NCBI GenBank assembly: GCA_013329215.1
Contig: DUKS01000001.1
Coordinates: 1-43,814, forward strand
Source of the DNA: Nanobdellota archaeon
GTDB taxonomy: Archaea; Nanobdellota; Nanobdellia; SCGC-AAA011-G17; GW2011-AR17
DNA: 43,814 bases
Direction: 5' to 3'
Positions within the stretch are counted from its first letter, which is position 1; each line of letters begins with the position of its first letter. The notes under the pieces are model-generated. The model worked only from the letters and a program-made list of their open reading frames with translations, had not been told where the DNA came from and ran no database searches. Made by a program: the position numbers and the translations under genes. This document shows positions 1-43,814 of the stretch, piece after piece.

Positions 1-177
1 TGCCCATGCAGTGTTCTGCGTCAGGATAGCCCCAACGATTATTTCAAACCTGTCAATGTCAGAAGAAGGCGCCCCGTTATAGTGCTTTGCATTCAAGCCT
101 CCTTTTGACAAAGGCCACCAGCCCTGTTTGCCGTAATGCTTAAGCAGATTGCTGTAAGCTTGCATAAATACTTGCAT
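1..177 (-). CDS. Endonuclease III-like DNA glycosylase (HhH-GPD family), N-terminal fragment cut by window edge
   Basis: The 59 codons from the ATG at 177 down to base 1 read without a stop. They contain LLKHYGKQGWWPL and then RFEIIVGAILTQNTAW, the helix that opens the HhH-GPD fold in endonuclease III and related glycosylases. The family excises oxidised or mismatched bases and may also nick the strand. The catalytic Lys/Asp and any 4Fe-4S cysteines lie outside the window, so the subfamily (Nth, MIG or an EndoIII-related protein) cannot be decided. A TATA-like CTATATAAAG lies at 200-209, about 25 nt upstream of the ATG, which fits a leaderless transcript and supports this start. The gene is divergent from the ATP-cone nuclease gene. 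Confidence 0.8.
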   Translation of the reverse strand, partial: MQVFMQAYSNLLKHYGKQGWWPLSKGGLNAKHYNGAPSSDIDRFEIIVGAILTQNTAWA

Positions 178-265
178 TTTTAATGAGATGCGGTTTAATC
201 TATATAAAGATTTCAATTCCCTAAACCGCAACCTTAAAATAATCCTTGCCCTTAGGTTTTAGCAT

Positions 266-273
266 AAGAGGTG
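266..273 (+). promoter_or_regulatory. Ribosome binding site pointing to a non-ATG start
   Basis: AAGAGGTG matches the archaeal anti-Shine-Dalgarno consensus (GGAGGTG). It is followed after 7 nt by ATC at 281, which is in frame with the downstream ATP-cone protein. No ATG, GTG or TTG occurs in that frame between the upstream stop at 260 and 401. Confidence 0.5.
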
Positions 274-280
274 CACAACA

Positions 281-1087
281 ATCGTAACCATTATCAAATC
301 AAACGGCGAGCAGGCGAGGTTTGACAGCAGCAAGCTCCTTACGTCTTTAATCAGGGCAGGCACTGAAAAACAGTCTGCAGAGATAATCCTGAAAAAAATA
401 ATGCCTCAGATATACGCAGGCATATCCACAAGAAAGATTTACAGGATGGCTTTCAGGGAGCTGAAGAAGCTTGACAACCCCTCAGCATCAAGGTACGAGG
501 CAAAATGGGCAATCTTAAGATTGGAAAAGGGGGGGGAAGGGTTCTCCTTTGAGCAGTTTGTCGGGAAAATTTTCGAGAGAATGGGCTATAATATAAGGAG
601 AGACCAGATAATGCAGGGCAAGAGCGGGATAACGCACGAAATAGACATTGTTGCCGAAAAAGGCAACGAGACAATCCTCATAGAATGCAAGCACCATTCA
701 AGGCAGGGCATGTGGGTGAATGTCCAGACGCCGCTGTATGTTTACGCAAGATACCTGGACCTGAAAGGCCAGTGCACAGGCGCGATTATAGTGACAAACT
801 CGCGTTTTTCAGAGCAGTCAGAAGTTTATGCCAAAAGCGTGGGCTTAAAGCTGATAGGCTGGGATTATCCGCCATGGGAAAGCCTGCGCGAGCTTGTGGA
901 CAAGTATGCGGTTTATCCAGTCACGGTATTGCGCTCTGTCGGCAATGCCGCGCTTGGAAGGCTTCTTGTTAAGGATGTGGTGACTGTCGCAGACGTGCTG
1001 GCAATGCCTGCTTCAAAGCTGTATGCAATCATAGGCAAAAGCGCAGAGTCTGTAAAGAAAGAGGCAGAATCAGTTGCATTGTCCTGA
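281..1087 (+). CDS. ATP-cone plus restriction-endonuclease-like (Mrr-type) protein
   Basis: Three parts are visible. An ATP-cone begins right at the N-terminus (TIIKSNGEQARFD, then LLTSLIRAGTEKQSAEI). A PD-(D/E)XK nuclease core follows, with HEIDIVAEKG and then ILIECKHH supplying the D...ExK metal-binding set. The C-terminal segment LGRLLVKDVVTVADVL...KLYAIIGKS resembles a helix-hairpin-helix. ATP-cones sense nucleotides in ribonucleotide reductase and NrdR; this archaeal fusion has no established function, and nucleotide-gated DNA cleavage is an inference. The first ATG in frame is at 401, but that would delete the whole ATP-cone. The ribosome binding site at 266-273 and the reading I-V-T-I-I-K suggest initiation at ATC 281, giving 268 residues. 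A sequencing error at that codon is the main alternative. Confidence 0.75.
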   Translation: MVTIIKSNGEQARFDSSKLLTSLIRAGTEKQSAEIILKKIMPQIYAGISTRKIYRMAFRELKKLDNPSASRYEAKWAILRLEKGGEGFSFEQFVGKIFERMGYNIRRDQIMQGKSGITHEIDIVAEKGNETILIECKHHSRQGMWVNVQTPLYVYARYLDLKGQCTGAIIVTNSRFSEQSEVYAKSVGLKLIGWDYPPWESLRELVDKYAVYPVTVLRSVGNAALGRLLVKDVVTVADVLAMPASKLYAIIGKSAESVKKEAESVALS

Positions 1088-1096
1088 AAAAAAGTT

Positions 1097-1441
1097 TTAC
1101 TGCTGCAGGTCGCTGTTAATCTTTTTTGCATCGTTATAGCATGCAATCATTGTAAGAGCCATCATAAAAATCCAGCCCGGGATTTTGAAGATTGCAGCAG
1201 AAACAAGCACAAGGAAAAAAAATAGCACCGCCTTCCCCCATTCGCCAAGGTAAATGAAGCCCGCTCCTGCAAGAAGCAGGTTCAGCAGAACTGCCGCGGC
1301 AGGGCTTTTGTGTTTGGGATTTTTCTGGGCATCTTTCTTTGGCGATGACTCCGCAGGCTTGCCGGCTAACGGCTCTCCGCAGTCGCCGCAGAACACAGAA
1401 TCGTCAGTGTTTTTAGCGCCGCATTTTTTGCAGTATACCAT
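1097..1441 (-). CDS. Zinc-ribbon membrane protein, 114 aa
   Basis: The protein opens with a zinc ribbon (MVYCKKCGAKN, then FCGDCGEPL). A charged Ser/Lys/Pro linker follows, and then two closely spaced hydrophobic segments (AAAVLLNLLLAGAGFIYLG and KAVLFFFLVLVSAAIF...WIFMMALTMIACY). The GAGFIYLGEWGKA hairpin resembles TM2-type small membrane proteins. A longer open frame reaches 1555, but the start at 1441 puts the zinc ribbon at the N-terminus. A TATA-like TTAAATA near 1470 on the reverse strand is about 27 nt upstream, which fits a leaderless mRNA. The zinc ribbon is presumably cytoplasmic. The function is unknown. It is divergent from the M16 peptidase operon. Confidence 0.75.
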   Translation of the reverse strand: MVYCKKCGAKNTDDSVFCGDCGEPLAGKPAESSPKKDAQKNPKHKSPAAAVLLNLLLAGAGFIYLGEWGKAVLFFFLVLVSAAIFKIPGWIFMMALTMIACYNDAKKINSDLQQ

Positions 1442-1554
1442 TTTTACAGAATAATAAGCAGTTCCGGTCTTAAATACTTTTTGAGACAGAATCCGGGCTT
1501 TAACAGGCATAGCCTGCGAAAGATATATATACTTCCCGCTTATCACAACCAGCA

Positions 1555-2823
1555 ATGGATTACAGCAAATTCACGCTTGGAAACGGCACTGAGATTTATG
1601 TTGTCAGTTCCCCTTTATACACCCACACTTTGCTTACGGTTAACTTCTATTCAAGGAGCGGCACGGAAAACGCAGCACGGACCCTTGGCAGCATAATGCT
1701 GAATGAGGGCACAAAAGAGCATGCTTCCAGCCAGCTGATAGAAGCAGAAGCTGAGAAGCATTTTGGCGCAGCAATAGGCGCAGGTGCAGCAACAAAAGCA
1801 GGCCTGCACGTTTCGATGTTATCCATAGATGTGCTTACAAGGCCTGAGCTGACAGGCAATGAAAATACTCTTGAGGCTATGGCGGGATTGATGGCAGAGA
1901 TGCTCTATCGCCCGCTAATAATCGCCGGAAAATTTAACCAGGGTTATTTTGAAGTAAAGCAGCAGGAAATTGGTATTGCAGTAAAAATGGAAGCGATGAA
2001 TAAAGAGAATAAAGCAGCGCATAGGTTTATGGAAGTTGCGCTTGGCGCTGAAAGCCCTTTTGCGGCCAAGGCCACAGGCATACCTGGGGATGTTGAAAAG
2101 ATTTCCAATATGGAAGCAGTGTGGGCGTGGGAGAGAATTTATGAAACAGCATCAAGAAGGATATTTGCAGCAACAAACCTCAGCCCGGAATCTATCATGA
2201 GGCTATGCTCTGAGCACTTCAGCAACCTTCCGAATATCTGCAATAATACAACCATAGGCCCGGTGCCGGCAAAGAATGCAGGAACTGTTGAGGAAGAGTC
2301 AGGATTTGACCAAAGCATGGTTTATGTCGGTTTCCCTGTTGCCGTGCCTGAAACAAGCAGAGAGAGGCTGGCGCTGCGGCTCCTGAACATGTACATAGGC
2401 GGCTACGGCAATGCCCGGCTTGAAGATGAAATAAGGCAAAAGAGGGACATGGCATATTATGCAAGGTCAAGGCTTAGCCTGGAAACAGGGCTCCTGTACG
2501 GGGTTACAGGAGTAGACTTGGCAAACAAGGATACAGCCGTGGAAATAATGACAAGGGAAATCAGAAAAGCAGCAGAGGGAAAAATAACAAAAGGCGGGTT
2601 TAACAGGGCCAAGAGACTGCTGAGAGACACCCATATGAGGGCCATGCACACAAAATCAGAAAAGCTTGAGGCGATTGAAAGGCTTGTGCTTACCGGCAAG
2701 GGAGACGAAATTGAATCCTACGAAGACCCGTTCAAGGATATTTCATATGATGATGTTGTGAAAGCAGCTGCAAGGATAATAAATGCGCCTGTAACTTATT
2801 GCCTGCTTGGAGGAAAAAAATGA
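1555..2823 (+). CDS. M16-family peptidase homologue, non-catalytic partner (YmfF/AlbE-AlbF-like)
   Basis: A 422-residue two-lobed M16 (insulinase/pitrilysin) protein. The fold is suggested by the N-terminal LGNGTEIYVVSSPLYTHTLLTVNFYS, the ARTLGSIMLNEGTKEHAS segment and a second lobe (ESGFDQSMVYVGFPVAVPETSRERLALRLLN...RLEDEIRQKRDMAYYARS). The HXXEH zinc motif expected near residue 45-60 is absent (LNEGTKEHAS stands there), so it should be inactive alone. The stop overlaps the start of the next gene, an M16 protein with intact HXXEH. This matches the inactive/active pairs known from Bacillus YmfF/YmfH and AlbE/AlbF, where the two subunits work together. The substrate is unknown. A TATA-like tatata at about 1525-1531 lies 25 nt before the ATG, so it is probably leaderless. 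Confidence 0.85.
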   Translation: MDYSKFTLGNGTEIYVVSSPLYTHTLLTVNFYSRSGTENAARTLGSIMLNEGTKEHASSQLIEAEAEKHFGAAIGAGAATKAGLHVSMLSIDVLTRPELTGNENTLEAMAGLMAEMLYRPLIIAGKFNQGYFEVKQQEIGIAVKMEAMNKENKAAHRFMEVALGAESPFAAKATGIPGDVEKISNMEAVWAWERIYETASRRIFAATNLSPESIMRLCSEHFSNLPNICNNTTIGPVPAKNAGTVEEESGFDQSMVYVGFPVAVPETSRERLALRLLNMYIGGYGNARLEDEIRQKRDMAYYARSRLSLETGLLYGVTGVDLANKDTAVEIMTREIRKAAEGKITKGGFNRAKRLLRDTHMRAMHTKSEKLEAIERLVLTGKGDEIESYEDPFKDISYDDVVKAAARIINAPVTYCLLGGKK

Positions 2824-4148
2824 GAATGGATGTTTCCCGCGATAATGTCACCGGCATCAGCATGTATCATGCAGTGCTTTCGTCCGGCATGGATGCATAT
2901 TTCATGCCACTGGACCCTTCTGTGATGGTTTCAATGTTTCATGTCTTTACAAGATTCGGCAGCATTGATGCAAAGTTCAGGGACGAGAAAGGCAAGGTCA
3001 TAGAAGTTAAAGACGGAACCGCACATTTTCTGGAGCACTGCGCTTTCTATGACCCTGACGGAAGCATGGCAACTGACTGGTTTAATGAGAGGGGCGTTTA
3101 TTCAAATGCATGGACCTCGTTTGACCATACAACATATCATTTCCAAAGCACAGGCAGCAATACGAGACGAAACCTCGAATACCTGTTAAAATTTGTCACA
3201 ACACCTTATCTTACTGATGCAATTGTAAAAAAAGAGCAGGGCGCAATAGGCCAGGAAATCGCAATGTATGATGACAGGCCGGGCTGGGCCCTAATGCAGA
3301 ACCTCAGGCTTGCACTGTTCTGTGAGCATCCTATACGAAGGAGCCTGGGCGGAGACAAGGAGAGCATAATGCAAATTACAAAAGAATACCTGCAGCGCGC
3401 ATACGATACATTTTATCGCCCTTCAAACCTTACTCTCGTGGCATTCATGCCGTCAGCCAAAGGCGAAAGAGATGCTAAAAAATTATTCATGATGGCAGAA
3501 AGCATAAGCAGCAAACTGGGCTTTTCGCAAAGGAAAGCGCCGGAATACTTGTATGTTGCAGAGCAAGTTGAAGTAAAGGAAAGAAAGATTATAGCACAGC
3601 ACCACGTGCCAGAGCCATTGGTTGCGTTAGGCTTTAAGGCAAGGACAGGCATGGAAGGCAGCACAGAAGAAAGGCTGCGCTCTGACATTGTAAATGACCT
3701 GCTGGCTGAAACAATACTTAGTGACAGTTCAAAAGCGGTCTTTGATATTATACAGGCGGGGGATGCAAGAAGCCTTTCCGGCGGCCATAATTCGGGCAGG
3801 GGATTTGGCTATTTTGCCATATCCGGGTCTGCGAAAAATGCAGAACGATTTGAAGAAGTTGTTGTAAGCATGATACGCGAACAGGCAAGAGGTAAGCTCT
3901 CAAGGGAGATATTTGAAAACAGGAAAAGAGCCATGATAAGCAGCATTGCAAGGGACCTGGAGCTTGAAGATCCTGAAGACCTTGAATCGCGCACAATACA
4001 TATGCGGGCGGCAGGCTTTGAGATTGCGCAGCTTATTCCTGTTCTGCAGGGCATAAGGTTTGAAGATACCCTTGAAGCCGGAAGAAAATACCTCGACACT
4101 GACAATTATGCGGTCTCAGTTCTTTTGCCGAAAGCAGAACCAAATTGA
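2820..4148 (+). CDS. M16-family zinc metallopeptidase, catalytic partner (YmfH-like)
   Basis: A 442-residue M16 peptidase. The inverted zinc motif HFLEH is at residues 69-73 and the third ligand Glu lies in GAIGQEIAMYDD (about residue 146), the usual spacing. Nearby segments (YSNAWTSFDHTTYHFQST, RNLEYLLKFVTTPYL, YDTFYRPSNLTLV) match the YmfH-type subgroup. The start is fixed by an ATGA overlap with the upstream gene and by GGAGG at 2809-2813, 6 nt ahead. Longer in-frame starts upstream lie inside the previous gene. The tight coupling suggests equimolar production and a heterodimer. In bacteria such pairs trim peptides or small proteins; no candidate peptide precursor is seen beside it. Confidence 0.9.
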   Translation: MRMDVSRDNVTGISMYHAVLSSGMDAYFMPLDPSVMVSMFHVFTRFGSIDAKFRDEKGKVIEVKDGTAHFLEHCAFYDPDGSMATDWFNERGVYSNAWTSFDHTTYHFQSTGSNTRRNLEYLLKFVTTPYLTDAIVKKEQGAIGQEIAMYDDRPGWALMQNLRLALFCEHPIRRSLGGDKESIMQITKEYLQRAYDTFYRPSNLTLVAFMPSAKGERDAKKLFMMAESISSKLGFSQRKAPEYLYVAEQVEVKERKIIAQHHVPEPLVALGFKARTGMEGSTEERLRSDIVNDLLAETILSDSSKAVFDIIQAGDARSLSGGHNSGRGFGYFAISGSAKNAERFEEVVVSMIREQARGKLSREIFENRKRAMISSIARDLELEDPEDLESRTIHMRAAGFEIAQLIPVLQGIRFEDTLEAGRKYLDTDNYAVSVLLPKAEPN

Positions 4149-4237
4149 TTTCACCCGCCAGCCTTTAGTTCTTATTTCCAACAATTATATAAATGATGAG
4201 ATACACTAGTAAGAACATCAAAGGAGCGTGATATTCA

Positions 4238-5536
4238 ATGGCAGGATACGAAGATTTCATAGACCTTGGCTACAAGCCGGATTCGCATGACGTGATAGCA
4301 TCATTCAGGGTAAAAGTCCCGAAATGGTCAACGCCAAAAAGAGCGTGGGGCGCTGTTGCGGCTGAAAGCTCTGTGGGAACATGGAGCCCGATGAAGTCAT
4401 TAAACTACAAAAATGTAAAAGCAGTTGCTGCGAAAGTGTTTGAGGCAAAAGGGGAATGGATAAGGATTGCGTATCCTGAAGAGCATTTTGAGCCCGGGAA
4501 CATGAGCCAGATTCTCGCTTCAATCGCAGGGAATGTCTTCGGCATGAAAGCTGTTGACGCGCTGAGGCTTGAAGACATTGAGTTCACAAAAAAGATTGTA
4601 AAGTCTTTCAGGGGCCCGCAGTTTGGAAAGCAGGGCATAAGGAAGATGTTCAAAGCGCCAAAAAGGCCGCTGATGCTGTCTGTTGCAAAGCCAAAGGTTG
4701 GTTTAACCACTGCGCAGCACGTCGAAGTGGGAAGACAGATTTGGGAGGGCGGATTAGACCTGTTAAAAGATGATGAAAACCTGTCAAACCAATCCTTTAA
4801 CCCGTTTGAGAGAAGGGTAAGGGAAAGCCTAAAAGTAAGGGATAGGATAGAAAACAGGACAGGGGAAAAGAAAAGCTACCTCATAAACATCACAGGCCCT
4901 AACATACAGGAGATGGAAAAAAGGGCGAAGTTTATCAAAGCGCAGGGCGGGGAGTATGCAATGATTGACATTATCACAACAGGCTGGGCAGCTGTTTCTT
5001 CTGTAAGGGAAATCTGCCAGGACCTCGGTCTTGCGTTGCACGCGCACAGGGCAATGCACGGCGCAATGACAAGAGTGCCAACGCACGGCTTTTCAATGGA
5101 ATGCGTTGCAAGCTGCGCAAGGCTGCTGGGAGTTGACCAGCTGCACATAGGCACTGCCAACATCGGAAAGCTTGTCGGCTCTGCAGCAGATGTTATTGAA
5201 CTTGAGGATGAGATTACGGCAGAGCATAATGATGAGAACCTAAAGCTGCACTGCCTTGAGCAGGAATGGTTCGGCATAAAGCCCGTTTTCCCTGTTTCCT
5301 CAGGCGGCCTGCACCCGTTGCTTGTTGACAAGGTGATGAATCGGCTTGGAACTGACATAATGCTGCAGATCGGCGGCGGGATTCACGGTCATCCTTCCGG
5401 GAGCTATGCAGGCGCAAGGGCAATGAGGGAAGCTGTCGAAGCGTACATGGACGGAGTAGACCTTGCTGTTGCAGCAAAGAAATGCAAAGAGCTGAAGGAA
5501 GCATTGGATTATTGGGGAAGGAAAGGGACGAGATAG
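4238..5536 (+). CDS. rbcL: RuBisCO large subunit, form III-type
   Basis: A 432-residue RuBisCO, normally fixing CO2 onto ribulose-1,5-bisphosphate to give two 3-phosphoglycerates. Active-site residues are all visible: Glu43 and Thr48 in AAESSVGTW, Asn99 in GNVFGM, Lys151 and Lys153 in AKPKVGL, the carbamylated Lys177 with Asp179 and Glu180 in GGLDLLKDDE, HAHRAMH at 268-274, His303, loop-6 Lys311, SSGGLHP at 354-360 and GGGIHGHP at 379-386. Residue 313 is Val (GKLVG), where most RuBisCOs have Glu. No small subunit, phosphoribulokinase or other Calvin-cycle gene is present, and archaeal form III enzymes usually serve the AMP/nucleoside salvage pathway. A TATA-like ttatataaat at about 4183-4192 and AAAGGAG at about 4219 precede the ATG. 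Exact subform (III-a, III-b or III-like) is not decided. Confidence 0.93.
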   Translation: MAGYEDFIDLGYKPDSHDVIASFRVKVPKWSTPKRAWGAVAAESSVGTWSPMKSLNYKNVKAVAAKVFEAKGEWIRIAYPEEHFEPGNMSQILASIAGNVFGMKAVDALRLEDIEFTKKIVKSFRGPQFGKQGIRKMFKAPKRPLMLSVAKPKVGLTTAQHVEVGRQIWEGGLDLLKDDENLSNQSFNPFERRVRESLKVRDRIENRTGEKKSYLINITGPNIQEMEKRAKFIKAQGGEYAMIDIITTGWAAVSSVREICQDLGLALHAHRAMHGAMTRVPTHGFSMECVASCARLLGVDQLHIGTANIGKLVGSAADVIELEDEITAEHNDENLKLHCLEQEWFGIKPVFPVSSGGLHPLLVDKVMNRLGTDIMLQIGGGIHGHPSGSYAGARAMREAVEAYMDGVDLAVAAKKCKELKEALDYWGRKGTR

Positions 5537-5538
5537 AA

Positions 5539-6564
5539 TCAAAGCACGCGGTACAGCAAGTATACAAACAGCATCAACGCTATCTCAAATGCAAAAATAG
5601 CGTGCACAACATTCGGCTCTGAAACGTGCCTCTTGAACTGCTTTAATATCCTGATTGCAAGGTGCTCCAGCCCGTAGATTTTCTGGTAAGGCGCGTCAAG
5701 GCTGCCGTCATATGTTACCTTTGCAAAGCTCTCTTTCCTGAAATGCCCGCGCGCCTTTAAGATAAATTCTATGAAATAAGGCAGGAAAAGAACAAGGGCA
5801 ATCCGTTCAACATTGCCAAGTATTGCAACCGTTGCTATAAGCCCGCCGACTGCATAAGTCAAGACATTTCCGGGAAAAACTTTTGCCGGGCACCTGTTAT
5901 AGACATAGAACGCAAGCAGCGCGAAAACCATGCATAATGCAAGCACTGCAGCATAGCTGTGGTCTGTCAGCCATGCAAAGTATGCGAGCGCGGCAAGTAT
6001 CAAGGCGCCCATGCCTGACTCAAGCCCGTTATAGCCGCCAATCATGTTAAAGCCGTTTGAAGCGCCGCTGACTGCAAGAGGTATGATAACAATTGGAAAT
6101 AATATGCCTATGTCAAGCTTTCCTATCAAGGGGAGCGCCATTGTAGTCTGCCCTGCATTGACAACAGCCAGGGGAATAGCTGCGAAAAGCGCAAACACGG
6201 GCTTTTGCCACTGCCTCAGCCCTATCTTCCAGCCAAGAATATCATCAACAAGGCCAAGAACTGTCAGCAGGAGAAGAGTCACAAGCGCGGCCATTATCTG
6301 CAGGTCCCTCTGCAGGAAAATAGCAGGGTCCTTGTGCGCTATTACAAAAGTGTCAATTGCGACATAAGCAAGCGTGCCGAAAATGAACGCGCAAACAACA
6401 ACAAGCCCGCCGAGATTTGCAACGTTTCTGCCGTCCCTCTTGTGCATATCCCTGCCTACAAGCCCTGCGCCGTGCGCCCTCCTTATCCAGTAGGGCATTG
6501 CAAGCAGCACTATCAGGAAGCTGAGCAAAAAGCTGATTATTATTACAGGATAATCTATAACCAT
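5539..6564 (-). CDS. UDP-GlcNAc (or related)-polyprenyl/dolichyl-phosphate sugar-1-phosphate transferase (MraY/WecA/DPAGT1 family)
   Basis: A 341-residue polytopic membrane enzyme with the family's signature loops: GLVGRDMHKRDGR near residue 35, the metal-binding GLVDDILGW near 105, NGFNMIGGYNGLESG near 170 and the nucleotide-binding PAKVFPGNVLTYAVGG near 230. About ten hydrophobic segments can be seen. It would move a sugar-1-phosphate from a UDP-sugar onto dolichyl or other polyprenyl phosphate on the cytoplasmic face, the first step of lipid-linked glycan assembly for N-glycosylation (archaeal AglH-like). The sugar cannot be read from sequence. It converges on the RuBisCO gene with a 2-nt gap. 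A TATA-like element (5'-TTTTTATACC on the minus strand) lies near 6590. Surface proteins in this window are rich in N-X-S/T sites and could be its downstream clients. Confidence 0.9.
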   Translation of the reverse strand: MVIDYPVIIISFLLSFLIVLLAMPYWIRRAHGAGLVGRDMHKRDGRNVANLGGLVVVCAFIFGTLAYVAIDTFVIAHKDPAIFLQRDLQIMAALVTLLLLTVLGLVDDILGWKIGLRQWQKPVFALFAAIPLAVVNAGQTTMALPLIGKLDIGILFPIVIIPLAVSGASNGFNMIGGYNGLESGMGALILAALAYFAWLTDHSYAAVLALCMVFALLAFYVYNRCPAKVFPGNVLTYAVGGLIATVAILGNVERIALVLFLPYFIEFILKARGHFRKESFAKVTYDGSLDAPYQKIYGLEHLAIRILKQFKRHVSEPNVVHAIFAFEIALMLFVYLLYRVL

Positions 6565-6636
6565 TAACAGAGCATCATTTCCGAGGGTATAAAAAGATTA
6601 TGGAGTAAGGTTTATAACCTGAAAAGCAAATAAAGT

Positions 6637-7749
6637 ATGATGCAAAAGCTGTTTTCCAGGCTTTATCCCATTCAGGTAGCATACCTCTTTGCAGTGGCTT
6701 TCACGAATGCAATGCTCCTGCTCTGGTTCCAGAAGGAAGGAGCCTCATACTCAGGCATAATACTTTTCTATATCATAATATACGCAACTGCGGTTGCGTC
6801 AATCGCAGCATTCAGGAGCATAAGGCCCAGGCTTTTCTTTATTCTTGGCATCATTTGCAACATGGCAATATTTGCAATATACGCATTTGGCTTCAAAAAA
6901 GAATACCTGCCTTTCATTGCGCTGCTTTACGGGCCCTTGTTTGTCCTTTTCTGGATAAATTATAATATCCTTTTCTTTGGAAACATAGACCCTGACAAAA
7001 AAGCGTTCAGCTCTGCTGTTTACGCATTCGCATTCAGCCTGCTTTCAACAGTAACGCCTATAATGGCCGGATTCACTGCATCAAAGGCAGGCATGCAGGC
7101 TGTATTCATAATAGGCATAGCGTTCATGGCAATCGCATTGCTTTTGTCAGCGCGGATAGGGGAAAAGAGATCCTATTACAATCTCCGCATATCACTTAAA
7201 TGCATAAAAGGCGTTAAAACAATCATCTTTATTGAAGGATTTTGGGAGCACATAACCTTCGTTGCAATCCCTCTTTTATCATTGTTTTTTATACAGAATG
7301 AGCTGGGGCTTGGCGCTTACCTTTCTTATCTTGGGCTTACCGGGGCAGTTGCCTCGCTTGTAATCGCAAGAATATCGGACAGGATTAAGAAAAGAAGGGC
7401 TTTTATCCGCATTCTTGCAGTATCGCTTGCAATTGCAACAATGCTCCTCATATTTGGCAGCAATATTTATCTCTGGATTATATTTACCGGCATTATTTAT
7501 CTTATAGCCCCTGCGCTTAAGCCATTCCAGACAACAGTCTCTCTCGACAATGTCAAATGCGGGATGCGGGAACTGATGATTGGAAGGGAATTCATGCTTA
7601 ACCTGGGAAGGCTTTGCGGCATATGCTTGTTTCTGATGTCAATGGCTTTTGGAATGAAATACGGCTCAATATTTCTTGCTGCAATTGCCATGATGGCATA
7701 TCCTGTTGTAATGAAAATGAAAGGGCACTACGAAGCCCGCAGCAATTAG
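6637..7749 (+). CDS. Major-facilitator-like membrane transporter
   Basis: A 370-residue protein of about ten to twelve hydrophobic segments. A central cytoplasmic loop (SARIGEKRSYYNLRISLKC) splits it into two halves. The second half carries the loop VIARISDRIKKRRAF, which resembles the MFS loop signature (G-x3-D-R-x2-R-R). The length is short for MFS, so one or two helices may be missing or hard to see. The substrate is unknown. ATG 6637 is chosen because a TATA-like ggtttataacc at 6609-6619 sits about 23 nt upstream; the second codon is also ATG. It is divergent from the sugar-1-phosphate transferase gene. Confidence 0.7.
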   Translation: MMQKLFSRLYPIQVAYLFAVAFTNAMLLLWFQKEGASYSGIILFYIIIYATAVASIAAFRSIRPRLFFILGIICNMAIFAIYAFGFKKEYLPFIALLYGPLFVLFWINYNILFFGNIDPDKKAFSSAVYAFAFSLLSTVTPIMAGFTASKAGMQAVFIIGIAFMAIALLLSARIGEKRSYYNLRISLKCIKGVKTIIFIEGFWEHITFVAIPLLSLFFIQNELGLGAYLSYLGLTGAVASLVIARISDRIKKRRAFIRILAVSLAIATMLLIFGSNIYLWIIFTGIIYLIAPALKPFQTTVSLDNVKCGMRELMIGREFMLNLGRLCGICLFLMSMAFGMKYGSIFLAAIAMMAYPVVMKMKGHYEARSN

Positions 7750-7833
7750 CCGTTAGTCCGTAGCTGCTGTGTACTAACTACCACTTGCCGTTAGCGTTAA
7801 GCTTATAAGTTATTCCGCACACTAAATAACCTG

Positions 7834-8523
7834 ATGGAAATGTACAGGACTATAGGCACTGCGCTTGCATGGCTCTTCAGGTCATTTCTGATACTTGCGG
7901 GCATAGGCTACCTTTATGTCGGGGATGTTGTCATGTTCATAGTGTTCCTCCTTATGTTTATCCTGACACTGGTCCCTGTAATGCTTGAGCAGATGTATGA
8001 GGTGAAAATACACTGGACTTTCGGGCTGGCCCTTTCCACAATAATCGCAATACATATGTTTGGCACAATAGGCGCTTATGTCTGGATTCCGATGTACGAC
8101 AGCTTTGCGCACAGTTTCAGCTCGGCAACGCTTGCCTTCATCGGCTTTGCAATAATCTTTTCAATGAATTATTCAGGCAATATTAAAACCAGCCTTGCAT
8201 CAATGGGCATTTTCACTTTCCTGTGGACGATTGGCATTGGCGCAGTCTGGGAGATAATTGAATTCATATGGGACAACCTGGTTGTTTACCTTTGGGGAAG
8301 CGTAATACCTGTCACGTATGAGTTTGGCTTTATGCAGAACAGCCTTTTTGACACAATGACAGACCTCTCGCTTGACGGCGCAGCCGGCGTGCTTGTCCCC
8401 ATCTTATGCGTGTTTATAATAAGCAGGGCAAAAACAGCGGACCTGAGGGGAATATTCAACCCGTTTGCAAAGATGATAGAGCACAAAAAGGCAAAGACGC
8501 CCGTAACAGAGAAAAGCAGGTAA
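7834..8523 (+). CDS. YjdF/DUF2238-like integral membrane protein
   Basis: A 229-residue protein with six or seven membrane segments and a short Lys-rich cytoplasmic tail. Conserved polar residues inside the helices match the DUF2238 (YjdF) pattern: YDSFAHSFSS near residue 88, AVWEIIEFIWDN near 138 and the later SLFDTMTDLSLDGAAGVL near 170-188. The family's biochemical role is not known to me. A TATA-like cttataagtta at 7801-7811 is about 27 nt before the ATG, indicating a leaderless transcript separate from the transporter upstream. The end is 4 nt from the convergent surface-protein gene. Confidence 0.7.
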   Translation: MEMYRTIGTALAWLFRSFLILAGIGYLYVGDVVMFIVFLLMFILTLVPVMLEQMYEVKIHWTFGLALSTIIAIHMFGTIGAYVWIPMYDSFAHSFSSATLAFIGFAIIFSMNYSGNIKTSLASMGIFTFLWTIGIGAVWEIIEFIWDNLVVYLWGSVIPVTYEFGFMQNSLFDTMTDLSLDGAAGVLVPILCVFIISRAKTADLRGIFNPFAKMIEHKKAKTPVTEKSR

Positions 8524-8527
8524 AATA

Positions 8528-9850
8528 TTAGCGCTGTCTGGATTCACTGCCAAGTTCCTGCGTGTATTCCTTCATCTGCTTGTATTTTACTTTTGGCCTG
8601 AGCTTGTAGGCAAGCAGCGCTATTATCAGCAGCACAGCAAGGATAAGGGCCACAGCAATCCAAAGGCTCCTTTGCTGATCTTCCTCGTTTGCCTGCTGTA
8701 TCTCTGTAAAATTAAATGTAAGGTTTATCTGCGTATCCACAGGCTCAACAGTGACAGTGTCTTTGGAAGAGGCCTGGTTCGGGATTAATGCAGTATTGTT
8801 CAGTACAGGCAGCGTCTGGTTTTGTTCCTCCAAAATGTCCTGGAACTCTATCTCAAGCTTTACATCCAAAGACGCGCCTTCTGCAGAATTTACTGCAACA
8901 GCGCCTGTGTAATTGCCTGCGGTTGCATTCTTCAGGCGGTTAATCCATATATACTGCGTGTAAGTTTCATTCGGGCCAAGGGCAAGCAGTTCTGTAACAT
9001 TCAGCTCAACCCCAGGCACTCCTGAAGATGAAAAAGTGAGGTTATGCAGGGGTTTGCTGTAGGCATTCCTTATCTTAAGCCCGCCTGCAATTATCCTGTC
9101 CCTGGGCACTTTGTGCCTGATAACCGTAAGCTGCCCAACTGTTTCAAGCGCATCTACCGGTGTTGTTGCATTCGGCATGCCTGTCTGGTTGGGCACTGCT
9201 TCAGAAGCATTTGCCTTTCCTGAGATTACAGGAATCTCATATACCAGCGCCCCCGCAGAAAGCTTCAGCACAGCATCACCTTTTATTTTGCTGTAATCAT
9301 AATTCACATACAGTGTCTTTGTTTCGCCGGGCGCAACAGCTATGCTTGCCCTGACAGGCTTTAATGCATTGTCTGTAACGCTCACAGCCGCGTCTGCAGC
9401 ATCTCCGTAGACATGCCTCAGGTCAATCCTGAATACAGACTGCTGGCTTGCCAGCTTTATTATCGCGGGAGCAATGCTAAAAACAGACTGGCCTGAAGAA
9501 ACCTTGAACAGGGCTGTTGCGTTTATGTCCTTCAAAACCCCGTCTTCCATAATCCGGTCTGAAGCGCTGAACGAATAATTCCCGAGCTGCATCTGCGCAG
9601 GAAGGCTGAAATAAACCATGTAGTTTCCTTCACCGTAGGCATACCGGAAAAACCCGACCGGCACCCTGCCGCCTGCTGCGTCCCTTAAAGCAAGCTTTGA
9701 TATCTCAAACCTGTCCATTGCAACATCTGCCTGCACAGTCTGGCCTGCAAAAAGGCTGTCCCCGCGCACTGAAACAGTAATGTTTGCTGCAAAAGCGGAT
9801 GCGCTACAGAAAACAAGCGATATTAACAAAAAAAGGAATATCTTTCCCAT
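8528..9850 (-). CDS. Secreted, C-terminally anchored surface protein rich in N-glycosylation sequons
   Basis: A 440-residue protein with an N-terminal signal peptide (MGKIFLFLLISLVFCSASAFA), a long extracellular region of beta-rich, Ig/CARDB-like character, one C-terminal membrane segment (LWIAVALILAVLLIIALLAYKL) and a basic cytoplasmic tail. At least a dozen N-X-S/T sequons are visible (NIT, NYS, NAT, NAS, NQT, NLT, NVT, NET, NYT, NFT and repeats), a strong hint of heavy N-glycosylation. No enzyme motif was recognised. It starts 3 nt after the stop of the toroid/Cys-rich protein gene on the same strand with no clear ribosome binding site, so it is probably translated by coupling. The shared operon and topology suggest the two proteins work together at the cell surface. 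Confidence 0.8.
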   Translation of the reverse strand: MGKIFLFLLISLVFCSASAFAANITVSVRGDSLFAGQTVQADVAMDRFEISKLALRDAAGGRVPVGFFRYAYGEGNYMVYFSLPAQMQLGNYSFSASDRIMEDGVLKDINATALFKVSSGQSVFSIAPAIIKLASQQSVFRIDLRHVYGDAADAAVSVTDNALKPVRASIAVAPGETKTLYVNYDYSKIKGDAVLKLSAGALVYEIPVISGKANASEAVPNQTGMPNATTPVDALETVGQLTVIRHKVPRDRIIAGGLKIRNAYSKPLHNLTFSSSGVPGVELNVTELLALGPNETYTQYIWINRLKNATAGNYTGAVAVNSAEGASLDVKLEIEFQDILEEQNQTLPVLNNTALIPNQASSKDTVTVEPVDTQINLTFNFTEIQQANEEDQQRSLWIAVALILAVLLIIALLAYKLRPKVKYKQMKEYTQELGSESRQR

Positions 9851-9853
9851 GAT

Positions 9854-11563
9854 TTACTTTTGGAGGAGTTTTCTTGCCTCTGCAAGAGACTTTTCAAGCT
9901 CCTCGTCCTTTCCCTTTGAAGAAGGCACATACGGCCTTTGCATTTGTTTCATAGGCGCCTGCTTTGCCGGCGGCGTCCTTGAAGATGCCATCGGAGGCAG
10001 ACCGCCAGGCCTTGGGAATGAATAACCTCCCGGTGTGTTTGGCTTTTGTTTTGTTTTTGCAAGCCCAAGCTTCTTCATGCCGAATATGCCGCCTGCAATC
10101 ACAATAAGAACTATCAGTATTGTTATTATCCATGTCGTTGCGCTGCTGCCTTCTTCAGTAACAGGCTGGTCTTCTCCTGTATCGTCAGCCACAGCTGCGA
10201 CGCAGTCATCAGAGCATGAGTCTGAAGTTTCGGAATCATCGCAAACCCCGTCCCCGCATATGCAGTCTGCATCGCAGTTCTCTGCTGTTTCGCCGTCTCC
10301 TGAATCGCAGACACCATCGTCGTTGCATTCCACGGCTGCAGTCTCATCATCTAAGCCTTCAGCAGGGCAGTCGTCAGGGCAGTTTTCAGAATCTTCCCCC
10401 CTCACATCATCGCAAACCCCATCATCATTGCAGATTATGTTTTCAGGAGGCACATAATCGTTCGGCGGCGCCTCAACAGGCTCATTGAATGCGGCATAAA
10501 GCGCGGCTGCTGTTTCAGCTGCATCGCCAAGGCTTCCATCCGTGCGCTGCGCTTTCTTCAGCCAGGCTGTAGCTTTTGTGACAATCTCAGCCGCAGTTGC
10601 ATCATCCTTTAATGCAAGTATTGCAAGTGATGTTTTCATTACAGACCTGTCAAAGCTTCCGTCTGTCTTCTGCAGGGGCCTTAATGCCGCAAGGTATCTT
10701 GAATCGCCTGTTGCAAGGTAAAGAAGCGCATTGTCCTCAACAGAAGCATCAGAATAGGCATCCAGCAGGTAAAGCTTAGTGTCAATGCCTGTTGCGCCTG
10801 TTTCTTTTATTGCCCATGCCGCGTACAGCGAATGCTCTTTCCTGCATGTTGAATCCGCGCCTGAGGCGCCAAAGCAGCCGTTGTTAACAGTAACGTCAGC
10901 CTTATCGCCTGTTGTGCTGGATACTATAAAATACTTGTTGCTTGCCCTGTACACCAGGGTTATTGTCTTTTCGCCTGTGATTGAAGTGCAGTCAACGCTG
11001 ACCTTTGTTCCGGGATGCCTGAGTATTGTATTGCCAACACAGCTTTCAATGTCCAGGAAATAGCTGTTTGAGCATTCAGTGAACCTGCCTTTGTCCACCG
11101 CAACAGTCCTGTCCCGAGTCTGGTTGTTTGCCTCCCACGAGAGCTTGCAGGCGCCTGTGCCTGCTGTTGAAACTTCAATCGCCCAGCTGCCTGACATTGA
11201 GGAAGGGATTACCATTGAGGCAAGCGCATCCTGGATGTAGCTCATGTTGTCCATGCGCTGCAGCTTGTTCATGGCAATCATTGCCATTGCAGTGTCTTTT
11301 ACCTTGCATGGCACTGGAAAGCAGTAGCCGTTTGACTGCTGCGAGAATATCCATTCAACTGACTGGTCTGCGTTTGCCGAAATGCCCGCCTTGCTCATAG
11401 CAAGCACTGCCCATGATGTCTTGGCAACATCACCGTCAAACCCGCCGTCAGAGCTTGCCTGGGCTGAAAGCCAATTGTAAGCGTTTTGCGTGCTGAACTC
11501 AGCGGCAATGGCAGTTGATACGAGACAGCAAAAAACAATCATTAATACCAGTGTTTTTTTCAT
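9854..11563 (-). CDS. Surface protein: alpha/alpha-toroid domain, three Cys-rich repeats, C-terminal membrane anchor
   Basis: A 569-residue protein. After a signal peptide, two prenyltransferase/squalene-cyclase-type repeats appear (AYNWLSAQASSDGGFDGDVA; SVEWIFSQQSNGYCF). A roughly 150-residue Cys-containing insert follows, then two more repeats (LRPLQKTDGSFDRSVMKTSLA; ATAWLKKAQRTDGSLGDAAE). Next come three tandem Cys-rich units of the form C-x-D-G-V-C-D...C-x-x-D-C (about residues 375-465), a membrane segment (TTWIITILIVLIVIAGGIFGM) and a Pro/Lys-rich cytoplasmic tail. Toroid repeats of this kind also occur in non-enzymatic surface proteins, and no cyclase DXDD motif is seen, so a structural or binding role is more likely than catalysis. 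GGGGTAA ahead of the ATG may be its ribosome binding site. It is first gene of a two-gene operon. Confidence 0.8.
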   Translation of the reverse strand: MKKTLVLMIVFCCLVSTAIAAEFSTQNAYNWLSAQASSDGGFDGDVAKTSWAVLAMSKAGISANADQSVEWIFSQQSNGYCFPVPCKVKDTAMAMIAMNKLQRMDNMSYIQDALASMVIPSSMSGSWAIEVSTAGTGACKLSWEANNQTRDRTVAVDKGRFTECSNSYFLDIESCVGNTILRHPGTKVSVDCTSITGEKTITLVYRASNKYFIVSSTTGDKADVTVNNGCFGASGADSTCRKEHSLYAAWAIKETGATGIDTKLYLLDAYSDASVEDNALLYLATGDSRYLAALRPLQKTDGSFDRSVMKTSLAILALKDDATAAEIVTKATAWLKKAQRTDGSLGDAAETAAALYAAFNEPVEAPPNDYVPPENIICNDDGVCDDVRGEDSENCPDDCPAEGLDDETAAVECNDDGVCDSGDGETAENCDADCICGDGVCDDSETSDSCSDDCVAAVADDTGEDQPVTEEGSSATTWIITILIVLIVIAGGIFGMKKLGLAKTKQKPNTPGGYSFPRPGGLPPMASSRTPPAKQAPMKQMQRPYVPSSKGKDEELEKSLAEARKLLQK

Positions 11564-11643
11564 TCAGGTTACCCCTTTTTTGAAGCTTAAGCGTTAGAAT
11601 CCATTAAATCAATTAACTATTTAAAGCTTTTCTTTGAATTTAG

Positions 11644-12297
11644 ATGATTATGGCGTCGATAAAGGCCGGTTTTGAAACTGCAAGGAAAGAGCTTGAAAAA
11701 GAAGGGAAAGTGGAATACTATGCAAGGGGCCAAAGGTCTGTTGTTTACACCTGCACATACAAAGGCAGAAAATCAATCGCAAAGGTTGAAAAAAAAGAAA
11801 GCAACGCAAAGTTCAGGCTTGAGAATGAGGCAAAGTGGCTCAAAGCCCTGAATAAGAAAGGCATCGGCCCGGAGCTTTATGCATGCGGCACAGGATACAT
11901 TGTCTGCGAATTCATAAAAGGCAAACGAATTGCGGAATGGCTTTCATCTGCAAAGGCAGGCCCCATAAAAAAGGCGCTGCTTGGCATATTTTCCCAGTGC
12001 AGGGTGATGGACAAAATGCTTGTTACAAAAGAGGAAATGCACAGGCCGCTGAAGCACATAATTCTCTTTGGCGGAAAGCCGAGGATGATTGACTTTGAGC
12101 GCTGCCATTCCACGGAAAAGCCGCAGAACGTGACACAGTTCTGCCAGTTCCTCATGTCAAGGGACATTCATCCGATTCTGGAAGGAAAAGGCATAAAGTT
12201 CAGCAATGAGAAGCTGATTGCATTGCTTAGGCAGTACAGGGAAACGCCTGATGAGAAGGCATTCCTTAAGCTTGTTTCTTTGCTGCGCCTTCAATAA
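11644..12297 (+). CDS. Archaeal RIO/Bud32-like predicted Ser/Thr kinase (COG2112 type)
   Basis: A 217-residue kinase-like protein. It has a nucleotide-binding loop (ARGQRSVVYTC), a lysine in strand 3 (SIAKVEKKE), a hinge-like CEFIKGKRIAEWL and a C-lobe with HRPLKHIILFGGKPRMIDFERC, where IDFE occupies the DFG position. The R-P-L-K-H-I-I block and the following NVTQFCQFL are typical of archaeal COG2112 proteins. No canonical HRD catalytic aspartate is obvious, so activity is uncertain, and targets are unknown. A shared TATA-like ctatttaaag at 11617-11626 serves this gene (about 22 nt upstream) and perhaps the divergent surface-protein operon. Its last 32 nt overlap the 3' end of a convergent zinc-finger gene. 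Confidence 0.8.
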   Translation: MIMASIKAGFETARKELEKEGKVEYYARGQRSVVYTCTYKGRKSIAKVEKKESNAKFRLENEAKWLKALNKKGIGPELYACGTGYIVCEFIKGKRIAEWLSSAKAGPIKKALLGIFSQCRVMDKMLVTKEEMHRPLKHIILFGGKPRMIDFERCHSTEKPQNVTQFCQFLMSRDIHPILEGKGIKFSNEKLIALLRQYRETPDEKAFLKLVSLLRLQ

Positions 12298-12427
12298 CAT
12301 GCAGGCATCTCCTGCAAACCTGCTTTTCCTGAGTAAAGCAGTTTTCACATACGCTTGCGCCGCACTTCATGCATGTGAATCTTGCTATGTTCCTGCCGCA
12401 TATTGCGCACACTGCCGTCCTTTCCAT
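12266..12427 (-). CDS. Small zinc-finger protein, 53 aa
   Basis: This reverse-strand frame runs from the ATG at 12427 to a TAA at 12266. It encodes 53 residues with regularly spaced cysteines: VCAICGRN, FTCMKCGASVCENC and QVCRRC, plus one His. The C-x2-C ... C-x2-C-x4-C-x2-C ... C-x2-C spacing suggests two zinc sites, as in treble-clef or HIT-type zinc fingers. It overlaps the end of the kinase gene by 32 nt in the opposite direction. The AT-rich stretch at about 12440-12455 (ttaatttataac and its reverse complement) can serve as a TATA box for both this gene and the divergent membrane-protein gene. Function is unknown; a nucleic-acid or protein adaptor is possible. Confidence 0.65.
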   Translation of the reverse strand: MERTAVCAICGRNIARFTCMKCGASVCENCFTQEKQVCRRCLHVIEGAAKKQA

Positions 12428-12471
12428 ACGAATATTGCAGATAAATTAATTTATAACTTTAACTGAACTGC

Positions 12472-13404
12472 ATGGAAATCTTTATTAATTCCCCAGCACA
12501 CAAAAACAGGATGGGATGCTTATCAAAAGTGCTAAGGGCATTGTCCGGTTTCTTCGGCTCTGTGCTGATGTTCCTCGGCATACTTTCCCTGTTTCTTGCA
12601 CTGGTCATAGGGTCCATGGTTGAAAATGTCAGCGTCCTTGACGCGAGTGCAAAGGCATCTATGGCTGACTTTGTAACGGCGAATAAGGCCGAAATAAGGT
12701 CCATGGTAATGGAAGGGCTTGATAAGGGAGGCATGGAGCTTACAAAAGAGCAGTTTCAGCTTGCATGCGCTTCCCCGAAAATGTTTGATGCGGCCGGAGA
12801 GCAGGGCGCAATGTTCAAGAATGCGCTTACCCCTGATTTGTGCGGCGGGGCCGAAACAGCTTCTATTGAAGGCCTAAAGGCGGGTTTTGTTGATAATATT
12901 GTGGAGCAGAATATTGAAAAAGTGCTTGAGCTGCCGCAGACAGATGAATTAAAGGCAACCATCACGCAGCAGGGGCAGGCAATAACAGGCTCAATGCCGC
13001 TTGTAATAATAGTTTCAGTAATCCTTTATATAATAGGTGCAGTACTGACGCTCATTGGAGCCTGCTTTGAATGGATAAGGGGATTTTACAAGATATGCGT
13101 AAAGACAGGCATCAGGCTCTGGTCAATTGCATTAATGCTTTTCCTGTTCAGCCTTGTGAAAGCAGGCAGCATTGTTGATGCGATGGCAAGCCTGGAAGAT
13201 GCCGCGCCGCAGATGATGGTGGCAAATGCGCCGCCAATCCTGCTGAAGATGATTGCGACAATCATACTTGAATGGGTGCAGCTTGCAACAAACAAGTACA
13301 TACTTGTTGCGCTTATAGCAGGCGCCCCGTTTGTCGGGCTTGCGGTATTCTTAAGGCTGAAGCTTAAAAAGCCTGAAGATGCCGCGAAGAAGAGGGTTGT
13401 GTAG
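12472..13404 (+). CDS. Membrane protein of unknown function, 310 aa
   Basis: No family was recognised. A hydrophobic segment lies at about residues 24-50 (ALSGFFGSVLMFLGILSLFLALVIG). A roughly 110-residue, mostly helical extracytoplasmic domain follows, with two cysteines (QLACASP, PDLCGGAE). Membrane segments follow at about 175-200, 215-230 and 275-300, and the tail is Lys-rich. The mid-protein helix-rich loop VDNIVEQNIEKVLELPQTDELKATI between membrane helices recalls other DPANN membrane proteins but gives no function. ATG 12472 sits about 25 nt downstream of the AT-rich element at 12446-12455, so the first ATG is preferred to the internal one at 12511. The next gene follows after 36 nt with its own TATA box. 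Confidence 0.75.
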   Translation: MEIFINSPAHKNRMGCLSKVLRALSGFFGSVLMFLGILSLFLALVIGSMVENVSVLDASAKASMADFVTANKAEIRSMVMEGLDKGGMELTKEQFQLACASPKMFDAAGEQGAMFKNALTPDLCGGAETASIEGLKAGFVDNIVEQNIEKVLELPQTDELKATITQQGQAITGSMPLVIIVSVILYIIGAVLTLIGACFEWIRGFYKICVKTGIRLWSIALMLFLFSLVKAGSIVDAMASLEDAAPQMMVANAPPILLKMIATIILEWVQLATNKYILVALIAGAPFVGLAVFLRLKLKKPEDAAKKRVV

Positions 13405-13440
13405 AAAACCTTATAAAACCCCCCGCAAACCCTTATTCTA

Positions 13441-13887
13441 ATGGAAAAAGGCAAAAAGATTGAAGCAAGGGTAATAATAGAGCTGCTTGGGGCCCCAAAA
13501 GAGCACATAGAGAACACCATGATGGCTGTTGTTGAGAAGTTCAGCTCAGAGCCGGGCATAAAAGTGCTTAAGAAAAAGAGTTTCGACTGCAAGCAGCTTG
13601 AAAACGGGCTTTGGTCAACATTCTCGGAGATTGAGTTTGAAACGCAGGAAATGCAGAAGCTTTCAGACATCTGCTTTGACTACATGCCTTCTTCAATAGA
13701 AGTGCTTGACCCTGCAGGCATGGAAATGGACATGGGAATGTTCTCAGACATGCTTAATGATTTGATTGCAAGGATGCACAAGTATGATATGCTGGTAAAA
13801 AACTATAACGCGGAAAACACGCTTCTGAAAGAAAAGCTTGAGAAGATGAGATGGGAAAATCTTGAGCTGATGAAAAAGCTGCAGTAA
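13441..13887 (+). CDS. Conserved archaeal hypothetical protein with C-terminal coiled coil, 148 aa
   Basis: The N-terminal 90 residues are compact and soluble (IEARVIIELLGAPKEHIENTM, then FSEIEFETQEMQKLSDICFDYMPSSIEVLDP) and look like an alpha/beta fold of ACT-like size. The C-terminal 50 residues form a predicted coiled coil with heptad leucines (YNAENTLLKEKLEKMRWENLELMKKLQ). I do not recognise a named family with certainty. The start is supported by a TATA-like ccttataaaac at 13408-13418, about 27 nt upstream. It converges on the thymidylate kinase gene with a 5-nt gap. A role as a dimeric scaffold or regulator is only an inference from the coiled coil. Confidence 0.7.
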   Translation: MEKGKKIEARVIIELLGAPKEHIENTMMAVVEKFSSEPGIKVLKKKSFDCKQLENGLWSTFSEIEFETQEMQKLSDICFDYMPSSIEVLDPAGMEMDMGMFSDMLNDLIARMHKYDMLVKNYNAENTLLKEKLEKMRWENLELMKKLQ

Positions 13888-13892
13888 GCGCG

Positions 13893-14561
13893 TCAATATT
13901 TAAGAATAGGCTCTGCAAGCGCCCATATTTTTTCAGCAATCTCCTGCTCAGTATACCTTGTGTTGTTGGGCCTGAGGCAGGGCACTATTTTCCATCTTTT
14001 GTCCCTGTTTGCAATCATCCTATAGGTCTCCTGCGTGTCAAGCAAATGCTGGGCATTGCTTTCATGCAAATCAGCTGACGTGTTTCCTTTCTCCCTGTTC
14101 CTTGCGTCAATAGCCTTCAGCGTCCACTCAACAGGCAGGTCAAGGTAAATAATCATGCAGGACTCAGGCATTTCGTTCTTTTCAATTTCCAGGTCATAAA
14201 GCCACATAAGCATCTGCTCCCTTTCTTTGCCCTTGTATTTCCCGGCCTGGTGCGCATAGTTTGATTCCAGGTACCTGTCAAGTATTATGTTGTTCCCTTC
14301 CCTCAGCCATTTGAGCAGAAGGGGCTTTGCCTCTAGCCTGTCCAGCGCATAAAGCATTGACGCATCGTGCGGGTCTATCTCTTCAAGCGTGCCAAACTCT
14401 CCCCTGAGATATGCCTTTATCACTTTGCCCCAGAACTTGCCGTACTGCGGGAAAGACATTGTCTGGGCTTTGTACCCATCTTTTTTTGCCCGCTCCACCA
14501 GCAGCTTCGTCTGTGTTGCCTTTCCGGAGCCGTCAGAGCCTGTTATTGTTATGATAGGCAT
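13893..14561 (-). CDS. tmk: Thymidylate kinase (dTMP kinase)
   Basis: A 222-residue P-loop kinase phosphorylating dTMP to dTDP with ATP. The P-loop is ITGSDGSGKATQT near residue 6-18, with Ala where Ser is most common. The DR(Y/H) motif is LDRYLESNYAHQAGK near 95, which binds the dTMP phosphate and thymine. The lid-type arginines lie in DARNREKGNTSADLHE near 155. Length and motif order fit Tmk. It shares a palindromic TATA element (TTTATATAAA, 14582-14591) with the divergent DUF357 gene and is probably leaderless. Together with the two-domain ThyX further along it would complete the dTMP branch of thymidine nucleotide synthesis, though the genes are not adjacent. Confidence 0.9.
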   Translation of the reverse strand: MPIITITGSDGSGKATQTKLLVERAKKDGYKAQTMSFPQYGKFWGKVIKAYLRGEFGTLEEIDPHDASMLYALDRLEAKPLLLKWLREGNNIILDRYLESNYAHQAGKYKGKEREQMLMWLYDLEIEKNEMPESCMIIYLDLPVEWTLKAIDARNREKGNTSADLHESNAQHLLDTQETYRMIANRDKRWKIVPCLRPNNTRYTEQEIAEKIWALAEPILKY

Positions 14562-14581
14562 GGAAAAGATTAAGGAATAGA

Positions 14582-14591
14582 TTTATATAAA
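14582..14591. promoter_or_regulatory. Palindromic TATA element shared by two divergent genes
   Basis: TTTATATAAA is its own reverse complement. It lies about 25 nt upstream of both the thymidylate kinase ATG (14561) and the DUF357 ATG (14612). One TATA box placed symmetrically between two leaderless genes could direct transcription both ways. Confidence 0.55.
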
Positions 14592-14611
14592 GTTATTGAT
14601 ACGCTAATAAT

Positions 14612-14911
14612 ATGGAAGACAGAATAACTGCTGAAAAGCTTGAGAAGTATTTTAAGATTTCCAAAGAAGCGCTTGAAAAGGCAAAGAAAACCCCTATCGC
14701 CAAGAAGGCGGCTGCACTTAAGGCAGAAAGGGAGGATTTCCTTGACATGGCATCTCGCTACATATCAGACGCTTCACACTTTGAAAAGAAAGGAGATATT
14801 GTTAATGCATTTGCCGCATTGAATTACGCGCACGGCTGGCTTGATGCAGGCGCGCGTCTTGGATTGTGGGATGTGCATGATTCGAGATTGTTTACAGTTG
14901 ATGAAGAATAA
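14612..14911 (+). CDS. DUF357 family protein
   Basis: A 99-residue all-helical protein. The C-terminal half holds the DUF357 hallmark: YISDASHFEKKGDIVNAFAA followed by LNYAHGWLDAGARLGLWD. The family is largely archaeal and consists of small helical bundles; a function is not established. The protein is a little longer than the core domain, with a charged helical N-terminus (AEKLEKYFKISKEALEKAKK). It is transcribed divergently from thymidylate kinase off a shared TATA element. Confidence 0.9.
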   Translation: MEDRITAEKLEKYFKISKEALEKAKKTPIAKKAAALKAEREDFLDMASRYISDASHFEKKGDIVNAFAALNYAHGWLDAGARLGLWDVHDSRLFTVDEE

Positions 14912-14929
14912 AAAAGAAAAATTGCGCCC

Positions 14930-15238
14930 TTAATCGTGCCAGTTTTCTACAATCACCCTGTCTTTCTCTGCATAAGTAAGGTTAAAGTGGCAGTAGCCAT
15001 TATTCCAGCTTTCTCCCCTTTCCAATGTCATTATTGCGCCGCCCCAGTTTAATACGAATTGCTCGCCCACGCCGAACTCATCCCCCCCGATATCAGGGAC
15101 AAATTCCTCATAGCATACACTGCCGCATTCTCCAAAATTGCCGCAATTTCTAAACCTAATAGGCGTTTCTTTTGCGCACCCGGCGCCCAAGATAGCCAAT
15201 AGGCCGCCCATGACTCCCATCTTTGTTATCGCATTCAT
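14930..15238 (-). CDS. Small exported lipoprotein-like protein, 102 aa
   Basis: The N-terminus is a short signal with a possible lipidation site (MGGLLAILGAGCAKE). The mature part is about 80 residues with four more cysteines (FRNCGNFGECGSVCYEE, NGYCHFNL), suggesting two disulfides, and aromatic-rich beta segments. No family was recognised. The upstream region is unusual: TATA-like CCTATATATACC at about 15315-15326 (minus strand), a 12-nt tandem repeat just downstream of it, then a leader of about 60-80 nt containing a hairpin (AGGGC/GCCCT, about 15265-15280) and a GGGGG ribosome-binding-like run before the ATG. This suggests a regulated gene, unlike the mostly leaderless neighbours. Confidence 0.65.
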   Translation of the reverse strand: MNAITKMGVMGGLLAILGAGCAKETPIRFRNCGNFGECGSVCYEEFVPDIGGDEFGVGEQFVLNWGGAIMTLERGESWNNGYCHFNLTYAEKDRVIVENWHD

Positions 15239-15295
15239 TTTATTTACCCCCTATACTTCCAAAAAGGGCATTAACGCCCTCGCACGAAGAGAGAT

Positions 15296-15319
15296 ATTAC
15301 TGGTATAATTACTGGTATA
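15296..15319. repeat. Tandem 12-bp repeat at the lipoprotein promoter (possible operator)
   Basis: ATTACTGGTATA occurs twice in direct succession (15296-15307 and 15308-15319). The repeats overlap the expected transcription start, just downstream of a TATA-like element for the minus-strand lipoprotein gene. Tandem sites about one helical turn apart at a promoter often bind a regulator; none is identified. Confidence 0.5.
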
Positions 15320-15382
15320 TATAGGTTATGCCCACAAAATAATTGAATTTTAATAAATTCCCAATTATTTCGTGAACATACA

Positions 15383-17173
15383 CTAGCCCTTTCTCCTGAA
15401 CATCTTCTCTATCTCATCCTTTGAGAAATGTATTATAATGGGCCTTCCGTGCGGGCATGTCCACGGGCTTTTGCACTTGTCAAGCTCTTTCAATAATGCA
15501 ATTATTTCCGGGACAGAGCATTCATCCCCACCCTTGATTGAAGCCCTGCATGCCATTCTTGTGATTATCGCCTCGTTCAGCGCGCTGAGGGTTGTCCTTT
15601 TGCTGTCAGACAGCTCGTTAAGCACTTCATAGAACAGGTCCTTTGCCTGCACCCTGCCGAACACAGCAGGCACTGTGCGCAGGATAAAAGAATTGTTTCC
15701 AAACTGCTCAACATCAAACCCAAGCGAAGACAATTCAACCGCCTTTTCCATTACAACAGAATTGTCAGCAGGGGAAAGCTCCAGGACCAAAGGCTGCACA
15801 AGCCCCTGCTTTGCAACGCTTCTTGAGGAAAACTGTTCCATAAACTTTTCATACAATGCCCTTTCCTGCACAACATGCTGGTCAATCAGCAGGAAGCCGT
15901 CATCAGCTTCTGCAAGGAAATATGTTTTTGCAATCTGGCCGAGGATTTTCATTGCAGGCAGCTTTGAGAGCTGTACTTTTTCATGCGGGTTAAATGCCTC
16001 GTGCATTATTGTGCTCTGCATCTCTTTGCCAACAACAATAGGAAGTGAAAGAGCCTGCTGCGGCGCAGCATCTGCCTGCGGTTGTAAGCTTTGCTGCGGC
16101 AAAGCATTTGAATACGCGGGCATCGGGCTGCTGCCGAACTTTGAGAAGGGCATATTCTCCTCCTTAATGCTGTAGTCTGTAACCAGCGAGTTTGCCCTCA
16201 GGGTTTCCCTTATTGCACTGAACACAGATTCATACACTTTCAGGGGGTTGCTGAACTTAATCCTGTCTTTTGTCGGATGGACATTCACGTCGACCAGGCC
16301 GGGATTAAGCGTTATATTCAGCACTGCAACAGGGTGCTTGTTCACAAATAGAAGAGTGTGGTAAGCATCATAAAGCGCCTGTGTTATCACCTCGTCTCTC
16401 ACATACCTCCCGTTCACATAAAAGCTCTGGTAATTTCTTTCCGGCTTCAGCATAGAGGGCTTTGAAACATAGCCTGCTACCTGCGCAACAATGCTTTTGA
16501 AGCTGACAGGAAGCATCTGCTTTGCAGTATCTTTCCCGTACACAGAAGTGATATTGTGTATCATGTCCTCGTTGGATGTTGTTGAAAGCAGGGAATGGCC
16601 GTTGTGCGACAGCCTGAATGAAACGCGGCTGTAAATCAGGGCATACCTTGTTACAATGTCCGCTATTGCCTTCAGCTCAATCGCGTCCTGCTTAAGGAAT
16701 TTTAATCTTGCAGGCGTATTGAAAAAAAGGTTGTGCACTTCAATTGTTGTGCCCTTCGGGCAGCCGGCTGTTTTTTCAGAAACAAGCTTCCCGCCCTCAA
16801 CCTCTATTAAAAACCCCTCTGCTGAGTCAGCTGTCCTTGTCGTGATTATTGTCTTTGAAACAGCTGCGATTGAAGCCAATGCCTCCCCCCTGAAGCCGAG
16901 CGTTGATATTGAGAACAGGTCATTAACAGAAGATATCTTGCTCGTTGCATGCCTGACAACAGCAAGCTTTGCGTCCTCTTTTGTCATGCCTGAGCCGTTG
17001 TCGCTTACCGTGATGAGCTCCCTGCCGTAGCCTTTTATTTCAATGTCAATTAATGTGGCGCCTGCGTCTATTGCATTCTCCAAAAGCTCTTTCACGACAG
17101 ATGCGGGGCGCTCTATTACTTCGCCTGCGGCTATCTTGTTGATTAATTCCTCTGTTAGCAGTTGTATTGGCAT
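15383..17173 (-). CDS. mutL: DNA mismatch repair protein MutL, endonuclease type
   Basis: A 596-residue MutL. The N-terminal GHL ATPase is complete: KIAAGEVIERPASVVKELLENAIDAGA, SDNGSGM, TLGFRGEALASIAAVS and NLFFNTPARLKFLK. A Pro/Gln-rich linker (about residues 340-400) leads to the C-terminal dimerisation domain. That domain has DQHVVQERALYE, fitting the nicking-endonuclease motif DQHA(X)2E(X)4E with Val for Ala, and the later ACRASIKGGDE and CPHGRPIIIHF motifs. This suggests a strand-nicking MutL, as in organisms lacking MutH. The ATG at 17173 gives the usual MPIQLL start and has an AGAGGA ribosome binding site. An in-frame ATG at 17203 lies about 23 nt from a TATA-like element and cannot be excluded. 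Confidence 0.93.
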   Translation of the reverse strand: MPIQLLTEELINKIAAGEVIERPASVVKELLENAIDAGATLIDIEIKGYGRELITVSDNGSGMTKEDAKLAVVRHATSKISSVNDLFSISTLGFRGEALASIAAVSKTIITTRTADSAEGFLIEVEGGKLVSEKTAGCPKGTTIEVHNLFFNTPARLKFLKQDAIELKAIADIVTRYALIYSRVSFRLSHNGHSLLSTTSNEDMIHNITSVYGKDTAKQMLPVSFKSIVAQVAGYVSKPSMLKPERNYQSFYVNGRYVRDEVITQALYDAYHTLLFVNKHPVAVLNITLNPGLVDVNVHPTKDRIKFSNPLKVYESVFSAIRETLRANSLVTDYSIKEENMPFSKFGSSPMPAYSNALPQQSLQPQADAAPQQALSLPIVVGKEMQSTIMHEAFNPHEKVQLSKLPAMKILGQIAKTYFLAEADDGFLLIDQHVVQERALYEKFMEQFSSRSVAKQGLVQPLVLELSPADNSVVMEKAVELSSLGFDVEQFGNNSFILRTVPAVFGRVQAKDLFYEVLNELSDSKRTTLSALNEAIITRMACRASIKGGDECSVPEIIALLKELDKCKSPWTCPHGRPIIIHFSKDEIEKMFRRKG

Positions 17174-17351
17174 GTTTTCCTCTTTTGCGTGTCTAATAGG
17201 CATAATTGAATAGTGCCTATTAAATTTTTCGGAAAAATGAGCCAAAATTCCGGTTTTGCTTTTAAAGGAAGAAGATTTTCCGGAAACGCTGGAAAAACGC
17301 GTGCTTTTTTAGGGAAGCGCATTTAAAGGGGGCGAAATAAGGAACTCTGGT

Positions 17352-17783
17352 ATGGGGCAAATGAACAGATTCTATGTTGATTCGTGCATATACATAAACC
17401 TATGGAACAGGGAAGAGACGCGAAAAAAGAAGTGCTGGGAGATAGCTGAACAGTTCTTCAGCAGGCACTAGCATGACAGGATATATTATTCTGGATTTGT
17501 AATGAAAGAGCTTCAGTTTATTCTTACTGCAGATGAATTCAATAAAAATCGGCTAACAATAATTATGCAGCAAAATTTCAGGCGGATTTTTCTTTCGGAT
17601 AGGGAAATGGCATCTGCAAGAAAAATAGAAGCGGAAATTAATTATGAAATAAGCTTCTATGATATTATTCACATGCTTTTGGCAAAACAGGCAGATGCAA
17701 TACTTATTACAAGGGATCAAAAGCTAATCAAGATAGCGGCCAGATATGGTATCGAGGCAAAAGCGCCTGAAGATGTGTTATAG
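17352..17783 (+). pseudogene. PIN-domain (VapC-like) ribonuclease gene interrupted by an in-frame TAG
   Basis: The frame from ATG 17352 reads FYVDSCIYINLWNREETRKK, the PIN strand 1 with its first catalytic Asp. It then reaches TAG at 17469-17471 after ...FFSRH. The same frame continues as HDRIYYSGFVMKELQF, with the conserved Glu, and ends with YDIIHMLLAKQADAILITRD, holding the last acidic residues. All PIN features are therefore present in one frame, broken only by one stop; no frameshift is needed. A single-base change from AAG, CAG or similar would explain it. Translation from the internal ATG at 17502 would lack the first Asp. A mutated toxin, a sequencing error or readthrough are the options. 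It converges on a ribbon-helix-helix gene, overlapping by 6 nt. Confidence 0.8.
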
Positions 17784-18020
17784 ATTGTTTATTTCATCTA
17801 TATCTATGTTCTGCTTCGACAATATTTTTCTTGCTTTCCTTACAAGACTTACGCCACTTCCTTTAAGCGATACGGTGCCGACTTCTTTTGCCCATACAAA
17901 CCTTCTTACTGCATCCCTTATCACATCAGAGCGGTTTGCATAAACTCCGGAATCAACAAGCGAGTCCATAATCTGCACAAGCCCGTGGCTCATTCTTATC
18001 TGGATAGTGTCCATTACCAT
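17778..18020 (-). CDS. Ribbon-helix-helix (CopG/ParD-like) DNA-binding protein, possible antitoxin
   Basis: An 80-residue protein with a CopG-type ribbon-helix-helix. The beta strand DTIQIRMSHG comes first, then helix LVQIMDSLVDSGVYANRSDVI and helix RDAVRRFVWAKE, with the R-S-D turn typical of the fold. The Lys/Arg-rich C-terminus could contact a toxin. It overlaps the 3' end of the broken PIN gene tail to tail by 6 nt. This is not the usual co-directional antitoxin-toxin order, so pairing is only inferred from adjacency. The start at 18020 has a TATA-like tttatataag about 22 nt upstream; the second Met (18014) is an alternative. Confidence 0.75.
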   Translation of the reverse strand: MVMDTIQIRMSHGLVQIMDSLVDSGVYANRSDVIRDAVRRFVWAKEVGTVSLKGSGVSLVRKARKILSKQNIDIDEINNL

Positions 18021-18401
18021 AGTAATTGAATAGTAATGCTTATATAAAAAGGTTTTGGCAGGCTAATCCACAGTCTTGTCAAGTGGTTGCAGGGCCTGCT
18101 TTCAATGTGTTCTATAAACGCCATGCTCGGCGCGCTATGGAGAAAAGGCCGCCATTGTGGAAAACGGAATGAAACACTGAAAAATAGCGCTCAAATCTGC
18201 AAAAAATCAATGCCACTTGCCATCTTCACGCAAAGGGTTTTTTAACTGCTATGGAAACAGCAATATAGTGAACAAAAAAGAGCGCAGGTTAATAGAAAAT
18301 ATCTATATAGACTGCCTGAAGCTGAAAATAAGGAAGGAGCTCACAGAGTTTGGCGAAGGGCAGCTGTGTATTTGCAGGCTGCTGCTAAAATAGGTCCCCT
18401 A
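18021..18401. other. 381-bp gap without a confident gene
   Basis: The first 25 bases hold the TATA box of the ribbon-helix-helix gene. The rest has open frames on both strands over about 18050-18240 (for example, plus-strand RLIHSLVKWLQGLL with no clear start). A 41-codon frame opens with GTG at 18268 and ends at TAG 18391-18393 (KKERRLIENIYIDCLKLKI...). Neither has a ribosome binding site or recognised family. A decayed gene or mobile-element remnant is possible but not shown. Confidence 0.3.
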
Positions 18402-19196
18402 TTATTCACCCCGATACGGCCCTAAATTTTCATAGGGTGATGCATTATCCCCGTAATACATCTGCTGCTCAAATGAAGCCATGTCAGCCATTTGGCTGTT
18501 TAGCCCTGCCTGGTATCTTTCGGCGCTTTCATTTGATGCCATAAATGCCTCTGCAAATGTAACCCTGCCGTCCTTATTGGCATCGCTCCCTTCATCAAAT
18601 AGTGCCTTTAAGTAATTCCTTGCGCCTGAGAATTCTGTGCTGCTATATGCAGGGGTCCCGGATTCAGTTGATGAAACCCGCACATAGTTGGGCAAATCCA
18701 GGTCCCGGACTATGCTTCCTGAATAGCAGGCGTCAATATAAAGAAAGCCAACTTTTGGGCGTATTTTTTCTATCGCGTCTTCCAGCTGGCCGCTTCTCAT
18801 CATCTGGCTGTCAGCCTCCAGCTCCAATGCAAAAGGGGTCCCGTGGGTGCTGATAACAGCAACAAACGCATCATTGCCGTCCACCTTGCGGCTCAGTTCA
18901 ACCGCAGTTTCTGTAAGCTTGGCGTAAGAAGCGTCAGCCCCATGCAGAAAATGGATATTCTCCCTTTTAAACCCGTTTTGCTCCAGCCGGTCTCGTATCA
19001 TCACCCCGTCAATATAGAACGGGTTCTGGCTTTGCGGAATCCCGTAATAGTTGCCTATATCGCTGCTTCCGACAACAATCAAAGCATATTTATCCTGTAT
19101 ATCGGTTTCTTCTGCAGTCCCCTGCGGGCTATTCGGGCCAAACTGTGTGCCATATGCGCATCCCAATGAAAGCACCAAGGGTAGTAGTTTATTCAT
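18402..19196 (-). CDS. Caspase-like (clan CD) cysteine protease lipoprotein with EF-hand loop
   Basis: A 264-residue exported protein. The N-terminal signal MNKLLPLVLSLGCAYG suggests a lipoprotein with Cys13. The caspase-hemoglobinase core follows: YALIVVGSSDIGNYYG (strand 1), His118 in AVISTHGTP and Cys157 in VGFLYIDACYSGS, the His-Cys dyad of clan CD (C13/C14) peptidases. A perfect EF-hand calcium loop lies at 205-216 (DANKDGRVTFAE). Calcium-dependent activation is known for metacaspases, so a Ca-gated extracytoplasmic protease is a reasonable inference. The substrate is unknown. The gene is divergent from a winged-helix regulator, with repeated GGTAACC sites between them, suggesting joint regulation. 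Confidence 0.8.
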   Translation of the reverse strand: MNKLLPLVLSLGCAYGTQFGPNSPQGTAEETDIQDKYALIVVGSSDIGNYYGIPQSQNPFYIDGVMIRDRLEQNGFKRENIHFLHGADASYAKLTETAVELSRKVDGNDAFVAVISTHGTPFALELEADSQMMRSGQLEDAIEKIRPKVGFLYIDACYSGSIVRDLDLPNYVRVSSTESGTPAYSSTEFSGARNYLKALFDEGSDANKDGRVTFAEAFMASNESAERYQAGLNSQMADMASFEQQMYYGDNASPYENLGPYRGE

Positions 19197-19235
19197 TTTG
19201 TACCTGATTAGTGGTTATTATTACCCTAAACACCC

Positions 19236-19243
19236 TTTATAAA
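19236..19243. promoter_or_regulatory. Palindromic TATA element between caspase-like and regulator genes
   Basis: TTTATAAA is self-complementary and the only clear TATA-like element between the divergent ATGs (19196 and 19278). It lies about 40 nt from each, so both transcripts would carry short leaders. Confidence 0.45.
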
Positions 19244-19248
19244 TATTC

Positions 19249-19290
19249 GGTAACCCAAATGGTAACCCCATCTTTTAATGTTTGGTAACC
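19249..19290. promoter_or_regulatory. Three GGTAACC repeats, probable operator
   Basis: GGTAACC occurs at 19249-19255, 19261-19267 and 19284-19290, spaced 12 and 23 bp, roughly one and two helical turns. A related inverted stretch, GGTTATTATTACC, lies at 19213-19225 on the other side of the TATA element. The last copy falls inside the first codons of the regulator if its start is 19278. The arrangement suits autoregulation by the adjacent winged-helix protein. Confidence 0.55.
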
Positions 19291-19595
19291 TCTTTCCCCC
19301 TATGAATGGGCCGGAGCTCCTCTCTTTTGTAATGCGCGCAAAGAACAGAAAGCTTATCCTGGCTTTGCTTGAAAAAGGCCCGAAAATACCTGCGCAAATC
19401 ATGAAAGAAACAGGAATGTACAAAAGCCACACTTCCCGCGCTTTGGCGGAGTTAAGCGGCGAGAAGCTTGTTTTCTGCAGGAACCCCGGGGACAGGGCAT
19501 TCAGGTTTTATGCACTAACCCCTAAAGGCAAAAAAATATTGAAAGCAGCAAGCGAATTGAGCAGGCAGATACAGAAATGGCAGACGAGCATATAG
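19278..19595 (+). CDS. Winged-helix transcriptional regulator (MarR/ArsR-like)
   Basis: A 105-residue single-domain winged helix. The fold can be followed as KNRKLILALLEKGPKIPAQIMKETG (helices 1-2), the recognition helix MYKSHTSRALAELSGEKLV and the wing CRNPGDRAFRFYALTPKGKKIL. No ligand domain is present. It is divergent from the caspase-like lipoprotein gene over a region of GGTAACC repeats, so it most likely controls itself and that gene. The start may be 19278 or the in-frame ATG at 19302. The latter would leave the third repeat outside the coding sequence and keep the whole domain. Confidence 0.82.
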   Translation: MFGNLFPPMNGPELLSFVMRAKNRKLILALLEKGPKIPAQIMKETGMYKSHTSRALAELSGEKLVFCRNPGDRAFRFYALTPKGKKILKAASELSRQIQKWQTSI

Positions 19596-19667
19596 AGAAA
19601 TTACTTAATGCTTAAAAGAGAATATTGCTAAAAGTGCAGCCGCCTTTCTTTTAGGGTTTGATGTTTT

Positions 19668-19712
19668 CTATACCACATCAACCATATCCTTCAAGCGTTT
19701 CTGCTCCACGTG
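19668..19712 (-). pseudogene. Vestige of a second mutS 3' end
   Basis: Read on the minus strand this encodes HVEQKRLKDM, three further codons and a TAG. It parallels the true MutS C-terminus HVEQRRLKDVLGE and its stop, about 100 bp away. The DNA matches at about 29 of 37 positions, with differences mostly at third codon bases. Similarity stops just before HVEQ, so only the extreme tail is present. Confidence 0.5.
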
Positions 19713-19716
19713 ACAA

Positions 19717-19734
19717 CAAACTGCAAACAGTTTG
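19717..19734. repeat. Short perfect hairpin downstream of mutS
   Basis: CAAACTG and CAGTTTG (7 bp) flank a CAAA loop. It lies between the mutS stop and the tail vestige, so it could mark the 3' end of the mutS mRNA or an insertion boundary. No T-run follows closely. Confidence 0.4.
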
Positions 19735-19791
19735 ATCATTTGGGCGACATTCGCTTCGCTCAGTCCCCAGAAACAATTCCTTGTAGTTCTT

Positions 19792-22296
19792 TTATTCACC
19801 AAGCACATCCTTTAACCTTCTTTGCTCCACGTGCATCTTTGCATTCAGCTTTTTCAGCATCTCATCCTCTTCAATGAGCTTCTGCTGCACTTCTGTGGCC
19901 CTTGCGACAACCTCCGCAGGCATGCCTGCGATTTTTGCAACATGAATGCCGTAGCTCTTGTCTGTTCCCCCTTCCAATAATTTCCTGAGGAACACTATGC
20001 TTCCATCTTCTTCTTTCACAGCAATGTTGTAATTCCGCACATTAGGCAGCTGTTCAGCAAGCTTGTTCATGACATGGTAATGTGTTGCAAACAATGTCTT
20101 TGCCTTTATCCTTGAATATATGTGCTCTGCAATTGCCCATGCGATTGCAACGCCGTCAAATGTTGACGTCCCTCTTCCAATCTCATCAAGTATTATCAGG
20201 CTGTTCGAGGTGGCATTGTTAAGTATATTTGCAGACTCAAGCATCTCAACCATGAACGTGGACTGGCCTGAGCTTAAGTCATCCTGCGCCCCCACTCTTG
20301 TGAAAATCCTGTCAACAATGCTGATTTTTGCAGACGAGCACGCAACAAAGCACCCGACCTGCGCCATTAAAACATTCAGCGCAAGCTGCCTCATCACAGT
20401 GCTTTTGCCCGCCATGTTCGGCCCTGTAATTATTGCAATCTCCCCTGTTTTTACGCTGATGTCATTCGGCACAAATGCGCTTTGCAGCCTTTCAATAACA
20501 GGATGCCTTGACTCCAGAAGCAGTATGTCGCCATTCTGCACAATCCCGGGCTTTGCATAGTTGTATTCAATAGCAGCCACTGCAAATGAAGCAAGAACAT
20601 CGATTACAGCTATCTTCCTCGCAGCGTCCTGTATTTTCTCTGCTTTTGTCGTGATTATGGCGAGAATGTTTGAATATATCGTCTGCTCAAGCAGTATGCT
20701 TTTTTCCTCTGCGTTAAGTATAAGCTCTTCCTGCTTTTTCAGCTCTTCAGTGACATACCTTTCCCCGTTTGCAGTCGTCTGCTTTCTTATGTAGGATACA
20801 GGCGCAAGATGCAGGTTTGATTTGCTTATTTCAATGTAATAGCCGAATACCCTGTTGAATCCAATCTTAAGGTTCTTAATTCCTGTCTTTTTTCTCTCTT
20901 CATCCTCAAGCCTTGCTATTATTTCCTTTGCATTTGTCCTTGCCATGTGCAGCTGCGAAAGCTCGGGATGATATTCGGGCCGTATGACACCGCCTTCCCT
21001 TATTATTGAAGCGCAGTCCTCCCTTATTGATGCCCTAACAAGATCTGTGACATCTGAAAAGTCTTCAAAGCTGTACGCGTCAAGCAGGACGTTGTCTTCC
21101 TTGTCTTCAAGCATCTTTGACACGAAATGCACAAGCTCTTTTTTCAGCAGGCTTGCATTCTCAAGCGACTGCCTTAACGCCAGTAATTCCCTGGGCATTG
21201 CTGTTGAAGCGCTCGCCCTGCTTATTATTCTTTCAACATCAGCTATGCACTTCAGTATCGCAAGAATCTCCTCCCTCAGCATGCTGCTTTTTTTCAGCAG
21301 CTCAACAGCATTCAGCCTCCTGTTGATTTCCTTTGCATCCAGCAGCGGCTCCTTAACCCATTTTTTCATTAATCTTGAGCCCATCGGGGTAAGGGTTTTG
21401 TCCAGCACTGAAAGCAGCGTGCCCTTTGCAGTGCCATCGCGGAGGTTGCGCATCACTTCCAGGTTCCGGATTGTCGAGGCATCCATAACCATCCTATCGT
21501 TTCCCGCAAGCTTCGAAATTTTGTTTATGTGCGGCAGGGCTTTCATCTGCGTGTCCTGCAGGTACCGGATTAATGCGCCTGCAGATGTTATTGAAGAATC
21601 ATCGTCCCCTATTCCAAAGCCCTGAAGCGTGGGCACTCTGAAGTGCGATAGCAGGTAATTGTTTGCTGTTTCTTTCCTGAAATGCCTGTCGTCATACTTT
21701 GCAATGAATATGTCATTCTTCTTCAGCATGTTAAGCAGGTCCGCGTCAACTGCAAGCGAATAAGGGATTACGCATTCAACAGGGCTGAACCTTGTTATAA
21801 GATTTTGCAGCATCCTTGTTTCGCCTGATGTTACAATAAATTCGCCTGTGGACGCATCGCACAATGCGGCAGAATAGCTTTCCCCGTTCACAAACAGGGA
21901 AAGAATGTAGTTGTTTGCTTTCATATCCAATAATGAGTCTTCCATCACAGTGCCGGGAGTGACTATCCGCACAATGTCCCTCTTTACAAGCCCTTTTGCA
22001 AATTTCGGGTCTTCCATCTGCTCACATATCGCCACCTTGAATCCCTTCTTCACAAGCTTCGCAAGGTAAGGCTCAAGAGCATGGAACGGGATTCCTGCCA
22101 GCGGCGCTTTTTTCTCACCGCTTCCCCTGCTCGTAAGGGTTATTTCAAGCGCTTTTGACACATTGACTGCATCTTCATAGAATGTTTCATAAAAGTCGCC
22201 CATCCTGAACAGCAGCACGCAGTCAGGGTGGCTATGCTTAAACTCAACATACTGCTTCATTGCAGGCGTTAAGTTGTCAGGGTTTAGTTCTTCCAT
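19792..22296 (-). CDS. mutS: DNA mismatch repair protein MutS
   Basis: An 834-residue MutS1. Domain I opens with TPAMKQYVEFKHSHPDCVLL and holds the mismatch-wedge FYE motif in FRMGDFYETFYEDA. Connector, lever (MGSRLMKKWVKEPLL) and clamp regions follow. The ABC-type ATPase has Walker A GPNMAGKSTVMRQ, signature region DDLSSGQSTFMVEM, Walker B LIILDEIGRGTSTFDG and ATHYH. The C-terminal HTH region ends in VEQRRLKDVLGE. The ATG at 22296 is chosen because it gives the conserved MEELNPDNLTP start. It also lies about 22 nt downstream of a TATA-like ttatatta; longer in-frame starts up to 22356 lack support. With mutL on the same strand it gives a bacterial-type MutSL pair. A short accessory island separates the two genes. 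Confidence 0.95.
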   Translation of the reverse strand: MEELNPDNLTPAMKQYVEFKHSHPDCVLLFRMGDFYETFYEDAVNVSKALEITLTSRGSGEKKAPLAGIPFHALEPYLAKLVKKGFKVAICEQMEDPKFAKGLVKRDIVRIVTPGTVMEDSLLDMKANNYILSLFVNGESYSAALCDASTGEFIVTSGETRMLQNLITRFSPVECVIPYSLAVDADLLNMLKKNDIFIAKYDDRHFRKETANNYLLSHFRVPTLQGFGIGDDDSSITSAGALIRYLQDTQMKALPHINKISKLAGNDRMVMDASTIRNLEVMRNLRDGTAKGTLLSVLDKTLTPMGSRLMKKWVKEPLLDAKEINRRLNAVELLKKSSMLREEILAILKCIADVERIISRASASTAMPRELLALRQSLENASLLKKELVHFVSKMLEDKEDNVLLDAYSFEDFSDVTDLVRASIREDCASIIREGGVIRPEYHPELSQLHMARTNAKEIIARLEDEERKKTGIKNLKIGFNRVFGYYIEISKSNLHLAPVSYIRKQTTANGERYVTEELKKQEELILNAEEKSILLEQTIYSNILAIITTKAEKIQDAARKIAVIDVLASFAVAAIEYNYAKPGIVQNGDILLLESRHPVIERLQSAFVPNDISVKTGEIAIITGPNMAGKSTVMRQLALNVLMAQVGCFVACSSAKISIVDRIFTRVGAQDDLSSGQSTFMVEMLESANILNNATSNSLIILDEIGRGTSTFDGVAIAWAIAEHIYSRIKAKTLFATHYHVMNKLAEQLPNVRNYNIAVKEEDGSIVFLRKLLEGGTDKSYGIHVAKIAGMPAEVVARATEVQQKLIEEDEMLKKLNAKMHVEQRRLKDVLGE

Positions 22297-22466
22297 ATAA
22301 TACATCTCTTTTACTAATATAATGAAATCCTTACGGGTTTTATGGAGAATATTCAAAGTTTATATAATTATTGATGAAAACATGGAAAAACACAGTCGAA
22401 GCGGTTTTTCAGCAAAACCCTTATAAACAGGTAAAAGATTACTACTTATAATTCAAGGGGTGCGCA

Positions 22467-23531
22467 ATGGGAGAAAACAACAGGGTAATTTTATGCACAG
22501 GGCTGCCGGGAATAGAAAAAGGCAGGTTCATTGCCGACACGAGAAAGCTTGCAAAGCTTAACGGCAAGGATATCAAGATATATGCTGTTGGCGATATGCT
22601 GCTCTCACTTGCAAGAGAAGATGACCCCCTTTTCATTCCTGACAATGTTCTTAACATGCCCTCCTCAAGACTTGAGGGGCTTGTCCGCTCTGTATATGCA
22701 GACATAGAAAGAGACATTGGCAACCACGAGTATTCGCTGATAACAACGCACGCAACATTCTTTTGGAGAAAAGTTATAACTGATTCTGGAAACGCAAGGT
22801 TCCTGGAAAAGGTCAGGCCGGACATGTATATTACAATAGTGCAGGCCCCTGAGTTGATTGTAAGTGGTCTGCAGAAAAGCACGCAGTGGAAGTCCCAGAT
22901 GCCCAGTGAAGACGAAGTGTGCCTGTGGCAGAACATTGAAGCAATGGCTACTGAAAAATACTGGGCCGGCATGCAGAAGACAAGTGAAGGCAAAAGGCCG
23001 AGGTTCCTTGTACTGCCAAGGGACAGTGAGCCTGAAGATATGCTCAAGCTGTTCATGTACCCCGATGTTGAGTTTGTGTATAGCGCATTCCCAATGACGC
23101 AGCTTAAGGATGAGGAAGGGAGCTATGCAAAAATCAGGGAGTTTCAGAGAAGATTAAGGGAATATTTCGGCGTTATCTGCCCGAGAAAATTAAACATCAG
23201 CCTTGCTGCAAGCGGCATGGTAAGCAACCAGACAGTGCATATGGACCTGGACCATTTTGTAAAGGATACCACAAAAACCATATATTATGTGCCTGAGATG
23301 GTTCCATCAACAGGCGGCATCACGGAAGTGACAACAGGAAGTATGGAGGCAAGGGACATTTACCAAGTGATTACTGCAGAAGAAGCAAAAAAGCTCCTCC
23401 TGCCTGACGGAAGCAGGAGAATAAGCCCGTTTGTGTCGTATAACAGCCGGGGAGTATTCTGGGATGAAGATTCATTCTTCAGGTATCTTGAAGAAGCAGG
23501 CTATAAAAAGCTTGAGATGAAAAGGAAGTAA
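22467..23531 (+). CDS. P-loop NTPase-like protein with atypical Walker A, adenylate-kinase-like N-terminus
   Basis: A 354-residue protein. The N-terminus VILCTGLPGIEKGRFIADT resembles the P-loop of small nucleotide kinases but reads G-L-P-G-I-E-K-G, with Glu before Lys and Gly after it instead of the usual G-K-S/T. The next 200 residues follow an adenylate-kinase-like order (KIYAVGDMLLSLA; YSLITTHATFFW; PDMYITIVQAP). The last 120 residues (ICPRKLNISLAASGMVS...FVSYNSRGVFWDEDSFFRYLEE) are unfamiliar. Activity is doubtful because of the P-loop change. GGGGTG 4 nt before the ATG is a good ribosome binding site. A TATA-like cccttataaac at about 22421 precedes it. Confidence 0.65.
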   Translation: MGENNRVILCTGLPGIEKGRFIADTRKLAKLNGKDIKIYAVGDMLLSLAREDDPLFIPDNVLNMPSSRLEGLVRSVYADIERDIGNHEYSLITTHATFFWRKVITDSGNARFLEKVRPDMYITIVQAPELIVSGLQKSTQWKSQMPSEDEVCLWQNIEAMATEKYWAGMQKTSEGKRPRFLVLPRDSEPEDMLKLFMYPDVEFVYSAFPMTQLKDEEGSYAKIREFQRRLREYFGVICPRKLNISLAASGMVSNQTVHMDLDHFVKDTTKTIYYVPEMVPSTGGITEVTTGSMEARDIYQVITAEEAKKLLLPDGSRRISPFVSYNSRGVFWDEDSFFRYLEEAGYKKLEMKRK

Positions 23532-23536
23532 CGGTT

Positions 23537-24022
23537 TTAAGCAATATCATGCAGTTCCTTGAACACTTTCACATCATACTGCCTGATAAAATTCTCAAGA
23601 ACAACTGTAAACAGATGATGCTTGTCTTTTGTCAGCACGTTTGAATGCGTTTTAATCGCAGCCGCAAGAAGCACTGCATCGCTCGGGTCATGTATCTTGT
23701 TCAAAAGCATCGGGTCTGCCTGCTTCACAAACTCTTTCTCCTGCCCCCAGTTGCCGGGGTGAACATCAATGGTTATGACAGTCATCTTTGCTTTTGCAAG
23801 GAACTCCCTTATGTTTTTTCTTGCCTGATGCCCGAGCATCCTGTCAATGTGCACAAGCTCTTCCATGTTAAAAGAAGTCATTGCAATCTTCGGCAGCGCA
23901 AGCAGCCTGTCCTCCCTGTCCTTGTGCTCCATGCATGAGACAAAAAAGCTCGTGTCCAGAAGCCAGAACCCCCTTGCATGCACAAGGTCCATTGCCAGAA
24001 GGTTTGATATTAGCTCTTTCAT
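23537..24022 (-). CDS. PIN-domain protein
   Basis: A 161-residue PIN-like nuclease. It shows a strand-1 Asp in GFWLLDTSFFVSCME, a Glu in MTSFNMEELVHID and the final acidic cluster in KIHDPSDAVLLAAAIKTHSN followed by VLTKDKHHLF. These are the usual three to four metal-binding positions. PIN domains cut RNA and often act as VapC toxins, but no antitoxin-like gene is next to it. It lies 2 nt after the HIT gene on the same strand, and this pairing suggests a shared operon. A standalone RNA-processing role is equally possible. The gene converges on the P-loop protein gene with a 5-nt gap. Confidence 0.75.
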   Translation of the reverse strand: MKELISNLLAMDLVHARGFWLLDTSFFVSCMEHKDREDRLLALPKIAMTSFNMEELVHIDRMLGHQARKNIREFLAKAKMTVITIDVHPGNWGQEKEFVKQADPMLLNKIHDPSDAVLLAAAIKTHSNVLTKDKHHLFTVVLENFIRQYDVKVFKELHDIA

Positions 24023-24024
24023 GT

Positions 24025-24648
24025 TTACGGAAGCCTGAAGGGCTGCGTCTTCACATCATACCTTTTTATCACAGGCTTCGGCTCCTCTTTTGGCTTTTCC
24101 TTGGGGATTTTAGCAGAAATCTTGTTTGCGATGTCTTCCATCTCGCTTTCTTCTATCTTGACAGCATTCCAGCCTACAACAACCTTGTCCCCTTCAAAGC
24201 GCGGGATGATGTTAATCAGCGCGTGAGGCGCCCTCTGCCCTGCGATTGCGCCGTTTCCCACAATAATATTACTGCCTGCTGCATTTAAAGCCTCAAACAC
24301 AGCCTTTGACAGCTTGTTTGCGGCTGCATAAAGCTTTCCAGCTTCTGCATCTCCCATCTGTGCCATCATTGCATAATGCTTTTTCGGAAAAAGAAGCAAA
24401 TGCCCCTTGTTTGCGGGATTGATGTCAAGGATTGCTATTGAATCAGCATCTTCATAGACTTTTTTCACAGGGATCTTGCCTTCGACCATAAGGCAGAATG
24501 GGCACTGCTGTTTGCCGCCCGTGAGCTCTTCCTGATCTTCAGGGGGCAAAGAAGCCATTATTTCCTGCAGCTTTTCCTGCTGCTGTTCCGGTGAAAGGTC
24601 CGCAAGCTGCGCCTTGATTGCGTTTATTTTGTCTGGTGTAAGCGCCAT
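24025..24648 (-). CDS. HIT-family protein lacking the catalytic histidine
   Basis: A 207-residue protein. A helical N-terminus (LTPDKINAIKAQLADLSPEQ) precedes the HIT core: QCPFCLMVEGKIPVKKVYED, IAILDINPANKGHLLLFPKKHY, and the C-terminal motif region GQRAPHALINIIPRFEGD. HIT hydrolases need H-x-H-x-H; here His142 is followed by Leu144 and Asn146, so the nucleophilic middle His and the third His are both lost. It should therefore not work as a nucleotidyl hydrolase or transferase and may be a nucleotide-binding protein. The C-terminus is Pro/Lys-rich. ATG 24648 is preferred to 24660 because it lies about 22 nt from a TATA-like element. The PIN gene follows after 2 nt. Confidence 0.85.
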   Translation of the reverse strand: MALTPDKINAIKAQLADLSPEQQQEKLQEIMASLPPEDQEELTGGKQQCPFCLMVEGKIPVKKVYEDADSIAILDINPANKGHLLLFPKKHYAMMAQMGDAEAGKLYAAANKLSKAVFEALNAAGSNIIVGNGAIAGQRAPHALINIIPRFEGDKVVVGWNAVKIEESEMEDIANKISAKIPKEKPKEEPKPVIKRYDVKTQPFRLP

Positions 24649-24696
24649 GCTACCAAACATAAGTATTAAATACCTATTAAATGTTTCCTTTTTCCA

Positions 24697-25338
24697 ATGG
24701 AACTGTCAGTAATAATACCTGCGCACAATGAGGAGAAATGCATAGCTGCAACCCTGAAGGCAATACCTGCGGATATTGAAGCAATCGTAGTGTGTAACGC
24801 ATGCACTGACAGCACATTTGACGCTGCAAACAGCGTAAAGAGGGAAAAACTGAAGGTTTTCAACATACCTGAAAAAGGCGTTTCAAAGGCAAGGAACTTT
24901 GGGGCGAAAATGGCGAGCCATGCAAGAATTGTGTTCCTTGATGCGGATGTTGTGCCTGAAACAGGCCTGTTTGAAATGATAGCTGTGTGCGGATGCAGCA
25001 TAGGCACCTGCAATGCAAAGCCGAACATTAAAAAGTTTGTTCCTGAAGCACTGATGAAGCTGAAGAACCTGACACACCGCTTCGGCACATGCACAGGGCT
25101 TATATTCTGCACAAAAGAGATGTTTGAAAAGGCAGGCGGCTTTGATGAAAGCCTGGAGCTTGGCGAAGACGGCAAATTCCTACGGGCTGCAAAAAAGGAA
25201 GGCAAGTACGGCGTTGTTAATGCATACGTAACAAACAATATGCGACGGTTTGAGCAGATGGGATATGCCGGAGTATGCTGGTTCTGGGTAAAGAATTATT
25301 TCTACCCGCGGAAAAAGAAGTACGAAGTAATAAGATAA
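24697..25338 (+). CDS. Family 2 (GT-A) glycosyltransferase
   Basis: A 213-residue soluble GT2 enzyme. ELSVIIPAHNEEKCIAATL is the nucleotide-sugar binding start. IVVCNACTDSTFD follows, then KARNFGAKMASHARIVFLDADV with the metal-binding DxD (DAD), and AGGFDESLELGEDGKFLRAA with the ED acceptor/catalytic-base region. It lacks membrane segments, unlike dolichyl-phosphate mannose synthases with C-terminal helices. The sugar donor and acceptor are unknown; lipid-linked glycan assembly is an inference. A TATA-like ctattaaat at 24675-24682 is about 20 nt upstream. The stop is 1 nt from the next ATG, so the two are probably co-transcribed. Confidence 0.88.
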   Translation: MELSVIIPAHNEEKCIAATLKAIPADIEAIVVCNACTDSTFDAANSVKREKLKVFNIPEKGVSKARNFGAKMASHARIVFLDADVVPETGLFEMIAVCGCSIGTCNAKPNIKKFVPEALMKLKNLTHRFGTCTGLIFCTKEMFEKAGGFDESLELGEDGKFLRAAKKEGKYGVVNAYVTNNMRRFEQMGYAGVCWFWVKNYFYPRKKKYEVIR

Positions 25339-25339
25339 A

Positions 25340-26449
25340 ATGGGTTTGCATGAGCAATATATTGGGGAATTAGTCCAAAAAGGATTGAGATCGGGTTTTA
25401 GCTATATTCAAACCTTAAGGAATTCATTCGGCGCTGACCCGCGGGAAGTATGGAACATTTTCAGCCGCTACAAGAAAGAGCCTGAAACAAAAAAAGGATG
25501 GCCAAACAGCTACCCGGAATTCCCGGAACCGCATCCTGCTTATTCGCAATGGCGCCTGACACCGCCTGCAACAAAAGTAATACTCGGCAACATTGAAGCA
25601 GAAGGCCCTAAGGAAGTATGTTTCCTGTCGTGCCCGATTTTGGGCACGCAATTTGAGCGGGAAGCGAAAAAGAAAAGCGTGTTTCTGGACATTGACACTA
25701 ACACCCTGAGTTATGTAAGCACTTTCGCAAATGCAGTGCATTATGACATTAACACAGAAGTGCCGAATTCACTAAGGGGCAGGTTTGACTGCGTTATAAC
25801 AGACCCGCCATGGTACCAGGATGACATAAAGCTGTGCGTGAAAAGGGCATCTGACCTTGTAAAAACCGGCGGAATAATATATTTCTCAATTCCGGGCATT
25901 CTTACAAGGCCCTCTGTTATTGAGGAAAGAAAAGATTTGCAGGCATGGCTGGGCAGGAATAATCTCCTTGTTCTGGAAATGAGCCCTATTGCCGAGTATG
26001 AAGTTCCTCCTTTTGAGTACATGGCTTATTACGACATTCCGCCGTTTTCAGGCGAGTCCTGGCGGGTTGGTGAATGGGTTAAGCTGAAAAAATGCGGGGA
26101 AGCCGGAGAAGAGATAGCAGCAAACAGGCAAAATACAAACTGGATTGAATACAGCATTGCGGGAAAAAGGGTGCTGCTGCGGGAAAAGCCGGAAGACAAA
26201 AAAAAGCCATCTGTCAGCGGGCTTTACGATGACAGCAGCCTCATATTAAGGACCGTAAGCAAAAGAAGCCCTCTTGTGCAAGATGTTGACATCTGGACGT
26301 CAAGAAATGCAGTGCTGCATATCAGTTCAGGATTTACCGGTGTAAAGGCGGCGCTTGATAATATTGAAAAGAAAGATGAAGAAATTGCGGCGCTCTCGGG
26401 ATGCGATAAAGAAACAATAAGAAAAATAAAAGCGCTCATAAGCGCTTAA
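25340..26449 (+). CDS. SAM-dependent enzyme with DPPW motif (methyltransferase or BpsA-like aminopropyltransferase)
   Basis: A 369-residue protein. The N-terminal 60 residues are helical and might form a winged helix. A Rossmann-type core follows: EVCFLSCPILGTQF in the motif I region, then VFLDIDTNTLSYVSTFA (acidic strand-2 end), HYDINTEVPNSLRGRFDCVI and TDPPWYQ, then IYFSIPGILTRPSV. D-P-P-W is the catalytic motif of N6-adenine and other amino-methyltransferases, but a similar DPP motif is also found in branched-polyamine synthase (BpsA, DUF43), whose domain order is comparable. The usual glycine-rich motif I is not clear, so substrate and even reaction type remain open. It sits 1 nt after a glycosyltransferase gene. 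Confidence 0.65.
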   Translation: MGLHEQYIGELVQKGLRSGFSYIQTLRNSFGADPREVWNIFSRYKKEPETKKGWPNSYPEFPEPHPAYSQWRLTPPATKVILGNIEAEGPKEVCFLSCPILGTQFEREAKKKSVFLDIDTNTLSYVSTFANAVHYDINTEVPNSLRGRFDCVITDPPWYQDDIKLCVKRASDLVKTGGIIYFSIPGILTRPSVIEERKDLQAWLGRNNLLVLEMSPIAEYEVPPFEYMAYYDIPPFSGESWRVGEWVKLKKCGEAGEEIAANRQNTNWIEYSIAGKRVLLREKPEDKKKPSVSGLYDDSSLILRTVSKRSPLVQDVDIWTSRNAVLHISSGFTGVKAALDNIEKKDEEIAALSGCDKETIRKIKALISA

Positions 26450-26465
26450 GGATTCCTGCTCGTGA

Positions 26466-27233
26466 TTAAAGCAGCCGGGCCACAATCTCAACAAGCCCTT
26501 CTGCATTGTCTGCAAGCGCATCAAAATGCAAAGTGCCGTTTGGGGTTTCAACGCCTTTGTTAAGCACTTCCCTTCCCTCAAAGCCGTAAGTCATGCCTAC
26601 AACATATATGTCTACAAACCGTCTCGGGTTAAGCCTCATGACTCTTTTTGATGCTGCAAGGTCATTTACTGTATCGCCGACATGAACCGCTTCATCTCCT
26701 GCAATGCCAAGCTCTTCCAATGCCAAATACAATGAAATCTTTGAGGGCTTTTTTATTGCCTCCTGGTTGCCTGCGCCGTGGTAGTCTGCAAGTGTTTCTT
26801 CTGTTATTACTGAATCAAACACTGCCAGAATTCCGGCTTGCACGAGCTCCTTTTCAATCGAGGCGATTTTATTCGTGGTATTTATGCCCTGCTTAAGCCC
26901 CAGCCTTTGAAACAAGCGTACAGCATCTGCAATGCCGGGATAAAGCTGGACCGGGTTTTCCCTTTTGAACCTTTCATATCCAACCCATACAGGATGGGAC
27001 TTGTCATTCATGGTGCATGGAAGGCCGAGCGCGTCGTATACTCCCTGCGGCCCATTTGCCTGGATTACAGTATTATAGAATCCCATAAACTTCGAAAAAG
27101 TGTCCAAGGGATTTCCCTCATGCACCAGAGTTTTGCCATTGTCTTTGGCCCATTGCTGAAACCAAAGATATTGTCTCATGCCTGTCTGGGACATAGTCCC
27201 GTCAAAGTCCCATATCACTCCTTTCAATGCCAT
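26466..27233 (-). CDS. HAD-superfamily phosphatase (phosphoglycolate-phosphatase-like)
   Basis: A 255-residue HAD hydrolase with all four motifs: motif I IWDFDGTMSQTG near residue 8, motif II INTTNKIAS, the motif III lysine in AIKKPSKISLYLA and motif IV VHVGDTVNDLAASK. An alpha-helical cap between motifs I and II indicates subfamily I. Substrates may be phosphoglycolate or other small phosphate esters; phosphoglycolate would be notable in a RuBisCO-bearing cell, but this is inference. The start at 27233 is fixed by a strong AAAGGAGG ribosome binding site and gives the family's usual N-terminus; the open frame continues to 27335 without support. A TATA-like actatttaaat lies about 50 nt upstream. 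Confidence 0.88.
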   Translation of the reverse strand: MALKGVIWDFDGTMSQTGMRQYLWFQQWAKDNGKTLVHEGNPLDTFSKFMGFYNTVIQANGPQGVYDALGLPCTMNDKSHPVWVGYERFKRENPVQLYPGIADAVRLFQRLGLKQGINTTNKIASIEKELVQAGILAVFDSVITEETLADYHGAGNQEAIKKPSKISLYLALEELGIAGDEAVHVGDTVNDLAASKRVMRLNPRRFVDIYVVGMTYGFEGREVLNKGVETPNGTLHFDALADNAEGLVEIVARLL

Positions 27234-27341
27234 TATATCATCCTCCTTTAAATGATAATGATGGGAAATAGTATAGGCATTTAAATAGTTTTCCCAAAAA
27301 AAAGAGAAAAGCCTTAAAAGCCGCGCCGCCATCATATTCGT

Positions 27342-28082
27342 ATGATTATCAGCTTTTTTGAGGAGTATCCCACGAAAGAGAATCTTGCAAAGCTAAAGCT
27401 TGTTTCATTCCCGGCAAAGCTGTATCTTGCAGCGCATTCAATCGGCGAGTTCTACAGGCTGAAAGATAAAATAAAATCAAAAAATGTGAAAGAGGTTGTG
27501 TACTGGCCGCTGTTAAAGAAAGAGGAAGGGTACTGGATGAGCCCGTTTGCAGACCAAAACGCGCTAAAGCGCATAATGGAAGAGACAAAAGGGATTCCTG
27601 TGCTGTGGGATGCCGAGCTGCCGATGAAAAGGATTCTTTTGCTTAAAAACATGTTTCATTTTTATAGGAGCAGGAAAATGATAAAAGATTTTATCAGCGC
27701 GCATGAGAAGGAAGTGTACTGCGCAGAGTATTTTCCTGAAAGCGGGATTATATACAGGCTCCTGAAAATGCTCGGCGTCGAGTTCAGGGCAAAGGAATGC
27801 GGGGATTATGAAGTGAGGATGCTGTACAGCTCAATGCATGAGTTCAGCGGAAAGTTCATGAAAGAGGAGATTGAGCAGGGCGTTCTTGAAACAAAAGGCA
27901 AGTTTATCCCGGCATTCGGCACGCTCACAAAAGGGGCGCGGGGAAATGAAAAGCCAGTTGCAAAATGGCTTCTTGAAAGAGATTTGGGAATTGCAAGGGA
28001 TGCAGGCGTGAAGGAAGCAATAATATTCCGCCTCGGCGGGCTGACAAAGGAGTATGCGGAGATTCTGAAGAAGTTCTCCTGA
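27342..28082 (+). CDS. Conserved hypothetical protein, TIM-barrel-like, 246 aa
   Basis: I do not recognise a named family. The protein is soluble, with alternating strands and helices: VSFPAKLYLAAHSIGEFYRL, VVYWPLLKKEEGYWMSPFAD, IPVLWDAELPM, VYCAEYFP and EAIIFRLGGL. This order (VxxWP, PVLWDAE, AEYFP, IIFRLGG) looks like successive barrel strands with acidic residues at their ends, as in sugar- or metal-binding TIM barrels. That is a fold guess, not a function. The gene is divergent from the HAD phosphatase and separated from thyX by a hairpin, so it is probably transcribed alone. Confidence 0.6.
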   Translation: MIISFFEEYPTKENLAKLKLVSFPAKLYLAAHSIGEFYRLKDKIKSKNVKEVVYWPLLKKEEGYWMSPFADQNALKRIMEETKGIPVLWDAELPMKRILLLKNMFHFYRSRKMIKDFISAHEKEVYCAEYFPESGIIYRLLKMLGVEFRAKECGDYEVRMLYSSMHEFSGKFMKEEIEQGVLETKGKFIPAFGTLTKGARGNEKPVAKWLLERDLGIARDAGVKEAIIFRLGGLTKEYAEILKKFS

Positions 28083-28086
28083 CTTC

Positions 28087-28138
28087 ACCAGTGTTGTAGT
28101 TTTATGCACATAAGCTTTAACACAAGTGCAACGCTGGT
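28087..28138 (+). terminator. Hairpin downstream of the hypothetical gene
   Basis: ACCAGTGTTG (28087-28096) pairs with CAACGCTGGT (28129-28138), 10 bp with one G-U, around a 32-nt loop. It lies just after the stop at 28082 and before the thyX TATA box (about 28138-28150), so a transcript end is plausible. Confidence 0.35.
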
Positions 28139-28192
28139 AAAATATATAAACAGGTTCCACATCCGGTTTAAAGAAAAAGAGGTTGATATTGA

Positions 28193-29557
28193 ATGGCATA
28201 TGAAAGAAGGATATACACTCTGAGCGGAAAGCCGGAGGAAGTTATTGCAGTCGCGTTTGCCAAGTGCAGCAGGGACCCAAGGCCCTTTGATGTTATTGTT
28301 GAAGAGCTTGACGCAGACAAGTCGAGGAGATTCCACGAAAGATGGGTGGTAGGATACGGCCACAGCTCTGTTGCAGAGCACGCGATTGCGCACATTGCAA
28401 TAGAAAATATTTCTATACTTGCGACAAAAGTGCTTGAAGACACGCGGTTGGCATCATACACAGAAAAATCAACCCGCTACCAGGTAATGGAGGCAGGCAA
28501 ATGCTACCGGCCAAAAAATCTCCCCCCCGCCGGTGAAGGGTTCTTTGGCACAGCCGTAGCTGAACTGTTCAAAGTGTACGCGCTTGCAACTGAAAAAGTG
28601 GCAGAGCTTATGAGGAAAAAATTTCCGATGGAAAATATGCCGGAGCAGAGATACAGCGACATGATAAGGTCCAAAACCTGCGACGTAACAAGATGCCTGC
28701 TTCCTGCAGGCACTATGACGCAGCTTGGCACGACAATGAATGCAAGAAGCCTTGAGCATTGTCTGAGCAAGCTCCTTTCAAGCCCGATGATAGAGATGCA
28801 GGAGATCGGCGCTGAGATGAAGGCCATTGCATTAAAAGAGCTGCCAACACTGGTTAAGCATGCAGTCGAGAACCCGTTTATCCATGGATATGCAGCGCAA
28901 TTGGAAGATATAATTGCAAAGATCCCGGCAACAAATGCAGGCAAGGATGTAGAGCTCGTAAGGTGGACAGCGGACAGCATCCACAGAATTGTGTCTGCAA
29001 TGCTTTTCAGGGGCTCTGAGCTGCCCTACAGCGCGGTTGCAGGATATGTTGAAGGCATGAAACGGGAAGAAAGGGCAGGGGTGATCGAAAGCGTTATGAG
29101 CCAGAGGGGTCCACATGACCCTGCGCCAAGGGAATTCGAAGAGGCATCGCTCACTTTCGGCCTGCTCGTCGACTACGGCGCTTACAGGGACATACAAAGG
29201 CACAGGATAATGAGCCAAACCCCGCAGGCCCTGAATGTAAGCCACGGCTTTGAAATTCCTGAAGAGATAGTGGAAGCCGGAGTAAAGCAGGCATATGAAG
29301 ATGCAATGAATTTTGCAGCAGAGGCGTTCGGCGTGATCGGCTGCGACAACCCGCTTGAAGCGCAGTATGTGGTGCCGCTTGGCTACAGAATGAGGCTTTT
29401 GATGACAATGAACCTGAGGGAAGCATTCCATTTCTGCGAGCTGAGAAGCGGAAATAGAGGGCATATTTCATACAGGCGCGTTGCGCAGAAAATGGCTGAT
29501 GAAATCAGCAATGTTTACCCTGGAATAGGAAAGCATATGAGAATAGACAGGAGCTAG
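28193..29557 (+). CDS. thyX: Two-domain ThyX-type flavin-dependent thymidylate synthase
   Basis: A 454-residue protein made of two ThyX folds, where most ThyX are 210-260 residues. Domain 1 (about 1-225) has GHSSVAEHA, then D-T-R at 83-85, LASYTEK and Ser93, followed by TRY and NARSLEH. Domain 2 (about 245-454) has RHR at 336-338, IMSQTPQ and then Ala346, and FHFCELRSGNRGH. The ThyX signature is RHR-X7-S: domain 1 keeps the Ser but not the RH, and domain 2 keeps RHR but not the Ser. The active site may therefore be shared between halves. The family makes dTMP from dUMP with methylene-tetrahydrofolate and FAD. Long forms are known in some bacteria such as Chlamydia. GAGGTTGAT before the ATG is the ribosome binding site. 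Confidence 0.88.
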   Translation: MAYERRIYTLSGKPEEVIAVAFAKCSRDPRPFDVIVEELDADKSRRFHERWVVGYGHSSVAEHAIAHIAIENISILATKVLEDTRLASYTEKSTRYQVMEAGKCYRPKNLPPAGEGFFGTAVAELFKVYALATEKVAELMRKKFPMENMPEQRYSDMIRSKTCDVTRCLLPAGTMTQLGTTMNARSLEHCLSKLLSSPMIEMQEIGAEMKAIALKELPTLVKHAVENPFIHGYAAQLEDIIAKIPATNAGKDVELVRWTADSIHRIVSAMLFRGSELPYSAVAGYVEGMKREERAGVIESVMSQRGPHDPAPREFEEASLTFGLLVDYGAYRDIQRHRIMSQTPQALNVSHGFEIPEEIVEAGVKQAYEDAMNFAAEAFGVIGCDNPLEAQYVVPLGYRMRLLMTMNLREAFHFCELRSGNRGHISYRRVAQKMADEISNVYPGIGKHMRIDRS

Positions 29558-29561
29558 GGAT

Positions 29562-31592
29562 TTATTTTATTTCCCTGCCGTTCACAGCGCTTATTTTAAC
29601 TATTCTTTTTCCTTTTTTGCCTGCATACCTTAATTCATAGTAAGGATAATAAACAACAGAATGCCTGGTGAGCGCTGCATTGAACCACGCTTTTGACAGC
29701 TTTGAAAGATCATTAACGCTCACAACCTGCGCAACAATTTTGCCTTCAACAGCTTCATTTGAAACAGGCAGGTCTTCTGACAAAAGCTTTTTTATGTTTT
29801 CAGGCACATTAACTTTTGCAAGCGGCTCCCAGACATAAGCCCTGCCTGCTTTTCCTGAGTATGAAATAATCTTCTTTTTCATCAGGTCATTTGCAACCTG
29901 ATTTGCAAAGTTCTCTGTGATTGCAAGCTTTGACGAGATCTCCGCATTTGTAACATTCTTCTTGTCAAGTATAAGCTTCAGGACTGATATTTCCCGCTCT
30001 GTAAGCTTCAGGATAGAAGAAAAGCCCTTATACGCTTTTATTGAGCCGTTTCCCTTAAGCTTTATTGCATCTCCCGTGACTGCATCAAAATACACCTGAA
30101 AATTTCCTGTTTTGCCGCCGAACAGGCCCATGCCTGTCTTTGCAAGTTCTGCCCTTACCACCGGCTTAAGCATAAGCGTTGCAGACTCAAGGCTTTCCCT
30201 TGATGGCCCGAAAAAGAGAAACAGTTTCTTTTTTTTGCGCCCTATTATTTTATCCAGCCCTTCTTTTGTAAGACTGACGCTGAAATGCCCAACTCCGGCA
30301 AATTTTGCCCTGGCAGAAGATTTGTGCCCGCCTTCTTTTGAAACTTCCAGGGGCGCATAAAAGTCCCTAAGCTCTTTTGAAGTGTTTGCTTTTACATCAT
30401 TATCAGTAAGAGTCTTGTGCTCTGTAAGCAGCCACCTCACTTTCATTTCCTTTACATCCTTAAACAGGTCAGGGCAAAAAACAAAAAACTCACCCGGCTT
30501 CAGCTTAGGCAGCGATTCAAGGACGCTTTCATCGCCTTTTAAGTCAAGCGACTGAAGAGCAGTCTTTACTTTTGCAATGTCCTGTTTCGTAACAAGCCTT
30601 CCAACCGCCCATGTCCCGAACTGCGCAAATGCCTTATAATCTATATCCCCGGGATTCTGCGTGCCTGTAATGCAGCCTATGCCATATTTTCTTGCCTGCT
30701 TGTAAACCAGCTTAAGGATTTCTTTTGCCATCGGCTTTTCAGCGCCGGCAGGTATAAAAGAGGACACTTCATCAATCATGAAAATCGCCTGCAGGTCCTT
30801 TGACGGGTTTGCAAGCATCCACTCGTAAAGCTCTGTCGCAAGCATTGATACAAAAAATTGCTTTTCCTCCATTGTTTCAAGCGTGTTAAGGTAAATTACG
30901 CTTATCTGCGTCTTGTCCTGCCCTTTTCCAAGAAGCGTGCCAATGTCAAGCCTTATCCCGAACTGGAACATCAGCTCTTTCTGGCCTATTGCAAGGAACT
31001 TGAGCTTTTTTGAAAGCACTGCCATTTCCTTTGCATCCCTTACAAAAGCCGCGCCTTCCTGCTTCACTGAATCAGGCATGTTAAGCACAAGCTCTGAAAG
31101 CTCATCAAATGTTGACAGGTTGATTCTTTTTTTCCAGCAGTCAAACAGTATTAAGTAAAGCACGGCCTGCGCATTCTTCCCTTTGTCATTGTCCAGGTCA
31201 AAGCCGATAAGCTTTGCAATAGAGCTGGAAACCTGGCTTACTATGCTGACAACATCCTCGTTTTCCAAATCCCTGCCAGCAAGCTTCAGGGGATTAACGC
31301 ACAATGGAATGCCTTTTGAAGAAGTTGGAGTAAAAACAACAACCCGCACATTTTCCCGGAATTGTTTCAATCGCTGCTTGTCAACATTTTCACCTGTTCC
31401 GGGCATTGCAAGGCTTGCGAGGTCGCCCTGCGGGTCAACGATTATTGAAGGAATGCCGTTAAGCGCAGCCTCTTCAATCAGAACTTTGCTAAGGACTGTT
31501 TTACCTGAGCCTGTGCTTCCCAATGCAATAAAGTGCTTTTTCAGCGCATCAAGGCCATACTTGAAATCCTTTCCCAGAATTGCGTCAGCCAT
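29562..31592 (-). CDS. HerA/DUF87-like ATPase with C-terminal winged helix
   Basis: A 676-residue FtsK/HerA-clan ATPase. Walker A is ALGSTGSGKTVLSKV near residue 28. IPSIIVDPQGDLASLAMPG is the characteristic strand after it, Walker B is LQAIFMIDEVSSFIPAG near 270, and GIGCITGTQNPGDIDYKAFAQFG holds the sensor region. The C-terminal third has a winged helix (LTEREISVLKLILDKKNVTNAEISSKLA). HerA proteins are hexameric DNA translocases in end resection with NurA; this longer type (DUF87/DUF853) is often found without NurA, and none is seen here. It converges on thyX with a 4-nt gap. A TATA-like tttatatac lies about 25 nt before the ATG, so it is probably leaderless. Confidence 0.85.
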   Translation of the reverse strand: MADAILGKDFKYGLDALKKHFIALGSTGSGKTVLSKVLIEEAALNGIPSIIVDPQGDLASLAMPGTGENVDKQRLKQFRENVRVVVFTPTSSKGIPLCVNPLKLAGRDLENEDVVSIVSQVSSSIAKLIGFDLDNDKGKNAQAVLYLILFDCWKKRINLSTFDELSELVLNMPDSVKQEGAAFVRDAKEMAVLSKKLKFLAIGQKELMFQFGIRLDIGTLLGKGQDKTQISVIYLNTLETMEEKQFFVSMLATELYEWMLANPSKDLQAIFMIDEVSSFIPAGAEKPMAKEILKLVYKQARKYGIGCITGTQNPGDIDYKAFAQFGTWAVGRLVTKQDIAKVKTALQSLDLKGDESVLESLPKLKPGEFFVFCPDLFKDVKEMKVRWLLTEHKTLTDNDVKANTSKELRDFYAPLEVSKEGGHKSSARAKFAGVGHFSVSLTKEGLDKIIGRKKKKLFLFFGPSRESLESATLMLKPVVRAELAKTGMGLFGGKTGNFQVYFDAVTGDAIKLKGNGSIKAYKGFSSILKLTEREISVLKLILDKKNVTNAEISSKLAITENFANQVANDLMKKKIISYSGKAGRAYVWEPLAKVNVPENIKKLLSEDLPVSNEAVEGKIVAQVVSVNDLSKLSKAWFNAALTRHSVVYYPYYELRYAGKKGKRIVKISAVNGREIK

Positions 31593-31634
31593 TGTGATTT
31601 TAGTGTGTTTTATTGTATATAAAGGTTGTTTTAT

Positions 31635-31823
31635 AGTAAAAGTCTTTAATAATCATATAAATTGTGAAGACTTTTACTGATAGCAAAACCCATTATCCGC
31701 ATTGTCAAAGACTTTTGCTTGCGGGAGTCATAGATTTCCGAGAGCCCCGAAAATCCGCAGATTTTCGATGGATATTAGTAAAACCCATCAACACTTTCTT
31801 ACGAAAATTAATGGGTTTTACTA
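31635..31823. repeat. Cluster of alternating inverted repeats (consensus AGYAAAA...), three successive hairpins plus a small one
   Basis: Six related 12-mers alternate in orientation. AGTAAAAGTCTT (31635-31646) pairs with AAGACTTTTACT (31667-31678). AGCAAAACCCAT (31682-31693) pairs over 7 bp with AAGACTTTTGCT (31708-31719). TAGTAAAACCCAT (31776-31788) pairs perfectly over 13 bp with ATGGGTTTTACTA (31811-31823). Between the last two sits CGAAAATC-CGCA-GATTTTCG (31748-31767). The cluster fills the gap between the HerA-like gene and the end of the zinc-ribbon surface-protein gene. A small RNA, a MITE-like element or a two-way terminator are all possible. Confidence 0.6.
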
Positions 31824-31860
31824 TAGTTCAGAATATTCTTCCCTGCTTTCTTGGCAGCTA

Positions 31861-32655
31861 TTATCCAGTATCATAAGTGGAATCATACCCGTAAGAGGGA
31901 TTTGTTTGTGTAACCGCAGGTGTTGTTTCTGTTCCCTGATAAGGCCCACCGGCAGAACAATCAGGAAGCCTTTCGCCATAAGTGTTCCCGTACCTTGCAA
32001 TATTGTTGTCGCAAACCACTTCTTCGCCATCAACAACAATTATCGGCACTACTTCTATCATTTTCACGCCGCCGTAATAAGTGTAATACTGGTGCGATGC
32101 GCCAATGTCTATAGGCGCAAACAGCCGGTCATCATCCTTGCTGGCTGCATCAGTATAATACCTTGCATTAAACCCTGCTATCGGCCTTGAGCCTGTGTTC
32201 TCAACAGTAAAGTAATCATAGACAGAGAATCCGCTTGATTCGCATGCGTCAGTAATCATTGCAGCAACGCCCCTGCATTCCTCGCTCCTGTCAGGCTCCT
32301 GCACTTCCGCTGGTGTCGGGAAGGTTTCCCTTGGCGGAGGAGTCGGGATTGTCACAATGCGGCTGTTTGATGTTTCTGGAACATAAGAAGCTGTCTCATA
32401 ATAAGGCTCGCTGTCCTTGGCATAATCCCCAAATGTTGCGCATGCCTTTGCCAGAAACACAATTGCGATTATAATCAGGACAAAAGAAAGGAACCTATGC
32501 TTCTTCGGCTGCTGCAGTTTTCTTTCAGCTTCAATGGCGGGTATTGATTCCGTAGGCTGTATTCCCTGCTTCCCGTTGCCAATCCTGCTGCCGCATTCAG
32601 GGCAGAATTCATCATCCTCTTCCAGCCTTGCTCCGCATTTCTGGCAGTGTTCCAT
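31861..32655 (-). CDS. Zinc-ribbon, single-pass membrane protein with extracellular domain
   Basis: A 264-residue protein. An N-terminal cytoplasmic zinc ribbon (MEHCQKCGARLEEDDEFCPECGSRIG) leads through a charged linker to one membrane segment (FLSFVLIIIAIVFLAKACATFG). A Pro/Thr-rich stretch follows and then a roughly 120-residue extracellular beta domain (DYFTVENTGSRPIAGFNARYYTD, VKMIEVVPIIVVDGEEVVC) with cysteines. The ENTG...I.GF pattern resembles FxLYD/DUF4352-like ectodomains. The tail is Tyr/Thr/Pro-rich. The ATG at 32655 puts the zinc ribbon first and lies about 25 nt from a TATA-like ctttatatac; the frame stays open to 32760 without support. The role is unknown; sensing or display at the surface is possible. 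Confidence 0.75.
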   Translation of the reverse strand: MEHCQKCGARLEEDDEFCPECGSRIGNGKQGIQPTESIPAIEAERKLQQPKKHRFLSFVLIIIAIVFLAKACATFGDYAKDSEPYYETASYVPETSNSRIVTIPTPPPRETFPTPAEVQEPDRSEECRGVAAMITDACESSGFSVYDYFTVENTGSRPIAGFNARYYTDAASKDDDRLFAPIDIGASHQYYTYYGGVKMIEVVPIIVVDGEEVVCDNNIARYGNTYGERLPDCSAGGPYQGTETTPAVTQTNPSYGYDSTYDTG

Positions 32656-32716
32656 GTTGATTTGTATAGTGGTTTCATGTATATAAAGTTTGTTTAATAT
32701 AAAAAAGAAAAAAAGC

Positions 32717-33676
32717 TTATTGCGAGTGGCGTGATGTTTTGCCGAGCAGGTATACAACAACCAGGATTACCAGTGCTACTGCAATGACAATCCACAGTGT
32801 CTTTACCTTCATTCCGCCGACATCAACAACTTCAGATGCGTTGCACTCGGACCTGCCTTCAGGGCATTCCGGCTTTGACATATCCGCTACAAAAGGCACT
32901 GTCTTTCCAAGCCTGATTTCCCTGTAGTCAGAGTCTTCCGGTGATGTTTTGTAATCGCCGTTCATAAGCTGGTAGCTCTTGACTGCAGCGCCTGCTTCTG
33001 TTGTAGTTGTCTTTGTGCCTTCAACAAGCACTTCTGCATTTTCAGCAGTTGCGCTGTTCAAAGTCACTTTCAGGCCGTTTGCCGTCTCAAACTTGCCGAC
33101 TTCTATTGTCTTCACTGTTCCTTCAATGTCCAGCTCTGCCTTTGCAGGCACTACCGCGACAGCTGTCGTGTTGTCTGACCCTGCAGACGCTTCCACAGCT
33201 GCTGTGAAGCTCTTAAGCACGAGATTGTGCCCCTTCACGTCTGTTCCCATTGTTGTCACAGTTGCAGTTTCACTGAAATCCTCTGTTGCGGTTTCAGCTT
33301 CGCCGGCTTGCTCCTTGTAAGGTATGTACTTTATGGTACAGCCTCCGTTCTTGTCACCTGCGGTTGTCGACTCCAAAGTCAAAATCATCGCCTTATAGCT
33401 GGGCCCCTTGTCCATTATGAACTTCGGGCTTACATACTGCGCTTTTCCAGCGCCTGCGCCTTCAGACGAGCTTATTACAACATCGTCGGGGCTCATGCAG
33501 TACAGGAATCCCTCAAGCTTATGCGTAACGTCCGTGTTTACAACGTCAAAAATAAGCTGCGCCGCTGTCTTTCCAGCGACACCCGGGTTTGTTCTTTTAA
33601 CCTGCACAGATATGTCTGCCAGAGCAATGCTTGACATGAGCACTACCACCAGTGCCAAAACAAGCAATTTCTTCAT
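32717..33676 (-). CDS. Secreted protein with C-terminal membrane anchor, 319 aa
   Basis: A signal peptide (MKKLLVLALVVVLMSSIALA) is followed by an extracellular region of beta-rich, Thr/Ala-rich sequence and one C-terminal membrane helix (LWIVIAVALVILVVVYLLG) with a short basic tail. A cysteine pair in KPECPEGRSECNASE sits near the membrane. No catalytic motif was recognised. GGGAGGTGA, a near-perfect ribosome binding site, lies 6 nt before the ATG, so this gene has a leader and may be strongly translated. The topology matches the sequon-rich protein at 8.5 kb and the Cys-rich protein upstream, suggesting a common envelope role. Alternatives cannot be ranked from sequence. Confidence 0.75.
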   Translation of the reverse strand: MKKLLVLALVVVLMSSIALADISVQVKRTNPGVAGKTAAQLIFDVVNTDVTHKLEGFLYCMSPDDVVISSSEGAGAGKAQYVSPKFIMDKGPSYKAMILTLESTTAGDKNGGCTIKYIPYKEQAGEAETATEDFSETATVTTMGTDVKGHNLVLKSFTAAVEASAGSDNTTAVAVVPAKAELDIEGTVKTIEVGKFETANGLKVTLNSATAENAEVLVEGTKTTTTEAGAAVKSYQLMNGDYKTSPEDSDYREIRLGKTVPFVADMSKPECPEGRSECNASEVVDVGGMKVKTLWIVIAVALVILVVVYLLGKTSRHSQ

Positions 33677-33766
33677 GTTTTCACCTCCCTTTTTTTTAAT
33701 AATGGAACATGCGTTCCTTTATCATAATTCTCGGGTTTGTATGTATATAAAGATTTCTAAACAGAC

Positions 33767-35683
33767 TTATCTCTCTTTCACAGTGCTTCCGCACTTTGTG
33801 CAGAACTTCACGCCCGCCTTAAGCCTTGTGCCGCACTTTGTGCAGAACAGGGGAGATTTCACAGCAGGCCCTGCCTTTGATTCAACCGCCCGCGGCTTCT
33901 TTTCCATCCTGCGCAGCATCTGCTCGTATTCCTCTTCAATGATATCATCATCAGCATCCATGTCAAGCTTTTTTATTATTTCCTGGACGCTCGGCGGATT
34001 TGCAGAATCCAGTTTCAGCTTGTACAGCGCTTTCACAACTTTTCTCCTGTCTGCATCCTCTTTTGCTTTTTCTTCCTTTTCAGCCTTTTCTTTTTCAGCC
34101 TGCGCCCTTTCCCGTTCAGCGGCAAGCCTCGCATAAACAGCCTTGCCTTTTGTCGCGCCAAAGTAAATCAGGACAATAACAAGCACTGCAATGCCGATTA
34201 CAACATACAGCCACCATGCAACGTTTTTGTCGCATGCGTTTTTCTCCATTTCGCATTTGTAAGAATAAAGCCCTGTATCTGCAGGGCAGCCGCAGTCAAC
34301 GCACGCATTCTGGCTGGACTCGCCTTCAGTGCATTTCCCATCTGCCGTGTCAATTACTGTTATAAAAATCTCTTCTGTCTTTGGGTATTCCGTGCCTTCT
34401 ATGACCGGCGTGATTACAGATGTCAGCTTTACCTTGCCCGCGCTCTGCCCCTGTATTTTAACCTCGACAGAGGTCCTGCCCTTTGCAGGCACTGTAATCT
34501 GGCCTCCTGTGCACTGGTTGCCTGTGCAGTCAGCACCGCCGATTATGCCTGACATTGAAGCGCCTGTGTCTATGTTCAGCGTAAGCTTTGTAGGAATGTC
34601 AGATTCAAGCGTGTTGTCAGCGCTTATCGTAACCGTGGTTTCCTCCATTGCAGATATGATATTTTTTTCGCTGCTCAGAATTGTGTTAAGCGCGCGCATG
34701 CACTTGCTTTCCCTGTTGCAGTAGTTTGATTCGCACTGGAAATAGCAGCCGCAGTTGCTTCCATCTTCCAATGAGCTTACTTTTTCGCATTTGCCTGTCT
34801 TTAAGCATGCCTGAAATCCCTCATCGCAGCCGCAGTGGTTTTCCTGGCAGAGCTTATCGCCGCAGCTCTTTCCTGGCTTTGTTGTTGTGCTTTCTTCACC
34901 TGAGCATTTATGGTCAGTGCAAACGCCTGCTTTTCTCACAACTTTTTCGAGCGTTGCCCTGAAATCCGGTGCGCAGCTAAATTCCCCGGTGGGTGTATCC
35001 CTTGTTGTGCAGTGCTCATCCTTTATGCAGTCAACGCACTGACCGTTAAAGCAGTATGTGCTGGTGCCGCATCCTGCGTCAGCTGCACAGCTTGTGCAGT
35101 CTTCCCCGAAATCCTTCTTGCCGTTTCCGCACAATGAAGCACAGCCTCTCTGATCTGCCTTTCCCGTGCCTGGCGCGCATTCCTCTGCGCTGCTGCACCT
35201 GCAATCGCCATTGCAGCTCATGCAGTTCTCATTTGAGTCGCATCTTCCGTTGCCGCAAAATGTTTCGCACCTGTTGTAGCTGCACCTTTCATAATCCGAA
35301 CACCGGCAGTCGCTCCAGCAGGTACCGCAATTTTCGCTTCCATCGCATTGCCCGTTGCCGCAGTAAGTTTCGCAGTTGCCAAGCATGCACCTTTGATACT
35401 GCCCGCACCCGCAGTCCTGCGAGCATCCGCTGCATGTTTCCCCTGAATCGCAAACGCCGTTGCCGCATGAAAGAACACAGGCACCTTCACTGCAAACCTG
35501 ATTCCAGCCGCAGTACTCGGCAACCCGCAAGGGAGTGCCGCAGCTGTCATACCACCACGGGTTCCCGGCATTGCACTGCTTATAGCTGTTAATGATGCAG
35601 TCTGTTGCCAAAACACTCTGCAAAAGCATTAATAATACTGCAAAAACCAATGCAAAAATACACCCTCTTTTAATCATGCTCAT
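33767..35683 (-). CDS. Cys-rich receptor-like membrane protein with cytoplasmic coiled coil and zinc ribbon
   Basis: A 638-residue protein. A signal peptide (CIFALVFAVLLMLLQSVLA) precedes about 330 residues with more than 50 cysteines, including tandem units of the form C-G-N-G-x-C-D-x4-C-x2-C-x2-D-C (SCGNGVCDSGETCSGCSQDC, and three related copies). A beta-rich region (about 340-460) follows, then a membrane helix (WWLYVVIGIAVLVIVLIYFG), an Ala/Glu/Lys coiled coil (ARLAAERERAQAEKEKAEKE), an acidic helix pair and a C-terminal zinc ribbon (FCTKCGTRLKAGVKFCTKCG). The outside-in layout looks like a receptor or adhesion protein with a cytoplasmic docking module. Cys units resemble those in the toroid protein. 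A TATA-like tttaaataaag is about 23 nt from the ATG. Confidence 0.8.
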   Translation of the reverse strand: MSMIKRGCIFALVFAVLLMLLQSVLATDCIINSYKQCNAGNPWWYDSCGTPLRVAEYCGWNQVCSEGACVLSCGNGVCDSGETCSGCSQDCGCGQYQRCMLGNCETYCGNGQCDGSENCGTCWSDCRCSDYERCSYNRCETFCGNGRCDSNENCMSCNGDCRCSSAEECAPGTGKADQRGCASLCGNGKKDFGEDCTSCAADAGCGTSTYCFNGQCVDCIKDEHCTTRDTPTGEFSCAPDFRATLEKVVRKAGVCTDHKCSGEESTTTKPGKSCGDKLCQENHCGCDEGFQACLKTGKCEKVSSLEDGSNCGCYFQCESNYCNRESKCMRALNTILSSEKNIISAMEETTVTISADNTLESDIPTKLTLNIDTGASMSGIIGGADCTGNQCTGGQITVPAKGRTSVEVKIQGQSAGKVKLTSVITPVIEGTEYPKTEEIFITVIDTADGKCTEGESSQNACVDCGCPADTGLYSYKCEMEKNACDKNVAWWLYVVIGIAVLVIVLIYFGATKGKAVYARLAAERERAQAEKEKAEKEEKAKEDADRRKVVKALYKLKLDSANPPSVQEIIKKLDMDADDDIIEEEYEQMLRRMEKKPRAVESKAGPAVKSPLFCTKCGTRLKAGVKFCTKCGSTVKER

Positions 35684-35783
35684 ATTTGAGACGCTTGCTC
35701 TTTATTTAAGCATTTCTAATCCTGTTCAGAAAAAAATAAAGGGGTGTAGAAAAAATAAGCCTCAAAAAAAGAAAAATAAAAGA

Positions 35784-35873
35784 GCTGATGCCCCGAGGCA
35801 AAGGGGCATCAGCATAAAAGTAAGGGCATCGGGGGTGTATAGTCTTTAGAAAACTATAAACAGTATGCCCTTA
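35784..35873 (-). terminator. Double hairpin after ftsZ, probable terminator
   Basis: TAAGGGCAT (35821-35829) and ATGCCCTTA (35865-35873) form an outer stem enclosing TATAGT/ACTATA (35838-35843, 35853-35858). Next, GCTGATGCCCC (35784-35794) pairs perfectly with GGGGCATCAGC (35803-35813). Read on the minus strand after ftsZ, the second stem is followed by a T-rich run (about 35763-35783). Stem plus T-run suits an intrinsic-type end of the ftsZ mRNA; a small structured RNA is an alternative. Confidence 0.6.
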
Positions 35874-35882
35874 AACATGCTT

Positions 35883-36956
35883 TTACCTGATGAACTCTAT
35901 GCCGAGCTCCTGGTTCATCTGGACGCCTTTTGAGGCTGTCTTTGACGCAACGCCCCTGCCGAGTATGTAAGGCGAGTTAACGCCGGTTATGATTGTCATA
36001 ACCCTCATCTTGCCGGACATGTCGTTTGCGACTCTTGCGCCCCAAATGACATTTGCATCTGGGTCCAGAGCTTCAGTTATCATTTCACCAGCTCTGCTTA
36101 CTTCATCCAAGGTAAGGTCATTGCCGCCTGTGATGTGTATCAAGGCACCTGTTGCGCCCTCATAGCTAACATCCAACAGCGGGTTGCTCAATGCCCTTTT
36201 CACTGCTTCCTCTACCCTGTGCTCAGAGTCTGACTCGCCTACGCCAATGACTGAAACGTCTCCGTTTGCCATTATTGCCTTGACGTCTGCATAGTCGAGG
36301 TTGACCAGTGAAGGCACTGCGATTATCTCAACGATACCCTTTATCATTGTAGAGACAAGCTCGTTTGCAACTGCAAATGCCTGCTGTACCGGCAGGTTGC
36401 CCGCAATCTGAACCAGCCTGTTGTTGTCAATGACAATTACTGTGTCGCTGACTTCCCTCAGCTGCTGCAATCCAAACTCCGCCTTGTCTATTCTTGCCCT
36501 TTCAATGTCAAAAGGCATTGTGACGCACCCGATTACGATTGCGCCTGCTTCCTTTGCGATTTGTGCAACCACAGGTGCAGCTCCGGTGCCGGTTCCTCCG
36601 CCCATGCCAGCTGTAACAAATACCATGTCCGAGCCCTTCAGGGATTCCTTTATCTCTGAAATCTGCTCTTTTGCAGCCTCTCTTCCCTTGTCTGGGAAAC
36701 CGCCGCATCCAAGGCCCCTTGTCAGGTCGCGGCCGATTAATATTTTCTTATCCGCTTCCATTAAGTCAAGGTGCTGCTTGTCGGTGTTCATTGCCACGAT
36801 TTCCGCGCCCTGAACTCCCTTCTTGTACAGCCAGTTTGTTGCGTTTGAGCCGCCGCCACCAACACCAATTACCTTAATGTTGGCTTGTCCGATTGTCGAT
36901 TCACTGGACTTGAAGTCCGGTGCTGCCTTCAGTGCGTTCTGCACGATAAATTCCAT
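35883..36956 (-). CDS. ftsZ: Cell division GTPase FtsZ
   Basis: A 357-residue tubulin-superfamily GTPase that polymerises into the division ring. The GTP-binding start is IKVIGVGGGGSNATNWL near residue 28. The tubulin signature GGGTGTG lies at 119-125, with TMPFDIERARIDKAE after it. The T7 catalytic loop region NLDYADVKAIMANGDVSVIGVGES follows near 215-240. The C-terminal subdomain is present (GALIHITGGNDLTLDEVSRA; DANVIWGARV), and the protein ends soon after with GIEFIR, without a long linker. The archaeal FtsZ1 or FtsZ2 class is not decided here. TGGAGG precedes the ATG and a TATA-like attatataaaa lies about 28 nt upstream. The hairpin array at 37057-37145 is further upstream. Confidence 0.95.
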   Translation of the reverse strand: MEFIVQNALKAAPDFKSSESTIGQANIKVIGVGGGGSNATNWLYKKGVQGAEIVAMNTDKQHLDLMEADKKILIGRDLTRGLGCGGFPDKGREAAKEQISEIKESLKGSDMVFVTAGMGGGTGTGAAPVVAQIAKEAGAIVIGCVTMPFDIERARIDKAEFGLQQLREVSDTVIVIDNNRLVQIAGNLPVQQAFAVANELVSTMIKGIVEIIAVPSLVNLDYADVKAIMANGDVSVIGVGESDSEHRVEEAVKRALSNPLLDVSYEGATGALIHITGGNDLTLDEVSRAGEMITEALDPDANVIWGARVANDMSGKMRVMTIITGVNSPYILGRGVASKTASKGVQMNQELGIEFIR

Positions 36957-37056
36957 TTTCTTGCCTCCATTTTTTGGGTTTTATATAATTGAAAGTATAT
37001 TATGAATCACCATAATCTTTATTAATGGCCCTATACTATACTTCCTTTAGAAATCG

Positions 37057-37145
37057 GTGTTCGCCAAAACACTTGTTTCGCCAATCGAATGCAACCTTCG
37101 CCAAAAGGTTGAAACCAATCCGCCAAAGTTTCGCCAAAAACTTTG
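37057..37145. repeat. Array of CGCCAA elements, three flanked by different complementary stems
   Basis: CGCCAA occurs five times (37062, 37079, 37099, 37121, 37132). Three copies sit exactly between complementary arms: GTGTT/AACAC (37057-37061, 37068-37072), AACCTT/AAGGTT (37093-37098, 37105-37110) and CAAAGTTT/AAACTTTG (37124-37131, 37138-37145). The loop is constant while stems differ, the pattern expected of RNA hairpins or cruciform-type binding sites. The array lies 100-190 bp upstream of ftsZ. The remaining gap to 37316 holds a TATA-like gtatttaaata near 37180 and no gene that I can support. Confidence 0.65.
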
Positions 37146-37316
37146 ATTGAACGTTTCTGATATTTTTAATATACAGGGTAGTATTTAAATATTATTATCC
37201 CACAACATATGTTTTGCAGCATATAGTTCAGCCAATTCTCCGAGAAAAAAGAGGATTCTTGCTGTAAAGTGCAGTTACTCAAGTGTAGTCCAGCATCATT
37301 TGAAAGTAAAAACCCG

Positions 37317-37583
37317 TCACAGCAGAGTATAGAATTCTCCCAGATGCTCCGCCAGTATTGGCGTTTGAATACAATCCAGCCTAGCCGCCCTGACGGCCTG
37401 TGCAAGGTATAATTTTTTCCTTCTTTCATCGCATGATGCCCTTGCAATTTTCAGGGCAGAAATATAATCAAGTTTTGTAAACTCCCGCTTTGTAATGCCG
37501 TCTGCAGCTAAATCAGTATCGCTTGGCTTCAGCCTGCTGAGCTTTTTTACAAGCATATCGAGGGGGGTTCTGCCTATTTCCAT
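37317..37583 (-). CDS. Small helical hypothetical protein, 88 aa
   Basis: An 88-residue, probably all-helical protein with a charged middle: PLDMLVKKLSRLKPSDTDLA, then TKREFTKLDYISALKIARAS and ERRKKLYLAQAVRAARLD. No family was recognised. The codon pattern and amphipathic helices look real, but no clear ribosome binding site or well-placed TATA box marks the start. The nearest AT-rich element (atttaaata, 37617-37626) is about 38 nt upstream. A frame overlapping it in part (37166-37447, same strand) looks like noise. It lies alone between the ftsZ upstream array and divergent gatD. Confidence 0.45.
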   Translation of the reverse strand: MEIGRTPLDMLVKKLSRLKPSDTDLAADGITKREFTKLDYISALKIARASCDERRKKLYLAQAVRAARLDCIQTPILAEHLGEFYTLL

Positions 37584-37696
37584 TTTTTCAAAAAAATATT
37601 AGGATTTTCTGCATACGCCCGTATTTAAATGTTGCGTTTTAAAGCGGAAAGAGTTCCCCGAAACTAATTTAAACAACCGCGCATTTAACAATTCAC

Positions 37697-38989
37697 ATGG
37701 AACAGTTCTCAAACGGCGATGAAGTGGAAATAATATCAGAAGGCAAAACACTAACCGGAAAATATATTGAGAATCCGGACCGAGAATTTGTCTCTTTGAA
37801 ATTAAGTTCAGGATATAACATAGGCATTGAAAGGAAAAAGACAAAGTCAATTAAATTATTGAAAAAGCATTCAGCTGAAAAGCACGCGAAAGAAGCTGTA
37901 AAAGAGAACAAGGAATTAAAGACAATCACAATCCTACACACAGGCGGCACTATAAGCTCTGCTGTTGATTATGCAACAGGCGCTGTTACCCCGCACTTTA
38001 CGCCGGAAGAATTAATCGCAATGTTCCCGGAGATGAAAAGCGTTGCAAACATCCGCTCAAGGCTGATGGGGAACATGGCCTCTGATGACATGAGATTTGC
38101 GCACTACAACCTGATGGCAAAAGAGGCTGAAAAGGAAGTTAAGGCAGGAAGCAGCGGAGTGATTATCACGCAGGGAACTGACACGCTGCACTACACTTCC
38201 GCAGCCCTGTCGTTTATGCTTGAGAACCTTCCTGTGCCTGTCCTGGTTGTGGGTGCGCAGAGAAGCTCTGACAGGGGAAGCTCTGATGCAGCTATGAATC
38301 TCATATCAGCATGCCTGTTTATTGCAAAAACTGATTTCGCAGGCGTTGCAGTGTGCATGCACAAAGGCATGGATGATACTGTATGCTCAATACTCCCGGG
38401 TGTAAACGCAAGAAAGATGCATTCCTCAAGAAGGGACGCGTTCAAGGCTGTAAACATGGAAGAAATTGCAGAAGTTGATTATAACACAGGCAGTGTCAAA
38501 ATGCTGCACGGCGATTATAAGCAGGCTGACAAAAGCCTAAAGCTGAAAGTTTCCCTGATGGATGAAAAGCTGAAAATCGGCATTGCTGTTTCGCATCCAA
38601 ACATGTTTGCAAAAGAGCTTGAGGCATACGAAGGGTTTGACGGGCTTGTGCTGGAGGGGACAGGACTGGGGCATTTCCCAATATCTGAGATTGATGAGCA
38701 TACAAAAGAGCATAAGAAGATTCTTGCAGCCATTGAAAAGCTTGCAAAAAAAATGCCTGTCGTTATGGCCCTGCAGACAATATATGGCAGGGTTGACATG
38801 AATGTGTATTCCCCCGGAAGAGTATTGCAGGAAAAAGGGGTTCTTGGAAACCTAAGCCCTATGGCTCCTGAGACTGCTTTTATCAAGATTGCATGGCTTT
38901 TGTCCAATCACCCGAAAGATGTTAAGAAGCTGTTCATGGAAAACCTCCGCGGGGAGATTGTAAAGCGGATTGGGGCTCAGGAGTTCTAG
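37697..38989 (+). CDS. gatD: Glu-tRNA(Gln) amidotransferase subunit D
   Basis: A 430-residue L-asparaginase-like subunit that releases ammonia from Gln or Asn for GatE. An N-terminal SH3-like beta domain of about 60 residues (NGDEVEIISEGKTLTGKYIEN) is typical of GatD and absent from ordinary asparaginases. The catalytic sites follow: first Thr in ITILHTGGTISS, the second in ITQGTDTLHYTSAA and the Lys in the later VGAQRSSDRGSSDAAMNL region. LEGTGLGHFP and QTIYGRVDMNVY are also typical. Length and order fit archaeal GatD closely. Its partner gatE lies 3.4 kb downstream on the same strand, past a very large surface-protein gene. Confidence 0.95.
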   Translation: MEQFSNGDEVEIISEGKTLTGKYIENPDREFVSLKLSSGYNIGIERKKTKSIKLLKKHSAEKHAKEAVKENKELKTITILHTGGTISSAVDYATGAVTPHFTPEELIAMFPEMKSVANIRSRLMGNMASDDMRFAHYNLMAKEAEKEVKAGSSGVIITQGTDTLHYTSAALSFMLENLPVPVLVVGAQRSSDRGSSDAAMNLISACLFIAKTDFAGVAVCMHKGMDDTVCSILPGVNARKMHSSRRDAFKAVNMEEIAEVDYNTGSVKMLHGDYKQADKSLKLKVSLMDEKLKIGIAVSHPNMFAKELEAYEGFDGLVLEGTGLGHFPISEIDEHTKEHKKILAAIEKLAKKMPVVMALQTIYGRVDMNVYSPGRVLQEKGVLGNLSPMAPETAFIKIAWLLSNHPKDVKKLFMENLRGEIVKRIGAQEF

Positions 38990-39049
38990 AGACAGCCTGC
39001 CTTACGATAACCTTTTTAAACAGATGTGCACTATATATATGTAATTAAC

Positions 39050-42000
39050 ATGAAAACCATGAAAACGCTGATATTGGGCCTTGTAATGGCGTGCCTGATG
39101 CTGTCCGCAGTGGGGGCGGTAAGTGCGGCATGCTCTATTACTGTTTCTACTCCTGCTTCAGGGGATAAATGGGCGGGAACAGAGTTAATTGAATGGACAG
39201 CTACAGGCTGTGGGAATGATTTTGATATATTCCAGAACCACAACGGCGCAGGCTATCCTTCTGTAACAACGGGCAATATAGCGGATAATTTTCATTCCAC
39301 GGAAAACACTTATGTTTGGGATACGTCTTCCGTTTCTGATGGGGGCAGCTATAAGATTAAAGTGTGTAAAATAAACACCCATTCTTCTTGTGATGCATCA
39401 GCCCAATTTAGGATAGACAATACAAAACCGACAGTTTCTATAAAATCCCCTGCAGAAGGGAGCAGTATCAGCGGGACAATAAAAATAAAAGCAAGCGCCT
39501 CGGATAGCGGTAGCGGAATTGCCAAAGTTGAGTTTTGGCATGCAAGCATCAGTACAAAAATAGGCGAGGATACATCTTCACACTATTCAATTAACTGGAA
39601 TACAACTGCTGTTTCTGACGGAAGCCATGATATATGGGCTGTTGCATATGACAAGGCTGGGAATTATATTAGCTCAGGCTTAGTGCAGGTCAATGTTGAT
39701 AATTGCATAGACCGCGATGGTGATGGATATTACGTTACCTCGACCGGGGGCTCATGCGGAGATGTTGACTGTGATGATACTCAATTTTTGTATGCAGATG
39801 CTGACGGTGACGGTGCAGGTAGTGGTTTCCCTGTAGCTTGCGGTGTAAATACAAATACAGACTGTGATGATACAAATAATGCAGTCAATCCAAGCGCAAC
39901 AGAAGTATGCAATGGCGTTGATGATAATTGCGACGCGCTCGTAGACAATGACCTTACAGCCCCGCTTAATCTTCTTCAAGAGGGAGTATGCGAAGGCTCA
40001 AGAATGACCTGCGGCGGAGTTGCAGGGTGGGGAGATAATTATTTATCTGTTGATAATTATGAAACTACCGAAACAACATGTGACGGTTCAGACAATGATT
40101 GCGATGGAACTGCTGATGAAGATGTGACAACAACATTCTATGCAGATGATGACGGAGACTCATATGGGAACAGAGTAATTTCAACCGACGCATGCGCTGC
40201 TTCAACAGGATTTGTTGCAGATAACACAGACTGCGATGACAATGATGTAGCTTTGAACCCTGCAACGGTCTGGTACAAAGACGTGGATAATGATTTGTAC
40301 TCAAATGGCGACACTTACGTTCAATGTGTGCAGCCTGAGGGTTACAATCTTGCCAGCGAACTGACAGCAACAAGCGGTGACTGCGATGATTCAAGTGATG
40401 CTGTTAATCCAAGCGCAACAGAGTTCTGCAATACTATTGATGACAACTGCGACGGCACTGTCGATGAAGATACTGCAGTGGATGCTTTAACATGGTTTGA
40501 AGACACTGATGGTGATTTTTCCGGGGATGCAGCAAGCCCAACCGCATCTTGCACTCAACCGGAGGGATATGTATCAAACAGCGATGACTTGTGTGTTAGC
40601 GACCCAGATAAGAACGCTGAAGAGATATGCGGATGCGGTGTAGCAGATACAGATTCTGACGGCGATAGCACAGCTGATTGTTTTGATGCATGTGTTGATG
40701 ACATCTTTAAAACCGAAGCAGGAATATGCGGTTGCGGGGTATTAGATGTAGACTCAGACTCAGATGGCACAGCTGACTGCATGGATGGTTGTGTCGATGA
40801 TATCTTTAAAACCGATGAAGGAGTATGCGGCTGCGGTGTAGAAGACACAGATGCAGACGGCGACGGAATAGCAAATTGTAATGACAATTGCGATGCAGTT
40901 GCAAACCCTGACCAGTCTGATATGGATGGAGATGGAGTAGGCGATGCATGCGATAATTGCGCAAGTGCTGCAAACCCAACCCAAGTTGATGCGGAGGGTG
41001 ACGGGATAGGAGACTCGTGCGACAATTGCCAATTAACACAAAACCAAGACCAGGCAGATGGGGACATTGATGGCATAGGGAATGCCTGCGACTTATATTA
41101 TTGCAGTATAACCAACGAAGGTATTGAAACCTGCGATGGATTAGACAATAACTGCGATGAAGCCGTTGATGAGAGCGTTACATCTGAATTTTACTTTGAT
41201 GGTGATGGCGACTCATTTGGGGACCCGGAATCATCAGCTCGGGCCTGTTCTGTGCCAATAGGGTTTGTAGATGACAACACCGATTGCAATGATGATGACG
41301 AGAGCATAAATTCAGATGCAACCGAACTCTGCAATGGCATTGATGACGACTGCGACGGCGAAACAGATGAGGGAAACTTCACGGATGCAGACTCGGACGG
41401 GATAAAAGACTGTGTTGACACAGACAATGACAATGACGGCGTTGATGACTCCGATGACCTGATTGAGGGAATAGGCTCTGATGTGAATACAAATATCCCT
41501 GGCCTCATGTTCTTGGTTGATGATGTGCAGGATGCAGACAATTATGCAGGAGCAGGCAATGTAACATTTGCAGATTCTGCAACAGGTGAAACCTTCGTGG
41601 AGTTCAGCTATGACTTCAGCGCAGGCGAGGCATTGGACTTAAGCAAGATAAACATCACCCTTGGCGAAGGCTCAATAATAATCAAAGGCATTAACCTTAC
41701 AGGCCAGAACGCAACAAAAACAGCATACCTGAACCGCACAGGCAGCAGCAACACGCTTTGCGTGATAGATAATGAAGTGGACTCGATAAGCGTTGAGGGG
41801 GACTGCTCAAATGGTGCCAGGGTTGTTTGCGACGGCAGCGCTTACGGCGCATATAAATGCAATATTGTAGGAAACAAGTATAAGGTGGAAGGCTTAATGC
41901 ACTCAGCAATCGCAGAGTACAGCGCACCAGCAGCACAGGCAGCTGCAGCTACAGGAGGCTATAGTGGAAGTTTAATTGTAGTCGGGCCGAGGGAAAACAC

Positions 42001-42304
42001 GCCAAAGCCTGCCGAAACACCAGCTGGAAAAGCAGAAGAAACTGAAAGCGCTGAAACAGAACCAAAGGAAGAAACACAAACAGAGGAAACACCTGTGCAA
42101 AGCGCGGCTCCGGTTGAAGCCCCCCAGGGAAGATTCAGCGGGCTTACAGGAAGGGTTATCAACCGCCTGAAAAGCGTCCCAAGCTCATGGTTCCAGATAG
42201 CAGGCGTATCAGTCATCTTGATTATGGGAGCGGGCATTGCGGATTACTTCTATAACAGAAGAAAGCATTCACGGCCAAAACAGTTCTATAAGCCCAAAAA
42301 TTAA
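39050..42304 (+). CDS. Giant surface protein with Ig-like domain, MopE and thrombospondin type 3 calcium-binding repeats
   Basis: A 1,084-residue protein. It starts with a signal peptide ([20 protein letters not shown]) and two beta-sandwich regions, the second a Big_9-type Ig domain ([18 protein letters not shown]). About 550 residues of Asp/Cys repeats follow: MopE-type units ([32 protein letters not shown]) and thrombospondin type 3 units ([26 protein letters not shown]). Each DxDxDG-type loop can bind Ca. A beta domain, a Glu/Thr/Pro-rich stalk and a C-terminal membrane helix ([21 protein letters not shown]) complete it. ATG 39050 begins the signal peptide; a GTG at 39026 is less likely. 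The repeat region is AT-richer than neighbours, and it separates gatD from gatE, both hinting at insertion or transfer. Confidence 0.88.
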
Positions 42305-42367
42305 ATTGTTCTCCGGATACATTGCCCGCGATAGTTTTTTAAACACCCGCCCTTTTATCAAATACCA

Positions 42368-43789
42368 ATGGAAGACTACCAAAAGCTCGGCTTCAGGTGC
42401 GGCATTGAAATACACCAGCAATTAGAAACGCATAAATTATTCTGCAGCTGCCCTTCGCTTGTAAACGATGAAAACAGGCCTGAGATTATAATAAAAAGGA
42501 AGATAAGGGCTGTCGCGGGAGAGACAGGAGAAATAGACAAGGCAGCCGCCTTTGAAAAGCAGAGGAACAGGGCATTCATATATGAAGCCTGCAGGACAAG
42601 CAGCTGTTTGGTGGAGCTTGATGAAGAGCCGCCGCATGAAGTAAACCGGGATGCGCTAACGATCGCATTAGAAATAGTTTTGCTGTTGAATGCAAAGCCT
42701 GTAAGCCAGATACAGTTCATGAGAAAAACAGTCATTGACGGCTCAAATGTTTCGGGCTTCCAGAGAACTGCATTGATTGCAACAGACGGCTTTATTGAAA
42801 CTTCAAAAGGAAAAGTCGCAGTTCCCACAATCTGCCTGGAAGAAGAGGCTGCCAAGAAAATTAAAGAGGAAAACAACACAGTAACCTACCGCCTTGACAG
42901 GTTAGGGGTTTCATTGGTTGAAATAGCGACAGACGCAAGCATAAAAGACCCGGAGCATGCAAAGGAATGCGCTTCAATCATAGGCATGGCATTAAGGTCA
43001 ACAGGCAAGGTAAAAAGAGGCATTGGCACAATAAGGCAGGACGTGAATGTTTCAATAGCAGGCAGGGCAAGGGTAGAGCTGAAGGGATTCCAGGAACTGA
43101 AAAGCATGCCTTTGGTTATTGCAAACGAAGTGAAAAGGCAGATGGCTTTAACAGAATCAAAGCCTGAAGTGCGCAAGGCAAACCCGAACGGCACAAGCGA
43201 GTTTTTGCGCCCAATGCCTGGCGCAGCAAGAATGTATCCTGAAACAGATGTGAAGCAGATTATTGTCACCGGCGAAATGATTGGCTCTATTGTAATTCCT
43301 GAACTGCTCACTGAAAAAGCCGAGAAGCTTGAAAAGAAATATGGGCTTAACACGGATTTGGCAAAAGAAGTGCTTGACACGGACTTTGAGTTTGGAGAGC
43401 TTGTGAAACTGCTCCCGCAGGTTGAGCCGACATTTATCGCGACTGCAATCACCGCCTATCCCAAAGAGCTTAAAAGAAGATTCAATCTTGAGCCTGAAAC
43501 GGTTTCGGGAAACGCATACAAAGAGATTCTCGGCTATCTTAATGAAGGGAAGATTGCAAAAGAGGCTGTGATTGAGCTTATGGCTGACGCTGCTTCAGGG
43601 AAGAAGATAGACATTTCCCGCTTTGCAACAGTGTCTGCCGGAGACCTGAAAGGCGAGCTCAGGAAGATAATTGATGCAAACAAGGGCGCTTCAATGGGCG
43701 CTTTGATGGGAGAAGCGATGAAGAAGTTCCGCGGCAAGGCAGACGGCAAGAAGATAATGGATACGCTGAAGGCTTTATTGGAACAGTGA
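42368..43789 (+). CDS. gatE: Glu-tRNA(Gln) amidotransferase subunit E, lacking the insertion domain
   Basis: A 473-residue GatB/GatE-family subunit that activates Glu-tRNA(Gln) with ATP and amidates it using ammonia from GatD. The core is clear: GFRCGIEIHQQLETHKLFC, RLDRLGVSLVEIATD, GIGTIRQDVNVSIAGRARVE, ELKSMPLVIANEVKRQ and FLRPMPGAARMYPETD. The helical and tail (YqeY) domains follow, ending GALMGEAMKKFRGKADGKKI. Archaeal GatE is usually about 620 residues because an AspRS-like GAD insertion sits between the E-V-x-R-Q and R-P-M-P-G segments. Here they are only about 30 residues apart, so the insertion is missing. It is still GatE by those motifs and by its partner gatD. A TATA-like ttttttaaacac lies about 25 nt upstream. 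Confidence 0.93.
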   Translation: MEDYQKLGFRCGIEIHQQLETHKLFCSCPSLVNDENRPEIIIKRKIRAVAGETGEIDKAAAFEKQRNRAFIYEACRTSSCLVELDEEPPHEVNRDALTIALEIVLLLNAKPVSQIQFMRKTVIDGSNVSGFQRTALIATDGFIETSKGKVAVPTICLEEEAAKKIKEENNTVTYRLDRLGVSLVEIATDASIKDPEHAKECASIIGMALRSTGKVKRGIGTIRQDVNVSIAGRARVELKGFQELKSMPLVIANEVKRQMALTESKPEVRKANPNGTSEFLRPMPGAARMYPETDVKQIIVTGEMIGSIVIPELLTEKAEKLEKKYGLNTDLAKEVLDTDFEFGELVKLLPQVEPTFIATAITAYPKELKRRFNLEPETVSGNAYKEILGYLNEGKIAKEAVIELMADAASGKKIDISRFATVSAGDLKGELRKIIDANKGASMGALMGEAMKKFRGKADGKKIMDTLKALLEQ

Positions 43790-43814
43790 TTACCTGAATT
43801 TCTGCTAGTTTTTA

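Follow-up and report, generated by a model that had tools for sequence, protein, structure and literature searches.

A C13-like cysteine peptidase with a conserved EF-type loop beside a winged-helix regulator and its predicted three-site operator in a nanoarchaeal mutL-mutS island

Caspase-like peptidases with calcium-binding motifs have been described in archaea before. Among archaeal orthocaspases, an EF-hand motif was reported in seven archaeal proteins (PMC6426788), and Dx[DN]xDG loops are over-represented among secreted proteins, one of them having been shown to act in folding (PMC3123361). The loop described below is thus of a known kind. The locus analysed here lies on contig DUKS01000001.1 of a Nanobdellota archaeon, where "the window" denotes the whole stretch of 43,814 nucleotides. 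In it, a peptidase gene and the gene for a small winged-helix regulator diverge from a common intergenic region (Table 1). Comparison with related genomes shows the peptidase and the regulator each to be genuine and conserved, as distinct units that meet only in this genome.

Table 1. Features of the locus, in window coordinates
Feature	Position	Strand	Basis or remark
mutL, island flank	15383..17173	-	MutL domains; adjoins mutS in genome G001
PIN-domain toxin-like gene, C-terminal part, in-frame stop	17502..17783	+	PIN 3.4e-5; open homologue in genome G003
RHH antitoxin-like gene	17778..18020	-	RHH_8 1.1e-5
Putative C13-like cysteine peptidase of clan CD, 264 aa, probably secreted	18402..19196	-	Pfam, AF2 model, Foldseek, homologues in phylum and bacteria
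EF-hand-type Ca loop, residues 205-216, DANKDGRVTFAE	18549..18584	-	D205 and E216 invariant
Predicted catalytic Cys157 codon	18726..18728	-	Invariant in alignments A1 and A3
Predicted catalytic His118 codon	18843..18845	-	Invariant in alignments A1 and A3
N-terminal signal with marginal lipobox, MNKLLPLVLSLGC	19158..19196	-	Sequence; comparison with other lipobox-like ORFs from this genome
TATA box, peptidase promoter, TTTATAAA	19237..19244	-	Start at -47 from ATG
Operator site 1, GGTAACC, adjoins peptidase TATA	19249..19255	+	Sequence, alignment
Operator site 2, GGTAACC, at BRE position of regulator promoter	19261..19267	+	Sequence, alignment
TATA box, leaderless regulator promoter, CTTTTAAT	19272..19279	+	Start at -30 from ATG 19302; genome TATA peak, alignment
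Operator site 3, GGTAACC, between regulator TATA and start	19284..19290	+	Sequence, alignment
Winged-helix regulator, 97 aa, recognition helix YKSHTSR	19302..19595	+	ORF readable from 19278; profile matches, invariant helix
mutS, island flank	19792..22356	-	MutS domains; orthologues 74-75% identical

The peptidase and its EF-type loop

The 264-residue protein carries the HG and (D/E)xCxSG dyad motifs of Peptidase_C13 and clan CD, with His118 within "ISTHG" and Cys157 within "DACYSG", and it matches the Pfam family Peptidase_C13 (PF01650) at 6.5e-8 and 32.8 bits, against a curated cut-off of 22.8. His118, Cys157, Ser159, Gly160, Asp205 and Glu216 are invariant in an alignment of ten homologues, and relatives were found both within the phylum and in bacteria. 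An AlphaFold2 model built with nine sequences had a pLDDT of 84.5 and a pTM of 0.86, and Foldseek searches with this model returned legumain and caspase-8 as the top solved structures (E 2e-9, TM about 0.6). Sequence and model together identify a putative clan CD cysteine peptidase with a predicted caspase-haemoglobinase fold. The initial annotation had named this clan and the His118/Cys157 dyad, both of which are borne out, and had proposed structure prediction. Its analogy with metacaspases proved loose: Pfam gave C13 alone, with neither a metacaspase (C14B) profile nor a p10 domain with its Ca-binding Asp, and the fold likewise points to C13/legumain. The peptidase is a well-supported, if unremarkable, member of a known superfamily and carries a conserved Ca loop.

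A scan of genome contigs with the single protein returned no relatives, whereas an alignment query did find them, and the peptidase had no match in PADLOC. Matches to BamA in a phmmer search against solved structures were chance hits, superseded by the fold search. In two other genomes (G002, L077:3977-5565; G001, L011:695-2067), the gene downstream of the peptidase orthologue overlaps it and encodes a trypsin-like protein, secreted and with an ALGC motif, an arrangement that suggests a two-protease operon.

The peptidase is likely to be extracytoplasmic. Its signal consists of a short hydrophobic segment of 12 residues followed by an imperfect lipobox, S-L-G-C, and because both are atypical, "lipoprotein" is a weaker designation than "secreted". 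A lipobox reads [LVI][ASTVI][GAS]C after an h-region, and nine other ORFs in a genome sample pass a simple filter that the peptidase does not. The N-termini of its homologues are mixed: Sec-like in some, lipobox-like in others, or a single hydrophobic anchor. Of the lipoprotein-like signal annotated at first, secretion therefore stands as likely, but the lipobox is marginal.

Residues 205-216 fit the canonical 12-residue EF loop, DxNxDGxVxxxE. To limit circularity, we searched with a profile made from the catalytic part alone (to residue 190) and sought the loop downstream; some bias remains, since the full alignment had served to retrieve the homologue loci. Of 41 distinct homologues, 28 have a DxNxDGxxxxxE loop 45-60 residues past the catalytic Cys (mode 47-48), compared with 1 of 317 background ORFs. 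It is present in nearly all of the strongest homologues and extends to bacterial relatives in the Phycisphaerae, Acidobacteria and Proteobacteria. In the AlphaFold2 model the loop has a predicted helix on either side, 191-199 and 214-230, as a single rather than a paired EF hand; this helix-loop-helix assignment is read from the flanking helices in the model and not from the coordinates of the loop. The EF-hand loop called at first sight is accordingly upheld. It is not accidental but integral to this prokaryotic C13-like branch, a fixed part of one lineage within the legumain/caspase superfamily, and Ca dependence can be addressed by a simple biochemical test.

What the loop does is a separate question. 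Extracellular Ca is rarely limiting, and a structural Ca site, which would constitutively stabilise the secreted protein without gating it, is probably the better account. The wide conservation of the loop is consistent with this, as are the secretory bias of DxDxDG loops and the folding role of one of them (PMC3123361). However, the loop is placed where the catalytic domain's last long helix begins, and Ca bound there could help to order the active site. This judgement concerns the function of the loop alone and is compatible with the two-module explanation favoured below. Gating of the peptidase by Ca is hypothetical.

The winged-helix regulator and its predicted operator

The regulator matches the HVO_A0261_N, HTH_5 and HTH_45 profiles, the first of them below its curated cut-off. 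Weak Csa3/CARF matches in PADLOC cover only the end of the profile where a winged helix would lie. The divergent winged-helix gene had first been read as an ORF at 19278-19595 (+). The gene is retained here with a corrected start, most likely ATG 19302 rather than 19278, because the TATA-like CTTTTAA from 19272 then sits at -30. In a sample of 216 ORFs from the genome, TATA-like motifs are most frequent at -30/-31 relative to the start codon, which matches the expectation for leaderless genes. If translation starts at 19302, the third GGTAACC site is therefore promoter DNA and not coding sequence.

The three GGTAACC sites, spaced by 12 and 23 bp, were recovered as first annotated, and when the 105-bp intergenic stretch was shuffled 20,000 times, no shuffle contained three copies. 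The triple is unique in the 1.416-Mb genome: of its 30 GGTAACC sites, the other 27 are isolated, and there is no other pair. Close homologues of the regulator (61-72% identity) occur in G002, in two copies, and in G003, with the same operator upstream in the form GGTAAC(C/T)-12-GGTAAC(C/T)-23-GGTAACC. A more distant homologue (44-49% identical) in G085, a genome of another family, has the same operator as well. These regulators share an identical recognition helix, YKSHTSR, and all five copies that carry it (G000, G002 twice, G003 and G085) have the 12/23-spaced operator. No such operator was present at four paralogue loci with other recognition helices (L026, L029, L031 and L032), and G001 lacked both the operator and an orthologue of the regulator. 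A search of 371 genomes of the phylum found operator copies in the genus only; G085 lay outside this draw and was reached via the regulator protein. Viral contigs contained no relative of the regulator. One viral contig with the exact operator pattern was discarded as a coincidence, being a phage-like contig with an unrelated array of TTCGGTAACTG-like units.

These comparisons indicate that the GGTAACC sites belong to the regulator and not to the protease-regulator pair, the co-conservation of sites and regulator being the strongest evidence. The regulator-operator unit is a solid and testable prediction, made from recognition helix and sites jointly, in a phylum almost without experimental regulators.

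Two further features of the regulator family were observed. A single Cys that follows the recognition helix, at position 59 in the regulator of the window, is common to all aligned members and is a possible thiol sensor. In addition, related regulators at L107 and L108 (about 1400-1500) have the helix SPSHISR and GTTAAC-type motifs upstream, without GGTAACC, which hints at a recognition code.

On the opposite strand, the TATA position implies an approximately 18-nt leader for the peptidase gene, with AGGT ahead of the ATG. Site 1 lies 4-5 bp from this TATA box, and the GGTAACC sites cover both promoters, so placed that a bound regulator would block both. An A/T element at the position of the peptidase TATA, beside the operator, is kept in all five copies. 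In G002 and G003 it is kept with no divergent gene seen beside it, and there it may serve the regulator's own promoter.

Neighbours in a variable island

In G001, the mutS stop is directly followed by the mutL start (L090:4021-4024), while in the window the two genes are separated by a gap at 17174-19791. Since they are contiguous in G001, the region between them in the other genomes is an island. In the window it holds a PIN/RHH pair, winged-helix genes and the peptidase, and in G003 also ParE/MazE-like genes. The toxin-like PIN gene with its in-frame stop spans 17360-17783, its open homologue in G003 being accompanied by its RHH partner. The island beside a broken toxin gene, as it was first described, is thus corroborated. 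The regulator adjoins mutS in G002 (C36) and G003, as in the window, and an AlbA_2 gene lies near mutL in both. The peptidase appears to be one of the variable contents of this island.

A short ORF, MNKKERRLIENIYIDCLK..., occupies 18268-18395 of the window; a similar ORF in G003 (L117, about 4344-4478) likewise follows a PIN/RHH pair. In G003 and on C165 of G002 (L091, L028), the regulator is preceded by another winged-helix gene in tandem.

The initial annotation had combined the two divergent genes into a dedicated Ca-gated extracytoplasmic protease switch, whose regulator would have evolved to control the peptidase. Their adjacency, the common intergenic region and the conserved EF loop are in keeping with this, but the pair is conserved in no relative. 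Peptidase loci other than that of the window had no regulator and no GGTAACC sites near the gene, and adjacency was found in this window only. When gene pair and sites are followed together into relatives, the sites and the regulator are kept, in five copies, but the pair is found nowhere else. Moreover, the other divergent partner of the regulator is a restriction-modification (R-M) operon: in G085, regulator and operator diverge from a Type III operon of mod (MTase_III 4.7e-141) followed by res (REase_III 1.8e-8; L121:199-5519). A switch dedicated to the peptidase is therefore very unlikely. What survives of the idea that the peptidase is under its own switch is the operator overlapping both promoters, but not a conserved pair.

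We consider it probable that two independent modules stand back to back, and that an autorepressor also controls the peptidase promoter it adjoins. The first module would be an extracytoplasmic C13-like peptidase whose His118/Cys157 dyad cuts its substrate, and whose EF-type loop, placed between the two final long helices of its catalytic domain, would bind one Ca2+ needed by the active fold outside the cell. The second would be the winged-helix autorepressor, which on its three sites would block its own leaderless promoter. The divergent peptidase gene would be repressed as well, since the TATA box of its promoter directly adjoins site 1. It is from the positions of the sites alone that we infer repression rather than activation. 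This explanation has to accommodate an adjacency known from one genome only and an A/T element that is kept in G002 and G003 without a visible divergent gene.

The alternative is that the genes are unrelated neighbours: the regulator would use the three sites to control itself alone, and the peptidase would bring its own unregulated promoter. G002 and G003 do have regulator and operator without the peptidase, and G001 and G002 the peptidase without the regulator; the G002 peptidase has the same TATA-to-ATG distance (about -46) and no GGTAACC beside its TATA. Against this stands site 1, so close to the peptidase TATA, where TFB would bind, that a bound regulator would hardly be neutral. The same divergent position is, furthermore, held by another gene in G085, where mod has a correspondingly placed TATA beside the operator, at about -29; divergent control by the cassette would thus recur. 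On this evidence, unrelated neighbours are the less likely case, though one with real weight. For the back-to-back modules, a link between peptidase and regulator that is specific to this genome is plausible, with the balance leaning modestly in its favour.

The divergent partner of the regulator-operator pair differs between genomes. A broader and doubtful conjecture is that the regulator and its three-site bidirectional promoter make up a portable control cassette in Nanoarchaeota for surface or defence functions, which would serve a Type III R-M operon in one family and would have captured a Ca-dependent surface protease in another. The G085 locus could also represent a winged-helix controller of an R-M system.

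Comparison with known systems

The peptidase resembles family C13 (legumain/GPI8, clan CD) in its catalytic core motif, its His/Cys dyad and its predicted fold. It differs in being short, prokaryotic and secreted, without the legumain prodomain and with an extra EF-type loop about 48 residues past the Cys. With the archaeal orthocaspases that have EF-hands it shares a p20-like caspase domain, but in that survey EF-hands are among additional N- or C-terminal domains, whereas here the loop occupies a fixed position within the catalytic domain (PMC6426788 for the survey). The likeness to Ca-activated metacaspases (C14B) consists of clan CD membership and the suggested link to Ca; the present protein has no identified p10-type Ca site, its Ca loop is of EF type and lies elsewhere, and its Pfam family is C13, not C14.

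The regulator shares a single winged-helix domain and a divergent or autoregulated layout with small archaeal winged-helix repressors (HVO_A0261_N, HTH_5 ArsR-like and HTH_45), from which its operator of three GGTAACC direct repeats, 12 and 23 bp apart, sets it apart. C proteins, the controllers of R-M systems, are HTH_3-type activator-repressors. The regulator and operator opposite the Type III mod/res operon of G085 recall them by gene arrangement, the G085 regulator itself being a winged helix.
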